Assembly (NCBI GenBank): GCA_026224875.1 | Contig: JAMFRU010000037.1 | Coordinates: forward strand, 31,402 to 95,401 | DNA: 64,000 bases | Origin: Acidocella sp. | GTDB taxonomy: Bacteria > Pseudomonadota > Alphaproteobacteria > Acetobacterales > Acetobacteraceae | Reading direction: 5' to 3' | In this document: one piece after another, positions 1 to 64,000 of the stretch | Layout of the letters: the number at the start of each line of letters is the position of its first letter | Position numbering within the stretch: the first letter of the stretch is position 1 | Notes under the pieces: model-generated | What the model was told of the DNA's origin: nothing | Database searches by the model: none | What the model saw: only the letters and a program-made list of their open reading frames with translations | Position numbers and translations under genes: made by a program

Positions 1-1436
1 GCCTCGCGACCCCGTTGATTGTAAGCCTGAGTGTGGCGCTGGCCATACGATTGTTCGTTGCCGTTGCATTCCCCAATTACTACGCGCCGGACGAGATTTT
101 TCAGTACATCGAACAGGCCCACCGCCTGGTGTTTGGCCAGGGGTATGTGCCCTGGGAGTTCCAGGTCGGGCTACGCTCCTGGCTTATTCCGCTCCTGCTC
201 GCCGGCCCCATGGCACTGGCGCATTGGCTCAGCCCGGCACCCGCCGCTGGGCTGATGCTGATACGCATTCTGCTCTGCCTTGCCTCATTGCCGATTGTCT
301 TCTGCGCCACAAAATGGGGGAAACGTTTCCACGGCAGTACAGGCGCCTGGATCGCCGGCCTGGTTACCGCCCTGTGGCCGGATTTATGGCTCATGGCGCC
401 GCACCCGCTGGAAGAGGCGCTCTCCACCGATATTCTCATCCCCGCGATTTATCTGGTGGAAGCCAGCCGTGGTCAGAAAAATTTGATGCATGTCGCCTGG
501 GCCGGGTTTCTGCTGGGGCTCACCTTTGCCTTGCGCGAACAACTGGCCCCGGCCGTCGCCGTCGCTGGGATTTTCCTCTGCGGCCGGAACGGCAAACGCT
601 GGCTGCTCGCCATCCCCCTGGCCGCACTTCCCGTACTCTGTGCCGGGCTGCTGGATTGGTACAGCTGGGGAGAAATGTTCCGTAGTTTCTGGATGAACAT
701 CTACCTCAACATCATCCTCGGCATATCCAACCATTATTTCGATTCCGCGCCACCCAGCTATTACGCATTGAACCTGCTGTACGACTGGCTTTGGAGTGCA
801 CTGTTCATCGCCTGGTTCGCCTGGCTTGGCGCACGCAAACTGCCCGTGGCGGGGCTGGCCGCCGTTGTCACCATCGCCGTGCATTGCTGCATCGCGCATA
901 AGGAGCTGCGGTTCATTTTCCCGGCGATGGCGCTGCTGGTGCCTCTGGCCGGCGTAGGCGTTGCCGGCATCTGCGCCAACAGAACAAAATTACAAAAAAA
1001 CCTGCTCACAGCGGCGCTTTTATCCGGCCCCTTCATGAGCCCCTTGCTCTACATGCGGCTGCCCTGGCAGGACAGTGCCTCCCGCCTCTACACCGAACTT
1101 GCGGCCACACATCCCTGCGTTGTTAGCATCCAAACCTGGGACCGCGGGTTCCTGCCCATCCTACCAGTATTCGATGCCCCAACACGTTTCACCGGTGACG
1201 AAACGAGCCAGGCTGACGCCATCATCGCCGCCGTAAACACAACATCAATCCCGCCCGGCTTCACCCGCCAATCCTGCGCGGCGGAAAGCTGGATACCCTT
1301 CAAACAGCGCAAGCCCGATGTCTGTTACTGGACCCGCCCGGTCTCATCCTGCCCAGCCGGGAAAATCACCCCGTTCGTCCTGGTCTATCCGCCCGCTGCC
1401 AAAGCATTCATTATCCGCGACCGGCTGACCGATTAA
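1..1436 (+). CDS. GT22/PIG-B-like mannosyltransferase family membrane protein (5' end probably outside window)
   Basis: 473 aa polytopic membrane protein with N-terminal 'FPNYYAPDEIFQYIEQAHRLVFG' typical of Alg9/PIG-B-like glycosyltransferases; frame open to the window edge, ORF track starts at a TTG. Confidence 0.7.
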   Translation, partial: LATPLIVSLSVALAIRLFVAVAFPNYYAPDEIFQYIEQAHRLVFGQGYVPWEFQVGLRSWLIPLLLAGPMALAHWLSPAPAAGLMLIRILLCLASLPIVFCATKWGKRFHGSTGAWIAGLVTALWPDLWLMAPHPLEEALSTDILIPAIYLVEASRGQKNLMHVAWAGFLLGLTFALREQLAPAVAVAGIFLCGRNGKRWLLAIPLAALPVLCAGLLDWYSWGEMFRSFWMNIYLNIILGISNHYFDSAPPSYYALNLLYDWLWSALFIAWFAWLGARKLPVAGLAAVVTIAVHCCIAHKELRFIFPAMALLVPLAGVGVAGICANRTKLQKNLLTAALLSGPFMSPLLYMRLPWQDSASRLYTELAATHPCVVSIQTWDRGFLPILPVFDAPTRFTGDETSQADAIIAAVNTTSIPPGFTRQSCAAESWIPFKQRKPDVCYWTRPVSSCPAGKITPFVLVYPPAAKAFIIRDRLTD

Positions 1437-1646
1437 TCCCCAGCCCGCTCGCACCCCGCCAGCACCACCACATAACCACGCAATCTGCCAGCCTATCCGT
1501 TTGCGCCAATCAATCGCATGCCCCACACGGCCGCGCATGGCAAAATGCAGCTCCACCGCCGCCAGCTGCTCGGGGCTGAAACTCGCCGCCAGCTCCGGCC
1601 GAAGCCGTGCCAGAAACCGCGCCATATCGGGGCTGCGCGCCGCCAC
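1344..1646 (-). pseudogene. Small conserved-type protein, apparently frameshifted near its C-terminus
   Basis: 'FLARLRPELAASFSPEQLAAVELHFAMRGRVGHAIDWRKRI' reads as real protein; the -1 frame then gives 'GRLRGYVVVLAGCERAGD*', a plausible native end. Confidence 0.4.
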
Positions 1647-1672
1647 GGCACGCGCGCCTTAACAAGCGCGCT

Positions 1673-2677
1673 TCAACCGGTCATCCGCTCCAGAATTTCA
1701 ACCCGCCTGAAAGCGTAATATTTCAGCGCCATCGGGCCAAATAAACCGGCACCCATCAGCACGCAGGCGAAGGGCAGAAACCGCGCGCCATCCCAGGGCC
1801 AGACCAGCAGCAGCAGCCCTTTGGCCAGACCGATAAACAGCGTGTTGAACAAATAGATCATGAAACTATACCGCCCCAGCAGCAACAATGCTGACTGCAG
1901 CGCATTCAAACGTAAATTCCTTAACCACCCGTGAATCGCGGGTAAAGAAACTGTGCCCACCAACAATAACGTTAATTTTTGCGGCGTCACCCAAACCATC
2001 ACCGCCACTAGGGCTGCGCAAAACACCGCCATCGCCCAGGGCCAGACGCGGTCCAGCCAGGCTTCCCAGCGCGCGCCCGCAAACCCCGCCGCCGCGCCCA
2101 TTAGAAAAAACGGCGCGTATATGAAAATGCGGTCCAGATACAGAAGCGCCGGCAGCGGTAGCCAGAACAACACAAGTGCCGCCGCCAGTAGCCAGGGCAG
2201 CCGCGCCGGCCGGCCATCGAGCACCGCCACGCTTCCCAAACCCACAACAAACACCACGAACAAATACCAGATGGAAAGGGCAGGGGAGTGCCCCGTGTCC
2301 CATACCAACGCCAGCAACCCGGACCACACGCTAGAGGGCGCATTATCCACATGCACCAACCCGGAAGCGCCGCATTTGCCGAGTACAATCAGCACACCAA
2401 TGCCGAAAAATGGGACCAGAAGCCGCTTGGCCCGCGCCGCCGCCAGCCCGGGCAGCGCCGCCCGTGGTGCCCGCAAAAACCCAGAATACACCGCAACAAG
2501 CCCGCTCAAATACAAAAACAGCGGCATGTGAAACGCATAAACCCCGCGCCGCAACGGCTCATACCAGCCCACCCCGGCCGGGTCCTGCCGCGCCACCAGA
2601 TGCCCGAACACCACCAAAGCTATGGCCAGGCCTTTCGCCGCCTCTATATCCGCCCGCCGCTTACGCAAACCGCTCAC
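1673..2677 (-). CDS. Acyltransferase family 3 (OafA/YrhL-like) membrane protein
   Basis: 334 aa, 'DIEAAKGLAIALVVFGHL...FHMPLFLYLSGL', multi-TM acyltransferase_3 signature. Confidence 0.85.
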   Translation of the reverse strand: MSGLRKRRADIEAAKGLAIALVVFGHLVARQDPAGVGWYEPLRRGVYAFHMPLFLYLSGLVAVYSGFLRAPRAALPGLAAARAKRLLVPFFGIGVLIVLGKCGASGLVHVDNAPSSVWSGLLALVWDTGHSPALSIWYLFVVFVVGLGSVAVLDGRPARLPWLLAAALVLFWLPLPALLYLDRIFIYAPFFLMGAAAGFAGARWEAWLDRVWPWAMAVFCAALVAVMVWVTPQKLTLLLVGTVSLPAIHGWLRNLRLNALQSALLLLGRYSFMIYLFNTLFIGLAKGLLLLVWPWDGARFLPFACVLMGAGLFGPMALKYYAFRRVEILERMTG

Positions 2678-2681
2678 GCAA

Positions 2682-2717
2682 AATTGTAACCTTAAGGTGT
2701 ATTCGTACGTTACAATT
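2682..2717. promoter_or_regulatory. Inverted repeat AATTGTAAC-N18-GTTACAATT in divergent intergenic region
   Basis: Perfect 9-bp arms between divergent acyltransferase and beta-barrel genes. Confidence 0.5.
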
Positions 2718-2745
2718 AACCGGAAGTTAATGCTATGCCAAATGG

Positions 2746-3945
2746 GTGCGGTTCAAGATCAACCTAGCCCTCGCCGTCTCCCTCCTGCTTCCGGGTGCTG
2801 CCCACGCTCAGTTGCTTGACACGCTGCTTCCTCCCGCCATCCCCGGCTACGGCCAAAAATTCAGTGTTACCGCCCAGCACCGGCAGTTTGCCCCCGGCGC
2901 CACGGGCTGGAATTTCGGCAGCGTTACCGCCACCCCGACTTTGGAAGCAAAAACCGGCTATGACAGCGCCCCCGGCGGCAGCGGCGCGTCATCGACACTC
3001 CAGGCCCACCCGACCCTGCTGCTTACCGACGATACAGCCGGCTTTGGCCTGTATGCCGAGGCCAACACCGCCGCCTACCCGCAAAACCCCGCGCAGAACA
3101 CCACCACCGCGCTGGCCGCCGCCGGTGAGCGCATCACTCTGCCGCGCGAAACCATAACCATCTCCTCGGCCATCCTGCACGGTGCAGCCACCGGCTTCGC
3201 CTTTGACACCGCTTCCATCACCAGCCCCATCCCCTTCACAATCAAAAACCTGCGCCTCAGCGATAAACTCGCGGACGGCCTGTTCACCCTGACCCCGGAT
3301 TTCAGCCTGAACCGCTATGATTTTGCGGGCAGCACCAGCACCGCCAACCGCCTGCAATGGCGCGAGGCGGCAACCCTGGCCTACATCCCCGGCGGCCCGC
3401 TCACGGTTTTGCTGCGCGCCAGCGCCACCCAGCTGCAATACGATATCGCGATCCAGAACGCCGCCATATACGAGCTGCTCGCCGGGCTGCAGGACCAGCA
3501 GGACGGGCTTTGGACCATCTCTCTGTTAGCCGGTGCCGCCCAGCGCACCCCCCGCACCGGCCCGGGGCTGACAGCCCCCATAATCGAGGCCCGTGCCGAC
3601 TGGCAACCCACCATGCTCGACCAAATTTCCCTGACAGCAAGCCGGGAAATCAACGATCCCGACTCAATTTCCGGGACCCCCTACACGGACACTTCCATAA
3701 GATTGGCCATTTCCCACGAGTATCTCGAAAATGTTACCATCAAGGTGTTAGCGGATTTGGCCAACGCACAGTATATTCACACTAATCTACACGAGTTTTT
3801 GGGAACTGGGGAAATTGACATGCAGTGGCGGGCCACACCTGCCCTGGCTTTAAACGGTGCGTATATTTTCAACACCCGCCAGGCCAATGCGCTCAGCGCC
3901 GCTAACGAGCATATCGTTACAGTGGGGTTTGCATGGACGTTATAA
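2746..3945 (+). CDS. Outer-membrane beta-barrel protein (exopolysaccharide-locus type)
   Basis: 399 aa, GTG start, signal peptide 'INLALAVSLLLPGAAHAQ', alternating beta-strand pattern, C-terminal 'HIVTVGFAWTL'. Confidence 0.75.
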   Translation: MRFKINLALAVSLLLPGAAHAQLLDTLLPPAIPGYGQKFSVTAQHRQFAPGATGWNFGSVTATPTLEAKTGYDSAPGGSGASSTLQAHPTLLLTDDTAGFGLYAEANTAAYPQNPAQNTTTALAAAGERITLPRETITISSAILHGAATGFAFDTASITSPIPFTIKNLRLSDKLADGLFTLTPDFSLNRYDFAGSTSTANRLQWREAATLAYIPGGPLTVLLRASATQLQYDIAIQNAAIYELLAGLQDQQDGLWTISLLAGAAQRTPRTGPGLTAPIIEARADWQPTMLDQISLTASREINDPDSISGTPYTDTSIRLAISHEYLENVTIKVLADLANAQYIHTNLHEFLGTGEIDMQWRATPALALNGAYIFNTRQANALSAANEHIVTVGFAWTL

Positions 3946-4700
3946 GCGCGGACGTTGCAAACGCGCCCATCATCCAGCTGCTTGGCATCGACTTCTGCAA
4001 CGTCAGCCCGGACGCCGTTATCGAGCGCCTGCTGGCCCGGCCCGAGGGGGCGCGCTTCTCCTACATCGTCACCCCCAACGCCGACCATATGGAACGGCTC
4101 CTGCGCATCCACGGCCTGCGCCCGATCTACCAGCGCGCCATGCTCTGCCTGCTGGATTCCACCCTTATCTCGCGCTTCGCCCGCAAGCTCGGCCTGCCCA
4201 CCCCGCAGGTTATCACCGGGGCCGACCTCACCGAGGCCCTGCTGCCGCATCTTAACGGCCGGCGCGTCGCCGTCATCGGTATGGACGAGCCTGATTTCGC
4301 AGCGCTGGTGCGCCGCTTCCCCGCCATCTCCTTCATCCATTACAGCCCACCGATGGGCCTGCTGCACGATACCGGGGCCTTCAATTGCACCCGCGACTTC
4401 ATCATCGACACCCATGCCGCCTTCACCTTCTTCTCCATCGGCTCCCCGGTGCAGGAAATACTGGCCTATGCCGTGAGCGGCGAACCCCGCGCCGTCGGCG
4501 TCGGGCTCTGCACCGGTTCGGCCCTGGCCTTTGCCTCGGGTGCCGTGAAACGCGCGCCCCTCTGGATCCGCGAAGCCGGTATGGAATGGATCTACCGCCT
4601 GGCCCGCAACCCGCGCCGCCTGGCCGGCCGCTACCTCGTCTCCGACCCTCTGGTGCTGCTCGCCCTCTGCTGGACCGCCTTGCGCGAAAAATTCCACTGA
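3933..4700 (+). CDS. WecG/TagA/CpsF family glycosyltransferase (GT26)
   Basis: 255 aa, 'LLGIDFCNVSPDAVIERLL...YIVTPNADHMERLLR'; overlaps preceding CDS. Confidence 0.85.
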   Translation: MDVISADVANAPIIQLLGIDFCNVSPDAVIERLLARPEGARFSYIVTPNADHMERLLRIHGLRPIYQRAMLCLLDSTLISRFARKLGLPTPQVITGADLTEALLPHLNGRRVAVIGMDEPDFAALVRRFPAISFIHYSPPMGLLHDTGAFNCTRDFIIDTHAAFTFFSIGSPVQEILAYAVSGEPRAVGVGLCTGSALAFASGAVKRAPLWIREAGMEWIYRLARNPRRLAGRYLVSDPLVLLALCWTALREKFH

Positions 4701-4743
4701 CATTTCCGCGCACCGGCCTATATTGGTTGGGCGGAGGTGAGTA

Positions 4744-5028
4744 TTGGAGTTCACGCCAGAAAAACGCCGGAGTTCGGCCGAAGATTCGCTCTGGGCCGTC
4801 GTTGCCGTGGTCGGCCGCGTCATCCGAATCGCCGAGATTTTCCCCAGCCGCACCGCGGCCCTGCACGACCAGGCCTGGCGCGAAGCCCAGGTGCGCGCCT
4901 ACGCCTCGTTCCTTGAACGCTCAGGCCAGGCGCCCCCACGCTATATGATCAAGCCGATACGCAGAACCGAGCTGCCCAGGCAGTGGAAACCGCTCCCAGC
5001 TTTAGGATTCCTGAATGGAAATTTATAA
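4744..5028 (+). CDS. Hypothetical protein
   Basis: 94 aa ORF, TTG start, no recognised domain. Confidence 0.4.
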   Translation: MEFTPEKRRSSAEDSLWAVVAVVGRVIRIAEIFPSRTAALHDQAWREAQVRAYASFLERSGQAPPRYMIKPIRRTELPRQWKPLPALGFLNGNL

Positions 5029-5034
5029 GAAAAA

Positions 5035-5154
5035 GCAGCAGCTTTTTGAAAAAAGCTGCACCAAAAACTTTTGTCCCTGTGGGCGTAGGCGGGGCCAACG
5101 CCCACAGGGAGTAAAAGTTTTTTGTGTTACTTTTTTTCAAAAAAGTAACTGCTT
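5035..5154. repeat. REPIN-like compound inverted repeat (two inverted units, each with its own hairpin)
   Basis: aagcagcagctttttgaaaaaagctgcaccaaaaacttttgtccctgtgggcgt ... acgcccacagggagtaaaagttttttgtgttactttttttcaaaaaagtaactgctt. Confidence 0.75.
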
Positions 5155-6552
5155 ATGACTTTCCGCATCGAGCACGACGCGCTGGGCGATGTTGAAGTCG
5201 ACTCCGGCCGTCTCTGGGGCGCGCAGACGCAGCGTAGCCTTGAGAACTTCGTCATTGGGCGGCGCAATTACATTTGGGGCAGGGGGGTTATTCGCGCTTT
5301 TGGTATTTTGAAAAAAGCAGCGGCTTTGGCCAATCAGCAGCTGGGCCAGTTACCGGCGGAGAAAGTCAGCCTTATTGCCGCCGCCGCGCAGGAGGTTATC
5401 GACGGTAAATGGGATGGGGAATTCCCGTTGGTGGTGTTCCAGACCGGCTCGGGCACGCAGAGTAACATGAACGCCAACGAGGTTATCGCCAACCGCGCCA
5501 TTCAGATGGCGGGCGGGGTGCTGGGCAGTAAGAAACCCATCAATCCCAATGATGACGTCAATCACAGCCAATCCTCCAACGATACTTTCCCCACTGCCAT
5601 GCACATTGCCGCGGCCGAGGCTCTGCACCGGGAACTCTTCCCCGCCATTGAGCGCCTGGCCGGTATATTCCGCGCCAAGGAGGCAGCCTACGCCGATGTG
5701 GTGATGACCGGCCGCACCCATCTGCAGGACGCCACCCCCATTACCCTGGGCCAGGTTTTTTCCGGCTGGCTCGCCCAGCTCGAAGCTGCCCAGGAAGGCC
5801 TCCGCGCCACACTTCCGGGCCTGTACCAGCTCGCCATCGGCGGCACCGCCGTGGGTACCGGGCTGAATGCTCACCCCGATTTCGGCGCACAAGCCGCAAG
5901 CTATATCGCCCAGGAAACCGGGTTGCCGTTCCGCACCGCCGAGAATAAATTCGCCGCCCTCTCGGCGCATGATGCGTTGGTTTTCGCCTCAGGCGCGCTC
6001 CGTGTTCTCGCAGGCGCCGCCATGAAGATCGCCAACGATATGCGCTGGTACGCGTCGGGCCCGCGCACCGGTTTTGGCGAGCTTTTAATCCCCGAAAACG
6101 AACCCGGCTCCTCCATCATGCCCGGCAAAATCAACCCCACCCAATGCGAGGCGCTCACCATGGTCGCCGTGCAGGTTTTCGGCCTGGACCACGCCATCGC
6201 CTTCGCCGGCAGCCAAGGCAATTTCCAGCTCAACGTCTACAAGCCGGTCATGCTGCACGACTTCCTGGACGCCACCGAACTCCTATCCGAAGGGCTGCAA
6301 TCCTTTGCCACCCATTGCGCCGAAGGCATCGAGCCCGCGCGCGAAAAAATCGCCGAAAACCTCGCCAAAAACCTGATGCTGGTAACCGCGCTAAACCCGC
6401 ATATTGGCTACGAAACCTCCGCCAAAATCGCCCTGAAAGCGCATCGCGAAGGCCTTACTTTGCGTGAGTCCGCATTGGCCCTTGGGGTGGCCGAAAAAGA
6501 CTTCGACGCCTGGGTAAACCCCGAAGCCATGACCCGCCCCCTTGCTGAATAA
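5155..6552 (+). CDS. fumC: Fumarate hydratase class II
   Basis: 465 aa; '[12 protein letters not shown]', '[18 protein letters not shown]', '[17 protein letters not shown]' signatures. Confidence 0.97.
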
Positions 6553-6579
6553 GGCGGATGGAGCGAAGCGAAATCCGCC
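6553..6579. terminator. Stem-loop between convergent fumC and cyclase genes
   Basis: GGCGGAT...ATCCGCC followed by atcttttcctt. Confidence 0.5.
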
Positions 6580-6588
6580 ATCTTTTCC

Positions 6589-7242
6589 TTACCCCACTAT
6601 AGCAAACGCCCGCACTGGAAACGTTCCCACCGCCACCATTTTCGGCGGCACGGCATAAAACCGCGCCCCGGTTGCGGGCAGCTGCTCCAGCCCTGTCATA
6701 TGCTCGCAAATAGGAATGTTGTGCCCCAGCAGCACCGTATGCACCGGCCGCGCTTTGCCGCGCGTGTCGTCGATGTTATGGCTGTCGATTCCCACCAGCG
6801 CAGCACCCGCCTTAGCCAGATGCACCGCCGCGGCTTCGGTTAAAAACGGGTGATTCTCGAAATACGCATCGGTGCGCCAATGCCTGTCCCAGCCCGTGCG
6901 CACCAGCACCGCGCACCCGGCCACATCCACGCCTTCGAACGCGTCAACATCCACGGCAATGCCGGCCTCACCCGCATTCACCACCACCGCATCGAGATGC
7001 GCCAGCTGCGTCAGCTCCAGCCCGGCCAGGTCGGTACCATGCGGATAGCGATGGAAAGGGCTGTCGAGATATGTACCGGTGTTGCCAACCATTTCAATCC
7101 GCTGGATCGCGAACTCCGCCCCGCCGTCATAAAGCCCGCGCGAGGCTTCACGCGACAGAAAATCGCACACCACCGGCGCCGGAAGGCCTTTATACGTCAC
7201 CATCCCGGCTTCAATCCGGTGCGACAAATCGATAAAACGCAT
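6589..7242 (-). CDS. Cyclase family protein (kynurenine formamidase-like)
   Basis: 'MRFIDLSHRIEAGMVTYKGLP...GTYLDSPFHRYPHG...GIDSHNID' motif set; start trimmed from ORF track. Confidence 0.85.
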   Translation of the reverse strand: MRFIDLSHRIEAGMVTYKGLPAPVVCDFLSREASRGLYDGGAEFAIQRIEMVGNTGTYLDSPFHRYPHGTDLAGLELTQLAHLDAVVVNAGEAGIAVDVDAFEGVDVAGCAVLVRTGWDRHWRTDAYFENHPFLTEAAAVHLAKAGAALVGIDSHNIDDTRGKARPVHTVLLGHNIPICEHMTGLEQLPATGARFYAVPPKMVAVGTFPVRAFAIVG

Positions 7243-7246
7243 GAAG

Positions 7247-7268
7247 CCCCTCCGTTTGCACGGAGGGG
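7247..7268 (-). promoter_or_regulatory. Hairpin overlapping the Shine-Dalgarno region of the cyclase gene
   Basis: CCCCTCCGT-TTGC-ACGGAGGGG, 9-bp perfect stem directly upstream of the ATG at 7242. Confidence 0.5.
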
Positions 7269-7306
7269 CCATAGCAAGGGTAGAGCCTACCGCAAAGCCT
7301 GCGGTT

Positions 7307-8395
7307 TTACACCATGTTGCGTTGCCGCCCGGCCAACGACCGGCGCAGCGCCGCCGGTACCTGGCGCGCGGATTTCGCGCGGGGATATTCCATCTCCACG
7401 ATATTTGTATCCGGCGTCACGCGCTCATCCCAGTTATGAAAATTCATACGCGTAACATTATCCACGAAACTTTCCGCCGGCACATTTTCCGCCAACAGCA
7501 GCTCGTGGCTGTCCAGCTCCACATGGTAATAGTCGAACTGTTCCGGCATTTGGGTTTCGCGCGTGATGTTCACGCCATCCACCAGCGCTAACGCAGTCAC
7601 CAGAATCCCGTCCAAAAACAACGCATGGTCCGGCGAGACCAGCAGGTCGCGCTGCGGCACCCCGTCACCCAGCGCGCCGGCACTGATACGGACGGGCATC
7701 ACCCGGAGCGGGTCGGCAAACTTCGTCGCAACATGGCTTATACCAACCCAGCGAACCGGCAGCACCTCGCCTTGCGCGGTGAGCACCAGATCGCCTGGGC
7801 GTAGCGCCTGCACCTCCGTCTCGCCGCGCGGCGTGGCAATCCGCGTGCCGGCGCAAAAGCACAGCACTTCCAACAACGTGGAACCACCTTCATCCACCAC
7901 GGCAAAATTGAGGGCAGACGCGGGCACATTCAGATTGGAAAGCTCGAATGTCGCCACCTCTGTGGTGCCTTCGAACAGCGATACGGTGGTGACGGTGCCG
8001 TTCGTTTCGAACACCTTCTGGTCAGCATCAATGCCTTCAAACAATATGTTATCGCCGTAGGAGACATTGCCCACATCGCCCAGCAGAGAATAATTCACGC
8101 CCGCATCCAACGTCAGTGTGCCGCCGGCTGTGGCATCGAAGGCGATCTCGCCGAATTGATTCAGCGCGAAGCCCGAGCCGATTTCCAGCGTGCCGGTGCT
8201 GCCAAGGTCGATCACCCCGCTCGGGGCGTTCACTGCGTCGGCGGATTGAAGATAAAGACTGCCGTAATCGTACACCGTGCTGCCGGAGGCAACGGTAAAC
8301 CCATCCGCCGCAATGCTCGTACCGGACGTGATCGTAACATCACCGGCCGTGGTGCCGGTGAGGGTTCCGTTTGTTGTGATCGTCGTGCCAGACAT
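7307..8395 (-). CDS. Hint (Hedgehog/intein) domain protein with N-terminal repetitive beta region
   Basis: 'CFCAGTRIATPRGETEVQALRPGDLVLTAQGEVLPVRWVG...LLVSPDHALFLDG'; start at MSGTTITTNG preceded by GGAAGG. Confidence 0.85.
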   Translation of the reverse strand: MSGTTITTNGTLTGTTAGDVTITSGTSIAADGFTVASGSTVYDYGSLYLQSADAVNAPSGVIDLGSTGTLEIGSGFALNQFGEIAFDATAGGTLTLDAGVNYSLLGDVGNVSYGDNILFEGIDADQKVFETNGTVTTVSLFEGTTEVATFELSNLNVPASALNFAVVDEGGSTLLEVLCFCAGTRIATPRGETEVQALRPGDLVLTAQGEVLPVRWVGISHVATKFADPLRVMPVRISAGALGDGVPQRDLLVSPDHALFLDGILVTALALVDGVNITRETQMPEQFDYYHVELDSHELLLAENVPAESFVDNVTRMNFHNWDERVTPDTNIVEMEYPRAKSARQVPAALRRSLAGRQRNMV

Positions 8396-8785
8396 GCTGG
8401 ATCCTTCCAAAATCGAGAAGGCAAATGCTAAGTGGCTATAATCCCGAAGGTTTTGTGGATCAAAATGTACCGCATTTGCCTTATTGATCAATAAATTGAT
8501 AATAAGCAGGTGTATTTAGACGCAAGAACCTGACGTCAGCGTGACGGTCAGATGAAAGACCTCGCAATTTCTTGAGGATTTTCCTAAAATTTCTAATACT
8601 TTGTCCTCATACTAACCGATATTTATTACGCTTTTGGCCAGAAGGCATGGTGACCATGATCACACCTCCAGGTTGCCGCCATCCCGGTGACGATATTCCG
8701 CCACAGGCCGCAATCCGGTTTGACATCGCGGCATCCGGGGTAATCTCTTCATCCACAAAACCCGGAACAGGGCAGGGGAGAGAAA

Positions 8786-9529
8786 GTGATCGAATTATAC
8801 GGCATGTTCAGCCCGAACGTCCGCAAACCTGGCATCATGCTGGAGGAGCTGGGGCTGGACTACACGCTGCAGCATGTCGCGATCTTCCGCGGTGACCAGT
8901 TCGAGCCCTCGTTTCTCGCGATGAACCCGCTCGGCAAGGTTCCCGTGCTTATCGACCATGCGCGCGGCAGCGGCGCGCCCATTTATGAATCCGGCGCCAT
9001 CCTCATCTACCTCGCCGAAACCTATGGCAGCTTACTGCCCGCAACCGGCATGGCCCGCTACGAGGTGCTGGAATGGCTGATGGTGCAAAAAGCCGCCATC
9101 GGCCCGATGTTCGGCCAGCACAATCATTTCCAGCTCCTCGGGCCCGGTGCCGACCCCTACGCAGCCGCGCGCTACCGCACCCAGGCTGAAACCCTGTACC
9201 GGCAACTCGACGAGCGCCTGGCCACGCGCGAATGGATCGCCGGCAGCGCCTATTCCATCGCCGACATCGCCATATTCCCCTGGGCCGGCTACCTCGAGCA
9301 GCACGGTTTTGCCCCCGCCGCCCACCCCCATTTGCTGCGCTGGCGCGACACCATTGCCGCCCGCCCGGCGGTCGCCCGCATGCAGCAGCGCTTCGGCGCT
9401 TCTTTCGGCGAGCAGGACACCCGCCGCAACGCCACCCAGAGCAGCTGGACAGGTTTTTCGGCCGCCCGCCCACAAACCCGCCGGCCGATTTCTCCGCCGT
9501 CACCAAAGCCTGAAAGAACCCAGGCATGA
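8786..9529 (+). CDS. Glutathione S-transferase family protein
   Basis: GTG start; 'MIELYGMFSPNVRKPGIMLEELGLDY...NPLGKVPVLIDH...IYESGAILIYLAETYG'. Confidence 0.9.
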   Translation: MIELYGMFSPNVRKPGIMLEELGLDYTLQHVAIFRGDQFEPSFLAMNPLGKVPVLIDHARGSGAPIYESGAILIYLAETYGSLLPATGMARYEVLEWLMVQKAAIGPMFGQHNHFQLLGPGADPYAAARYRTQAETLYRQLDERLATREWIAGSAYSIADIAIFPWAGYLEQHGFAPAAHPHLLRWRDTIAARPAVARMQQRFGASFGEQDTRRNATQSSWTGFSAARPQTRRPISPPSPKPERTQA

Positions 9530-9977
9530 GCAACGCTGACGATTTCGCCGCCATCTCCATGGTCAAAGCCCGCTACTGCCGCTTTCTGGATACCAAAGAC
9601 TGGGCCGCCTATACCGACCTCTTCACCGAGGATTTCATCCTGGACACCACCACCGCCGGCGGTGCGCCCCCGTGCATGGCCGGGAGGATGCCATCACCTA
9701 CATCCGCTCCTGCGTCGAACACGCCAAAACCGCGCACCATGTCCACAACCCGGAAATCACGGTGGAGGGCGACACCGCTCAGGTTATCTGGGCCATGCAG
9801 GACCGCGTTATCTGGCCCGAGGACCGCGCCGCCAGGCTGAACGAGTCCGGCCACACCGGCTTTGGCCAGTATCATGAGACCTACGCCCGCCAGAACGGGC
9901 GCTGGCGCATCGCCAAATCCCGGCTGCTGTACCTGATTTACGAACCTCACCCCCGCGCATGGGACACGCCATCCTAA
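9526..9977 (+). pseudogene. SnoaL/NTF2-like protein disrupted by a frameshift near 9669
   Basis: 'MSNADDFAAISMVKARYCRFLDTKDWAAYTDLFTEDFILDTTTAGGAPP' continues in another frame as 'VHGREDAITYIRSCVEHAKTAHHVHNPEITVEGDTAQVIWAMQDRV...'; one extra C in the C5 run restores one ORF. Confidence 0.75.
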
Positions 9978-10047
9978 ACCGTGTTTTGCCCCGCCCCGCC
10001 CGCATGTGCTAAGATAAAATTCAAAATTCTTTAATGGGCATAGTACG

Positions 10048-10851
10048 ATGATGGACGGCGGCGCCGAGGCACGGCGGATTTCAATTCATAGGCCGGAAGA
10101 CTTCGTGCCAATGCGCGCGGCCGGCCGCCTTGCCGCCGAAACCCTGGACATGATCGGCGAGCACGTCGCCCCTGGCGTGTCCACCGACCATCTCAACCAA
10201 GTGTGCCATGATTTCATCCTGGCGCATGGTGCCACACCTTCGCCGCTTAACTACCGTGGCTTCCCCAAATCCATCTGCACCTCCATCAACCACGTCGTCT
10301 GCCACGGCATCCCCGGGGACAAAACGCTGGCCGAGGGTGACATCGTGAATATCGACGTCACCGTCACGCTCGACGGCTGGTTCGGCGATTCCAGCCGCAT
10401 GTACGTGGCCGGTACCGCCAACACCAAGGCCAAACGCCTCATCGAGGTAACGTACGAAGCCATGATGCGCGGCATCGCCCAGGTAAAACCCGGCAATACT
10501 TTTGGCGACATCGGCTACGCCATCCAGAATTACGCCGAGGCCCAGCGCTTCACCATCGTGCGCGATTTCTGCGGCCATGGCATCGGCCGCAAATTCCACG
10601 AGCCCCCCAACGTGCTGCATTACGGCCGCCGCGGCGAGGGCACAGTCATCAAACCCGGCATGTTCTTCACCATCGAGCCCATGGTCAACGCCGGCCGTGC
10701 CGAGGTCAAAATCCTCGACGACGGCTGGACAGCGGTCACCCGCGACCGCTCACTTTCGGCACAGTTCGAGCATATGGTGGGCGTTACGGAAACAGGCGTG
10801 GAGATTTTCACACTGTCGCCCAAGGGGCACAATCAGCCGCCGTATATTTAA
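10048..10851 (+). CDS. map: Type I methionine aminopeptidase
   Basis: 267 aa; 'NIDVTVTLDGWFGDSSRMY', 'CGHGIGRKFHEPPNVLHYG', 'FTIEPMVNAG'. Confidence 0.97.
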   Translation: MMDGGAEARRISIHRPEDFVPMRAAGRLAAETLDMIGEHVAPGVSTDHLNQVCHDFILAHGATPSPLNYRGFPKSICTSINHVVCHGIPGDKTLAEGDIVNIDVTVTLDGWFGDSSRMYVAGTANTKAKRLIEVTYEAMMRGIAQVKPGNTFGDIGYAIQNYAEAQRFTIVRDFCGHGIGRKFHEPPNVLHYGRRGEGTVIKPGMFFTIEPMVNAGRAEVKILDDGWTAVTRDRSLSAQFEHMVGVTETGVEIFTLSPKGHNQPPYI

Positions 10852-10853
10852 GG

Positions 10854-10893
10854 CAAGCAGTACCTTTTTGTGAACAAAAAGCTGCTGCTCACT
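10854..10893. repeat. Single copy related to the 5035-5154 repeat family
   Basis: aagcagtacctttttgtgaacaaaaagctgctgct hairpin directly after the map stop codon. Confidence 0.45.
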
Positions 10894-10902
10894 TCAACAA
10901 AA

Positions 10903-10929
10903 AACCGGCGGGATATGCTCCCGCCGGTT
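10903..10929 (-). terminator. Rho-independent terminator for hpf
   Basis: AACCGGCGGGA-TATGC-TCCCGCCGGTT perfect 11-bp stem; T-tract follows on the minus strand. Confidence 0.85.
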
Positions 10930-10955
10930 CAGTTTCATACTAAATTTAGGGCAGC

Positions 10956-11597
10956 TCAGGCGCCAGGATCAATCCAGCCCACATTCCCATCGGGGCGGCG
11001 GTACACCACGTTCAACTGGCTGGTTTTGGCATTGCGGAACATCAGCACCGGCTGGAACGCCAGGTCCATCCGCATCACCGCATCGCGCACGGTCAGCACC
11101 TCGATCGAGGCCGCGGATTCGGCCACCACAATCCCGTGCAGCGCCTCGCCATTCGCATGGGTGACGGTATGCTCCGCACCATTCCCATTCCCATTCACAT
11201 GGGCGGCAGGGGCATCGCCCTCGGGCTCAAACTCCGCGTCGCTCTCCGGTTGCAGCACGTATTGCATCCCGGCCTGCGGCTTGGCGCGGTTGCCGGCGTC
11301 GCGCTGGTGCGCCGACACACGGCGGCGGTAGCGGCGCAGGCGCGTGGCAATATGTTCGGCCGCGTCGTCGAAGGCGGCATGCGCATCGCCGGCCTCGCCC
11401 TCTCCGCGTACGGTTATGCCGCGCCCGGCGTGCAGGTTAATATCGCATGTGAAAAAACTGCGTGCCTTGCTGAAAGTGACTTGCGCTTCCAGCGCAGCGT
11501 CAAAGTATTTATGGGTGATGGTATCAAGATGCTTACCCACATGCACACGCAGCGCATCGGATAAATCAACTTGTTTGCCTGAGACCGTTAGTTCCAT
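10956..11597 (-). CDS. hpf: Ribosome hibernation promoting factor, long form
   Basis: 'MELTVSGKQVDLSDALRVHVGKHLDTITHKYF...', C-terminal domain 'RDAVMRMDLAFQPVLMFRNAKTSQLNVVYRRPDGNVGWID'; adjacent to rpoN. Confidence 0.93.
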   Translation of the reverse strand: MELTVSGKQVDLSDALRVHVGKHLDTITHKYFDAALEAQVTFSKARSFFTCDINLHAGRGITVRGEGEAGDAHAAFDDAAEHIATRLRRYRRRVSAHQRDAGNRAKPQAGMQYVLQPESDAEFEPEGDAPAAHVNGNGNGAEHTVTHANGEALHGIVVAESAASIEVLTVRDAVMRMDLAFQPVLMFRNAKTSQLNVVYRRPDGNVGWIDPGA

Positions 11598-11674
11598 GGT
11601 CTTCTCCCGACTAGAGAGGCTCTACTTATGGCGCATTTAAGGGCGATCTTCTTAAATCCTCCTTAAATTCGCCT

Positions 11675-13180
11675 TTACGCGGGCTGCTTCTCCCGCTTGC
11701 GCTGCGCCGAGCCTGGAATTCGCAGCGCTTCCCGGTATTTGGCCACGGTTCGGCGGGCGATGTCTATGCCTTCTTTTTGCAGCTGAGAGGCGACGGCATC
11801 GTCTGACAGAATATTCTTCGGATTTTCGCCCGAAATGATCTGTCCCACCCTATGGCGCACGGTTTCGGCGGAATGGGTTTCGCCATTTGCCCCCGAGATC
11901 GAGGTTGTGAAAAAGAATTTAAGTTCGAAAATCCCGCGCGGCGTGGCGATGGATTTGTTGGAAGTCACGCGGCTTATCGTGGATTCATGAAGTTCCACCT
12001 CAGCTGCGACATCACGCAGGGTGAGGGGGCGCAGATGCGAGATGCCGTGTTTGAAAAACCCATCCTGCCGCCGGACAATTTCGGCGGACACACGCAAAAT
12101 CGTCTGTGCGCGGGATTCCAGGGCTTTCACCAGCCAAGTCGCACTCTGCATCTGCTCCGAGAGAAAGCTTTTTGTCTCGCGAGAGGCAGAAGCCAGGATA
12201 CGGCCATGAAAACCACGGCGTATGAGCAGTCTCGGCATGGTTTCCGGGTTGATCTCCAAAATCCAATCGGTGGCGCCGTCCTCGGTCAGCGGGGCTGGGC
12301 GCATCAGCACGTCGGGGATGAGCGGGCGCAACGGCTCGGAGTCAAAACGCATGCCGGGCTTGGGGTCGAGCCTGCGGATTTCCGCCGCCATTTCAGCCAT
12401 ATCAGTGGCATCCACCCCGCAAATATCCTGCAAGCGCTTAAACTCGCGCCGCCCCAAAAATTCCAGATTGTTCAGCAGCGCCTGCATCGCCGGGTCGCAC
12501 CTGTTCTGCTCGGCTAGTTGCGCGCCCAGGCATTCCGCCAGGCTGGTGGCGAACAACCCCACCGGATCGAAATGCAGCATCTTACTCCGCACGGCTTCCA
12601 GCCGTGCAAGCTCCACACCCAACATTTCCGCCACCGCCGCCGGCGTTTCGGCCAGCCTTCCGGCCGGGTCCAGTACACCGATCAGCGCCGCGGCTATAAG
12701 AAGCTCCTCAGCTGAGGAAAAGGCGAGGCGGGCCTGCTGCTCCAGATGCTCGCGTAAATTCGGCTTCTCAGCGCTGATGGCATCGAGCGGGTTCCAATCC
12801 TCATCGCCCATCCCACCGCCATTGCCGTAAATTTCGGCACCGGGGCCGGAATCATAAACATTGGAAAGATCGATATCGAGCGGCGCTTTATCCGCCTCGG
12901 GCAGCATCCCGCTCTCGGCCAAGGTCGCACTATCGGCCCCGGACTCAGAGAACGCTTCAGCCAGAGCGGGGGCAATTTCCGGCTCCAGCGCGGTTACGGT
13001 TTCACCGCCATCATCGCGCTCAAGCAACGGATTTTTAAGCAATTCGTCTTCAATAAAGGCGCTGGCTTCGATATTGGAATATTGCAGCAGCTGGATAGCC
13101 TGCCGCAGCTGCGGCGTCATCACCAGCGACTGCGACTGCCGTAAGTCGAGACGGGGCGCAAAGGACGGAGCAAAAGCCAT
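11675..13180 (-). CDS. rpoN: RNA polymerase sigma-54 factor
   Basis: 'LRQSQSLVMTPQLRQAIQLLQYSNIE', RpoN box 'IARRTVAKYREALRIPGSAQRK'. Confidence 0.97.
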   Translation of the reverse strand: MAFAPSFAPRLDLRQSQSLVMTPQLRQAIQLLQYSNIEASAFIEDELLKNPLLERDDGGETVTALEPEIAPALAEAFSESGADSATLAESGMLPEADKAPLDIDLSNVYDSGPGAEIYGNGGGMGDEDWNPLDAISAEKPNLREHLEQQARLAFSSAEELLIAAALIGVLDPAGRLAETPAAVAEMLGVELARLEAVRSKMLHFDPVGLFATSLAECLGAQLAEQNRCDPAMQALLNNLEFLGRREFKRLQDICGVDATDMAEMAAEIRRLDPKPGMRFDSEPLRPLIPDVLMRPAPLTEDGATDWILEINPETMPRLLIRRGFHGRILASASRETKSFLSEQMQSATWLVKALESRAQTILRVSAEIVRRQDGFFKHGISHLRPLTLRDVAAEVELHESTISRVTSNKSIATPRGIFELKFFFTTSISGANGETHSAETVRHRVGQIISGENPKNILSDDAVASQLQKEGIDIARRTVAKYREALRIPGSAQRKREKQPA

Positions 13181-13245
13181 GCCAGTATGCTAACGCAAAT
13201 TTAAGGCATGTCAAAGTGTTTTGGCCCGGAAAATGCATAAATGCT

Positions 13246-13650
13246 TTACGCCGCCAGCCAGTCCTCCGCGCGCAACCCCTCAACCCGTTTGAACTCCCGC
13301 AAATTTCCGGTTACCACCACCAGCCCGCGGGCACGCGCGTGGCCGGCGATGAGGCCATCATAGGCGCCAATCATCTGCCCCTGAGCGCTCAAACTGGCGC
13401 GTATATCCCCGGCATGGGTGGCGGCGTCCGCATCGAACGCCAGAACCTCAAGGCGGGCACAAAAATGCTCAACCTCACTTCGATGCTCCAACGGCCGCGA
13501 AGATTTTGCCGCACCAAAGAGCAACTCGCTCAAGATAATTGTGGAAATACAGAGGCCTTCAGATTCCGCATTGAACCTGTCCCGCAACCCCGGCGGCCGG
13601 TCGCGCAGCACCCGGATGCAGAAATTCGTGTCCAGCATATAACGCAGCAT
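13246..13650 (-). CDS. vapC: VapC-type PIN-domain toxin
   Basis: 'MLRYMLDTNFCIRVLRDRP...STIILSELLFGAAKS...IGAYDGLIAGHARARGLVVVTGNLREFKRVEGLRAEDW'. Confidence 0.9.
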   Translation of the reverse strand: MLRYMLDTNFCIRVLRDRPPGLRDRFNAESEGLCISTIILSELLFGAAKSSRPLEHRSEVEHFCARLEVLAFDADAATHAGDIRASLSAQGQMIGAYDGLIAGHARARGLVVVTGNLREFKRVEGLRAEDWLAA

Positions 13651-13654
13651 GGAC

Positions 13655-13876
13655 TTAAAACGCCTCCCGCACCTCAGCCTCAGGTTGGATGCGTTCCCCC
13701 AGATCAATGCCAGGGGTGGCGAAAAAATCATCCCATAATGCATTGGCAGGCACGATCACGCGCCGTGTACCCTCACGCAAAATCGCCACTTCGCGCACAT
13801 TATCGGGAAAAGCGACCTCTTTTGCGAGGCGCACGGCTTGCGAACGGTTGGTTTGAAACAGGCTGGTCCGGGTCAT
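13655..13876 (-). CDS. vapB: VapB-type antitoxin
   Basis: 'MTRTSLFQTNRSQAVRLAKEVAFPDNVREVAILREGTRRVIVPA'; directly upstream of vapC. Confidence 0.9.
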   Translation of the reverse strand: MTRTSLFQTNRSQAVRLAKEVAFPDNVREVAILREGTRRVIVPANALWDDFFATPGIDLGERIQPEAEVREAF

Positions 13877-13886
13877 GAAAACGGCT

Positions 13887-13917
13887 CCGAAGGATATACG
13901 CTACGTATATCCCTCGG
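13887..13917. promoter_or_regulatory. Palindromic operator of vapBC
   Basis: GGATATACG-CTA-CGTATATCC perfect core, extended arms with one mismatch, just upstream of the vapB start. Confidence 0.7.
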
Positions 13918-13926
13918 CGTCTCTAG

Positions 13927-14664
13927 CTACAAGCTAAACTTCTCACCCAGATAAACCCGCCGCACATCCTCATGCGCCACCACCTGCTCGGGATTGCCTT
14001 CCATCAGCACCTGGCCATCGTATAAAATATACGCCCGGTCGATGATCTCCAACGTCTCGCGCACATTATGGTCGGTAATCAGAACCCCCAGCCCGCGGTC
14101 CTTGAGATGCGACACCAGATCGCGGATCTCGCTCACGGCAATTGGATCGATCCCCGCCAGCGGCTCATCGAGCAGAATGTAATTCGGCCCCGTCGCCAAC
14201 GCCCGCGCAATTTCCACACGCCGGCGCTCACCACCGGACAAAGCCAAAGCCGGGGTGCGCCGCAGATGCGAAATCCCGAACTCCGCCAGCAATCCGGATA
14301 AAATATCCTCACGCCGGTCACGGTCGGGCTCGACCATATCCAATGCCGCCATGATATTCTGCTCGACATTCAGCCCCCGGAACACCGACGCCTCCTGCGG
14401 CAGATAGCCAATGCCAAGCCTTGCACGCCGGTACATCGGCAGGCTGGAAATCTCCGCCCCATCCAGCGTGATCGTGCCGCTATCCGGCGCAATCAGCCCG
14501 ACGATCATGTAGAATGTCGTGGTCTTGCCCGCGCCATTGGGCCCGAGCAGCCCCACGGCCTCGCCGCGCTTTACCGAGAGCGAGACATTGCGCACCACGG
14601 GGCGCTTCTTGAACCTTTTGCCCAGCCCGGTTGCAATCAGCCCGCCTGAATTGATCATATTCAT
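13927..14664 (-). CDS. lptB: LPS export ABC transporter ATP-binding protein
   Basis: Walker A 'GPNGAGKTT', 'LSGGERRRVEIARALA', 'LLDEPLAGIDP'; next to lptA/lptC. Confidence 0.95.
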   Translation of the reverse strand: MNMINSGGLIATGLGKRFKKRPVVRNVSLSVKRGEAVGLLGPNGAGKTTTFYMIVGLIAPDSGTITLDGAEISSLPMYRRARLGIGYLPQEASVFRGLNVEQNIMAALDMVEPDRDRREDILSGLLAEFGISHLRRTPALALSGGERRRVEIARALATGPNYILLDEPLAGIDPIAVSEIRDLVSHLKDRGLGVLITDHNVRETLEIIDRAYILYDGQVLMEGNPEQVVAHEDVRRVYLGEKFSL

Positions 14665-15596
14665 TTGCCTGCCCCGGAGGGGGGCGCGGAATTGGGCAGA
14701 ATCACGCCGGACACCTGTCCGCCGGGTGCTGCCAGCAGTGTCGCCACGCCGGTCTTCATATTCACCAGCGCATCGGAGCCGGCGAGCTCATTCGGTCCGT
14801 GAATAACATGCACATTGCCGCCCAATCGCGCCTGGCCGGTCGGGGGCAGATACACCCCCTCATCGCCGGTCGCGGTGTCGGATGTGGTGTGGATGGTAAC
14901 ATGCCCCACCGCTTCGACTTTCTGCAGGCTCCCGGCATCGCTCAAATCAGAAGTAGCACTGGTGGGAGCGGCACCGGCGGCAGGAGTGGGCCCGTTGCTC
15001 AAGTAACCCGTAATCACATCCGCGGCGATCGAGCGCCCGTCATCGGCCACGATCAGCGCATTGCCGCGGGCGATGGCCTTATGCGCATCGGTATAATATT
15101 CCACCGAATCCTTTGCCGTAATTACGTCATGCGGCGTCGTCAATTTCAGCGCGTGGCCGGTCAGCACCAGTACCTTGGCGTCCATGCTGTACACGGCCTT
15201 ATCGCCCCAGGCGTTTTCGGTGGGGGTGAAAATATGCACATTGCCGATCGCGTCCAGTTCGGTCAGCTGCCCGCCGCCCTGTTCCAGACTATCGGCCGGC
15301 ACACCGGTGGTGGAGGCAGGGGCGGGCGCCGCACCCGGGGCAGTAGGCGCCTTGCGGTAATGCGCCACCAGCTGGTCGGCCGTTACGGTCACATCGCCGC
15401 GCACAGCTTGGGCATTGCCTGTCGCGGTCACGGTCTGATTATCCTGCGACCAGGAAATTCCACCTGAGGCGGTGATATTGACCGGTGTCGGGGGGGCACC
15501 AGGCGGGCCCGAGGCACCCAGGTCTAAATTCTGAGCATAAGCGGGCGCGGTTAGAGATGCCGCCAGTAGCGGCACAAGGATAAGGAATCGTGTCAT
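14661..15596 (-). CDS. lptA: LptA/OstA-like LPS transport periplasmic protein
   Basis: Signal peptide plus OstA-like 'GGISWSQDNQTVTATGNAQAVRGDVTVTADQLVAHY'; 4-bp overlaps with neighbours. Confidence 0.88.
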   Translation of the reverse strand: MTRFLILVPLLAASLTAPAYAQNLDLGASGPPGAPPTPVNITASGGISWSQDNQTVTATGNAQAVRGDVTVTADQLVAHYRKAPTAPGAAPAPASTTGVPADSLEQGGGQLTELDAIGNVHIFTPTENAWGDKAVYSMDAKVLVLTGHALKLTTPHDVITAKDSVEYYTDAHKAIARGNALIVADDGRSIAADVITGYLSNGPTPAAGAAPTSATSDLSDAGSLQKVEAVGHVTIHTTSDTATGDEGVYLPPTGQARLGGNVHVIHGPNELAGSDALVNMKTGVATLLAAPGGQVSGVILPNSAPPSGAGK

Positions 15597-16246
15597 TGTC
15601 CCTGGGTAAGTACCAGGGTCGCGGGTCCTTTGAAAGTGACGTTGGTGCCGCGATTTGTCAGGGCGAACCCGTTATCGGCATGCAGCGTACCAAACGGGCC
15701 CTGCACATCGGCCGGGGAATTGGTGTCGGCACTGCCGCCGCGCATATCCACATGCATATCCGGCGTGGTTAAAATTGTGCCGTCATTGCGGTACAACGTC
15801 ACCCCGCCGGTCAGCTCCAGCGTGCCGCTATCGGGCCGGTACACGCCGCCGGCCGCCTTCAGCATAAGCCAGGCGCCGGATTTGAGCGTGATATCGCCCA
15901 TGGGTGCCACCAGCGTCACATTATTAGGCCCCAGCTCCACGGCACTGTCGGCGGTAACGGTATAGGGCTGCCCTTGCAAATCCGTGCCGTGGTATTTGGC
16001 GCCCAGCATTTTGGAGGCCGGCATGGAAGCGGCGGCGGGGTCGATATGATAGGCCACGCGGTTGGCATCGGTGCCCGAGCGCAGCTCCGGTGCCGCGACA
16101 AGGGCCGCCAGCAGCAACAGCCCGGCCGCCGGCAGCAGGCGCTTGGCCCAGCCCACCTTCTGGCTGCGGCGCACGAAGTCCGCCGCCGTTTCCTGGCTTT
16201 GCCGGCGCAGGTTTTGCAGCACGGTATGGCGCGGCGAATGGTTCAT
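15593..16246 (-). CDS. lptC: LPS export ABC transporter periplasmic protein LptC
   Basis: Single N-terminal TM, 'GTDLQGQPYTVTADSAVELGPNNVTLVAPMGDITLKSG'. Confidence 0.85.
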   Translation of the reverse strand: MNHSPRHTVLQNLRRQSQETAADFVRRSQKVGWAKRLLPAAGLLLLAALVAAPELRSGTDANRVAYHIDPAAASMPASKMLGAKYHGTDLQGQPYTVTADSAVELGPNNVTLVAPMGDITLKSGAWLMLKAAGGVYRPDSGTLELTGGVTLYRNDGTILTTPDMHVDMRGGSADTNSPADVQGPFGTLHADNGFALTNRGTNVTFKGPATLVLTQGQ

Positions 16247-16481
16247 TTTGGGGCCACCAGAGGGCAATTCATAAGGGGCGGGCACAGCATGATCATCGCG
16301 AGCACATGGCCCGCAAATACGGCGGGAAAAGGGCGGAGCCTTGCGTCGCCGCCAAGGCTGAAATGCCGGTCACGGCTTAACATGGTTAATAGCTATGGCC
16401 ATCGCGCCGCGTTGGGTCAATGAAAGATTGGCAACGTGCTGTAACACCTTAGTTCATAAAAGGTTTTGGGCGCGGGCCCGC

Positions 16482-17117
16482 TTAGCTCTCGTGCGAGAAC
16501 AGGTCGGGCGCATCGAAGCCCAGTAAATCCAGCTTTGCCCTTGTGGGCAGGAACGCATAGGCCGCCTGCGCAACCTCCAGCCGATTCTCACGCAGTAAGA
16601 GCGCTTTCAGCTTGGTCCAGATGACATGCAGATACAGCACGTCGGACGCGGCATAAGTCAGCTGCTCCGGGGTGAGGTCTGCTGCCCCCCAATCGCTGGT
16701 CTGCTGCTGTTTGGAAATTTCCACGCCCGCGAGGTCGCGGCACAAATCCTTCAGCCCATGCCGGTCCGTATAGGTACGCACCAGTTTGGAGGCGATTTTG
16801 GTGCAGATAACAGGGGCGGTAACCACACCCAGCCCGTTCTCAAGTGCTGCAATATCAAACCGGGCAAAATGGAACAGTTTTACCACCTGCGGATTCGTCA
16901 GCAGTGCCTTGAGGTTGGGGCAATCCGCCCCTTTGCCGCCCATGGATGGCGGGATAATCTGCACCAGATGTGCGGTGCCATCGCCCGACGAGAGCTGCAC
17001 CAGGCATAGCCGGTCGCGGTGCGGGCGCAGCCCCATGGTCTCGGTATCAATGGCGACGATGGGCCCAAGATCGAGAGCCGCCGGCAAATCATGCTTATGA
17101 AGCTGGATCGCACCCAT
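16482..17117 (-). CDS. rnd: Ribonuclease D
   Basis: DEDDy exonuclease motifs 'IVAIDTETMGLRPHRDRLCLVQLS', 'FHFARFDIAAL', 'LTYAASDVLYL'. Confidence 0.9.
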   Translation of the reverse strand: MGAIQLHKHDLPAALDLGPIVAIDTETMGLRPHRDRLCLVQLSSGDGTAHLVQIIPPSMGGKGADCPNLKALLTNPQVVKLFHFARFDIAALENGLGVVTAPVICTKIASKLVRTYTDRHGLKDLCRDLAGVEISKQQQTSDWGAADLTPEQLTYAASDVLYLHVIWTKLKALLLRENRLEVAQAAYAFLPTRAKLDLLGFDAPDLFSHES

Positions 17118-17191
17118 CCCGGAACCCTCTAATTTTCACAAAAATTGAGGCGGGCGGATGGTAAAGCCGCGCGCCGAATAGCCAAGTAAAA

Positions 17192-17278
17192 TGGTGCCCA
17201 GGAGAGGACTCGAACCTCCACGCCCTTGCGAGCGCTAGCACCTGAAGCTAGTGCGTCTACCAATTCCGCCACCAGGGC
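17192..17278 (-). tRNA. tRNA-Leu (anticodon CAG), CCA encoded
   Basis: Minus strand GCCCTGGTGGCGGAATTGGTAGACGCACTAGCTTCAGGTGCTAG...GGAGGTTCGAGTCCTCTCCTGGGCACCA; class II with variable arm. Confidence 0.93.
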
Positions 17279-17483
17279 ATACCATTTCTCGATCGGCCCG
17301 ATTCAGACTACGCGGCAGAGCCGCTTAGTCATCGGGACGATCCACGATGTGAAGCGTCGTGGGAAGCCACGCTACTAAAGCATCGTGGGAGCGGGCTTTA
17401 ATGCCCCCAACCCGCCGCGTCAACCGCGCTTGAGGGAGAAACACCAACCTCCTACAAGCGGGGCATATATTAAGGAGGCTTGC

Positions 17484-18425
17484 ATGCTGGGGTTGCGAAG
17501 AATTGCCACGGTTTTCGGCGGCTCGGGATTTTTGGGCCGGCATGTGGTGCAGCGCCTCACCGCGGCGGGCTTTATCGTGCGAATCGCCGTGCGCCATGTC
17601 GATGGCGCCAAATTCCTGCGCCCCATGGGCGACATCGGCCAGGTGGTGCCGCTGTATGCGCCGGTGGAGAATGAGGCGGACGTGGCCCGCGCCGTTGCCG
17701 GTGCCGAGCTGGTCATCAACCTCGCCGGAATTCTCTCGGAATCGGCCAAAGGCGACTTCACCCGCATCCAGGCCGATGGGGCAGGGCGTATCGCCCGGCT
17801 GGCCAGCGCCGCAGGCGTGTACCGCCTCATCCACATCTCGGCCATCGGCGCCGATGCAGCCAGCCCCGCCGCTTATGCGCGCACCAAGGCGGCCGGCGAG
17901 GCAGCGGTGCATGCTTTCTTTCCCAGCGCCACAATCCTGCGCCCGTCTATCATCTTCGGCGCCGAGGATGCGTTCTTCAACCGTTTCGCGGCTTTGGCGG
18001 TCACGCTGCCAATCATCCCCATCGTGCATGGGGAAACGAAATTCCAGCCGGTCTATGTGGGAGATGTGGCCGATGCCGTGCTCGCCGCGATAAGCCCAGA
18101 TGCCGCCGGAAAGATTTTCGAGCTTGGCGGCCCGGAGGTGAAGAGCCTCCGCACCCTAATCGAGCAGGCCATCTTCTATACCGGCCGCAGTCGCCGGGTG
18201 CTCGACCTTCCTGTACCGCTCGCCCGGCTCCTTGCCATCCTGCCCGGCAAGGCCCTCACCAACGACCAGATCAGCCTGCTTGCCACGGATAATGTGGTCG
18301 CACCGGGCGGCGAGGGGCTTGAGGACCTGGGGATAACCCCCACACGGCTGGACCTGGTTTTGCCAAACTACCTTGCGCGCTTCAGGGCCGGTGGCAAAAG
18401 CACCAATACCGCATTTCAGGAGTAG
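17484..18425 (+). CDS. NAD(P)H-binding protein, complex I NDUFA9-like family
   Basis: 'IATVFGGSGFLGRHVVQRLTAAGFIVRIAVRHVDGA...LASAAGVYRLIHISAIGAD...SIIFGAEDAFFNRFA'. Confidence 0.85.
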   Translation: MLGLRRIATVFGGSGFLGRHVVQRLTAAGFIVRIAVRHVDGAKFLRPMGDIGQVVPLYAPVENEADVARAVAGAELVINLAGILSESAKGDFTRIQADGAGRIARLASAAGVYRLIHISAIGADAASPAAYARTKAAGEAAVHAFFPSATILRPSIIFGAEDAFFNRFAALAVTLPIIPIVHGETKFQPVYVGDVADAVLAAISPDAAGKIFELGGPEVKSLRTLIEQAIFYTGRSRRVLDLPVPLARLLAILPGKALTNDQISLLATDNVVAPGGEGLEDLGITPTRLDLVLPNYLARFRAGGKSTNTAFQE

Positions 18426-18495
18426 TCAGCAAACCGGACCTGTTTTACAGGGTTTTCCTGTACGGAAAGCCTTATTTTGCAGTGCAAAACGAGAT

Positions 18496-18520
18496 ATTAT
18501 GACATCTGTACTGTCATAAT
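18496..18520. promoter_or_regulatory. Palindrome upstream of gltD
   Basis: ATTATGACA-TCTGTAC-TGTCATAAT, perfect 9-bp arms. Confidence 0.5.
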
Positions 18521-18645
18521 GATAAAAAAACCCTGGTAATCAGCCGGAAACCACGTTATTAACTTCACACAATAGGGGAGGGCGGCGCAATGAGTTTGCG
18601 CCGCTCCCGCCGCTGTCGAGGATCTCTAATAACGGGGCGAACACC

Positions 18646-20079
18646 ATGGCCGAGCGCATGCTGAAATTCACCACCTTGCCGCAGCAGACGCCCAACAAGC
18701 GCGCGGTCACCGTCCGCCGGGAAGATTTCGACGAGATTTACGAGGAATTCGAGCCGCCCCAGGCCGAAGACCAGGCCAGCCGCTGCAGCCAGTGCGGCAT
18801 CCCGTTTTGTTCGGTCAATTGCCCGCTCGGCAACAACATCCCCGATTGGCTGAAGCTGACCACCGAGGGACGACTGGAAGAGGCCTATGAGCTTTCGGCC
18901 GCCACCAACACCTTCCCCGAAATCTGCGGCCGCATCTGCCCGCAGGACCGGCTGTGCGAAGGCAATTGCGTTATTGAGAAGGGTTTTGAGTCCGTCACCA
19001 TCGGGGCAGTCGAGCGGTATATTACCGACACCGCGTTCGAAAAGGGCTGGGTCAAACCGATCCGCCCGGCGCAGGAGCGGGGCGAGAGCATCGGCATCAT
19101 CGGCGCTGGGCCCGCTGGCCTTGCCGCGGCCGAAGCCCTGCGCAGCCGGGGCTATCAGGTGACCGTGTATGACCGGCACGACCGCGTCGGCGGGCTGCTG
19201 ATCTACGGCATACCCGGCTTCAAGCTGGAAAAAGACATCGTGCTGCGGCGCTGGAGATGGCTTGAGGACGGCGGCATCAAATTCGTGCTCAACGCCGATA
19301 TCGGCGGCGCCATGACCTTCGCCGCCATGCGCAAAAGCCATGACGCGATTCTGGTCGCGACCGGTGTGTATAAATCGCGCGAGCTTGGCGGGCCCGGTGC
19401 CGGGCTTTCCGGGATTGTCCCGGCGCTCGACTATCTGATCACCTCCAACCGCAAGGGCCTGGGCGATGCCGTGCCGGATTACGACTCCGGCCATTACAAT
19501 GCCGAGGGCAAGGATGTGGTGGTCATCGGCGGCGGCGATACGGCCATGGATTGCGTGCGCACGGCGGTGCGCCAGAACGCCAAATCCGTGACCTGCCTGT
19601 ACCGGCGCGACAAGCAGAACATGCCGGGCTCGCTCCGCGAGGTAACCAACGCCGAAGATGAAGGCGTGGTGTTCACCTGGCTCTCCGCCCCCGAAGCTTT
19701 TCTCGGCGACGACAAGGTAACCGGTGTGCGCGCCATGCGCATGCATCTCGGCCTGCCTGATGCCTCCGGCCGCCAGTCCGTGGAAGCCATCGAGGGCTCG
19801 TCCTTCACCGTGCGGGCCGATCTCGTGATCAAGGCGCTTGGTTTCGACCCCGAGGATCTGCCCACCGCCTTCAACGAGCCGGAGCTGAAGCTGACGCATT
19901 GGGGAACGTTGAAGACCAATCCGAAGACCTTCGAGACGGCACTCCCCGGCGTGTATGCCGCCGGCGATATCGTGCGCGGCGCCTCGCTGGTGGTGTGGGC
20001 GATACGCGACGGGCGCGATGCCGCGGCTGCTATTCATCATCAATTTGCCCATAGCGTGCAAGCGCAGGCGGCGGAGTAG
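18646..20079 (+). CDS. gltD: Glutamate synthase (NADPH) small subunit
   Basis: 'SRCSQCGIPFC..NCPLGNNIPDW', 'GIIGAGPAGLAAAEALRSRG', 'VVVIGGGDTAMDCVRTAVR'. Confidence 0.97.
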   Translation: MAERMLKFTTLPQQTPNKRAVTVRREDFDEIYEEFEPPQAEDQASRCSQCGIPFCSVNCPLGNNIPDWLKLTTEGRLEEAYELSAATNTFPEICGRICPQDRLCEGNCVIEKGFESVTIGAVERYITDTAFEKGWVKPIRPAQERGESIGIIGAGPAGLAAAEALRSRGYQVTVYDRHDRVGGLLIYGIPGFKLEKDIVLRRWRWLEDGGIKFVLNADIGGAMTFAAMRKSHDAILVATGVYKSRELGGPGAGLSGIVPALDYLITSNRKGLGDAVPDYDSGHYNAEGKDVVVIGGGDTAMDCVRTAVRQNAKSVTCLYRRDKQNMPGSLREVTNAEDEGVVFTWLSAPEAFLGDDKVTGVRAMRMHLGLPDASGRQSVEAIEGSSFTVRADLVIKALGFDPEDLPTAFNEPELKLTHWGTLKTNPKTFETALPGVYAAGDIVRGASLVVWAIRDGRDAAAAIHHQFAHSVQAQAAE

Positions 20080-20083
20080 ACGC

Positions 20084-20284
20084 ATGTTCAACAGCAAGGA
20101 AGTCCCGCCCGTGGCTGTGCTCCTCATCGTGTTCGGCGTGGTGATGTTCGTACTGCTGCCGGGGCTCAAGCTTGGTCCGATTGGCGACGTTGTTGGCGGC
20201 ACCATCGCTTTGGCCGTTTCATTCGCCATGGCTCGGCGCGTTGAGAACACCCAGGCCAAGCGCCATGCTCTCGCCGCCAACTAA
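20084..20284 (+). CDS. Small hydrophobic hypothetical protein between gltD and gltB
   Basis: 66 aa 'MFNSKEVPPVAVLLIVFGVVMFVLLPGLKLGPIGDVVGGTIALAVSFAMARRVENTQAKRHALAAN', fits tightly between gltD stop and gltB start. Confidence 0.6.
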   Translation: MFNSKEVPPVAVLLIVFGVVMFVLLPGLKLGPIGDVVGGTIALAVSFAMARRVENTQAKRHALAAN

Positions 20285-20316
20285 ATTTTACTCGATTTAA
20301 TCTTGGAGTGATCAAG

Positions 20317-23300
20317 ATGACGCAAGAAACCGCAAGTGAATTTCTCGCATCCTGGGAAAAGAATAAGGAAATCCTGCGTGATACCTATAGCCAGGAGCAG
20401 GAGCATGATGCCTGCGGTGTTGGCTTGGTGGCTGCGCTGGATGGCAAAAAACGCCGCGACGTCGTGCAGGCGGGTATCGATGCGTTGAAGGCTTTGTGGC
20501 ACCGCGGTGCTGTGGATGCGGACGGCAAGACCGGCGATGGTGCCGGCATCCATATCGAAATCCCACAGGATTTTTTCGCCGCCGAGGTGAAGCGCGGCGG
20601 TGACCGCCTGCGCGAAGGCCCGATTGCCGTCGGCATGGTGTTCCTGCCCAAGACCGATCTGGGCGCGCAGGAGCGCTGCCGCCAGATTGTCGAAACTGAG
20701 ATTCTGAGCTTTGGCTACCGCATCTATGGCTGGCGTCAGGTGCCCATCGACGTGTCCTGTATCGGCGAAAAAGCCAACGCCACCCGCCCAGAGATCGAAC
20801 AGATCATGCTGTGGAATTCGCGCGGCCTCTCGGAAGATGATTTTGAACGCGAATTATACATCATCCGCCGCAAGATCGAGAAAGCGGCCATCGAGGCGCA
20901 GATCTCGGAGCTGTATCTCTGCTCCTTCTCGTGTCGCTCCATCATCTACAAGGGCATGTTCCTCGCGGCCTCGCTCACGGATTTCTATCCCGATCTGCTG
21001 GACGAGCGTTTCGTCTCGCGCTTTGCCATCTATCACCAGCGCTATTCCACCAACACCTTCCCCACCTGGAAGCTGGCCCAGCCGTTCCGGATGCTCGCGC
21101 ATAACGGCGAGATCAACACCGTTGCCGGCAACATCAACTGGATGCAGAGCCATGAGACGCGCCTGGGCGCCGAAGGGCTCGACGAATTCCTCGATTACGT
21201 AAAACCCGTGGTACAGTCAGGCGGTTCCGATACCGCCGCACTCGATAACGTGTTCGAGCTGCTGGTGCGCGCCGGGCGCGATGCGCCGATGGCCAAGGCA
21301 CTGATGATCCCACCCTCCATCACCAACGACACCTCGATGCCCAAAGCGCATCGCGACATGTTCCATTATTGCAACGCCGTGATGGAGCCCTGGGATGGGC
21401 CGGCCGCGGTGGCCGCGACCGATGGCCGCTACGTGATCGCCGGGCTTGACCGTAACGGTCTGCGGCCTTTGCGTTATGCCATCACCAGGCAGAAAATGCT
21501 GATTGTCGGCTCGGAAACGGGCATGGTGAAGTTCGATGAGGAAGATGTCGTCGAGAAAGGTGCGGTCGGCCCCGGCCAGACCATCGCCGTGGATCTCGAT
21601 GAGCTGAAATTCTACAACGACACCGAATTGAAAGACATGCTGGCCGCGCGCCAGGATTATGGCGCCTGGGTCAAGCGCATCACGGTGATCGACCATATCA
21701 TCAAAACCGACGCGCCGGAGCCGGTGCGGCTCGATGCCGATGGCCTGCGCCGCCGCCAGCTCGCGGTGGGCTTCACCATCGAGGATATGGAGATGCTGCT
21801 CCACCCGATGGTGGCCGATGCGCAGGAGGCCACGGGTTCGATGGGCGATGACGCCCCGCTCGCCGTGCTGTCGGGCAAATACCGGGGCCTGCACCATTAT
21901 TTCCGCCAGAGTTTTTCCCAGGTCACCAACCCGGCGATCGATTCACTGCGCGAAACCCGCGTGATGAGCCTCAAAACCCGGCTCGGCAATCTCGGCAACG
22001 TGCTTGATGAGGACGAGGACCAGTGCGATCTGTTGCAGCTGGACTCGCCGGTTTTGTCCACAGCCGAATTCGAGGCGATGCGCAAAACCATGGGTGATGC
22101 CGCCTGCGTGGTTGACTGCACGTTCAAGGTTGCGAACGGGGAGGGCGGTTTGCGCCGCTCCATCGAACGAATCCGCCGCGAGGCCGAAGAGGGCGTGCGC
22201 GCCGGCTGCACGCATGTTATTCTCACCGATGAAGCGATGAGCCCCGAGCGCGCGCCTATCCCGATGATCCTCGCCACGGGTGCGGTACACACGCATCTCG
22301 TCCGCCAGTCTCTGCGTACGTTTACCTCGCTCAACGTGCGTGCGGCTGAGTGCCTGGATGTGCATTATTACGCCGTGCTGGTCGGCTCGGGTGCCACCAC
22401 CGTCAACGCCTATCTGGCACAGGAAAGCATCGCGGACCGCCATGCGCGTGGGCTTTTTGCCAAGCTGTCCTTGAAGGAATGCGTTTACCGCTACAAAAAA
22501 GCGGTGGACAAAGGCCTGCTCAAAGTGATGTCGAAGCTCGGTATCTCGGTCATCTCCTCCTATCGCGGGGGTTACAACTTCGAAGCCATCGGCCTGTCAC
22601 GCGCGCTTGTGGGAGAATTCTTCCCCGGCATGCCCTCGCGCATTTCCGGCATCGGCCTGCCCGGCATCGCGCATATGGTGCTGGAGCTGCATAAATCCGC
22701 CTGGAGCGGTAATGTCGTGCCGCTGGAAATCGGCGGCCAGTACCGGCTGCGGCGCAATGGCGGCGAGACGCATGCGTTCGACAATAACGCCATCCATCTG
22801 CTGCAAACCGCGGTGGGGACCAACAGCTACAAGGCGTATAAAAAATACTCCGACATGGTGCGCAAGCAAAAGCCGGTAGCGTTGCGCGACCTACTGGATT
22901 TCCGCGCCGATGCCTTCACCTCCATCTCGGTCGATGAGGTCGAGAGCATCACCGAAATCCGGAAACGCCTGCTTGCACCTGGCATTTCTCTGGGTGCCCT
23001 GAGCCCGGAAGCACATGAGACGCTCTCCATTGCAATGAACCGCATCGGCGCGCGTTCGGACTCTGGCGAAGGTGGCGAAGATCCCGCCCGTGCGGAACCG
23101 CGTGCCAATGGCGATAACGCGTCCTCCGCCATCAAGCAGATCGCCTCGGGGCGTTTCGGTGTCACCGCTGAATACCTCAACGATTGCCGTGAAATCGAGA
23201 TCAAGGTCGCGCAGGGTGCCAAGCCGGGTGAGGGCGGGCAGCTGCCCGGCTTTAAGGTCACAGAGCTGATCGCCAAACTGCGCCATGCCACGCCGGGGGT

Positions 23301-24852
23301 GATGCTGATCTCGCCGCCGCCGCATCACGATATCTATTCCATCGAGGATCTGGCGCAGCTCATTTACGACCTGAAACAGATTAACCCGCGCGCCACTGTG
23401 TGCGTAAAGTTGGTCTCGCGTTCGGGCATCGGCACTATCGCCGCAGGTGTGGCCAAGGCAAAAGCAGACTCCATCCTCATCTCCGGCCATGTCGGCGGCA
23501 CCGGCGCCTCGCCGCAATCCAGCGTTAAATACGCCGGCATGCCGTGGGAGATGGGACTTTCCGAAGCGCATCAGGTGCTGATGCTCAACCGCCTGCGCCA
23601 CCAGGTGGTGCTGCGTACCGATGGCGGGTTGAAAACCGGCCGCGACGTGGTGATCGCCGCCATGCTCGGTGCGGAAGAGTTCGGCATTGGCACGGCCTCG
23701 CTCGTGGCCATGGGTTGCATCATGGTGCGCCAATGCCATTCCAACACCTGCCCGGTGGGCGTGTGTACGCAGGACGAAGCCTTGCGCGAAAAATTCGAAG
23801 GCACGCCGGAGAAGGTCATCAACCTATTCTCCTTCATTGCCGAAGAAGTGCGCGAATTGTTGGCTTGGCTCGGCTTTAAGAGCTTGCAGGATATTGTCGG
23901 CCGCACCGATTTGCTGCACCAGGTCAGCCGTGGTGCCGAGTATCTTGACGATCTCGACTTGAACCCCATCCTCGCCCAAGCCGACCCCGGCCCGCATGCG
24001 CGCTATTGCACGCGCGCCGGCCGCAACGAGGTCCCCGAGACTCTCGATGCGCAGATGATCGAGGATGCAGCACCATTTTTCACCAGCGGCGAGAAAATGC
24101 AGCTGCAGTACAACATCCGCAACACGCATCGCGCCATCGGCACGAAGTTCAGCTCGCAGATCGTGGCAAAATACCGCAAGGTGAAGCTGCAGCCGGACCA
24201 CGTTACCGTGCGCCTGCGCGGCTCGGCCGGCCAATCCCTCGGCGCCTTTGCGGTAACCGGCTTAAAACTGGAAGTGCTTGGGGATGCCAATGACTACGTG
24301 GGCAAGGGCCTCTCGGGCGGCACCATCGTTATCCGTCCAAGCCAGTCGTCAAAGCTCAAATCCAACCTCAACACCATCATCGGTAACACCGTGCTGTATG
24401 GTGCCACCTCCGGCGCATTATTTGCCGCCGGCAAGGCAGGCGAGCGTTTCGCCGTGCGCAACTCCGGTGCCACGGCAGTGGTCGAAGGCATTGGCTGCAA
24501 CGGTTGCGAATATATGACTGGGGGCACGGTGCTGGTGCTGGGTGAGGTCGGCGATAATTTCGGCGCAGGCTTCACCGGCGGCATGGCCTTTGTGTACGAC
24601 CGCGAGAAGAAGTTCGAGATGCGCGTCAACCCGGATTCCGTGCATTGGCAGCGTATCGCCAACCCCTATTGGGGCGGGGTGCTCAAAACCCTGGTGGAGC
24701 GCCACACGGCCGAAACGGAAAGCCGCCACGCCGCAACGATGCTCAACGACTGGGACCGCGAATTCCCACATTTCTGGCAGATCGTACCCAAAGACTATAT
24801 CAAGTACTTGCCGGTGCCGCTGGATGAGCAGGCAGAAGCGGCTACGGCTTAA
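20317..24852 (+). CDS. gltB: Glutamate synthase large subunit
   Basis: About 1511 aa; N-terminal glutaminase 'QEHDACGVGLVAALDGK', FMN domain 'SGHVGGTGASPQSSVKYAGMPWEMGL', 3Fe-4S 'CIMVRQCHSNTCPVGVCTQD', GXGXG C-terminal domain. Confidence 0.98.
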   Translation: MTQETASEFLASWEKNKEILRDTYSQEQEHDACGVGLVAALDGKKRRDVVQAGIDALKALWHRGAVDADGKTGDGAGIHIEIPQDFFAAEVKRGGDRLREGPIAVGMVFLPKTDLGAQERCRQIVETEILSFGYRIYGWRQVPIDVSCIGEKANATRPEIEQIMLWNSRGLSEDDFERELYIIRRKIEKAAIEAQISELYLCSFSCRSIIYKGMFLAASLTDFYPDLLDERFVSRFAIYHQRYSTNTFPTWKLAQPFRMLAHNGEINTVAGNINWMQSHETRLGAEGLDEFLDYVKPVVQSGGSDTAALDNVFELLVRAGRDAPMAKALMIPPSITNDTSMPKAHRDMFHYCNAVMEPWDGPAAVAATDGRYVIAGLDRNGLRPLRYAITRQKMLIVGSETGMVKFDEEDVVEKGAVGPGQTIAVDLDELKFYNDTELKDMLAARQDYGAWVKRITVIDHIIKTDAPEPVRLDADGLRRRQLAVGFTIEDMEMLLHPMVADAQEATGSMGDDAPLAVLSGKYRGLHHYFRQSFSQVTNPAIDSLRETRVMSLKTRLGNLGNVLDEDEDQCDLLQLDSPVLSTAEFEAMRKTMGDAACVVDCTFKVANGEGGLRRSIERIRREAEEGVRAGCTHVILTDEAMSPERAPIPMILATGAVHTHLVRQSLRTFTSLNVRAAECLDVHYYAVLVGSGATTVNAYLAQESIADRHARGLFAKLSLKECVYRYKKAVDKGLLKVMSKLGISVISSYRGGYNFEAIGLSRALVGEFFPGMPSRISGIGLPGIAHMVLELHKSAWSGNVVPLEIGGQYRLRRNGGETHAFDNNAIHLLQTAVGTNSYKAYKKYSDMVRKQKPVALRDLLDFRADAFTSISVDEVESITEIRKRLLAPGISLGALSPEAHETLSIAMNRIGARSDSGEGGEDPARAEPRANGDNASSAIKQIASGRFGVTAEYLNDCREIEIKVAQGAKPGEGGQLPGFKVTELIAKLRHATPGVMLISPPPHHDIYSIEDLAQLIYDLKQINPRATVCVKLVSRSGIGTIAAGVAKAKADSILISGHVGGTGASPQSSVKYAGMPWEMGLSEAHQVLMLNRLRHQVVLRTDGGLKTGRDVVIAAMLGAEEFGIGTASLVAMGCIMVRQCHSNTCPVGVCTQDEALREKFEGTPEKVINLFSFIAEEVRELLAWLGFKSLQDIVGRTDLLHQVSRGAEYLDDLDLNPILAQADPGPHARYCTRAGRNEVPETLDAQMIEDAAPFFTSGEKMQLQYNIRNTHRAIGTKFSSQIVAKYRKVKLQPDHVTVRLRGSAGQSLGAFAVTGLKLEVLGDANDYVGKGLSGGTIVIRPSQSSKLKSNLNTIIGNTVLYGATSGALFAAGKAGERFAVRNSGATAVVEGIGCNGCEYMTGGTVLVLGEVGDNFGAGFTGGMAFVYDREKKFEMRVNPDSVHWQRIANPYWGGVLKTLVERHTAETESRHAATMLNDWDREFPHFWQIVPKDYIKYLPVPLDEQAEAATA

Positions 24853-24856
24853 AAAC

Positions 24857-24886
24857 TGCGGCAGGGTGTTCCCGCACCCTGCCGCA
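24857..24886 (-). terminator. Terminator hairpin between convergent gltB and SnoaL-like gene
   Basis: TGCGGCAGGGTG-TTCCCG-CACCCTGCCGCA followed on minus strand by GTTTTT. Confidence 0.75.
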
Positions 24887-24891
24887 CCGGC

Positions 24892-25251
24892 TCAACCGGT
24901 TTTGCGATAAACACTCAGCCGCTGGATCAACCCGGCATCATTGAGCTGGAAAAAATTGGCGGCCTTCATCACTCTCCCACCCGCCAAATGCACATCAATC
25001 TCCACCGCAATGGAACGCTCCCCGGCCACAACGGCGGTGGGTTGGGGCATCGGCCCGCCGGTGGCAAACACATGTGACTCCATCTCGCGAATGGCGGGCG
25101 CGCCCGTAACCTCCTTGCCATCGGGTAGAATAACCACAGCATCCGCAGCGAATAGCGCCATAAAGCGCTCGATGTCGCGCGCCCTCACGGCGGGAAAATA
25201 ATGGTCTGGAATCTCACTTGGCCGCATCTTGATTCTCCCGGTTTCCGGCAA
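24892..25251 (-). CDS. SnoaL/NTF2-like protein
   Basis: 'HYFPAVRARDIERFMALFAADAVVILPDGKEVTGAPAIREM...'. Confidence 0.8.
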   Translation of the reverse strand: MPETGRIKMRPSEIPDHYFPAVRARDIERFMALFAADAVVILPDGKEVTGAPAIREMESHVFATGGPMPQPTAVVAGERSIAVEIDVHLAGGRVMKAANFFQLNDAGLIQRLSVYRKTG

Positions 25252-25312
25252 AAACTGCCGTTTGCGACAGACTGTCTTTTAACCCAACACTACCGGTGGC
25301 ATAGTTTATTCC

Positions 25313-25984
25313 ATGCGAGTCCTGTACCATCTCCCCTTGTCCCCCTATGCGCGCAAGGTGCGGCTGGTTTTGGCGGAAAAGCGCCTGCCGTTTGACCTCA
25401 AAACGGAGAAGGTGTGGGAGCGCCAGCCGGCCTATCTGGAGCTCAACCCGGCCTGCACGGTCCCCACGCTGGTGGAAGACAGCGGCCTGGTCATCCCCGA
25501 TTCGCGGGTCATCTGCGAATATCTGGAAGAAGCCTACCCGGACGTCTGCCTGATCCCGCGCAGCTCCATGGCTGAACGCGTCGAGGCCCGGCGGCTGGAA
25601 GCCTGGTTCGACGAGAAATTCTGGAGCGAGGTGGCCCGCAACCTGCTGTGGGAAAAAACCCTCAAACAATCGCTCAAACTCGGGCCGCCGGATGCCAATG
25701 CCCTGCGTGCCGGCTATGCCAACCTCAAGCAGCATTTAACGTATATCGGCTGGCTCGCTGAACACCGCAGCTGGCTCGCCGGCCCCAACCTAACCGTGGC
25801 CGACTTCGCCGCCGCGGCCATGCTCTCAAGCCTGGACTTTCTGGGGGATGTGGATTGGAGCGTGTCAGCCCCGGCCAAGGATTGGTACGCGCGAATAAAA
25901 TGCCGGCCTAGTTTCCGGGCGATTCTGGCGGACCGGGTGAACGGCATGGCGCCGCCGCCGCATTATCCTGACTTGGATTTTTAA
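25313..25984 (+). CDS. Glutathione S-transferase family protein
   Basis: 'MRVLYHLPLSPYARKVRLVLAEKRLPFDL...NPACTVPTLVEDSGLVIPDSRVICEYLEE'. Confidence 0.92.
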   Translation: MRVLYHLPLSPYARKVRLVLAEKRLPFDLKTEKVWERQPAYLELNPACTVPTLVEDSGLVIPDSRVICEYLEEAYPDVCLIPRSSMAERVEARRLEAWFDEKFWSEVARNLLWEKTLKQSLKLGPPDANALRAGYANLKQHLTYIGWLAEHRSWLAGPNLTVADFAAAAMLSSLDFLGDVDWSVSAPAKDWYARIKCRPSFRAILADRVNGMAPPPHYPDLDF

Positions 25985-26072
25985 GAAGAAAAAATCTGCT
26001 GCTTTTTGAAAAAGACTGCTTCGCGCGCTCGAACCAATGGCGCGCGCTGCGCAGACCAAAAACTTTTTGTGG
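25985..26072. repeat. Single-arm copy related to the 5035-5154 repeat family
   Basis: aatctgctgctttttgaaaaagactgc...gcagaccaaaaactttttg directly after the gst stop; compare agcagctttttgaaaaaagctgcaccaaaaactttt at 5037. Confidence 0.6.
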
Positions 26073-26171
26073 CTTAGGCCATAGGCCCTGACTCCATGGG
26101 ACGCCTCGTCTCGCCATCCCGAACCATTGTTTACCGGTTCGATTAAAATGGCCGAAAAGCCGGCCAAGAAA

Positions 26172-26201
26172 AGCCCCGCCCCCGGTAAGAAGGGCGGGGC
26201 T
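26172..26201 (-). terminator. Rho-independent terminator for the YXWGXW gene
   Basis: AGCCCCGCCC...GGGCGGGGCT, minus strand followed by TTTTCTTG. Confidence 0.75.
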
Positions 26202-26210
26202 CATCAAGCC

Positions 26211-27449
26211 TTACGATTTATGATCCTGGCCAGGCGGGTGCTCCCCACCCTGCGGATGCTGTTCCTGCGGGTGCTGCGCCTGCGGATGCTGGGCTGACTG
26301 CATCGGGTGCTGTGCCTCTTGCGGATGCACCTGCTGCGGATGATAGGCCGGCGGTGCCGGCTTATGCTGCACGGACGGCGCCGCCGGGGAATGATAGGCC
26401 GGTGCCGGCTCATGCTGCACGTTCTCTGCCGGATGGCTCATGCCGCTCGGCTCCACCGCATGCGGCACCTGCTCGGCCGGATGCTGTTGCGGCGCCATGG
26501 CATTCTGCTGGTGCTGTATCCCCGGGGCATTTTGCGGATGTTGCGCTTCCATCGCGTTCGAATGCTGGGCCTCCATCGCATTCTGCGGGTGCTGCCCCCC
26601 CGGAGCATTTTCCCCATGCTGCGGTGTCATCGCATTACCCGCATGCTGCGGCTCTATCTGGTTTGCCGCATGCTGCGGCTGGGGCGTCCATGTCGGCTGG
26701 TTATGCGCCGGCATCACGTTATGTGAGAAATCCGCCGGCCGCACGGTTGCTGCAATCGGCGGGCGGCCATGGTTCTGGTCGGCAAACATCTGCTTGTTGC
26801 CCGCCGCCATATGCTCCTGGCTCATCTGGTTCGATGTGGGCCCAAAATGATGCTCGTTCTGATACGCCATTTGCTGCTGGTCCGGCCGCGCATCGATGCC
26901 GCCATGCCCGCCGTTATAGCTGATGCGGTTGATGGTGATGTTCGTCACATTGCGCTCGTACACGTTGGTTACATGCGTGCCGCCAAAATTATTGGCGTTG
27001 CGGTTGTAGTAGAAATGGTTCTGCTGCCAGTAACCGCCCTCATACCCGTTGCCGCCATAGCCATAGCCGTAATTCACACCGCCGTAGAATCCCACATGCG
27101 GGCCCCAATAGCCGGCATGCCACAGATAGGCGCCGCTATCGCCGTAGCCCCAATAGCCCGGCGTCCACAGCAGGTTCGGCTGCGGCGGCAGCACCCAGGT
27201 GCCCGGCACCCAGTAATAGCCGGCGTCGCTATAGTAGGCCCAGTAGCCAGGTGCCCAGATGTAGCCGGGCTCCGGCAACGGCGGCTGGTCGTACACGGGG
27301 AGCACCGGAGGGGCAAAGGCGACTGAAATACCCACGGCGGAAATCCCGATGGCGATCTGGGCCTGGGCCCGGGAAACCGGCACGGTCGCAACGGCCAGGC
27401 CCAGCATCAGCGGGGCGGCATAGAGCATACGGCGCATTATTTTCTCCAA
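26211..27449 (-). CDS. YXWGXW-repeat secreted protein with His/Gln/Pro-rich C-terminal half
   Basis: Signal peptide; 'GYIWAPGYWAYYSDAGYYWVPGTWVLPPQPNLLWTPGYWGYGDSGAYLWHAGYWGPHVGFYGG'; C-terminal 'AQHPQAQHPQEQHPQGGEHPPGQDHKS'. Confidence 0.85.
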   Translation of the reverse strand: MEKIMRRMLYAAPLMLGLAVATVPVSRAQAQIAIGISAVGISVAFAPPVLPVYDQPPLPEPGYIWAPGYWAYYSDAGYYWVPGTWVLPPQPNLLWTPGYWGYGDSGAYLWHAGYWGPHVGFYGGVNYGYGYGGNGYEGGYWQQNHFYYNRNANNFGGTHVTNVYERNVTNITINRISYNGGHGGIDARPDQQQMAYQNEHHFGPTSNQMSQEHMAAGNKQMFADQNHGRPPIAATVRPADFSHNVMPAHNQPTWTPQPQHAANQIEPQHAGNAMTPQHGENAPGGQHPQNAMEAQHSNAMEAQHPQNAPGIQHQQNAMAPQQHPAEQVPHAVEPSGMSHPAENVQHEPAPAYHSPAAPSVQHKPAPPAYHPQQVHPQEAQHPMQSAQHPQAQHPQEQHPQGGEHPPGQDHKS

Positions 27450-27689
27450 AACTGGCGTGCCAAAACTGGCGTTCGTGGGCGCGCGTTGTTGTAGCTGTAA
27501 ATGTTAGGCGGGCAGGTGGGTTCAACCGGCATCGGACTTAATTCGGCGTAACAACCACCTTCCCACTCCCGCCACAACACCAGCCGCCCATGGCCGTATC
27601 ACGCCCGCTTTCGTACTATTTTGCGGCAGATTGTAACCGGCCGTGACAGTTCACCTTGACGGCACACGCCGGGCACGGGCTGATGGGGC

Positions 27690-28574
27690 ATGAACCTGCT
27701 TATTTTCGGTCTTGGATACTCCGGCCGCGCCATTGCCACCGCGGCTTTGGCCGCCGGCTATACCGTAACCGGCACCACCCGTGGCGGTGCCGCGGCCGAG
27801 CCGGGCATCGCATTTGTGCCCTTCAACCGGGCGCATCAGGCCATCGAGGCCGCCACCCATATCATCGCCACCGCCGCACCCGATGAGCATGGCGACCCGG
27901 TGCTGGCCCGCTACCGCAACGCGCTGGAAGCAGCCCCAAACCTGCGCTGGATCGGCTATCTCTCCACCACCGGCGTGTACGGCAACTCAAACGGCGAGTG
28001 GGTGGACGAAAGCACCCACCCCAACCCCAGCTCGGAACGCACGCGCCGGCGTGTGGCGGCTGACTGGGCCTGGCAGCGCCTTACCCGCTCCGAGGACGAG
28101 GCCGCTTTATCCGACCCGGCCGAGGCCGACCGTGACCTCAACATTTCCATCTTCCGCCTCGCCGGCATTTACGGCCCCGGCCGCTCGATGTTCGACGATC
28201 TGCGCCAGGGTGAGGGGCGGCACGTACACAAACCCGGGCATCTGTTCGGCCGCATCCACCGCGACGACATCGCCGCCGGGCTGCTCACCGCCATGGCGCA
28301 GGAGAGCAACGGCATTTTCAATTTCTCCGATGACGAACCCGCCGCCTCGGCAGACGTGCTGTGCGAAGCCGCCCGGCTGCTGGGCGTGGAGCCACCGCCG
28401 CCGGTGCCGTTTGCAGAGGCCGAACCAACAATGTCCCCCATGGCTCGCTCCTTCTGGGCCGACAACCGCAAGGTCTCGGCCGAAATCACCAAGCGCAAAC
28501 TCGGGCTGGCCTGGCGCTACCCCACCTACCGCGAGGGTCTGCGCGCGATATTGGCGGAGGAAGGCGGCGTGTAA
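27690..28574 (+). CDS. NAD(P)-dependent epimerase/YeeZ-like SDR protein
   Basis: 'MNLLIFGLGYSGRAIATAALAAGYTVTGTTR...WIGYLSTTGVYGN...IFRLAGIYGPGRS'. Confidence 0.85.
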   Translation: MNLLIFGLGYSGRAIATAALAAGYTVTGTTRGGAAAEPGIAFVPFNRAHQAIEAATHIIATAAPDEHGDPVLARYRNALEAAPNLRWIGYLSTTGVYGNSNGEWVDESTHPNPSSERTRRRVAADWAWQRLTRSEDEAALSDPAEADRDLNISIFRLAGIYGPGRSMFDDLRQGEGRHVHKPGHLFGRIHRDDIAAGLLTAMAQESNGIFNFSDDEPAASADVLCEAARLLGVEPPPPVPFAEAEPTMSPMARSFWADNRKVSAEITKRKLGLAWRYPTYREGLRAILAEEGGV

Positions 28575-28599
28575 AGTAAGGGGGCGTAAAATCCGCCAC

Positions 28600-28635
28600 C
28601 CTTAAAGACCGTTTGAGCCTTAAAGACCGTTTGAG
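28600..28635. repeat. Perfect 18-bp tandem duplication
   Basis: ccttaaagaccgtttgag x2. Confidence 0.85.
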
Positions 28636-28774
28636 AAGTCACCTGGCGGCCGTGCCGCATCCTGGCTCAATCGCATCGCCCTGTCCGGTTACCATCATCC
28701 GCCGCCGTTGAGGGGCGGGGGCGGAGACGCTACACTGCCCCAGGGCCAGGAACATCCGGAAACAGGAGGCCGCC

Positions 28775-29581
28775 ATGTTGATAACGCCATTAAACCAAGG
28801 TTTTGGCGCGGAAGTCACCGGTTTCGATCTCGACCACGCAAGCGCGCCCGAGGATATTGCTCGTCTGCAGGCTGCCTATCTGCAGTATAACCTCCTCATC
28901 TTCCGCGGGCGCACCCCCGTGACACCAGCGCGCCAAGTGGAAATCGCCAGCTGGTTCGGGCCAATCCTGGCCCAGGGTACGCAATGGACCGTGTTGGACA
29001 ATGCCGAGCCTACGGGCCGCGAAAAATTGCCCTTCCATTCCGACATCACGTTTCTGGAATTCCCGCTCCTGGGCATCAGCCTGTGCCCGCAGGAGCTGCC
29101 CGAGGGCGACACTTCCACCACCTATATCAGCAATGCCGTGGCCTGGGCCGCACTGCCGGAAAACCTGCAGGCCGAGCTACAACATCGCAAAGCCCGGCAT
29201 TTTTACGACAGCAGCCGGGAGATGGGTTTCGACTGGCCGGTGTTTGAATACTGGCATCCCGCCTGCATGCCGCACCCGGTCACGGGCAGGCCGCTGCTGT
29301 TCGTTACCGAGCATCATGTAGACCGGATTGAAGCCATGGACGATGCGCGCTGCGAAACCGTGCTGGCGCAGCTGTTTGCCGCACTTTATGCGCCCGCGCG
29401 GCAATATGAGCATGTCTGGCGCAAGGGCGATCTGGTCATCTGGGACAATCTCGCCGTCCAGCACGCGCGCACCAGCGTGGCCGCGCCGTCGGCAGGCCGG
29501 CGCGTGATGCGCCGGGTGCAGTTGGGGGAAATGGGTTTTCTGGCGCAGGCTGAGCGTGTGCGGCAGGCGCAGCTGGCTTAA
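28775..29581 (+). CDS. TauD/TfdA family 2-oxoglutarate-dependent dioxygenase
   Basis: 'FHSDITFLEFPLLGISLCPQELPEGDTSTTYISNAVAW', 'VIWDNLAVQHAR' metal-binding motifs. Confidence 0.9.
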   Translation: MLITPLNQGFGAEVTGFDLDHASAPEDIARLQAAYLQYNLLIFRGRTPVTPARQVEIASWFGPILAQGTQWTVLDNAEPTGREKLPFHSDITFLEFPLLGISLCPQELPEGDTSTTYISNAVAWAALPENLQAELQHRKARHFYDSSREMGFDWPVFEYWHPACMPHPVTGRPLLFVTEHHVDRIEAMDDARCETVLAQLFAALYAPARQYEHVWRKGDLVIWDNLAVQHARTSVAAPSAGRRVMRRVQLGEMGFLAQAERVRQAQLA

Positions 29582-30327
29582 GAAAGTGCTGCCACCGCCA
29601 CCTCCAGCAGCGCCAAATCTTCTGGCCGCGAGAGCCTGTGGTCGCCATCCTTCAGAAAAATGGTTTTTACCGCCGTGCTCTCCAGCGCCTCGACAATTTT
29701 CAAACTATGCCGCCAGGGCACCGCATCATCCTGCATGCCGTGCAGTATCGTCACCGGGCAAACGATGGGGATTTTTGCCCCCAGCACCAGATGTTGCGCG
29801 CCTTCTTCCAGAAACTTCCATGTCCACGGCAGCGGCGCGCCGTATTCGCTCGGCTGATACAGCACGCCTTTTTCCCGTAGCTCCGCCAATAGCGCCGGGG
29901 TGAGGGAAGGGCGGACGAGTGCCTCGGTAAAATCCGCCGCCGGGGCGATAAGCACCATACCGGCCACGCGCGCGCCAAAATCCCGGCCGAGCAGGAGCGC
30001 AATCCACCCGCCCATGGAGGAACCCACCAGGAGCAAATCCTGCTCCGGCACCAATGTGCTGATGATGAACGCGGCATCCGCCGTCCAATCGCCGATGGTG
30101 CCCTCCAGAAAATCCCCGCCCGACTCCCCATGCCCCGCATAATCGAACCGCAGCATCGCCTGGCCCCGCGCGCGGCAGGCCTCCTCCAGCGCCAGTGCCT
30201 TGGTCCCGTTCATGTCCGAGGCATAGCCCGGGCAGAACACCACCACCGGCCCGGCACCCGGTAAAAACGAGTACGCCAAATTCACATCGTTACGTGAAGC
30301 ATCGGCGTTACGCGAAATATGCGGCAT
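29578..30327 (-). CDS. Alpha/beta hydrolase
   Basis: 'VVFCPGYASDMNGTKALALEE', nucleophile elbow 'LLVGSSMGGWIAL', C-terminal 'KDGDHRLSRPED'; ORF-track start is too far upstream. Confidence 0.88.
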   Translation of the reverse strand: MPHISRNADASRNDVNLAYSFLPGAGPVVVFCPGYASDMNGTKALALEEACRARGQAMLRFDYAGHGESGGDFLEGTIGDWTADAAFIISTLVPEQDLLLVGSSMGGWIALLLGRDFGARVAGMVLIAPAADFTEALVRPSLTPALLAELREKGVLYQPSEYGAPLPWTWKFLEEGAQHLVLGAKIPIVCPVTILHGMQDDAVPWRHSLKIVEALESTAVKTIFLKDGDHRLSRPEDLALLEVAVAALS

Positions 30328-30355
30328 GGTTATGTCTCCCCCTACGGCGTAATCC

Positions 30356-31510
30356 ATGTTACCGCCCGCCGCTATGATGAACGCGCGCAATACGATTCTC
30401 CAGGTGCTGCCCCGATTGGACCATGGCGGTGCCGAGCGCGTGGTGGTGGAAATCGCCGAGGGTTTGAGTGCCGCCGGCCACCGCTGCCTCATCGCCGCCG
30501 AGACCGGGCATCTCGCCAATGCCGCCTTGCGCGCCGGTGCGGAGTTGGTGCCTTTGCCGCTGGCCACCAAAAATCCTTTAAAAATATGGCGAAACACGAG
30601 GAGGCTCGTAAAGCTCATCAGGGAAAACCGGGTCGATCTCATCCACGCCCATTCCCGCGCCCCGGCCTGGTCGGCCTACCAGGCGGCAAAAAAATGCGGC
30701 ATCCCGTTCGTTACCACCTATCACGGCAGCTATAGCGAAACCTCCAAGGCCAAGCAGCGCTACAACCAGATTATGGCGCGCGGCGACCGCGTGGTGGCGG
30801 TGAGCCAATACATCGCCGAGCTGATAAAAACCCGCTACGGCACGGCGGCGGACAAATTGACCGTGGTGCATGGCGGCGTGGATACCGCGATGTTCAACCC
30901 CGCTGCGGTGCTGGGCGATCGTTCCGTGCGCCTGGCCCGCGCCTGGCGTGCCGAAGCCGGCCAGCCCGCCATCATGCTGCCGGGCCGCCTCACCAGCTGG
31001 AAGGGGCAAAAACTGTTCATCCGCGCTCTGGCCATGATGCAGCATAAGGACGCGCTGGGGATTCTGGTCGGCGCCGACCAGGGGCGGGACACCTACACCG
31101 CCAACATCGTGTCGCTCGCTGAAAGCCTGGGCGTGGCGGACCGCCTGCGCATCGCGGGCCATACCGATGACATGCCGGCCGCCCTGATGCTGGCCGATAT
31201 CGTGGTCAACTGCTCCACCAGCCCGGAGGCGTTCGGCCGCACCATCGTCGAGGCACAAGCCATGGGCCGGGTGGTGGTGGCGGCCGACCATGGCGGCGCG
31301 CGCGAAACCATTGTGGACGGCACCTCCGGCCTGCTGGTCCCGCCCAACAACGCCGCGGCGCTGGCCGCGATGCTGGATAGCGTGCTGGACCAGGATATTG
31401 CTGCGCGGATAAAATTCGGCACCCAGGCGCGGACGCATATCGAGGAGAATTTTTCGCTCAAAGTGATGCAGGACAAGATGCTGGGCATTTATGAGGAGCT
31501 GCTGGCTTGA
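30356..31510 (+). CDS. Glycosyltransferase family 4
   Basis: 'LDHGGAERVVVEIAEGLSAAGH', 'SPEAFGRTIVEAQAMGRVVVAADHGGARETIVDG'. Confidence 0.9.
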   Translation: MLPPAAMMNARNTILQVLPRLDHGGAERVVVEIAEGLSAAGHRCLIAAETGHLANAALRAGAELVPLPLATKNPLKIWRNTRRLVKLIRENRVDLIHAHSRAPAWSAYQAAKKCGIPFVTTYHGSYSETSKAKQRYNQIMARGDRVVAVSQYIAELIKTRYGTAADKLTVVHGGVDTAMFNPAAVLGDRSVRLARAWRAEAGQPAIMLPGRLTSWKGQKLFIRALAMMQHKDALGILVGADQGRDTYTANIVSLAESLGVADRLRIAGHTDDMPAALMLADIVVNCSTSPEAFGRTIVEAQAMGRVVVAADHGGARETIVDGTSGLLVPPNNAAALAAMLDSVLDQDIAARIKFGTQARTHIEENFSLKVMQDKMLGIYEELLA

Positions 31511-32382
31511 GCCGAATCCTCGTCATCCGCCACGGGGCGTTCGGCGATATCGTGCTTTCATTCCCGGCCATGGCCGCCATCCGCGCCCGGCACGTTGGCG
31601 GCGAGATTACCGTCCTCACCACCAAACTCTACGGCCCGTTGCTGGCTGCGAGCCCGTGGTTCGACCGGGTGGAAATCGACGAAAAACCCAGCTTGTGGAA
31701 TTTTCCCGGCCTGCTGCGCCTACGCCGCCAGTTGCGTGGGTTCGACATGGTTTACGACCTGCAGACCTCCAGCCGGAGCACGAGTTATTTTACCTTGGCC
31801 GGGCGCCCGCCTTGGTCCGGCATCGCCAAAGGCTGTGCCTTTCCTGATGCCGCCAACCGCGAGACATTGCATACCCGCGAACGGCTCGAACAGCAGCTCC
31901 GGATTGCCGGCATCCCCAACCTCCCAGCCCCGGACCTCTCCTGGATTGCTAGTCCTGTGCCGGGCCTCCCGCCGCGCTACGCTGTGCTGGTGCCCGGTGC
32001 CGCCCCGCACCGGCCCGAAAAACGTTTTCCCGCCGACAAGTTCCGCGAAGTGGCAGCTGCCCTGGATATGCCCGTAGTGGTAGTCGGCACCGCAGGAGAG
32101 CGGCCGCTGGCGCAAACCATCGGCGGCATGGATCTCACCGGCCGCACTGACTTTCTCCAGCTCGCCACCGTATTCCGGGGCGCGGCACTGGCCATCGGCA
32201 ACGACACCGGGCCGATGCATCTCGCCGCCGCCCTCGGTGTGCCGTGCATTTCCCTCTTCTCGGCCGCGTCAGAGCCCGCCCGCACCGCACCGCGCTACCC
32301 AGACGGCGGCTGGCCCAGCATCCTCCGCGCCCCAAGCCTGCAAGACCTGCCGGTTGCGCAAGTGCTTGCCGCCCTGCCATAA
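31507..32382 (+). CDS. Glycosyltransferase family 9 (heptosyltransferase-like)
   Basis: 'ILVIRHGAFGDIVLSFPAMAAIRARH', 'AIGNDTGPMHLAAALGVPCISLFSAASEPARTAP'. Confidence 0.9.
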   Translation: MSRILVIRHGAFGDIVLSFPAMAAIRARHVGGEITVLTTKLYGPLLAASPWFDRVEIDEKPSLWNFPGLLRLRRQLRGFDMVYDLQTSSRSTSYFTLAGRPPWSGIAKGCAFPDAANRETLHTRERLEQQLRIAGIPNLPAPDLSWIASPVPGLPPRYAVLVPGAAPHRPEKRFPADKFREVAAALDMPVVVVGTAGERPLAQTIGGMDLTGRTDFLQLATVFRGAALAIGNDTGPMHLAAALGVPCISLFSAASEPARTAPRYPDGGWPSILRAPSLQDLPVAQVLAALP

Positions 32383-32415
32383 CGCCCCCGATTACACACA
32401 GCTTGAGAGAGACCA

Positions 32416-34338
32416 ATGCCCGCTATCACACTGCCTGACGGTTCCGTACGCTCCTTCGAGGGCGCGGTGACGGGCACTGCGATCGCGGAGGCCATTGGCC
32501 CAGGGCTGGCTCGCGCCGCCTTGGTCATCGTTGTGAACGGCGTTCAGGTGGATATGTCGAGCGAGATCACGGAAGACTCGTCCATTAAATTCATCACCCG
32601 CAAGGACGCCGCCGCCCTTGAGCTGATCCGCCATGATGCCGCGCATTTGATGGCCGAGGCCGTGCAGGCGCTGTACCCCGGTACGCAGGTGACGATCGGC
32701 CCGTCCATCGAAAACGGGTTCTACTATGATTTTTACCGCAACGAGCCTTTTACCCCCGATGACCTGCCCGCCATCGAGGCAAAGATGCGCGAGCTGGTGG
32801 CCAAGGGCGAAAAATTCACACGCGAGATGTGGGACCGCGACCAGGCCATTGAATATTTTACAAACAAAGGCGAGCGCTTCAAAGCCGAGCTGATCCGCGA
32901 CCTGCCGGCGGACCAAATCACCATCTACCGCCAGGGCGACTGGCTCGACATGTGCCGCGGCCCGCATCTGCGCTCCACCGCTGATATCGGAACAGCGTTC
33001 AAATTGCAGAAGACGGCCGGTGCCTATTGGCGCGGCGATTCCAAAAACCCGATGCTGAGCCGCATCTACGGCACCGCCTGGCGCGACCAGAAGGAGCTGG
33101 ATGCGTATCTGCTGCAGCTGGAAGAGGCCGAGCGCCGCGACCACCGCAAAATCGGCAAGGAAATGGATTTGTTCCATATCCAGGAAGAGGCGGTGGGGTC
33201 CATTTTCTGGCACCGCAAGGGCTGGAAATTGTACCGCACGGTGGAAGACTACATCCGCCGCCGGCAGGAGAAGAGTGGCTACGAGGAAGTGCGTACGCCG
33301 CAGCTCGTCGACCGCCATTTATGGGAAAAATCAGGCCATTGGGATAAATACCGCAAAAACATGTTCATCGCCGAGGTTGTTGAGGAAGAATCCACCCTCG
33401 CGCTCAAGCCGATGAACTGCCCCTGCCATGTTCAAATCTTCAAACAAGGCCTGCGCTCCTACCGCCAGCTGCCCATCCGCATGGCCGAATTCGGCGCCTG
33501 CCACCGCTACGAGCCTTCCGGTGCGTTGCACGGCATCATGCGCGTGCGCGCCTTTACCCAGGACGATGCGCATATTTTCTGCACCGAGGATCAGATCGTC
33601 GAGGAGGTCGTGGCCTTCGTGGCCCTGCTCGACAGCGTATACAAAGACTTCGGTTTCGAGAGTTTCGCCGTTAAATTCTCCGACCGTCCGGAAGAACGCG
33701 CCGGCTCCGATGCCGACTGGGACCGCGCCGAGGAAGCCCTTAAAGGCGCCTGCGAAGCCGCAGGGCTGCCGTACACGCTGAACCCGGGCGAGGGCGCCTT
33801 CTACGGCCCGAAACTGGAGTTCGTCCTGCGTGACGCCATCGGCCGCGACTGGCAATGCGGCACCATGCAGGTGGATTACGTGCTGCCCGAACGGCTCGAC
33901 GCCGAATATGTCACCTCCGACTCCAGCCGCGCCCGTCCGGTGATGTTGCACCGTGCCATCGTGGGCTCGTTCGAACGTTTCCTCGGCATCCTCATCGAGA
34001 ACTACGCCGGCCGCTTCCCACTCTGGCTCGCTCCAACGCAGGTAGTCGTCGCCACCATCGTCTCCGATGCCGATGAGTATGCGGCGGAGGTGACCGCAGC
34101 GCTCACGGCGGCAGGCCTGTCCGTGGAGCTGGATGTCTCCAACCAGAAAATCCAGGCCAAAATCCGCGACCATTCGCTGCATCACGTGCCCAACATTTTC
34201 GTCGTCGGCCGCAAGGAGGCCGAGGAGCGCAAGGTTGCGTTGCGCCGCCTCGGCGGTGCCGCCCAGGAGATTCTCACCTTGGACGAGGCCGTGGCCTTGC
34301 TGAAGCACGAGGCGACCCCGCCGGATCTAAGGAGCTAA
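32416..34338 (+). CDS. thrS: Threonyl-tRNA synthetase
   Basis: TGS domain, '[13 protein letters not shown]', 'IENGFYYDF', '[57 protein letters not shown]'. Confidence 0.98.
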
Positions 34339-34341
34339 CGT

Positions 34342-35004
34342 ATGGCCTTGCAGATTGACGTTATCCCCGTCACGGGCTTCCAGCAAAACTGCACCCTGTT
34401 GTGGGACGACGAGACGCTGGAAGCCGTGATGGTCGATCCCGGCGGCAATATCCCGCGTCTGCAAGCGGTACTGGAAAAAACCGGCGCCAAACTGTCCACG
34501 ATCTACCTAACGCACGGCCATGTAGACCATGCCGGCGGCGCCACCGAACTCGCGGAACTGACGGGCGCGCCCATCATCGGCCCGCACCATGGCGACCAGT
34601 TCCTGCTCGACGTGATGGAAGAGCAGGGGGCTGCCTACCGCATAAAAGCCCGCAACTGCACGCCCTCCCGCTACCTGGACGACGGCGAGACCGTAACCAT
34701 GGCGGGCACAGAATTCCTCGTCCGCCATTGCCCTGGCCACACCCCCGGCCATGTCGTCTATCTCGATCTCGCTAACAATTTTGGCATCATGGGCGACGTG
34801 CTGTTCAAAGGCTCCATTGGCCGCACCGATTTCGGCACTTACGGCAATTACGAGCAGCTGATGACCGCCATCCGCGACAAAATCCTCGTCCTGCCCGACG
34901 ATTTTGCCTTCACCTGCGGCCACGGCCCGGGCTCCACCATCGGCACCGAACGGCTGTTTAACCCGTTCCTGGCGGAGCTGGCCATTCCTGGTGGAACTGG
35001 CTGA
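34342..35004 (+). CDS. MBL-fold metallohydrolase (glyoxalase II-like)
   Basis: 'TIYLTHGHVDHAGGATELAE', 'FLVRHCPGHTPGHVVYL', 'GDVLFKGSIGRTDF'. Confidence 0.9.
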   Translation: MALQIDVIPVTGFQQNCTLLWDDETLEAVMVDPGGNIPRLQAVLEKTGAKLSTIYLTHGHVDHAGGATELAELTGAPIIGPHHGDQFLLDVMEEQGAAYRIKARNCTPSRYLDDGETVTMAGTEFLVRHCPGHTPGHVVYLDLANNFGIMGDVLFKGSIGRTDFGTYGNYEQLMTAIRDKILVLPDDFAFTCGHGPGSTIGTERLFNPFLAELAIPGGTG

Positions 35005-35059
35005 TTAACCGCCCGTAATTAGTTGTTGAGCGAAAGCCGTGCCATACCACCGGGTATAA

Positions 35060-36688
35060 ATGGAGGGCACAATGCCCGATACCCGTCTTGGTTTAGACCT
35101 ATTCTCCAAAAATTTAATCGAGATCCTCCCCGCCGCAGTCTATGTCTGCGCTGTCGATGGGGTGATCACCGCTTTCAACCACCGTGCCGCCGAGCTCTGG
35201 GGCCGCACCCCCGCACTCGGGCAAACCGACGAAAAATTTTGTGGCGCGCATAAATTATACCGTCTGGACGGCACGCTGCTCCCGCATGTCGAAACACCGA
35301 TGGAATTTGTGTTGCGGACCGGCCAGCCATCGCATGATCAGCGGGTGATCATCGAACGCCCGGACGCTTCGCGGATCACGGTTCTGGTCAATATCGCGCC
35401 ACTGTTTGGCGATGACGGCGTGCAGATAGGTGCTGTGAACTGCTTTCAGGATCTGAGCGTCCAGGAGCAATCCGAGGTGGAACGGCTAAAACTCGAAGAA
35501 GAGCTGCGGCAATCCCAGAAGATGGAAGCCGTCGGCCAGCTCACCGGCGGGCTGGCACATGATTTCAACAATCTGCTGGCCGGCATTTCGGGCAGCCTTG
35601 AGCTGGCGCAATTGCGCATCCGGCAGGGCCGCATCAGCGATCTTGAGCGCTATATCACCGCGGCCCAGGGCGCCACGGCGCGCGCCGCTTCCATCACGCA
35701 TCGCCTCCTGGCCTTCTCCCGCCGGCAGGTGCTGGAGGCCAGGACACTCGACATCAACCGCCTGGTCAGCGGGCTGGAGGAGCTGGTACGGCGCACCACC
35801 GGGCCTTCGATCAGCCTGGAGATGGTTCAGAAGGCCGGGCTGTGGACGGCGCTGGTCGACCCCAACCAGCTCGAAAACGCCTTGCTCAACCTCTGTATCA
35901 ATGCCCGCGATGCCATGCCCGATGGCGGTAAGCTCACCGTGGAAACCTCCAACACCAGCGTCGACGAGGGTGTCGCCCTGCGGCTGGACATGCCGGCCGG
36001 GCAATATGTCACGCTAACGGTCAGCGACAACGGTGTCGGCATGGCACCCGAGGTCGCGGCCCGGGCGTTCGACCCGTTTTACACGACCAAGCCGATCGGC
36101 CTTGGCACCGGCCTCGGCCTGTCGATGATCCACGGCTTTGCCCGCCAATCCGGCGGCCAGGTGCGCATCTATTCAGAGCCCGGCGAGGGCACGGCGGTCT
36201 GCATCTATCTGCCGCGCCAGCTCGGTGCCGAGGAACAGGCGGAAATCCTCGGATTTAGCGCCCCATCGCCGCAAGCCGAAACGGGCACAACCGTACTTGT
36301 TGTGGACGATGAAGCCGCCGTGCGCATGCTCGTCGCGGAAGCGCTGATCGATGCCGGCTATCTCGTGCTGGAGGCGAGCGATGCGGCCGCCGGCCTGCGC
36401 GTGTTGCGCTCCAATGCGCGCATCGATCTGCTGATCAGCGATGTCGGGCTGCCAGGCGGCATGAACGGCCGCCAGCTCGCCGAGGCGGCCCGTGAACACC
36501 GCCCCACGCTGCGCGTGCTGTTCATCACCGGCTACGCCGAAAACGCCATGATCACGCACGGCCATCTCGGCGCCGGCATGCATGTCATGACCAAGCCGTT
36601 TTCGCTTGGCGCATTATCCAGCAGGGTCAGCGAGCTTATTCAAGGTGAGCCGGGCATCTCTTCAGCCTCACATCCGGCAGCAGTGTAG
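35060..36688 (+). CDS. PAS-domain hybrid sensor histidine kinase with C-terminal receiver
   Basis: PAS '[27 protein letters not shown]', H-box '[15 protein letters not shown]', HATPase motifs, REC '[18 protein letters not shown]...[15 protein letters not shown]'. Confidence 0.92.
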
Positions 36689-36796
36689 AATCGGCGGAGC
36701 GCGGTGCAACCCGTCGGCTGTTTGTTTCTAAAGTAAGGGCATCTTTCCAATTACCCATTCTGCAAATCGCCAAGAAATGGCTAGAGATCATTTGTC

Positions 36797-37300
36797 TCAA
36801 GCCAAACCAGGCAGCAACCCTTCAACGGGGTCCAAATCAAATGAAGCTTCAGATCCGTCCCATACAAAGTTAGAGGCCTGAATACCTGCCCAAAACAGAG
36901 CGAGATTCTTATCAGATGTGCATAGTTGAACGGTTTCGTCCGTAAAAAATCGCGAGTACATTGGTAAGCATATCGAGCGCGCGCAAATCTGCCAAAGCAT
37001 TATAGGCATCAGCTGCGTCATACTTCTGTCTAAACTTCACACATTTCAAAGTCGTCTTGATGTGATTATAGAGTGAGCTGCCGATGCTTTCGATGTTGGC
37101 GGCAACAGCCTTTGCATTAAACATCTCCAGCGGAAGCGAGATTTTTTGTGTAATGCAGCGTTGATGAGCACCTCAAAGCCAAGCGGTTTGATGTCGTAAT
37201 CGACCCAGCTAATCGTTTTTGGGGGATCACCTGACTCGCCTGCAAACTCTTCATATCTCAATATTAAGTCGCCCTCCCGAGACCGTTCAGACATTCTCAA
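36797..37300 (-). pseudogene. Hypothetical ORF broken into three frames
   Basis: Frames chain as 'MRMSERSREGDLILRYEEFAGESGDPPKTISWVDYDIKPLGFEVLINA' > 'ITQKISLPLEMFNAKAVAANIESIGSSLYNHIKTTLKCVKFRQKYDAADAYNALADLRALDMLTNVLAIF' > 'FTDETVQLCTSDKNLALFWAGIQASNFVWDGSEASFDLDPVEGLLPGLA'; breaks at A6 and T6 runs. Confidence 0.55.
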
Positions 37301-37378
37301 ATCTCACAGTCATGGGAAAGATCATAATGATATCGATACCACCAAGTAAATACGAACGTAGCGTTCTCTCGTCATTAC

Positions 37379-38542
37379 TCAAACCTCAAGCAACTCGCGC
37401 CCAATCAGAAATCTTCTGATCTCATTCGTCCCTGCTCCTATATCGTACAGTTTCGCGTCACGCAGAAACCGCTCCACCGGAAATTCTTTCAAATATCCCG
37501 CCCCGCCGAGCGCCTGGATCGCTTCGAGCGCGGTCTTCACGGCGTTTTCGCTGGCCAGCAGAATGGCGCCGGCGGCATCAAAGCGCGTGGTTTTGCCGGC
37601 GTCGCAGGCGCGGGCGACGGCGTACACATAGGCACGGGCGGAATTGAGGGCCACGTACATATCGGCGATTTTGCCCTGCATGAGCTGGAAGCTACCGATG
37701 GGGCGGCCGAATTGCTTACGCTCGCGCACATAAGGCAGCACCGCATCCAAACAGGCCTGCATGATGCCGAGCGGCCCGCCGGCCAGCACGGCGCGTTCAT
37801 AATCGAGCCCGGACATCAGCACGCCGGCGCCGCCACCTAGCGGCCCCAATATGTTCTCAGCCGGGACCTCGCAATCCTCGAACACCAGCTCGCCTGTATC
37901 CGACCCGCGCATGCCCATTTTGTCGAGTTTTGCACCGGCATGAAATCCGGAAAAATCCTTTTCGATGATGAAGGCGGTCACGCCCCGCCCGCCCGCGTCC
38001 GCGGTCTTGGCATAAACCACGAGCGTATCCGCATGCGGTGCATTGGTAATCCAGAATTTGGCTCCATTGAGCACATAGCGGCCGCCACGCTGTTCCGCTT
38101 TCAACCGCATGGAGAGCACATCCGAACCCGCCTCGGCCTCTGACATCGCAAGTGCGCCGACATGTTCGCCGGAAATCAGTCTCGGCAGATACCGCCGCTT
38201 CTGCTCATCCGTGCCCCAGCGCCGGATTTGATTGATGCAGAGGTTGGAATGCGCGCCGTAGGAAAGCCCGATCGAGGCCGAGGCACGGGAGATTTCCTCC
38301 ATCGCCACCACATGCGCCAGATAGCCCAGGCCGAGCCCGCCGAACTCTTCCTCCACGGTGATGCCGTGCAGGCCGAGCGCGCCCATTTCCGGCCACAAGC
38401 CGCGCGGAAAATTATTGGTCCTATCGATTTCCGCCGCCAGCGGCACAATCCGGTCGGCGGCAAACCGCGCGGTCGTGTCACGGATAGCATCCACGGTTTC
38501 ACCCAGGGCAAAATCCATCGCCGGCATTGAAGCTGCATTCAT
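37379..38542 (-). CDS. Isovaleryl-CoA dehydrogenase-like acyl-CoA dehydrogenase
   Basis: '[19 protein letters not shown]', '[26 protein letters not shown]', '[35 protein letters not shown]'. Confidence 0.93.
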
Positions 38543-38621
38543 GCGTATTTCCTCCTGGCTGGGCTTGCCCGCAATACAGGATGCAGCCGCAGAGAAATAT
38601 CGTCCACTTAAAGCATGCCAA

Positions 38622-38657
38622 AGCATGAAAGCGGCCCGCGAGAGCCGCTTTCATGCT
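38622..38657 (-). terminator. Hairpin terminator downstream of CHRD gene
   Basis: AGCATGAAAGCGGC...GCCGCTTTCATGCT perfect 14-bp stem. Confidence 0.65.
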
Positions 38658-38664
38658 GAAGAAC

Positions 38665-39093
38665 TTAAGACGAAACCTTAACCTGGGCGCGGGCTTCGCC
38701 CATCGGATATTTCGCCGTGTGCAGGTTCACATAGGTTTTGCCGGCCAGTAAGGCGTTCTCCGTCGCCGCATTGGCGGTTACCGTGCCGTGCATGCCGCTC
38801 TCATACGGCCCGGGTATCGGCAGCAGCACCCCTGCTTCCTGGCCCGCTACCGCGGGGCCATGGAAATGCGCTGCATTAACCGGGCCGGACAGGCCGGAAT
38901 AGGTTATTTTATAGGTCACCTTGCCGGTCACGGTGTCCAACGTGCCGGTTACCTGGCCGGAGGGCGTCGTTGTGGCGGCACCTTCGGTGACAAAGCTGCC
39001 GGTAATGTCCAGTGTTTTCGCCTGGGCGAGGGGAGCAAAGCCGAGCACGAAAGCTGCGGCCAGAGGGATGGTGGCGCGAAGGGAAAAATTCAT
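38665..39093 (-). CDS. CHRD-domain secreted protein
   Basis: Signal peptide; 'TGTLDTVTGKVTYKITYSGLSGPVNAAHFHGPAVAGQEAGVLLPI...GKTYVNLHTAKYPMGEARAQV'. Confidence 0.9.
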   Translation of the reverse strand: MNFSLRATIPLAAAFVLGFAPLAQAKTLDITGSFVTEGAATTTPSGQVTGTLDTVTGKVTYKITYSGLSGPVNAAHFHGPAVAGQEAGVLLPIPGPYESGMHGTVTANAATENALLAGKTYVNLHTAKYPMGEARAQVKVSS

Positions 39094-39258
39094 GATGGTG
39101 TTTCCTGATTTTATTGTGCCGTGATTTTATGGTGCCGTGCTGCACATCGCGGTTCGCGATATCGGATAGGATATGAGGGTGAATTGCGCGGCTGCAAGCG
39201 CGACCTCTCTGCACTTGCGAAATAACCCGGATTTGTCACCTGCGGCGCCGGAGCCGTT

Positions 39259-39984
39259 CTACAGCGGGTCGATATCCACCCAGGACAGATGCCCGCCCTT
39301 GCCAGCGCCAGTATCCAGAAACACCGCCGTGCCGCCCTGCCTGCCGTGGCGCACATAGGGTCTGCCATCGCTGCTGCGCTGGTCGTGCCCGCAATATACT
39401 GTGAAACCAGATGGAATATCATCCACCCAGCGGATCAGCCGTTCAGGCTTGCCTGAGCCGGTTACGCGACCGGTGGTCTGGCCATAGAGGGCGCGCGCCA
39501 GCAGCGGGCCGGGGCGGCCGGGCTGCATGGATTGCGGGGGCTCTTCCAGCATGCCGGGATGGAACCCGCCATGCACGAAAAACCGCCCGCCCGCTTCTCC
39601 AACCTCCGCTTCCCAGCCCGGGGCGGTGGAAATCTCGGCCAGGGCCCGCTCGCGCAGACTAGCGGGCAGCTCAGCCATGGTGCGGGCGGTTGGGAGGCTG
39701 CGCACATGCTCGCCGCGCAGGGCCCGGGCCAGTTTGTAATCATGGTTACCGAGGATGAACATGCCGCGCTTCTCATCGATCAGCCGGAACATCACCGCCA
39801 GCGCGCCGGGCGTATCCGGCCCGTCGTCAACAAGATCGCCCAGTTGGATAAGAAACCGGTCAGTCTCCGCGGCAGCAGCCAACGCTTTCGCATCGCCATG
39901 CACATCGCCGGCAATACGGAGAGGAACGCCGCGTGGGATCATCGTGGGATCACCCGCAACCCAGGCGCGAAAAATGGCAGCCAA
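39259..39984 (-). CDS. Calcineurin-like metallophosphoesterase
   Basis: 'IAGDVHGDAKAL', 'FLIQLGDLVDDGPD', 'GNHDYK', 'FFVHGGFHPG', 'YCGHDQ'. Confidence 0.9.
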   Translation of the reverse strand: MAAIFRAWVAGDPTMIPRGVPLRIAGDVHGDAKALAAAAETDRFLIQLGDLVDDGPDTPGALAVMFRLIDEKRGMFILGNHDYKLARALRGEHVRSLPTARTMAELPASLRERALAEISTAPGWEAEVGEAGGRFFVHGGFHPGMLEEPPQSMQPGRPGPLLARALYGQTTGRVTGSGKPERLIRWVDDIPSGFTVYCGHDQRSSDGRPYVRHGRQGGTAVFLDTGAGKGGHLSWVDIDPL

Positions 39985-40050
39985 GATACATTACTGCCTA
40001 GAGATGGGACAGTTATCCACAGCTTGCAAGGCAAAACAAATTAAAACCAG

Positions 40051-40823
40051 TCATGCGTCTCTCACATTCGCGTATGCGGCATCATCTGCCATCCAGGGCG
40101 TGTGCAAAGCCTCATTGGGGAGGTGCCGCAGCTCGGGCACATAGTGGCGCACATAGGCACCGTCCTTGTTGAATTTTTATCCCTGCAGCACGGGATTAAA
40201 GCCACGGAAATAGGGTGCGGCAACGCCGCCGCATCCGGCGCCCAGGGGAAGGCAGCGAATTCCGGCAGGGTTGGCAGCAACTGCCAATCCTCCAGCGCAT
40301 CGCTGGTCCCCTTCATGCCGTTGATGCGGGCAGGGGCGGGGGCAGAAATCTCGGGCATGCCGGCCGCCATGCAGGCCTTGGCGAAGGGGGTAAACACACC
40401 ATACAGCCGCCCGGCTTGGGTGGTGATGCGCTCGGGCGGGAAGAGCGAGGTGGAGAGATGGCGATGGAAGCCGATATCCTGTTTTTTCAGCGCGGCATCC
40501 AGCGCCCGGCCGGCCTCACGCCAGGCCGGCTCATAGGCCCGGGCCGCATGCACGGCTTCCACGCCCAGCGCAGCCGTAAGTTTCGGGATGATTTTTAGCG
40601 GATCGCCCCGGCGCAGGAGCAAAAACCCACCCCGCGCGGCAATATCGAGGCCTAATGCAGTAAGGGAATGATGCAGCCACCAGCGGCTCGCCGCCCCGGC
40701 CCGCTCATCGAGAATATACAGCAGCACCACCGGCCCGCCGCCCTCGCAGGCAGCATGCAGCGCCGGATTATCGGCAAGGCGCAGATCATTCCTGAACCAG
40801 ACAAGGGTTTTTGCGCGCGCCAC
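40051..40823 (-). pseudogene. phr: Deoxyribodipyrimidine photolyase remnant: N-terminal domain fused to short C-terminal tail after internal deletion
   Basis: N-terminus 'KTLVWFRNDLRLADNPALHAACEGGGPVVLLYILDE...'; the tail is in another frame: 'PYFRGFNPVLQG*KFNKDGAYVRHYVPELRHLPNEALHTPWMADDAAYANVRDA*'. Confidence 0.88.
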
Positions 40824-40865
40824 TCAAACACATATGGGGTGGCTAAGACCGTCCGGAAGACGGTC

Positions 40866-41549
40866 TCAGGCGACTTCAGCCATCCGCCCCAATTGTTCCA
40901 AAGCAAACGAAAACAACTGCTCCTGCCCGAGCAGAAACACCCTCAACCCGCGCGGAAACAGCCGCGAAATTTCGGTATCGCGCACGTCCAGCCCGCCGCC
41001 GGATGAGACCACCCCGCCCAAAGCCGAGCCGAAAGCAGGCAGCATCAGCCGGTCGGCACCAGCCACGAAGCACGGCCTGGCCACGCGCTTGGCCCGCACA
41101 TCGATGCTCGCCCAGGGCCGCAGCGCGCCGCAAATTTCGATCTCGCGCGGCGCCAGTTTGGGGGAGGGCTCATGGCGGAAGGTAAACGGGCCCTCGCGAT
41201 GCACGGCCACGGAACTGCCCGGCAAATCCGCCGCGACTCCGCCGACCCAGAGAAAACTCGCCTCGCGGGACATTGCGGTCAGCCGCGCCAGCTCATCCTT
41301 ATGCAGCCGCGCGGCACCGGCGATGCCGCCGTGCCCCAGCATGATGACTTTCTGCGGCCTGTACAGCCGGATCAGCCGGTTCAGCCGCTCCAACGCGCCG
41401 CGGCTATCGGCCGGCGGCGCGCCAAAACTTTGGGCGGCGGCAAAAGGCGGGTCAGCTGCGATAAGCACACGCTTGCCCGGCCAGAAGGCGGCGCCGGCGG
41501 GGTCCAACATCAGTCGCTCGTCACGAAATCGCAAGGGTGCGGCGGTCAT
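40866..41549 (-). CDS. pdeM: Ligase-associated DNA damage response endonuclease PdeM-like phosphoesterase
   Basis: 'ERLMLDPAGAAFWPGKRVLIAADPPFAAAQSFGAPP...KVIMLGHGGIAGA' PdeM-like arrangement. Confidence 0.75.
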   Translation of the reverse strand: MTAAPLRFRDERLMLDPAGAAFWPGKRVLIAADPPFAAAQSFGAPPADSRGALERLNRLIRLYRPQKVIMLGHGGIAGAARLHKDELARLTAMSREASFLWVGGVAADLPGSSVAVHREGPFTFRHEPSPKLAPREIEICGALRPWASIDVRAKRVARPCFVAGADRLMLPAFGSALGGVVSSGGGLDVRDTEISRLFPRGLRVFLLGQEQLFSFALEQLGRMAEVA

Positions 41550-41617
41550 GGGGCGGGTAAGAGCATATTATGCTGCTCCGCGCCATGGATAAATTTTTAT
41601 AAAGTCTTGGTAGACCG

Positions 41618-42016
41618 TTAAATTGGCGGGAAAAACGCCAGAACGATGACAGCTATGCTGGAAATGATCAGCACAGCCCAGGTGAGCATGGCCCCCACGG
41701 CGCGCGGCACGTTGGGTGTGAGGATACGGATACCGAAGGGATGCAGGATGCGGCCGACCACCAGCGCCAGGCATAACAGCAAGAAAAACAGCTGGCCGGC
41801 GTCCTCATGCACCAGGCAGGCCAGGAGGATCAGGATCAGCGGCACGTATTCGGCGAAATTGGCATGCGCCCGGATGGCGACTTGCAACGTCTGGCTGCCG
41901 CCATCGCCCAGCATCTGCTTGGTCTTGTTGCGCTCCGCCACCACCCAGACGGTGAGGGCGAAGAAGATGACCCCCAGAATCCCAGCGGTTAGAATCAGAA
42001 CATGTGTATCCTGCAT
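41618..42016 (-). CDS. MAPEG family membrane protein
   Basis: 'GDGGSQTLQVAIRAHANFAEYVPLILILLACL...LALVVGRILHPFGI'. Confidence 0.88.
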   Translation of the reverse strand: MQDTHVLILTAGILGVIFFALTVWVVAERNKTKQMLGDGGSQTLQVAIRAHANFAEYVPLILILLACLVHEDAGQLFFLLLCLALVVGRILHPFGIRILTPNVPRAVGAMLTWAVLIISSIAVIVLAFFPPI

Positions 42017-42106
42017 ATTTTTACTCCCCATCCGCCGGATATTCCCGGCTTGGCCATCTGCTTAACACAGCGCAGACGCGGGCAGGCAAGGGTGCTATGT
42101 TGAGGT

Positions 42107-42766
42107 ATGGGAATAAGAACGATCATCACAGGTTCAACCGGCATGGTGGGCGAGGGGGTTCTGTTTGAATGCCTGGAAAATCCCGAGGTCGAGGCGGTCC
42201 TGGTCATCAACCGCAAGCCCGGCGGCGTGACCCACCCCAAGCTGGTTGAGATCGTCCACCAGGATTTTTTTAACTTAACATCGATTGCTCCAGAGCTTGC
42301 AGGATACAACGCCTGCTTCTTCTGCCTCGGCGTGTCATCCGTCGGCATCAGTGCCGAGGCCTATCTGCGCACCACCTACGACATCACCATCAGCGTGGCG
42401 CAGCTGCTTGCCGGGCTGAACCCCGAGATCAATTTCTGCTACGTCACCGGCGCCGGTACGGACAGCTCCGAACAGGGCCGCCTGGCCTGGGCAAGGGTGA
42501 AAGGGGCGACGGAAAACGCGCTGCTGCGCCTGCTCCCCAACGCCTATATGTTCCGCCCCGGCGCCATGAAGGCCTCGCCCGGCCAGAAAAACCTGAAAAT
42601 CTCATACAAATTGCTGGAATTTCTCTACCCAATCGGGCGGCGCCTCTACCCAGATGGATTCTGCACGTTGCGGGAGGTAGCGCTGGCCATGATCCACTGC
42701 GCCGGACAGGGTGCGCCCAAGCGTATTCTCGGGGTGAAGGACATCGTGCAGCTCGCCGGCGGCTGA
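42107..42766 (+). CDS. NAD(P)-binding short-chain/epimerase-like protein
   Basis: 'RTIITGSTGMVGEGVLFECLENPEVEAVLVINRKP...'. Confidence 0.8.
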   Translation: MGIRTIITGSTGMVGEGVLFECLENPEVEAVLVINRKPGGVTHPKLVEIVHQDFFNLTSIAPELAGYNACFFCLGVSSVGISAEAYLRTTYDITISVAQLLAGLNPEINFCYVTGAGTDSSEQGRLAWARVKGATENALLRLLPNAYMFRPGAMKASPGQKNLKISYKLLEFLYPIGRRLYPDGFCTLREVALAMIHCAGQGAPKRILGVKDIVQLAGG

Positions 42767-42891
42767 TACTACGCCAAATAGCCAAATCAATGCGATCCGG
42801 CCATGATCTGCCGGGGCCACACGCAAAGAGAATTGCCATACCGCCTTGCGCACGGCCAAGCTCCGCCCAAACAATTGGGGGAACCAGAAAA

Positions 42892-43938
42892 ATGGCAATC
42901 GATCTGACGGGCGGACTGCCGCCTGAGCGCGACTACGTGTTTGCCGAGCGCCCGGGGCCGGATGTGCGCGATGCGGCGAACGTCTGGCTGGAGGAGGAGA
43001 ACGGCGAATTCGCCATGCGCATCGGTATCGAAGGTCTGGCCGAGGAATGGGCAGCGCATGAGATCTGGCTCGACATCGCCTTCCCCGACGGCCGGGTTTT
43101 TTCCGCGCGTGAATTTGGCAAATCCCACCCCGCCATCGGGGCTGAAGGCAAGCCGACCATCCTCGGCGCCGGGCCGCTGGAATTTCGCTGCATCGAGCCG
43201 TTCAAGCATTGGTCATGCACTTTCAGCAAACACCAGGTTGCCGAGCTCAGTGCCGCGACGCTCATCTCCGAGGTCTATCCGGACCCGCCGCGTTTGAGTG
43301 AAATCGCCTTCGGGATCGATTTTTACCCCGTTGTGCCGCCGCTGATCTCCGGCACGCTAACCGCGGAATCCGTTGCGTTGATGAGCGGTGAGCAGGGGAC
43401 GTACCTCAGCCCGCGGTTCGAGCAATTATGCCGCGCCCAGGGCTGGCTGGAAATCGACGGTAAGCGCCGCGACTTCAAGGCCCAGCTGCTGCGCATCAAA
43501 CGCCAGGGTGTGCGTAAATTCGAGGGGTTCTGGGGGCATTGCTGGCAATCGGCACTGTTCCCCAGCGGCAAAGCTTTTGGCATCAACGTGTATCCTCCGC
43601 GTGCCGATGGCAAACCCAGCTTCAACGAAGGTTTTATCTTCGACGGCGACGGCGTGCTGAAACCCGCGCGCGCGGTAACCATGCCGTGGATGAAAAAGCT
43701 CCTGACAGATGGTGAGGATGTGCCTTTGGTGCTGGAAACGGCGGATGGTCTCGTTACCATCCAGGGCACCACTTTCATCAACTGTTTTTCGCGTGGCGGC
43801 GCGGGCGGCAAGGCCAGCAACATGCTGCCGGCCAGCTTCCCCGCCGTCCAGCAGGCGCATGTGACCTACACATGGGATGGCGAAACCGCTACCGGCATGA
43901 TTGAACGCTCGACCGCGCGCGATCAGCTTGAGTTTTAG
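42892..43938 (+). CDS. Conserved hypothetical protein
   Basis: ATG at 42892 ('MAIDLTGGLPPERDYVFAERPGPDVRDAANVWLEEENGEFAMRIGIEGL'); 348 aa, long single-frame ORF, no domain assigned confidently. Confidence 0.75.
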   Translation: MAIDLTGGLPPERDYVFAERPGPDVRDAANVWLEEENGEFAMRIGIEGLAEEWAAHEIWLDIAFPDGRVFSAREFGKSHPAIGAEGKPTILGAGPLEFRCIEPFKHWSCTFSKHQVAELSAATLISEVYPDPPRLSEIAFGIDFYPVVPPLISGTLTAESVALMSGEQGTYLSPRFEQLCRAQGWLEIDGKRRDFKAQLLRIKRQGVRKFEGFWGHCWQSALFPSGKAFGINVYPPRADGKPSFNEGFIFDGDGVLKPARAVTMPWMKKLLTDGEDVPLVLETADGLVTIQGTTFINCFSRGGAGGKASNMLPASFPAVQQAHVTYTWDGETATGMIERSTARDQLEF

Positions 43939-43954
43939 AGGATGCGCCGTTCGC

Positions 43955-44935
43955 CTATATTCTGATAACGTAACGAAATCCGACATGGCTGGTGGAGGTA
44001 TCCACCGGCTCGGCGTGGCGTGCCGCCGGGCGGTAGCGGCGACAGTAATTCGGCGCGCAAAGATGCGATCCGCCCTTAATCACCTTCCGCGGAATTTTAA
44101 TCTGCGGCAGGGCGGGGTCGTAGCTCGCTGCCTCATCCCCGCCGCGCGGGTTTTGCGGAATGCAGCAGGCTTTCTGCCCATGGGCCTGGTGCTTGGTTGT
44201 GAAAAAATCCTTGGTCCACTCCCAGACATTGCCGATCATGTCATGCACGCCGTAGCCGTTCGGTGGAAATGCGGTGACCGGCGAGGTGCGCTCGTAACCA
44301 TCGTCTTTTAAATTCTGCAGCGGAAAATTTCCCTGCCAGGTGTTGGCCATATGTTTGCCGTTTGGCGCCAACTCGTTACCCCAGGCGAACTCCACATCCT
44401 CCAGCCCGCCGCGCGCAGCAAACTCCCATTCCGCTTCCGTGGGTAAATCCTTAGCGGCCCATTTTGCGTAGGCCAGCGCGTCGGCATAGGCCACATGCAC
44501 CACGGGGTGATGGTCCAAGCCTATGATGTTGCTTTTGCGCCCGTAAGGGTGCCGCCAGTCCGCGCCGCGCGTCAGGCGCCACCACTGTGAATAATCGCGC
44601 AGATTGGTCAGCTGGCGCGGCGGGGTGAACACCAGCGAGCCGGCGAACAGCATATGCGGCAGCGCGTTGGGGTAGTCTTTTATATCGGGTTTTGTTTCGG
44701 CAAAGGTAACATGTCCGGTGGCGCGCACGAAGGCTTTGAACTGCGCATTGGTCACGGGGGTACGGTCTATCCAGAAGCCATCGACATTCACGCGATGGGC
44801 GGGGGCTTCCTCCGGGTAATGGCTGTCCGACCCCATACAGAAGGTAGCGCCGGGAATCCACACCATGTTGGCCGGGGCATCAACCAGTGTCCGGTCTATA
44901 TCCGCCGTCTGACTTGTATCAGGCATTGTTTGCAC
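43955..44935 (-). CDS. Formylglycine-generating enzyme (SUMF1) family protein
   Basis: 'MVWIPGATFCMGSDSHYPEEAPAHRVNVDGFWIDRTPVTNAQFKAFV...GGSHLCAPNYCRRYRPAARHAEPVDTSTSHVGFRYV'. Confidence 0.93.
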   Translation of the reverse strand: MQTMPDTSQTADIDRTLVDAPANMVWIPGATFCMGSDSHYPEEAPAHRVNVDGFWIDRTPVTNAQFKAFVRATGHVTFAETKPDIKDYPNALPHMLFAGSLVFTPPRQLTNLRDYSQWWRLTRGADWRHPYGRKSNIIGLDHHPVVHVAYADALAYAKWAAKDLPTEAEWEFAARGGLEDVEFAWGNELAPNGKHMANTWQGNFPLQNLKDDGYERTSPVTAFPPNGYGVHDMIGNVWEWTKDFFTTKHQAHGQKACCIPQNPRGGDEAASYDPALPQIKIPRKVIKGGSHLCAPNYCRRYRPAARHAEPVDTSTSHVGFRYVIRI

Positions 44936-44979
44936 TCTCGCGTGCTTGGAAGGGACTATAGAGCCAAAAACCGCCCAGT

Positions 44980-45672
44980 TTAAAGACCCAGCGCCGCCCT
45001 TGCTTCCGCCACGGTCACGTGCGCCAGGGCGGCTTCTTCATCCATCCCCTGAATCGGGGAGTGGGGCATCAGCTCGGGCATGATGAAAGGCTTGTCTTCC
45101 AGATGCCGGATGAGTGCCAGCGCCAGGCTGACGATGTTGATCCATCTATGCGCCAACCCGTACAGAATCAGCACATCCTGGGTGGGGAGGGACACCTCCC
45201 GCTTCACCCGGCCAATTTTTTTCCGCGAGAAGCGGTCAATGATCGAAAGATTCTTGGCGGTTGCCGCGTGATTGTAGAGCCTGATCTCTTCGGTGAGTTT
45301 GAAGAGCGCATCATAAGCGGGGCTTTGCGCATAGGCGCCGCTCTCTGATCCCTGAGTGAGAAACAGGCTCGAGGTGAGCGCATTCTCGATCACCACCATG
45401 CTGAGCGGCCCGCCCAAAGTGTGCAGCATGATCGCGCTAAAGCGCCACCATTTTTCGGTATCGGTGACAAAACTGCCGTCCAGCTTGACGGAGCGGTCGA
45501 TAGGGCAGGCGGCCAGATGCTCCTGCAAGGCGCGGCGCATATCGCGCACCTCGCCGTCGATTTTGAACAACAGCCGCGCCAGTACGGTGAGCAGCTCATA
45601 CTGCAGGCCTTTGGCAAAGCCGGCCTCGTCGCGCTTGTAGCCTAGGTCCGAAGAGATGGTACCCAGGCTCAA
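44980..45672 (-). CDS. Hypothetical protein, 4-bp overlap with topA stop
   Basis: 230 aa ORF immediately downstream of topA. Confidence 0.7.
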   Translation of the reverse strand: MSLGTISSDLGYKRDEAGFAKGLQYELLTVLARLLFKIDGEVRDMRRALQEHLAACPIDRSVKLDGSFVTDTEKWWRFSAIMLHTLGGPLSMVVIENALTSSLFLTQGSESGAYAQSPAYDALFKLTEEIRLYNHAATAKNLSIIDRFSRKKIGRVKREVSLPTQDVLILYGLAHRWINIVSLALALIRHLEDKPFIMPELMPHSPIQGMDEEAALAHVTVAEARAALGL

Positions 45673-48338
45673 GAGATGGCGGCTTTGGCTTTCGGCTTAG
45701 CCTTGGCAGGGGCTTTGGCCTTGGCTTTGGTAGCAGGCTTGGCTTTGGCAGCCGGTTTAGCTTTGGGCGCCGCTGCTGCTTTCACCGCCGCCGGCTTGGC
45801 CTTGGCCGCCGGTTTCTTCGCGCCCTTCTTGCCCTTGGGCGCCAGCGTCTTGCCCTTTTCGGCCAGCAGCGCCACCGCCTCATCCAGCGTCATATCGCCC
45901 ATCTCGCGCCCGCGCGGCAGGTTGGCGACGGTGTTGCCCCATTGCGCATAGGGCCCGAACCGCCCCTTGCGCACCAGCACATCCGTGCCGTCCTTCGGAT
46001 GAGCACCCAAACTCTTCACCGAATCCTGTTTCTTGGCGATCAGCTCCATCGCCCGGTTCATACCCAGATGCAGCACGGAATCATCGCGTTCCAGCGAGGC
46101 AAACAGCGCGCCCATTTTCACATAAGGCCCAAAGCGGCCGAGATTGGCCTCGATCTTCTGGCCCGTCTCCGGATGCAGCCCAACCAGGCGCGGCAGAGAC
46201 AGCAGCCCCAGCGCATCTTCCAGGCCAAGCGTTTCGCCATCCATGCCGCGTGCCAGCGAGGCCCGTTTGGGTTTGGATTTTTTATCCTCGGGGTCCGGCT
46301 CACCCTCCTGCACATACAGCCCATAGGGGCCACGGCGGAGCGTTATATCAAACCCGCTATCGGGATGCTGGCCGAGTACCCGCATGCCGTCCTTGAGGCT
46401 GTCTTCGGGGTTATCGCCGCCTTCTACCGCCAGTTTGCGGGTGTACTGGCAGGTCGGGTAATTCGAGCAGCCGATAAAGCTGCCGAACCGCCCAAGCTTC
46501 AGCCCCAGCCGCCCAGTGCCGCAGGCGGTGCAGACGCGCGGGTCCGTTCCATCCTCACGCTGCGGGAAAAAATGCGGCCCCAGGTCGGCATCGAGCGCAT
46601 CGATGACGTCAGAGATTTTTAAATCCTTGGTCTGCGCCACGGCGGTGGAAAAACCGTCCCAGAAATTGCGCAGCACCTGGCGCCAATCGGCTTTGCCCTC
46701 GGCCACCTGGTCGAGCTGGTCCTCCAGCCCGGCGGTAAACCCGGTATCGACATAATGGCCGAAGAAGCTGGTGAGGAACGCGGTGACGAGACGGCCACGG
46801 TCTTCCGGAATGAAGCGCTTGTTTTCCATGCGCACGTAATTGCTGTCGCGCAGCACCGAGAGAATCGAGGCATAGGTCGAGGGCCGGCCAATACCCAGCT
46901 CCTCCATCTTCTTCACCAGCGAAGCTTCCGAATAACGCGGCGGCGGCTGGGTGAAATGCTGGTTCGCATCGACTTTATTGGTTTTAGCCGGGTCGCCCTT
47001 GGAGATGGGCGGCAGAATGCGCGCGTCATCATCCTCGGAAGGCTCGTCCTTATCTTCTTGGTAAAGTTTCAGGAAGCCGTCGAAAGCCAGCACGGAGCCG
47101 GTGGCGCGCAGGGTCTGCCCCTTGCCGTCGGTCAGGTCCACGGCGGTCTGGTCCAGCTCGGCGGCGGACATCTGGCAGGCCAGTGCCCGCTTATACACCA
47201 GCTCGTACAGCCGCGCCTGGTCATGGTTCAGCATTTTCGCCACTTTGGCGGGTGTCAGGTTGATATCCGTCGGGCGGATCGCCTCATGCGCTTCCTGCGC
47301 GTTTTTCACCTTGCTCTGGAATTCGCGCGGCGCGAACGGCACGTAGCTATCGCCAAACTCGGAGCGGATACGCCCGCGCATGGCCTCCACGGCCTCCTTG
47401 GCCATGGTCACGCCATCGGTACGCATATAGGTGATCAACCCCACCGTCTCGCCGCCAATCTCGATGCCCTCGTACAGCTGTTGAGCCAGGCGCATGGTGA
47501 TCTGCGAGGAGAAACCAAGCTTACGGCTGGACTCCTGCTGCAAAGTGGAGGTGATGAACGGCGGCGGCGGATTGCGCTTGGTACGCTTCTTCTCAACCGT
47601 GCCGGCTGAAAAGGTGCCGGCCAGCACGGCGGCCCGCGCGGCATGGGCCTTGGTTTCGTCGTTCAAATCGAACTGGTCGAGCTTCTTGCCCTGGTACTGC
47701 GTCAGCTTGGCGGGGTAGGGGGCGCCGGTGGGGGTGAGCATGCTCGCCTCCACGGTCCAATACTCGCGCGGCTTGAAAATCTCGATCTCGGCCTCGCGCT
47801 CGCACACCAGCCGCAACGCCACGGACTGTACACGCCCCGCCGAGCGGCTGCCCGGCAATTTGCGCCACAGCACCGGCGAGAGGGTGAACCCCACCAGATA
47901 ATCCAATGCGCGGCGGGCGAGATACGCCTCGATGAGCGGAGTATCCAGCTCGCGTGGATTCGCCATGGCGGTTTTCACCGCCGATTTGGTAATCTCATTA
48001 AAGGTAACGCGCTCGACCCTGATGCCCTTGAGCGCGTGTTTCTCCTCCAGCATCGCCCGTACATGCCAGGAGATGGCCTCGCCCTCGCGGTCCGGATCGG
48101 TCGCCAGATACAGGATTTTGGCACCTTTAAGGGCCCGGGCGATCTCGTTGAGCTGCTTGGCACCCCGGTCATCCGAGACCCAATCCATGGCGAAATCCTC
48201 GTCCGGACGCACCGAGCCGTCCTTGGCCGGCAGGTCGCGCACATGCCCGAATGAGGCCAGAACCTTATACGAATCACCGAGGTATTTGTTGATCGTCTTG
48301 GCTTTTGAGGGAGATTCGACGACGACAATATCAGTCAA
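45669..48338 (-). CDS. topA: DNA topoisomerase I with Lys/Ala/Pro-rich C-terminal tail
   Basis: 'VVESPSKAKTINKYLG', 'ATDPDREGEAISWH', 'LITYMRTDG', C-terminal zinc-finger-like repeats. Confidence 0.98.
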   Translation of the reverse strand: MTDIVVVESPSKAKTINKYLGDSYKVLASFGHVRDLPAKDGSVRPDEDFAMDWVSDDRGAKQLNEIARALKGAKILYLATDPDREGEAISWHVRAMLEEKHALKGIRVERVTFNEITKSAVKTAMANPRELDTPLIEAYLARRALDYLVGFTLSPVLWRKLPGSRSAGRVQSVALRLVCEREAEIEIFKPREYWTVEASMLTPTGAPYPAKLTQYQGKKLDQFDLNDETKAHAARAAVLAGTFSAGTVEKKRTKRNPPPPFITSTLQQESSRKLGFSSQITMRLAQQLYEGIEIGGETVGLITYMRTDGVTMAKEAVEAMRGRIRSEFGDSYVPFAPREFQSKVKNAQEAHEAIRPTDINLTPAKVAKMLNHDQARLYELVYKRALACQMSAAELDQTAVDLTDGKGQTLRATGSVLAFDGFLKLYQEDKDEPSEDDDARILPPISKGDPAKTNKVDANQHFTQPPPRYSEASLVKKMEELGIGRPSTYASILSVLRDSNYVRMENKRFIPEDRGRLVTAFLTSFFGHYVDTGFTAGLEDQLDQVAEGKADWRQVLRNFWDGFSTAVAQTKDLKISDVIDALDADLGPHFFPQREDGTDPRVCTACGTGRLGLKLGRFGSFIGCSNYPTCQYTRKLAVEGGDNPEDSLKDGMRVLGQHPDSGFDITLRRGPYGLYVQEGEPDPEDKKSKPKRASLARGMDGETLGLEDALGLLSLPRLVGLHPETGQKIEANLGRFGPYVKMGALFASLERDDSVLHLGMNRAMELIAKKQDSVKSLGAHPKDGTDVLVRKGRFGPYAQWGNTVANLPRGREMGDMTLDEAVALLAEKGKTLAPKGKKGAKKPAAKAKPAAVKAAAAPKAKPAAKAKPATKAKAKAPAKAKPKAKAAIS

Positions 48339-48404
48339 AGAGCCGTTCCATTCATTATCTTAAGCGAAATCTTAAGCGGGATTTTAGTCTTGTGTTTCAA
48401 GCAT

Positions 48405-49532
48405 TTAATATAGGTCTTGTGGAGGCATTACCCTGCCGCTGTGGTGGCTTGTAACCAGCCCGCCAAGCTCCAGCTCCAGGATAACCGCCTGCATGGCAGC
48501 CATCGACAACTGGCAGCGCCGCGCCAACTCGTCAACATCCACCCCTTCCGGGCCCAAAAACCCCGGGGCGTTGCTCCTGGCGGCGGCTATGGCCGCCTCG
48601 CTGTCCGGCGGCCCGGCCCAGCCGGTGGCCCCTTCGCGGAATCCGGCCAGGGTTTTGGCCCGTGTTCCAAAACGGGGGCCGATGGCGGCGGGCAGGGCGG
48701 CCAGCACATCGGCGGCGGTCTCGGTCAGATGCGCCCCCTGGCGGATCAGCTCATTCCCGCCCTTGGAACGCGGATCGAGCGGCGCCCCAGGCACGGCGAA
48801 GATCTCCCGCCCCGCCTCGTTGGCCATCCGCGCGGTAAGCAGCGAGCCGGACCGGGCAGCGGCCTCGATGACCACCAGCCCGAGGCTCAAGCCAGCGATG
48901 ATGCGGTTGCGCTTGGGAAAATGCCGCGCAATCGGCGCCGTGCCCATCGGCGCCTCGGCCACCACCGCACCATTTTTGGCAATGCGCTGCTGGAGTGCAG
49001 CATTCTCCGGCGGATACGGCATATCCAGCCCGCCCGCGATCACCGCCACGGTTCTGCCCGTGCGCATCGCCCCCTCATGCGCCGCCGCATCAATCCCCCG
49101 CGCGAGTCCCGATACAATGGTGAGTTTTTCGGACGCCAGCTCCGAGGAAAACTGCTCGGTAAACCGCAGCCCGCCGCCCGAGGCATTGCGCGCGCCCACA
49201 ATGCCGATGCAGCGGGAGGAAAGAAGAGAGACATCCCCCAGCACAGCAATCGCTGGCGGCGGGTCAGGCAATTCCGCCAGATATTCCGGGTATTCCGCGC
49301 TGCCTAGAAAGAGAAACTGCCCACCCAGCCGGGCCAAGCGCTCAAACTCACGTTCGACATCACCTTCCGGCGGCACCAGCAACGGCACCGACCGCCCGCC
49401 AGCCTTGGCCAGCGCCGGCAAAGCCGCCAGCGCCTCCGCCGGATCGGGAAACCGCGCCAGCAACCGCCTATACGTCACCGGCCCGACGCTCTCGGTACGG
49501 ACCAGACGGAGGCGGCAAAAATCATCTTTCAT
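48405..49532 (-). CDS. dprA: DNA-processing protein DprA
   Basis: 'CIGIVGARNASGGGLRFTEQFSSELASEKLTIVSGLARGIDAAAHEGAM...TVAVIAGGLDMPYPPEN'. Confidence 0.95.
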   Translation of the reverse strand: MKDDFCRLRLVRTESVGPVTYRRLLARFPDPAEALAALPALAKAGGRSVPLLVPPEGDVEREFERLARLGGQFLFLGSAEYPEYLAELPDPPPAIAVLGDVSLLSSRCIGIVGARNASGGGLRFTEQFSSELASEKLTIVSGLARGIDAAAHEGAMRTGRTVAVIAGGLDMPYPPENAALQQRIAKNGAVVAEAPMGTAPIARHFPKRNRIIAGLSLGLVVIEAAARSGSLLTARMANEAGREIFAVPGAPLDPRSKGGNELIRQGAHLTETAADVLAALPAAIGPRFGTRAKTLAGFREGATGWAGPPDSEAAIAAARSNAPGFLGPEGVDVDELARRCQLSMAAMQAVILELELGGLVTSHHSGRVMPPQDLY

Positions 49533-49751
49533 GGTTTTGTCCAACCTTACTCCGCTTCGCCCCAATTCTTTCATCGTCATGGCCACGCCTGACCCGGCGA
49601 TCCATGCTTAGCCAGCATTGGCGCAGCAACCTCCGGTAGGCAAGGCCGGTTGGGGTTGTGGTCCGGTTACAAAGGTCGCAATGGCTGAATGCAGCACCTT
49701 AACTGCCATGCTAACAGCAAATGTGCCTGCGCCTAAACGCCGCAGCTGACG

Positions 49752-50642
49752 CTAAACAACGCCCTCAGCAACCAGCCAATCGATAAACGCCGTCAGCGAC
49801 GTGGTTTTGTCAGCATCGAAGGGCACTAATGCCACATACCCCGTTCGAGGCACTAAAATTCCCGGGAACGGTGTCATAAGGCGCCCAGCGGCGACATCGG
49901 TGCCGAGCACGGGCAATGGGCCGATGCCTACACCCAGCCCATCCACGACCGCCTGCAGCGTGACAAAAAAATGGTCGAAGATCCGGCGACGGTGCCCGGC
50001 CATATGCGACAAGCCCGCTTTGTCGAGCCAATCAACCCAATCTCCTGGCCGGGTCTCGCTGGTGAGCAGCGTATGGTGAAGTAGATCTTCCAGCTTGCGC
50101 ACTGGCCGGCGCTCAAAAAGCGCCGGGCTCATCACAAGCGTATCTGCCTCATCGAGGAAATGCATCGCATGATGCTGTGGCCAGGTGTTCTGCTCCGCCG
50201 ATCCGCGCCGTATGGCGACATCGAAACCACCGCGCAATTCGTCATGCAGCGTGGTCGTTGTGGTGACGGCCACCTCCACCTCTGGCCGTTCAGCGTGGAA
50301 GTGCTCCAGGCGGGGTATGAGCCAGCGCATCGCAAATGTACTTGGCGCACTAACGCGCAGGATACGGCGGGCCGAGGGCCGCCCGCAGGCATCCGCCGCT
50401 GCGGTCACCCGGTCAAACGACAGACTGACCTCTGACGCGAAGACCAGAGCCGCCTGTGTTGGTACCATGCGCCGCCCGGCACGCACGAACAGGCGCTGCC
50501 CGAGCCAATGTTCAAGCCCGGCGATCTGCCGGCTGACTGCCCCATGGGTCAGCCCGAGTTCGGCCGCGGCCGCGGCATAGCTGCTGGTACGTGCCGCTAC
50601 TTCGAAGATGCGCAAGGCATTGAGGGGTGGCAAACGGCGCAT
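49752..50642 (-). CDS. LysR-family transcriptional regulator (GcvA-like)
   Basis: 'MRRLPPLNALRIFEVAARTSSYAAAAAELGLTHGAVSRQIAGLEHWLGQRLFVR'. Confidence 0.92.
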   Translation of the reverse strand: MRRLPPLNALRIFEVAARTSSYAAAAAELGLTHGAVSRQIAGLEHWLGQRLFVRAGRRMVPTQAALVFASEVSLSFDRVTAAADACGRPSARRILRVSAPSTFAMRWLIPRLEHFHAERPEVEVAVTTTTTLHDELRGGFDVAIRRGSAEQNTWPQHHAMHFLDEADTLVMSPALFERRPVRKLEDLLHHTLLTSETRPGDWVDWLDKAGLSHMAGHRRRIFDHFFVTLQAVVDGLGVGIGPLPVLGTDVAAGRLMTPFPGILVPRTGYVALVPFDADKTTSLTAFIDWLVAEGVV

Positions 50643-50740
50643 GAAACCCGTGATAAAAACTGACAGATGAGGAGAGTTATGTAGGACTATTCGAGGGAAA
50701 CTCATACGTCTATTTTTACCGCCGAAATGGAGAACAGCCG

Positions 50741-51937
50741 ATGTTTGCTGAGGCGACAGGCGAAGGACCGGCGAAAGTGCTGGCGTTTACGCCACGGCAC
50801 CGGAACTTGGCGGGAGCTTGCCTCGCCCATCTGCTGCATGATGGCTACACCGACCAGCTCTACGCTTTGCTGCCCATCTGGCAGGCGCAATTCGGTCTCT
50901 CCTACGCCGGTCTGGCGCTTGTTCGCGCGCTGTATTACGGCACCATGGGCGGTTTGCAGCTGCCGGCCAACCGGCTGACTGCCAGTTTTGGCCCGCGCGC
51001 GTCTTTGGCCGCGGCTACCCTAATCGCTGCCGCGGGCTATATGGTGATGGCGCTCCCTTGCGGGTTCACGGGCTTATGCATCGGCCTGGTTATTGCGGGT
51101 ATCGGCTCCAGCATTCAGCACCCGCGCGCTTCACTGCTGGTCACGGACACGTTTGGCAAAGCCTCACGCGGGCCACTCGGCATCTATAATTTCTCAGGTG
51201 ATCTCGGCAAGGCGGTTTTTCCGGCAACGGTCGCACTTCTGCTGACAGTATCCGCCTGGCGGCCGGTCGTCGGCCTCATGGCGATGGTGGGGGTGGCCGT
51301 GGCGCTGGGATTGCTTTGGCTTGTCCCGCGCCAGCCATTCACCGTGCATGCCGGAGAGGCGCATGTTGCAAAGGAACGGAGCGGTGCGGGGTTCAACCTG
51401 CTTTTGACCATAGGTGCGCTCGATACCGCGACCCGTATGGGCTACCTGCTGTTCCTGCCATTCCTCCTCCATCAAAAAGGCGGCACTGAAACGATTGTCG
51501 GTGGTGGACTTGCGCTGTTGTTCATCGGGGGCGCGCTTGGCAAAGCCAGCTGCGGCTGGCTTGGCCAGCACCTTGGCGTGATCGGGACAGTGATCGCCAC
51601 TGAAGCGATGACCGCTCTACTGATTTTCGCAACCGCATTTCTGCCACTGCAACCGATGCTGATTCTATTGCCTATCCTGGGTATTGTCCTTAACGGCACG
51701 TCGTCGGTTCTCTATGGAACAGTTCCGGCGCTGGCACCTGGGAACGATACCGGCCGGGCCTTTGCGCTGTTTTATACCGGGGTGATTGGCGCGGGCGGGC
51801 TTGCACCCATCGCCTATGGCGCGATCGCGGATCATTTCAGTAGGATGGCCGGCATATCTGCCGCGGCTTTGACGGCGGTCACGATCATTCCGCTCATTCT
51901 GGCCCTGCGCCCCTCATTGCAAGACCAGATCAGCTAG
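50741..51937 (+). CDS. MFS transporter, fosmidomycin-resistance (Fsr)-like
   Basis: 'HLLHDGYTDQLYALLPIWQAQFGLSYAGLALVRALYYG...IGSSIQHPRASLLVTDTFGK...LGIYNFSGDLGKA'. Confidence 0.85.
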   Translation: MFAEATGEGPAKVLAFTPRHRNLAGACLAHLLHDGYTDQLYALLPIWQAQFGLSYAGLALVRALYYGTMGGLQLPANRLTASFGPRASLAAATLIAAAGYMVMALPCGFTGLCIGLVIAGIGSSIQHPRASLLVTDTFGKASRGPLGIYNFSGDLGKAVFPATVALLLTVSAWRPVVGLMAMVGVAVALGLLWLVPRQPFTVHAGEAHVAKERSGAGFNLLLTIGALDTATRMGYLLFLPFLLHQKGGTETIVGGGLALLFIGGALGKASCGWLGQHLGVIGTVIATEAMTALLIFATAFLPLQPMLILLPILGIVLNGTSSVLYGTVPALAPGNDTGRAFALFYTGVIGAGGLAPIAYGAIADHFSRMAGISAAALTAVTIIPLILALRPSLQDQIS

Positions 51938-52051
51938 CTTGCGCCGTCATTTCCCGGCGCCACTTCGAGGGCCATCGGGCGCTCAACTGCCGCCAAAACA
52001 CAGCGAAAGGCAGTTTTGGCGCCGCGACCCACGCCGGGAATGAGTCCGCCG

Positions 52052-52753
52052 CTAACGCCCCAGCACTTTTCGCAGCGAAGCCTCAATCTGGCCGCCGCAA
52101 TAGGCATCGCCATAGTCGCGCCGGGCCTTCGCGGCGAGTTTTTTCAGCGGCGGCAGTGCTGCCACACGCCGCGTCAGGCCGGCTGTTAGGGGTGCCGTCT
52201 CCTCCAGCATCGCTTCGATTTTCGGAAACCGTTCGGTCATGGTGGACCACAGCGTAGCCGTCACGACATCGGCGATGCCGGGGGCTTCGCCGCCCAGCAG
52301 GAAGCCGGAATCGGCTTGCAGCCCATGCCGGCGGCCGGTTTCTTCCCAGAATGACATCCATTTGCCCAGGCGCGGCATAAACGCGGCCCAGCTCTTTTTG
52401 GTCCACATCTCGCGCCCGCCATCGCAGGTGAGTTCGTCTATCACGTCATTCGCGTCACAAACGATTTTGATGGTTTGCGCGCGCAGGGCAGCGGTTTCGG
52501 GCATCAGCCCGAGCGTCTCGCCCAGGTACAGAATAATCGCCGGCATCTGCGAGATGGCGAAATCCGTTTTTTTATCGACCAGCACAGGCGGGCCCATGAA
52601 CGGCGCCGGCATTTTTCCAACCGGGCCTTCCATCAATTTGCCGATCGCCTCGCCGCTACCCTCGGTCCAGGTTTTTCCGGCATGCGCCAGCACGGCGCGC
52701 ACGAACTGGCCGCGGAACGGCACAGGCCAATAGTAGAGCTTGTAGTCGGACAT
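52052..52753 (-). CDS. Glutathione S-transferase family protein
   Basis: 'YKLYYWPVPFRGQFVRAVLAHAGKTW...DKKTDFAISQMPAIILYLGETLGL'. Confidence 0.88.
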   Translation of the reverse strand: MSDYKLYYWPVPFRGQFVRAVLAHAGKTWTEGSGEAIGKLMEGPVGKMPAPFMGPPVLVDKKTDFAISQMPAIILYLGETLGLMPETAALRAQTIKIVCDANDVIDELTCDGGREMWTKKSWAAFMPRLGKWMSFWEETGRRHGLQADSGFLLGGEAPGIADVVTATLWSTMTERFPKIEAMLEETAPLTAGLTRRVAALPPLKKLAAKARRDYGDAYCGGQIEASLRKVLGR

Positions 52754-52821
52754 TTTGCCCCCGCCTGTTTAAGTCACCTGCCGATACCGGAGTCAGCCTT
52801 GCGCCGCCCAGGCGGGTGGAA

Positions 52822-53436
52822 TTAATCCTGGGACACGACCGGCGCCCGAGCCTTTTTGCCGATCCTGGGCTCATCGCCTTTCAGCAGGCGCGAGATATTG
52901 CCCCGGTGCTTCCAATACACCAATGCCGCGATGACCAGCGCCAAAGCCGCGTTCTTCCAGGAGCCCGTGAAAAAATATGCGGCCAGCGGGGCGAGCGCAT
53001 AGGCAACCAGCGCCGCCAGGGATGAAAACCGGAAGATAACCGCCGTGCCCAGCCAGGCGGCACAGCACAATAGGCCGATGGGCCAGGACAGAGCGAAGAA
53101 GATACCTATCCCCGTGGCCACCCCTTTGCCGCCTTTGAAACGCAGCCAGAAGGGGAATAAATGCCCGAGAAACACCGCCAGCGCCGCCAGCGTCACGCCG
53201 CCATGGCCGTAGTGCTGAATCCAGAATACGGCGAGCCAGCCCTTGCCGCCATCGAGCAGCAATGTGGCCACCGCCAGCCATTTTTTGCCCGTGCGCAGAA
53301 CGTTGGTGGCACCGATATTGCCCGAGCCGATGGCGCGAATGTCGCCCAGCCCGGCCATGCGCGTGAGCACGAGCCCGAAGGGGATGCTGCCCAGCAGATA
53401 AGCGAAGGCGGCAATGAGAAGATACGTCATGATCAT
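52822..53436 (-). CDS. plsY: Glycerol-3-phosphate acyltransferase PlsY
   Basis: '[55 protein letters not shown]', '[12 protein letters not shown]'. Confidence 0.96.
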
Positions 53437-54707
53437 GCTGCAAAAACCCTGGTTCCGGCTTTCCAGGTGCCGAGCACGACACCCTCCAGCGCGCGGCCAT
53501 CAAACGGCGTGTTCTGCGCCTTGCCGGGCAGTTTTCCCGCCTGCACGAACCAGCTGCGCTCCGGATGGAACAGGCACAAATCCGCCGGCCGGCCACGCTC
53601 GATCACCCCGGCCTCGATCCCCAGCCATTCGGCCGGTTTTTTGGTCAGCAGGGCCAAGGCCTGCGGCATGGTCAACGCGCCATTCTGCACCTGGGCCAAA
53701 GTAATCCCGAGCAGGGTCGCCAGACCAGCGCCACCAGGTGCTGCATCGGCAAAAGGCAGGCGCTTGTCATCCGCATCGCGCGGCTGGTGGTCGGAGGCAA
53801 TGGCATCGATCGTGCCATCCGCCAACCCGGCCAGCACGGCCAGCCGGTCATCCTCGGCGCGTAAAGGCGGCGAAAGCTTTGAATATGTACGATAATCACC
53901 GATGGCGGTCTCGTTGAGGTCAAAATAAGGGGGCGCCGTATCGCAGGTGACACGTAAACCCTTGTCCTTGGCGACACGGATCAAATCCAGCGCCTCGCCG
54001 GTGGTGATGTGGGCAAAATGCACCGCCCCGCCGGTCAGCTCGGCCAGGCGGATGTCGCGCGCCACGCAAATCGCCTCGGCCGCGGCGGGGATGCCGGGCA
54101 GGCCCATCCAGGTGGCCCGCGCGCCGGCGGTGGCGGCACCGCCTTTGGCCAGCTCGTAATCCTCGGGGTGCTGTACGATGCGCGCCCCGAAACCCGAGGC
54201 GTAGGAGAGGGCCAGGCGCATCAGCCGCGACGAGGCGATGCACTGCCCGCCATCGGTGAACGCCACGGCTCCGGCGGCGCGCAGCAGCCCGTATTCGGCC
54301 AGCTCCTCGCCCTTTAACCCGCGCGTCGCGGCAGCGTAGGGCAGGAGGGAAACACTGCCCGTCTCCAGCCCGCGCGCAATGATCAGATGCACCAGCGCCG
54401 GGTCGTCGATGGGGGGGGCCGAATCCGGCAGTACGGCGATGCTGGTAATGCCGCTGGCGGCGGCGGCCTGGGCAGCACTGGCAATGGTCTCGCGATACTC
54501 GAACCCCGGCTCACCGAGCGAGGCGCGCATATCCACCAGCCCAGGGCATAATATCGCACCCTCGGCCTCGATAATCTCAGCCCCATCCGGCCGGCCAAGG
54601 TTCTGGCCGAAATCGGCGATGACCCCGTCCTGAACCAGCAACTCGCCTTCAACCAAATTCTGCGCTGTACCGTCCAGAAGCAAGATCTTACGGAATAAAA
54701 TGCTCAT
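53433..54707 (-). CDS. pyrC: Dihydroorotase
   Basis: '[55 protein letters not shown]', '[33 protein letters not shown]'; 4-bp overlap with plsY. Confidence 0.93.
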
Positions 54708-54711
54708 GGCT

Positions 54712-55641
54712 TTATCCTCGCGCCAAGGTGTCGAGCACGGCCATTCGCACCGCAACGCCCATTTCCACCTGCTCCTTAATCAGCGAGCGCGAAGCATCAT
54801 CGGCAATATCGCTGTCGATCTCGACGCCCCGGTTCATCGGGCCGGGGTGCATCACCAGCGCGTCGGGCTTGGCGTACCCAAGTTTTTTCCGGTCCAGCCC
54901 GTAATAGGCGAAGAACTCGCGGCTTGAGGGCACCATGCCGCCGGACATGCGCTCCTTCTGCAGCCGCAGCGCCATAACGATATCCGCACCCTTCAGCCCT
55001 TCCTCCATGGAGTGAAAAACCTCCGCACCGGAAATACCGATGCCGCTGGGCAGCAGGGTAGGGGGCCCGATAAGGCGGACGAAATTGCCCATCATGGTCA
55101 GAAGCAGAATATTGGACCGCGCCACGCGGGAATGGGCGATATCGCCGCAGATCGCCACGGTAAGCCCCGAGATGCGGCCCTTGTGGCGTCGCATGGTCAG
55201 CGCATCCAGCAGCGCCTGGGTCGGGTGTTCATGCGTACCGTCCCCAGCATTGATCACCGCCGCCTCAACCTTTTGCGCCAGCAGCGAGGGCGCGCCGGAG
55301 CGGTTGTGGCGCACCACCAGCAGGTCGCAATTCATCGCATTCAGCGTCGCCGCCGTATCCAGCAGGGTCTCGCCCTTGGTGACCGAGGAGGTGGCGACGG
55401 ACATGTTCACCACATCGGCGCCCAGCCGCCGCCCGGCCAGCTCGAAGCTCGTGCGGGTGCGGGTCGAGTCCTCGAAAAACAGATTGATCAGCGTGCGCCC
55501 GCGCAGCAGGTCGCGCTGGGTTTTGCCGGAGCGGTTAAGCAATACATAGCTCTCGGCTAAGTCGAGCAGGTTGGTCACGGCGACCGGGTTTAGCCCCTCA
55601 ATCCCGAGCAGATGTTTTAATGATGCCATTAAAGCCTGCAT
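54712..55641 (-). CDS. pyrB: Aspartate carbamoyltransferase catalytic subunit
   Basis: '[47 protein letters not shown]', '[20 protein letters not shown]'; start at MQAL or MASL. Confidence 0.96.
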
Positions 55642-55771
55642 ATCCCATGCAAAGCGCGCCGGGGGAAGGGGGGTAGGTTGAGCGGCACTGAAAGCAGCAT
55701 TGACAGCAACCCCGCACTGCCCCGAAATGATCAATAATTGAGCCAGTAATTGAGATGGATGTGGAGGCGGG

Positions 55772-56197
55772 ATGAAACGACTATTGTGCATGACCGTGCT
55801 GGCGGCTTTGGCCGGCTGTGCCACCACCACCCCGCCGGCATCTTTGCCCCAGGCGACTCCGGTGTTTTTCGAGCCCTGGTCCGCAGCGCTTGATCAGCAT
55901 GCGCTCAGCGCCATCGCCAGTGCCGCGCAAGGGGCGCAGGCCACACCCACCGCCCGCGTGGTGGTAACAGGGGCGGCCGACAGCACCGGCGGCGAGCAAG
56001 CCAATAAATATATTTCAGAAACCCGGGCGCAGATGGTCGCCGACCAGCTGGTGGCGGACGGCGTGAGCCGCGAGCGGATCAAGGTGCGCGGAGTCGGGGT
56101 GGTATCGGCCGCCCCCATACCGACCGGCACACCGGCACAGTTTTCGCGCCGTGTGCTGATTCAGGTCGAAGGGCCGGGCAGCTCCACCGTTTGGTAA
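55772..56197 (+). CDS. OmpA-family lipoprotein
   Basis: Lipobox 'LAALAGCA', '[49 protein letters not shown]'. Confidence 0.85.
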
Positions 56198-56198
56198 G

Positions 56199-56972
56199 CT
56201 AGCGGCTCTGCATCACGATTGACGTAACGGGATAGCCGAGATTTTCGGGGATGCGTAACACGCGCCCCCCGTTTTCCTCGTGCAATGCCGGCGAGATCAG
56301 CTGCACCGGTGTTACCGCCAGATGCGCCTGTACCTGGGTAAACTGCGGATGCTCCGCCAGCCGCGCCAGATTGGCCATGGTCGGGAACATCAGGGTGTGC
56401 CGCCCCTGCGCGCCATCTTCCAGCGCCTGCGCCGCACTCAGCCATACATGGCGCGCCGCCTCATCCTCATCATGCACTGCCAGATCCTCGCTCTCGCGCC
56501 GGGCCAGGTAAAATCGCGTCTCGAACCGCCGCGGGGCGGGGAGTTTGGGCAGCCAATGTGCAAAGGGCAGCAGTTCGCCAAGGTCCAACACATAGCCCGT
56601 GCCCAGCAGCGGGCTGAATTCGCCTCGGGTTTTCAGCGCCGCACGCCAGGCGATGATGGTGGCGGCATCCGGGGCAGGGCGGATGGCAATAGCCAGCCCG
56701 ACCTCCTCCAGAGTTTCGCGAATCGCCGCTACCCGCGCCGCGGCATCCGCCGGGTCGTCGGGCGCGTTGATGGCCTGAGGGGAGGCGGCAATTGCGTGGT
56801 CGCCGGGGTCGATGCGGCCGCCCGGAAATACCAGCGCGCCAGGCATGAAGGCCATGGCGGCACTGCGCTCGATCATCAGATGCAAAGCGGGACCAGGTGC
56901 TGTCTCATCATAGAGGATCAGCGTGGCGGCGGGGATGGCGGGGGGTAGCTCGGTCAAATTTTTCTCGGACAT
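56199..56972 (-). CDS. NUDIX hydrolase
   Basis: 'GALVFPGGRIDPGD...AAARVAAIRETLEEVGLAI' Nudix-box-like. Confidence 0.88.
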   Translation of the reverse strand: MSEKNLTELPPAIPAATLILYDETAPGPALHLMIERSAAMAFMPGALVFPGGRIDPGDHAIAASPQAINAPDDPADAAARVAAIRETLEEVGLAIAIRPAPDAATIIAWRAALKTRGEFSPLLGTGYVLDLGELLPFAHWLPKLPAPRRFETRFYLARRESEDLAVHDEDEAARHVWLSAAQALEDGAQGRHTLMFPTMANLARLAEHPQFTQVQAHLAVTPVQLISPALHEENGGRVLRIPENLGYPVTSIVMQSR

Positions 56973-57036
56973 TGCGTCCAGCATAGAAGCGTAATGCGCC
57001 CGGCGTGAAGCTTTATGTGACGCATTATATCACCTC

Positions 57037-57061
57037 TAGTATAGGTACCCCCCCTATGCTA
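57037..57061 (+). promoter_or_regulatory. Putative CsoR/RcnR-family operator
   Basis: TAGTATAGG-TACCCCC-CCTATGCTA: inverted repeat flanking a C-tract, 13 bp before the repressor start. Confidence 0.6.
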
Positions 57062-57074
57062 TATAACGCCCGTC

Positions 57075-57353
57075 ATGACGCACACACTTCACGAAAAGAA
57101 AAAACTCCTGGCGCGCACCCGGCGTATAAAAGGCCAGGTGGAAGCCATAGAGCGGGCGCTGGATGGCGAAGCAGGGTGCGAACCGGTGCTGCATCTGATT
57201 GCGGCGGCGCGCGGTGCCATGGCCGGGCTGATGGCGGAAGTGGTCGAGGAACATGTGCGCACACATCTGGTGGATGCCGAAAAACACCCCGGCGCGCTGG
57301 ATAACGATGCGGTGGAACAATTGCTGGACGTTGTCCGCAGCTATTTGAAGTGA
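57075..57353 (+). CDS. Metal/formaldehyde-sensitive repressor (RcnR/FrmR branch of CsoR family)
   Basis: 'MTHTLHEKKKLLARTRRIKGQVEAIERALDGEAGCEPVLHLIAAARGAMAGLMAEVVEEHVRTHL'. Confidence 0.9.
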   Translation: MTHTLHEKKKLLARTRRIKGQVEAIERALDGEAGCEPVLHLIAAARGAMAGLMAEVVEEHVRTHLVDAEKHPGALDNDAVEQLLDVVRSYLK

Positions 57354-57360
57354 GGTATTT

Positions 57361-58317
57361 ATGAAGACCAACCCACCGCATATTTTCCTGGGCGAGGGCC
57401 ATGCACAAAGTGAAAGCCGCACCTGGCGGGTGATCTGGCTGTGCGGCGCCATGATGATCATAGAGATCGCCGGCGGGCTATGGTTCGGCTCCATCGCGCT
57501 GGTGGCGGACGGACTGCACATGAGCACCCATGCCGGCGCGTTATTGCTGGCGGCCCTGGCCTACAGCTTCGCCCGCAAACATGCCGAGGACCCGCGCTTT
57601 TCCTTCGGCACCGGCAAGCTCGGCGATCTGGCGGGTTTTACCTCCGCCATCATCCTCGCCATGATTTCGATCCTGATCGGCTATGAATCCGTAACCCGGT
57701 TTTTTGCCCCGGTGCCGATCCATTTCGCCGAGGCGATCCCGATTGCCTGCCTCGGCCTGTGCGTGAACATCGTGAGCGCCTGGATGCTGAACGGCGGGGT
57801 AGGCGGCCACGGGCACAGCCATGCTCATGAGAAGCATGGCCACAGCCACGAGGATCATGACCACGAAGAGGCGCATGAGCACGCCACCGAAAAAACCGGG
57901 CGCGACAACAACATGCGCGCCGCCGTGGTGCATGTGGTGGCGGATGCCGCCGTCTCGGTGCTGGTCATCATCGGGCTGATTCTGGCCAAGCTCTTCGGCT
58001 GGCTGTGGCTGGACCCGGTTATCGGCATCGTCGGTGCGCTGGTGATCGCCAATTGGGCGGTCGGACTGATCCGTGACACCGGCGGCATTCTGCTCGACAT
58101 GACACCCGACCGCGCCATGGAAGCCAAACTCCGCGCCGCGATCGAGAGCGAAGGCGACGAGCTGGCCGATCTGCATCTATGGCGGCTGGGCCCGGGGCAT
58201 CTCGGTGCCATCCTCTGCATCGGCACCAGCCAGGGCCGGGAACCCGCTTATTACAAAGCAAAACTTGCCCATTTCAGCGCGCTCTCGCACCTTACGGTGG
58301 AGGTCACGCAGAGCTGA
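57361..58317 (+). CDS. dmeF: Cation diffusion facilitator transporter (DmeF-like) with His-rich loop
   Basis: 'ALVADGLHMSTHAGALLLAALAYSFARKHAEDPRFSFGTGKLGDLAGFTSA', 'GHGHSHAHEKHGHSHEDHDHEEAHEHATEK'. Confidence 0.92.
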   Translation: MKTNPPHIFLGEGHAQSESRTWRVIWLCGAMMIIEIAGGLWFGSIALVADGLHMSTHAGALLLAALAYSFARKHAEDPRFSFGTGKLGDLAGFTSAIILAMISILIGYESVTRFFAPVPIHFAEAIPIACLGLCVNIVSAWMLNGGVGGHGHSHAHEKHGHSHEDHDHEEAHEHATEKTGRDNNMRAAVVHVVADAAVSVLVIIGLILAKLFGWLWLDPVIGIVGALVIANWAVGLIRDTGGILLDMTPDRAMEAKLRAAIESEGDELADLHLWRLGPGHLGAILCIGTSQGREPAYYKAKLAHFSALSHLTVEVTQS

Positions 58318-58330
58318 ACCCCAGGCAGAT

Positions 58331-58636
58331 CTATCCGCTTACAATACTCAGCAGAGCTAAATTGAGAAAGATCAAAAGGCCAAGCAGAAACAAGCGAATG
58401 CCCCGGTGCCAAATCACTAAGAACGGTAACGTGACCCCAGCAACGACGCCTCCCTCGATTTCAAGCAGGAACTGACCAAACCCGTTCGCCATACCGTTTC
58501 CAGCAGCATCACTGCCGGTGTAGTGGTTGCCGGAGGCCCACCAGAGAAGCAGAACATCGACCACTACAAGGGCGAAAAAACCAGCTGCGAGGGGAGACGG
58601 TATCCACCAACGCTGTGGACTTATTTCATCGTTCAT
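58331..58636 (-). CDS. Small predicted membrane protein
   Basis: 101 aa, three hydrophobic segments. Confidence 0.5.
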   Translation of the reverse strand: MNDEISPQRWWIPSPLAAGFFALVVVDVLLLWWASGNHYTGSDAAGNGMANGFGQFLLEIEGGVVAGVTLPFLVIWHRGIRLFLLGLLIFLNLALLSIVSG

Positions 58637-58768
58637 GTTGTTCCTTCCTCACGTCGGTAGCGGCTACACCTGATAATCGCATTTCCTCCATATTCGCGGG
58701 ATGTTGCATTGAGATCATGTGTAAATAACCAACGACACAGATTTTTATTTTACGAATTTAAGGATTCT

Positions 58769-58790
58769 TATGCAACTTGCCTGTTGCATA
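58769..58790. promoter_or_regulatory. Inverted repeat TATGCAAC-TTGCCT-GTTGCATA
   Basis: Perfect 8-bp arms in an AT-rich intergenic region. Confidence 0.35.
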
Positions 58791-59382
58791 TGAAATTTTG
58801 CGCGTTTGTTGCTTCTGCTGAATTTTGACCTGCAACACTTGAAATATAACGAGGAACTTCGAATTTGGCCGGGCAGTAAACTGGCCCCGGACCTTAGCCA
58901 AGTCGTCGGCGTCGGCCGTGGTTGGTGCCGGGTGCCGCAGGTATGCTCAGTTTGTCATTGCCAACCAGCCACCCGATACCTAGAGCATTTTCCCATCTGA
59001 CTGATTCAAGGGGGGGGATTCCCGAAACGGGTTTTGTCTGATTCAAGGTATGGGCCGCCATAGGTTAGGCGCGCGGAAGATTGTCACGCTCGAGGTAGGC
59101 CATGCTTTATTGGTGACATGGCCTGTTCAGGTTCCGGAGTTGATAGTCGAAGCCGCAACCGAAATTGCGGCGTCCTCTGCTATTGAGGATGCAGTTGTGG
59201 AAGCTGGAATAGTCTCCTTAATCCTGCGACCGCCTCTCCAGCCTGGGCTGGCGCTTAAGGTATCTGGCCTTTCGCCAGATGCATAAGAAGCACCAGAGGA
59301 TAAAAATTCTTGATAAACCAGAAGCTTACGGATATAGTCCAGCAGATTCTTTGAGCGCCACAACCGATCGGAAATAAGGAAC

Positions 59383-59925
59383 ATGACACATCCTCTTCGT
59401 GATGATTGTCCGCTAGAGTATAATCTTTTTCGTAGGCAGCTCCTTGGTGGCGGCATCGCGTTTATAGGGTTGGCCGCTGTGCCTTATGGCGTTGCCGCTT
59501 TCGCCGATACGGTTCCCAACATGCCTCTCCCGAAATTCATGGAAGTATCGTCTCTCCTAATCAATCATCAGTTGAATGGGGACGTCGGCGGCAGGTTGGC
59601 CACCGCCATGGGTGTCGCTTATCCTGATATTGAGCAGAATATCGATGCTATTTTGGTAATAGCACGGAAAAACAATGCAAAAATTGTCGAAGATTTTTAT
59701 CCGGATATTCCGCCCGGAAAACTTCAGGATGCTGCTTTGGCGATCATCTCGGCTTGGTATTCTGGCGTGATTTCGGAGGAGCTGGGATCGGAGGTGTACG
59801 CCTATGAGCTGGCGCTTATGTATCAACCGGCGAGTGACGTGATGACGATCCCTAGTTACGCCATATCGGGCCCGAATGGTTGGAACGCGTCCGCGGCACC
59901 GCTGGCCGATATGCCGAAATTCTAG
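59383..59925 (+). CDS. Small (Tat-signal) subunit of membrane-bound FAD-dependent sugar/polyol dehydrogenase
   Basis: 'NLFRRQLLGGGIAFIGLAAVPYGVAAFAD' plus small-subunit-like 'LQDAALAIISAWYSGVI'; precedes large and cytochrome subunits. Confidence 0.8.
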   Translation: MTHPLRDDCPLEYNLFRRQLLGGGIAFIGLAAVPYGVAAFADTVPNMPLPKFMEVSSLLINHQLNGDVGGRLATAMGVAYPDIEQNIDAILVIARKNNAKIVEDFYPDIPPGKLQDAALAIISAWYSGVISEELGSEVYAYELALMYQPASDVMTIPSYAISGPNGWNASAAPLADMPKF

Positions 59926-60014
59926 GACTGAGACGCGTTACTGCGAACGATGTGGGGTCGCCGTACACGAACGGACAATCCACTCCACAACTATAATACG
60001 TATCAGGAGCCAAA

Positions 60015-61652
60015 ATGTCAGATAATTATAGTGCTGATGTTGTTGTTGTGGGTACCGGTGTCGTCGGTTGCACGGTGGCCGAGCACGCATTGGATGCCGG
60101 ATTATCGGTTTTGATGCTGGAGGCCGGACCACGGGTTGAGCGCTGGCAGATTGTCGAGAATTTCAGGAATCTTCCGCCGAGCCTAAAGGCGAATTGGGAT
60201 GCGGCATATCCACCGAAACCTTGGGCACCACATTTGGAAACATATACCGACGCCTCGGCGGCAGAGTATCTGCAGTTGGAGGGGCCGGATGCGCTCGCCT
60301 ACCGGCAGGGCTACGTACGCTACGCTGGTGGGGCCACCTGGCACTGGGCCGGAATCTGCTGGCGCCTGACGCCGGAAGACATGAAACTAAAATCCCTCTA
60401 CGGCGTTGGCCGGGATTGGGCATTCGACTACAATACCTTGGAACCTTATTATACGCGCGCTGAATACGCGCTGGGTGTCAGCGGGCCATCCGATCCAGCG
60501 CTGCAATGGCCACCGATGCGCTCGAAACCCTATCCCATGGGCCAGCTGCCCTTTGGTCCGGGCGAGCAGCGCTTTACCGATGTTGCCGCCAAAATCGGAC
60601 TGCACAATCTTCCGGCGGCTCAAGCCCGCAATAGCGGTGTCTCCTATAATGGCCGGCCGGCTTGTTGCGGCAATAACAATTGTTTCCCGGTTTGCCCGAT
60701 TGGCGCGAAGTACGATGCGGCAACCACTTTGCCAAGGATTGAGGCTAAAGGCGGCGTCATCCTGGCCAACGCCGTTGTTTACCGAGTCGAGACGGGTTCA
60801 AAAAATGCCGTGCAAGCAGTGCATTTCTTCGATCAGGATAAGGTTTCGCATAGGGTCACAGGCAAGGTTTTCGTGATTGCTTGCAACGGCATCGAAACGC
60901 CGAAAATCCTGCTTATGTCAAAAAACGAGAAAAATTCAAACGGTGTTGCCAACAGCTCTGACCAGGTCGGCCGCAACATGATGGACCAGCCAAAAATATC
61001 AGCGCAGATCACGATGGCCGAGCCATTATGGACGGGGGTAGGACCGGTACAAAGTAGCAGCATCATGAATACGTCGCAGGGAGACTTCCGAAATGTCCAT
61101 ACCGGCGCGCTGTTCCGAATGGAAAATGCGGCGCGAAGCCGGGTTGGTGGTTTGGCGGCCTTGAAGAAGGGGTTGGTTGGCAAAGCTTTGGACGCGGAGA
61201 TACGGCGGCTTTCCGCTTGCACCGCCACGCTGACCATAGAGCATGAGCTGATACCGTTGCCGTATAACCGCCTCACTCTGTCCGCCAAAAAAGATTGGCT
61301 CGGTCTGAACAAGCCAAATATCTATTATGACGTAAGCGATTACGTGCGGCGCAGTACCGCGACGTATACGTTGCCTATTCTGAAACAATTGATGGCCGGA
61401 CTGGGCACGACGGATAGTCAGATCAACAATTTTTATACGCATAGCGACCATATAATGGGAGGCTGCATAATGGGGACCGATCCATCCACATCGGTTGTGG
61501 ATGCCGATTGCCGCGCCCATGACCATGATAATTTGTTTTTGCCGGGAGGTGGTGCAATGACGACCGGAGGCAGTGGCAACAGCACGCTCACCATGGTGGC
61601 TTTGGCGATGAAAGCGAGTGACGCGATCGTCAGTCAACTAAAGGCGGGCTGA
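60015..61652 (+). CDS. GMC-family FAD dehydrogenase large subunit with [3Fe-4S] Cys motif
   Basis: 'DVVVVGTGVVGCTVAEHALDAGLSVLMLEAGP', 'ACCGNNNCFPVCPIGAKYDA', C-terminal 'TTGGSGNSTLTMVALAMKASD'. Confidence 0.92.
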   Translation: MSDNYSADVVVVGTGVVGCTVAEHALDAGLSVLMLEAGPRVERWQIVENFRNLPPSLKANWDAAYPPKPWAPHLETYTDASAAEYLQLEGPDALAYRQGYVRYAGGATWHWAGICWRLTPEDMKLKSLYGVGRDWAFDYNTLEPYYTRAEYALGVSGPSDPALQWPPMRSKPYPMGQLPFGPGEQRFTDVAAKIGLHNLPAAQARNSGVSYNGRPACCGNNNCFPVCPIGAKYDAATTLPRIEAKGGVILANAVVYRVETGSKNAVQAVHFFDQDKVSHRVTGKVFVIACNGIETPKILLMSKNEKNSNGVANSSDQVGRNMMDQPKISAQITMAEPLWTGVGPVQSSSIMNTSQGDFRNVHTGALFRMENAARSRVGGLAALKKGLVGKALDAEIRRLSACTATLTIEHELIPLPYNRLTLSAKKDWLGLNKPNIYYDVSDYVRRSTATYTLPILKQLMAGLGTTDSQINNFYTHSDHIMGGCIMGTDPSTSVVDADCRAHDHDNLFLPGGGAMTTGGSGNSTLTMVALAMKASDAIVSQLKAG

Positions 61653-61654
61653 TC

Positions 61655-63100
61655 ATGACACTCCGAACCCGCTGCCTTGCCATTGCTTTTTCGCTTCTTA
61701 TACTGAGTGGGATTCCGGCAGTTTGCCATGCCGGCGACGCTAATGGTATCGATACTGCATCAGTACAGCGGGGCGCCTACATCGCCACCGCATCCGACTG
61801 CACGGCATGCCATACGGCACAAGGCGGACTGCCATTCGCAGGTGGCATGGCGATTTCCTCACCCGTGGGCAATATCTATTCGTCAAATATCACGCCATCT
61901 GTGTCTGCCGGAATCGGAGCCTATACCGAGGCGGAATTCGCCCGGGCCATTCGCAAAGGTATTCGAAAAGATGGCGCTAATCTCTATCCTGCCATGCCAT
62001 ATACCTCATACCGGACACTTTCCGATGATGATGTAAGCGACCTCTATGCTTACTTCATGCACGGTGTGGCGCCGGTTGATCTAAAGCCACAACAGACGTC
62101 ACTTCCGTTCCCAATGAACATCCGCCTCTCGATGAAAGTCTGGAACCTGCTGTTTCTGGATAGCGGGACATTTGCTGCTGATCCCAGCCATACGGCGGAT
62201 TGGAATCGAGGCGCGTATCTGGTCGCCGGAGCGGCTCATTGTAGCACATGCCATACGCCTCGCGGCTTTCTTATGCAGGAATTGGCTGATAGAGGTTTTA
62301 CAGGCGCACAGGTTGGGGCATGGTACGCGCCTAACATCACTTCGGATCCGCTCAGCGGTATCGGCACCTGGAACCAGGCGGGACTGGTTCAATATCTGCA
62401 GACCGGCTCACTGGCAGGTAACGCCCGGGCGGCGGGAAGCATGGGAGAGGCGGTGGAACATAGTTTCCGGTATCTTTCGGCGGCGGATATCAACGCGATC
62501 GCTACCTATATCCATGCTATCCCGCCTGTGCGTGATCCAGGGGACGCTGCATCGCGGTTCAGCTATGGACAGCCGTCGTCCGCCGTCGTGACTTTACGAG
62601 GGCAGAATGGTGTCCGCTCCGACGATGACAGTGCACCATCTGGCGCGGAATTGTTTCAAGGTAATTGCGCGTCATGCCATGGCGCCTTCGGCCAAGGCAG
62701 CAAAGATGGCTATTACCCTAGCCTGTTCCATAATTCCGCCACGGGTTTGGCAAACCCAAATAATTTGATTGCCGTCATCCTAAATGGCGTCGATCGCACC
62801 AGCGCGATTGGTCAGGCCTATATGCCAGGATTTGGCGGTCATCCCAGTGATATGAATCAGTTGAGCGATGCTGAAATCGCTGCATTATCGAATTATGTTT
62901 TGAGCCAGTTTGGCCGTTCCGGCATAGTGGTCTCTTCCAATGACGTGGCACAGGAGAGGCTTGGCGGGCCGTCCTCGCCACTTATATTGCTAGCCCGCGT
63001 TGGTATGGGCCTCGCAGTTTTTGTGGTGTTGTTATGCGCCATTCTGTTCAGCTTCTGGTACCGGTCCAGACAGAACACCGGAAGGCTTAAAATTTCGTAA
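61655..63100 (+). CDS. Triheme cytochrome c subunit of the dehydrogenase
   Basis: Signal peptide, three CxxCH motifs (CTACH, CSTCH, CASCH), C-terminal TM anchor. Confidence 0.93.
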   Translation: MTLRTRCLAIAFSLLILSGIPAVCHAGDANGIDTASVQRGAYIATASDCTACHTAQGGLPFAGGMAISSPVGNIYSSNITPSVSAGIGAYTEAEFARAIRKGIRKDGANLYPAMPYTSYRTLSDDDVSDLYAYFMHGVAPVDLKPQQTSLPFPMNIRLSMKVWNLLFLDSGTFAADPSHTADWNRGAYLVAGAAHCSTCHTPRGFLMQELADRGFTGAQVGAWYAPNITSDPLSGIGTWNQAGLVQYLQTGSLAGNARAAGSMGEAVEHSFRYLSAADINAIATYIHAIPPVRDPGDAASRFSYGQPSSAVVTLRGQNGVRSDDDSAPSGAELFQGNCASCHGAFGQGSKDGYYPSLFHNSATGLANPNNLIAVILNGVDRTSAIGQAYMPGFGGHPSDMNQLSDAEIAALSNYVLSQFGRSGIVVSSNDVAQERLGGPSSPLILLARVGMGLAVFVVLLCAILFSFWYRSRQNTGRLKIS

Positions 63101-63204
63101 GTAGGACTGTAGAGAAGCGTTTAGCTAGGCACGATACGAAATCTCGAATCGAGCCTTAACGCCAGAATTCTCAATGGCAATTGTTGCCGGTCTAGCCCCC
63201 TGCA

Positions 63205-63546
63205 TCAACACATACACATTTTCCTTCGTAAACTGCGAAAATGTGCGCCTCGGCTTTCCAACTGCTCAATAACAGCGAGCAGGTGGCTGACAGGCCTGGC
63301 TAGGCGGTCAAGGCGTACCACAACCAAGGTTTCGCCGGGTTTAATATCACGCAGCATGCGTGCCAGCACAGGCCTGCCGCGATCAGCGCCAGAACCGTGT
63401 TCCTCAAGGATCACTATACAGCCGGCGCCTCTAAGCTCATCGAGCTGTGGATCGGTTCCTTGTTCATCCGTGGACACCCGCGCGTAGCCAATAAGACGTG
63501 CAGCACCGGCCTCTTTCCAACCCTTGGATTGTGCCACGTCAATCAC
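63205..63546 (-). pseudogene. Truncated serine resolvase/invertase (N-terminal catalytic part)
   Basis: 'ARLIGYARVSTDEQGTDPQLDELRGAGCIVILEEHGSGADRGRPVLARMLRDIKPGETLVVVRLDRLARPVSHLLAVIEQLESRGAHFRSLRRKMCMC*'; lacks the rest of the domain and the HTH. Confidence 0.85.
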
Positions 63547-63701
63547 TCCAACATGCGCTGGAGCCGTTTTTACAATTTAATAAGGCATTCGTAAACGACC
63601 ATTTGAATAGGTGGCCACTGCCTTTCGAGGGCACTCATGCTGGACAGGCTCAGCTGAGCCACGAATAGGGGGAGGGGTTGGAACGGGGGGGGGTTATCAA
63701 G

Positions 63702-63811
63702 ATCCAGGACAGTTTTTGTCATTATCCAGGACAGTTTTTGTCATTATCCAGGACAGTTTTTGTCGTTATTCGGGAGCATTTTTGCAGTTATTTAGGCCAC
63801 GTTTTCTTCGT
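63702..63811. repeat. 22-bp tandem repeats (3 near-identical plus 2 degenerate)
   Basis: atccaggacagtttttgtcatt x2, atccaggacagtttttgtcgtt, attcgggagcatttttgcagtt, atttaggccacgttttcttcgtt. Confidence 0.9.
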
Positions 63812-63929
63812 TAGTGTGGAGGGAGCGCAAAAATTGTTATGAACTAGGGCGTAGTGACGAATTATTTTCCTGAGGGATTCCGGCGCGGCCGAAAGTTTGA
63901 TTTAAGGCTGATTTTTGAGGATCGGCTTG

Positions 63930-64000
63930 ATGGAACGGGATATTGACGCGCTGCGCGAGGATCAATGGGAGCGGTTGAAGGGCTTTGTTCCTGGCGGGCG
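63930..64000 (+). mobile_element. IS5-like transposase, 5' end only (runs off window)
   Basis: 'MERDIDALREDQWERLKGFVPGG...' resembles the DUF4096-type N-terminus of IS5-group transposases. Confidence 0.65.

Follow-up and report, generated by a model that had tools for sequence, protein, structure and literature searches.

The palindrome before fumC

We asked what kind of sequence occupies the space before the fumC gene in a 64,000-nt stretch of Acidocella DNA (the window), and whether this sequence belongs to its neighbouring genes or has come to them from elsewhere. A sequence-only reading had described a REPIN-like double inverted repeat at 5035-5154, with one hairpin in each arm. The double inverted repeat is real: each arm has its own hairpin, and the stems, which are unlike between the arms, are each perfectly paired. 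The right edge stood as proposed. The left edge lies 2 nt further out, and the element is a 122-bp inverted repeat at 5033-5154 between two co-directional genes (Table 1). Both arm hairpins were confirmed; the middle, a long third hairpin, had been missed. The element folds into a three-hairpin cloverleaf closed by AAGCAG/CTGCTT. As single-strand DNA its minimum free energy is -46.3 kcal/mol compared with a shuffle mean of -17.8 (z = -10.2; 0 of 200 shuffles were equally stable). An Rfam search of the window returned tRNA only.

The left edge is 4 nt past the stop codon of the small upstream ORF; the right edge abuts the fumC start codon. TAAG at 5026-5029 precedes the left AAGCAG and corresponds to an outer AAG(N1-4) motif found at most element ends. 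Because this extra AAG, 1-4 nt outside AAGCAG, is present at ends distant from stop codons as well, it belongs to the element or to its target. Hairpin 2 stands directly before the fumC ATG, and no obvious Shine-Dalgarno sequence was seen there (window 5126-5160). Since the element abuts the ATG, fumC appears to be without one.

Table 1. Positions of the fumC element, its parts, neighbouring genes and related units in the window.
Feature	Position	Strand	Remarks
Upstream ORF, 94 aa	4744..5028	+	conserved C-terminus KPIRRTELPRQWKPLPALGFLNGNL; ends in TAA at the left edge of the element; in relatives without the element it overlaps or abuts fumC
Complete three-hairpin element, AAGCAG...CTGCTT	5033..5154	none	related copies elsewhere
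Left terminal motif AAGCAG	5033..5038	none	pairs with 5149-5154
Arm 1 hairpin GCAGCTTTTTGAAAAAAGCTGC	5038..5059	+	GCAGC-TTTTTGAAAAAA-GCTGC
Connector ACCAAAAACTTTTG	5060..5073	+	contains AAAACTTT, the site of IS1595-type cassettes in other copies
Central palindrome	5063..5121	none	interchangeable centre module; arms 5063-5090 / 5094-5121; core TCCCTGTGGGCGT...ACGCCCACAGGGA
Arm 2 hairpin GTTACTTTTTTTCAAAAAAGTAAC	5126..5149	+	GTTAC-TTTTTTTCAAAAAA-GTAAC
Right terminal motif CTGCTT	5149..5154	none	abuts fumC start codon (ATG at 5155)
fumC	5155..6552	+	Lyase_1 and FumaraseC_C domains
Collapsed single-hairpin relative after map	10855..10889	none	5' half of a TACC arm and 3' half of a CAGC arm
Variant half-unit after gst	25985..26068	none	extra GCGCGC(TCGAACCAATG)GCGCGC hairpin and CCAAAAACTTTT connector

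Copy number and distribution

The single units noted earlier after map and gst proved to be genuine relatives of the fumC element, and the gst-type half-unit recurs in about 17 copies in the genome from which the window was taken (G000, a 3.87-Mb draft; below, the own genome). The further copies predicted by the sequence-only reading were also found. Taking together BLAST with the fumC element, BLAST with the gst unit and a loose pattern, the own genome has about 79 distinct related loci. The strict pattern alone gave 56 matches there and 0 with a reversed control. A search of 61 genomes gave 204, 56, 37, 33 and 26 pattern matches in five high-copy species of one genus. The rest of the genus had 0-2 matches each, with 1-2 copies in six further species, and the pattern was absent from 24 other families in this search. 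The carriers with names, among them bog_899, NGEE_A and Umea2, are bins of uncultured bacteria whose NCBI titles read Acetobacteraceae or Rhodospirillales. Among 385 genomes of the class, a stricter arm pattern matched in the own genome only, and the AAGCAG-ended form appears to be confined to the source genus.

Known plasmids contained no full copy of the element. Komagataeibacter and Novacetimonas plasmids have only a hairpin-plus-connector piece of 31-32 nt, which in Novacetimonas is a head-to-head doublet; the match in Staphylococcus plasmids is a 34-nt low-complexity one. The hairpin element was also seen in six stretches of five IMG/VR contigs (L204-L209), which are listed there as viral and may be bacterial DNA with a prophage. 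Many relatives have a conserved 35-bp unit, which was considered as an ancient functional element and rejected; six loci share the surrounding stretch beside a putative DUF736-like ORF. One half-unit lies in a stretch that at least six species have conserved (L247, L252, L253, L255, L256, L259), probably a plasmid or ICE. By sequence resemblance the ORFs beside the half-unit in L247 would be DUF736-like and a MerR-type regulator.

Pairing is kept while stems, arms and centres vary

Next, the question whether the copies preserve pairing when their sequence changes was examined. For this purpose 185 unique arms were gathered without demanding pairing. Stem covariation was strong: fully paired at the three variable positions were 164 of them, and pairing was kept when stems changed, as the sequence-only reading had supposed. 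Eleven distinct fully paired stem types were present, among them TTA/TAA, CCG/CGG, CAG/CTG, TCC/GGA and TAC/GTA, compared with 1.9 on average and 8 at most in 2,000 shuffles of types. RNAalifold with 18 full elements reported two-sided changes in 17 of 34 consensus pairs. Related sequences inflate such pair-change counts; therefore, covariation is more safely judged by how many distinct stem types occur. Template switching between the halves of a hairpin can also maintain covarying palindromes. Accordingly, covariation alone is no proof of selection for structure.

The stem type tracks loop and connector: CAG occurs with GA and ACC, TAC with GTGAAC and CC, CCG with TGTA and GC. Because these parts go together, the arms behave as modules. 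The centres are unrelated palindromic families (CCTGTGGGCGTTGGC in the own genome, GGGCCACAG...TGTGACTCCATGGG in G013, CCGGCTTTTGAGTGGCC in the bog_899 bin and GGGGACACGGGGTGTGAGTCC in G033). Two further palindromes were seen in the course of this reading. One, of the CGCGTCCCGATGACGAAG...CTTCGTCATCGGGACGCG type, breaks the side arms at L010 (about 1600-1655), L011 (about 1445-1505) and L090 (near the element) and apparently is a nested repeat. The other is an unrelated palindromic repeat of about 80 bp, GTCATCCCCGCGAAAGCGGGGAT..., present in L025 and L028 of the own genome and with about 25-30 matches across many G013 contigs.

Copies lie at gene ends

Gene orientations were taken from ORFs called with a codon model built in this analysis. 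The own copies with two flanking genes (n = 51) were in 33 cases between convergent, in 17 between tandem and in one between divergent genes; the convergent share exceeds the window baseline of 9 of 57 (about 16%; p = 5e-15). In the named relatives the convergent numbers were 42 of 133 versus 102 of 605. At 48 of 84 ends which face the 3' end of a gene, the hairpin was 0-19 nt from the stop codon. A role as terminator or at the mRNA end is plausible at convergent sites. A terminator-like score was obtained for arm 1, on the minus strand only, with the tail TGCTTTTTCT. A T-run after the stem is missing in most other arm types (TACC arms end in TGCTTAACC).

Orthologous sites are empty, occupied or differently occupied

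Occupancy was compared between species at flank identities of about 75-86%, and empty orthologous sites, which bear on excision or insertion of the doublet, were seen between species only. In nearly all relatives the fumC site is empty; the genes overlap (TGATG) or have a short stretch of unrelated sequence between them. In G013 the site is taken by a half-element. Therefore, the fumC element was inserted, and the insertion parts an upstream ORF and fumC which overlap in relatives. Seventeen further own sites were located in G013 regardless of whether an element was present, some of the element-free ones by one flank only. An element or half-element was present at four of them and a remnant at two (AAGCGGCTACTTTTT, AGCAGCTACTTTTT); the other eleven had neither. 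With fumC counted, 7 of 18 own sites are occupied or remnant-bearing in G013.

Where the own genome and a relative at about 81% identity both have an element at a site, the arms or the centres differ. The L005 elements agree in the left arm and have unrelated centres, and at L006 the two left arms belong to different types. In two pairs picked for having elements, and for this reason excluded from the occupancy count, the whole element is inverted and has another centre (L009/L111) or single arms are of different types (L065/L105). Judged from these differences, copies can exchange both their arms and their central palindromes. The differences could stem either from independent re-insertion at a favoured spot or from recombination through the connectors. 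A direct repeat around 32 full elements was not found; no offset exceeded the shuffles, i.e. there was no consistent target duplication.

No Y1 transposase was detected

The REPIN reading called for a RAYT (Y1) gene. This part was not supported. The PF01797 (Y1_Tnp) profile had 0 matches in the own genome and in the four other high-copy genomes (G000, G004, G013, G023, G028; 83-98% complete, 26-204 pattern matches each), while the positive controls matched and the family was detected in five control genomes. Among the relatives searched, Y1 was matched only twice and weakly, in G009 and G011, and each of these genomes has one pattern copy. The loci examined contained no autonomous copy; between the facing arms of neighbouring elements only ordinary genes were present. 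AAGCA-G forms the foot, with no GTAG or GT(A/G)G head, both in the arms defined by the pattern and in the full elements that were read, and an unpaired CGTC tag at one end was absent from the elements read. GTAG and CGTC are the defining tags of known REP superfamilies (PMC3733652), the GT(A/G)G head being at the foot of the REP hairpin (PMC2817692, PMC3733652), and a survey of tagged REPs has Acetobacteraceae among the families without CGTC repeats (PMC3733652). What remains of the earlier classification is a dispersed, intergenic, structure-conserved pair of inverted hairpins with single-unit relatives, i.e. two palindromic units which are inverted, dispersed and extragenic as in REPINs; the RAYT partner and the known tags have to be dropped. 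Because RAYT and tag were searched for and were absent, the family is not a REPIN or BIME member as defined, and the REPIN/RAYT reading is valid as an analogy only. Integron attC sites were considered as well and rejected; the elements read had no attC core sites and the copies are dispersed.

How the palindromes may have spread

With a probability of roughly two in three, we read these repeats as a family of mobile, non-autonomous palindromes which is specific to its lineage and behaves like REPIN/BIME elements. Its unit would be a half-element consisting of the AAGCAG foot, a 10-bp hairpin with a stem free to change as long as it is paired, and the CAAAAACTTTT connector. The 120-bp element would be two such halves, inverted around a third palindrome. 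Spread may have occurred by copying into new gene-end sites without leaving a target duplication, most simply via a folded single strand and an enzyme acting in trans that has since been lost or is unrecognised. Survivors would be those next to stop codons, where an insertion is harmless. Arms and centres may be swapped between copies by recombination through common connectors or by re-insertion, and copies would decay to half-units and one-hairpin remnants. Against this reading stand that no enzyme which would mobilise the family was identified, that the loci examined contained no autonomous copy, that mobility is read from comparisons between species, and that the genomes are draft metagenome bins, with palindromes badly assembled (NN stands at several centres).

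Possibly, if doubtfully, the repeats are instead functional gene-end structures, bidirectional terminators or 3'-end mRNA stabilisers under selection, which covary since the RNA hairpin matters. The strong preference for convergent gene ends and for the neighbourhood of stop codons would fit, as would the terminator-like arm 1 and the ordinary GC-hairpin, terminator-like sequences which other species have at some of the same sites (L005 in G021, L008 in G033 and G013, L002 in G033). However, most arm types lack the T-run, many orthologous sites are without any copy, and the fumC element lies between co-directional genes with its terminator-like arm facing the wrong way.

Two conventional mobile elements are less probable. 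In a classical REPIN population the driving RAYT would have been lost recently or lie in a missing part of the assembly. The inverted hairpin pair, the single units, the gene-end bias and the lack of target duplication agree with this (PMC3116915, PMC3733652). Yet PF01797 was unmatched in all five high-copy genomes despite 83-98% completeness, the relatives' two Y1 matches are in single-copy genomes, and GTAG/GTGG head and CGTC tag are both absent, which makes it improbable. An ordinary MITE of a DDE transposon with long terminal inverted repeats is already disfavoured and very improbable. It would account for inverted termini of about 41 bp, multiple copies and no coding capacity, but not for the absence of a consistent target-site duplication in the 32 full elements or for centres which are unrelated palindromes and not one deleted transposon body; further, no insertion sequence with the ends of the element was present in the loci examined.

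IS1595-type cassettes enter the connector

A segment bounded by the inverted repeats GGYAAYWATATACTTGRCTAAGT splits the connector of several copies in G000, G013 and G034. Eighteen such cassette units of 307-2,445 bp were read with both ends. An exact direct repeat of at least 8 bp flanks 13 of them, one of 7 bp another; ten are at AAAACTTT or AAAGTTTT. In G010 an IS1595-family element (C33 107618-110062; L375 219-2663) has the cassette ends with one base different (GGTAATAATATACTTGACTCAGT), a transposase gene with the domains PF12762 and PF12760, further cargo ORFs and a 9-bp direct repeat, AAGTCAGTG. The ends in common with an IS1595 transposase element and the 8-bp target duplication identify IS1595-type passenger cassettes, and such single-gene cassettes preferentially target the AAAACTTT connector. 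PF12762 was not found in G000, and the passenger genes had no Pfam and no meaningful NCBIfam match. Passenger-carrying cassettes devoid of a transposase are known from IS families. From the IS1595-type ends, the one transposase-bearing unit and passengers without family match we conclude that the connector cassettes are of this kind; what makes them of interest is the preference for the connector of a palindrome and the tandem stack.

This stack, on contig C35 of the own genome (about 21,038-22,815; L046 1567-2527 into L352 2185-2992), lies inside a variant hairpin element and consists of three different cassettes of 307, 646 and 808 bp with IS1595-type ends, with AAAACTTT or what is left of it between them. 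The row probably arose because every insertion re-forms its own target site, a mechanism that would explain the single array seen. Expectedly, as the cassettes differ, TRF reported no tandem repeat here. Tentatively, at slightly less than even odds, the palindromes may generally serve as dispersed landing pads, in which cassettes enter AAAACTTT, recreate the target as an 8-bp duplication and stack. If so, they would constitute an integrase-free route to arrays of orphan-gene cassettes. The insertions suggest how a repeat can gather foreign genes at harmless gene-end sites.

Relation to known palindromic repeats

In carriers labelled Acetobacteraceae or Rhodospirillales, structure-conserved palindromes number from tens to hundreds, and no RAYT was detected. 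Either another enzyme can amplify REP-like elements or homologous exchange can sustain a population after its enzyme was lost. Since arms and centres differ at fixed sites, the exchange of modules between dispersed repeats can be tested directly. The palindromes are a new mosaic, REP/BIME-like family, probably mobile and of unusual modularity.

A survey of REP sequences as targets of insertion sequences reports the IS3 and IS110 families and has no mention of IS1595 (PMC1525189). Here as there insertion elements pick a palindrome, but the inserts are IS1595-type passenger cassettes at the AAAACTTT connector. With the CGTC-tagged REPs of Alphaproteobacteria (PMC3733652) the family has in common gene-end palindromes, convergent and tandem, and no dedicated transposase; the CGTC tag is missing. 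Bacterial interspersed mosaic elements (BIMEs) are likewise mosaics of hairpins in alternating orientation joined by short connectors, yet their sequences, units and connectors are others, and the element described here normally is one inverted pair plus a centre. The likeness to REPINs and RAYT-associated REPs (PMC3116915, PMC2817692) extends to the intergenic, structure-conserved inverted hairpin pair, singlets beside doublets and lineage-specific amplification. Unlike these, the family has no detected Y1/RAYT, an AAGCA foot in place of GT(A/G)G, and A/T-rich stem tops. Finally, a third palindrome of interchangeable sequence stands at the centre of its elements, a feature by which classical REPINs are not defined.
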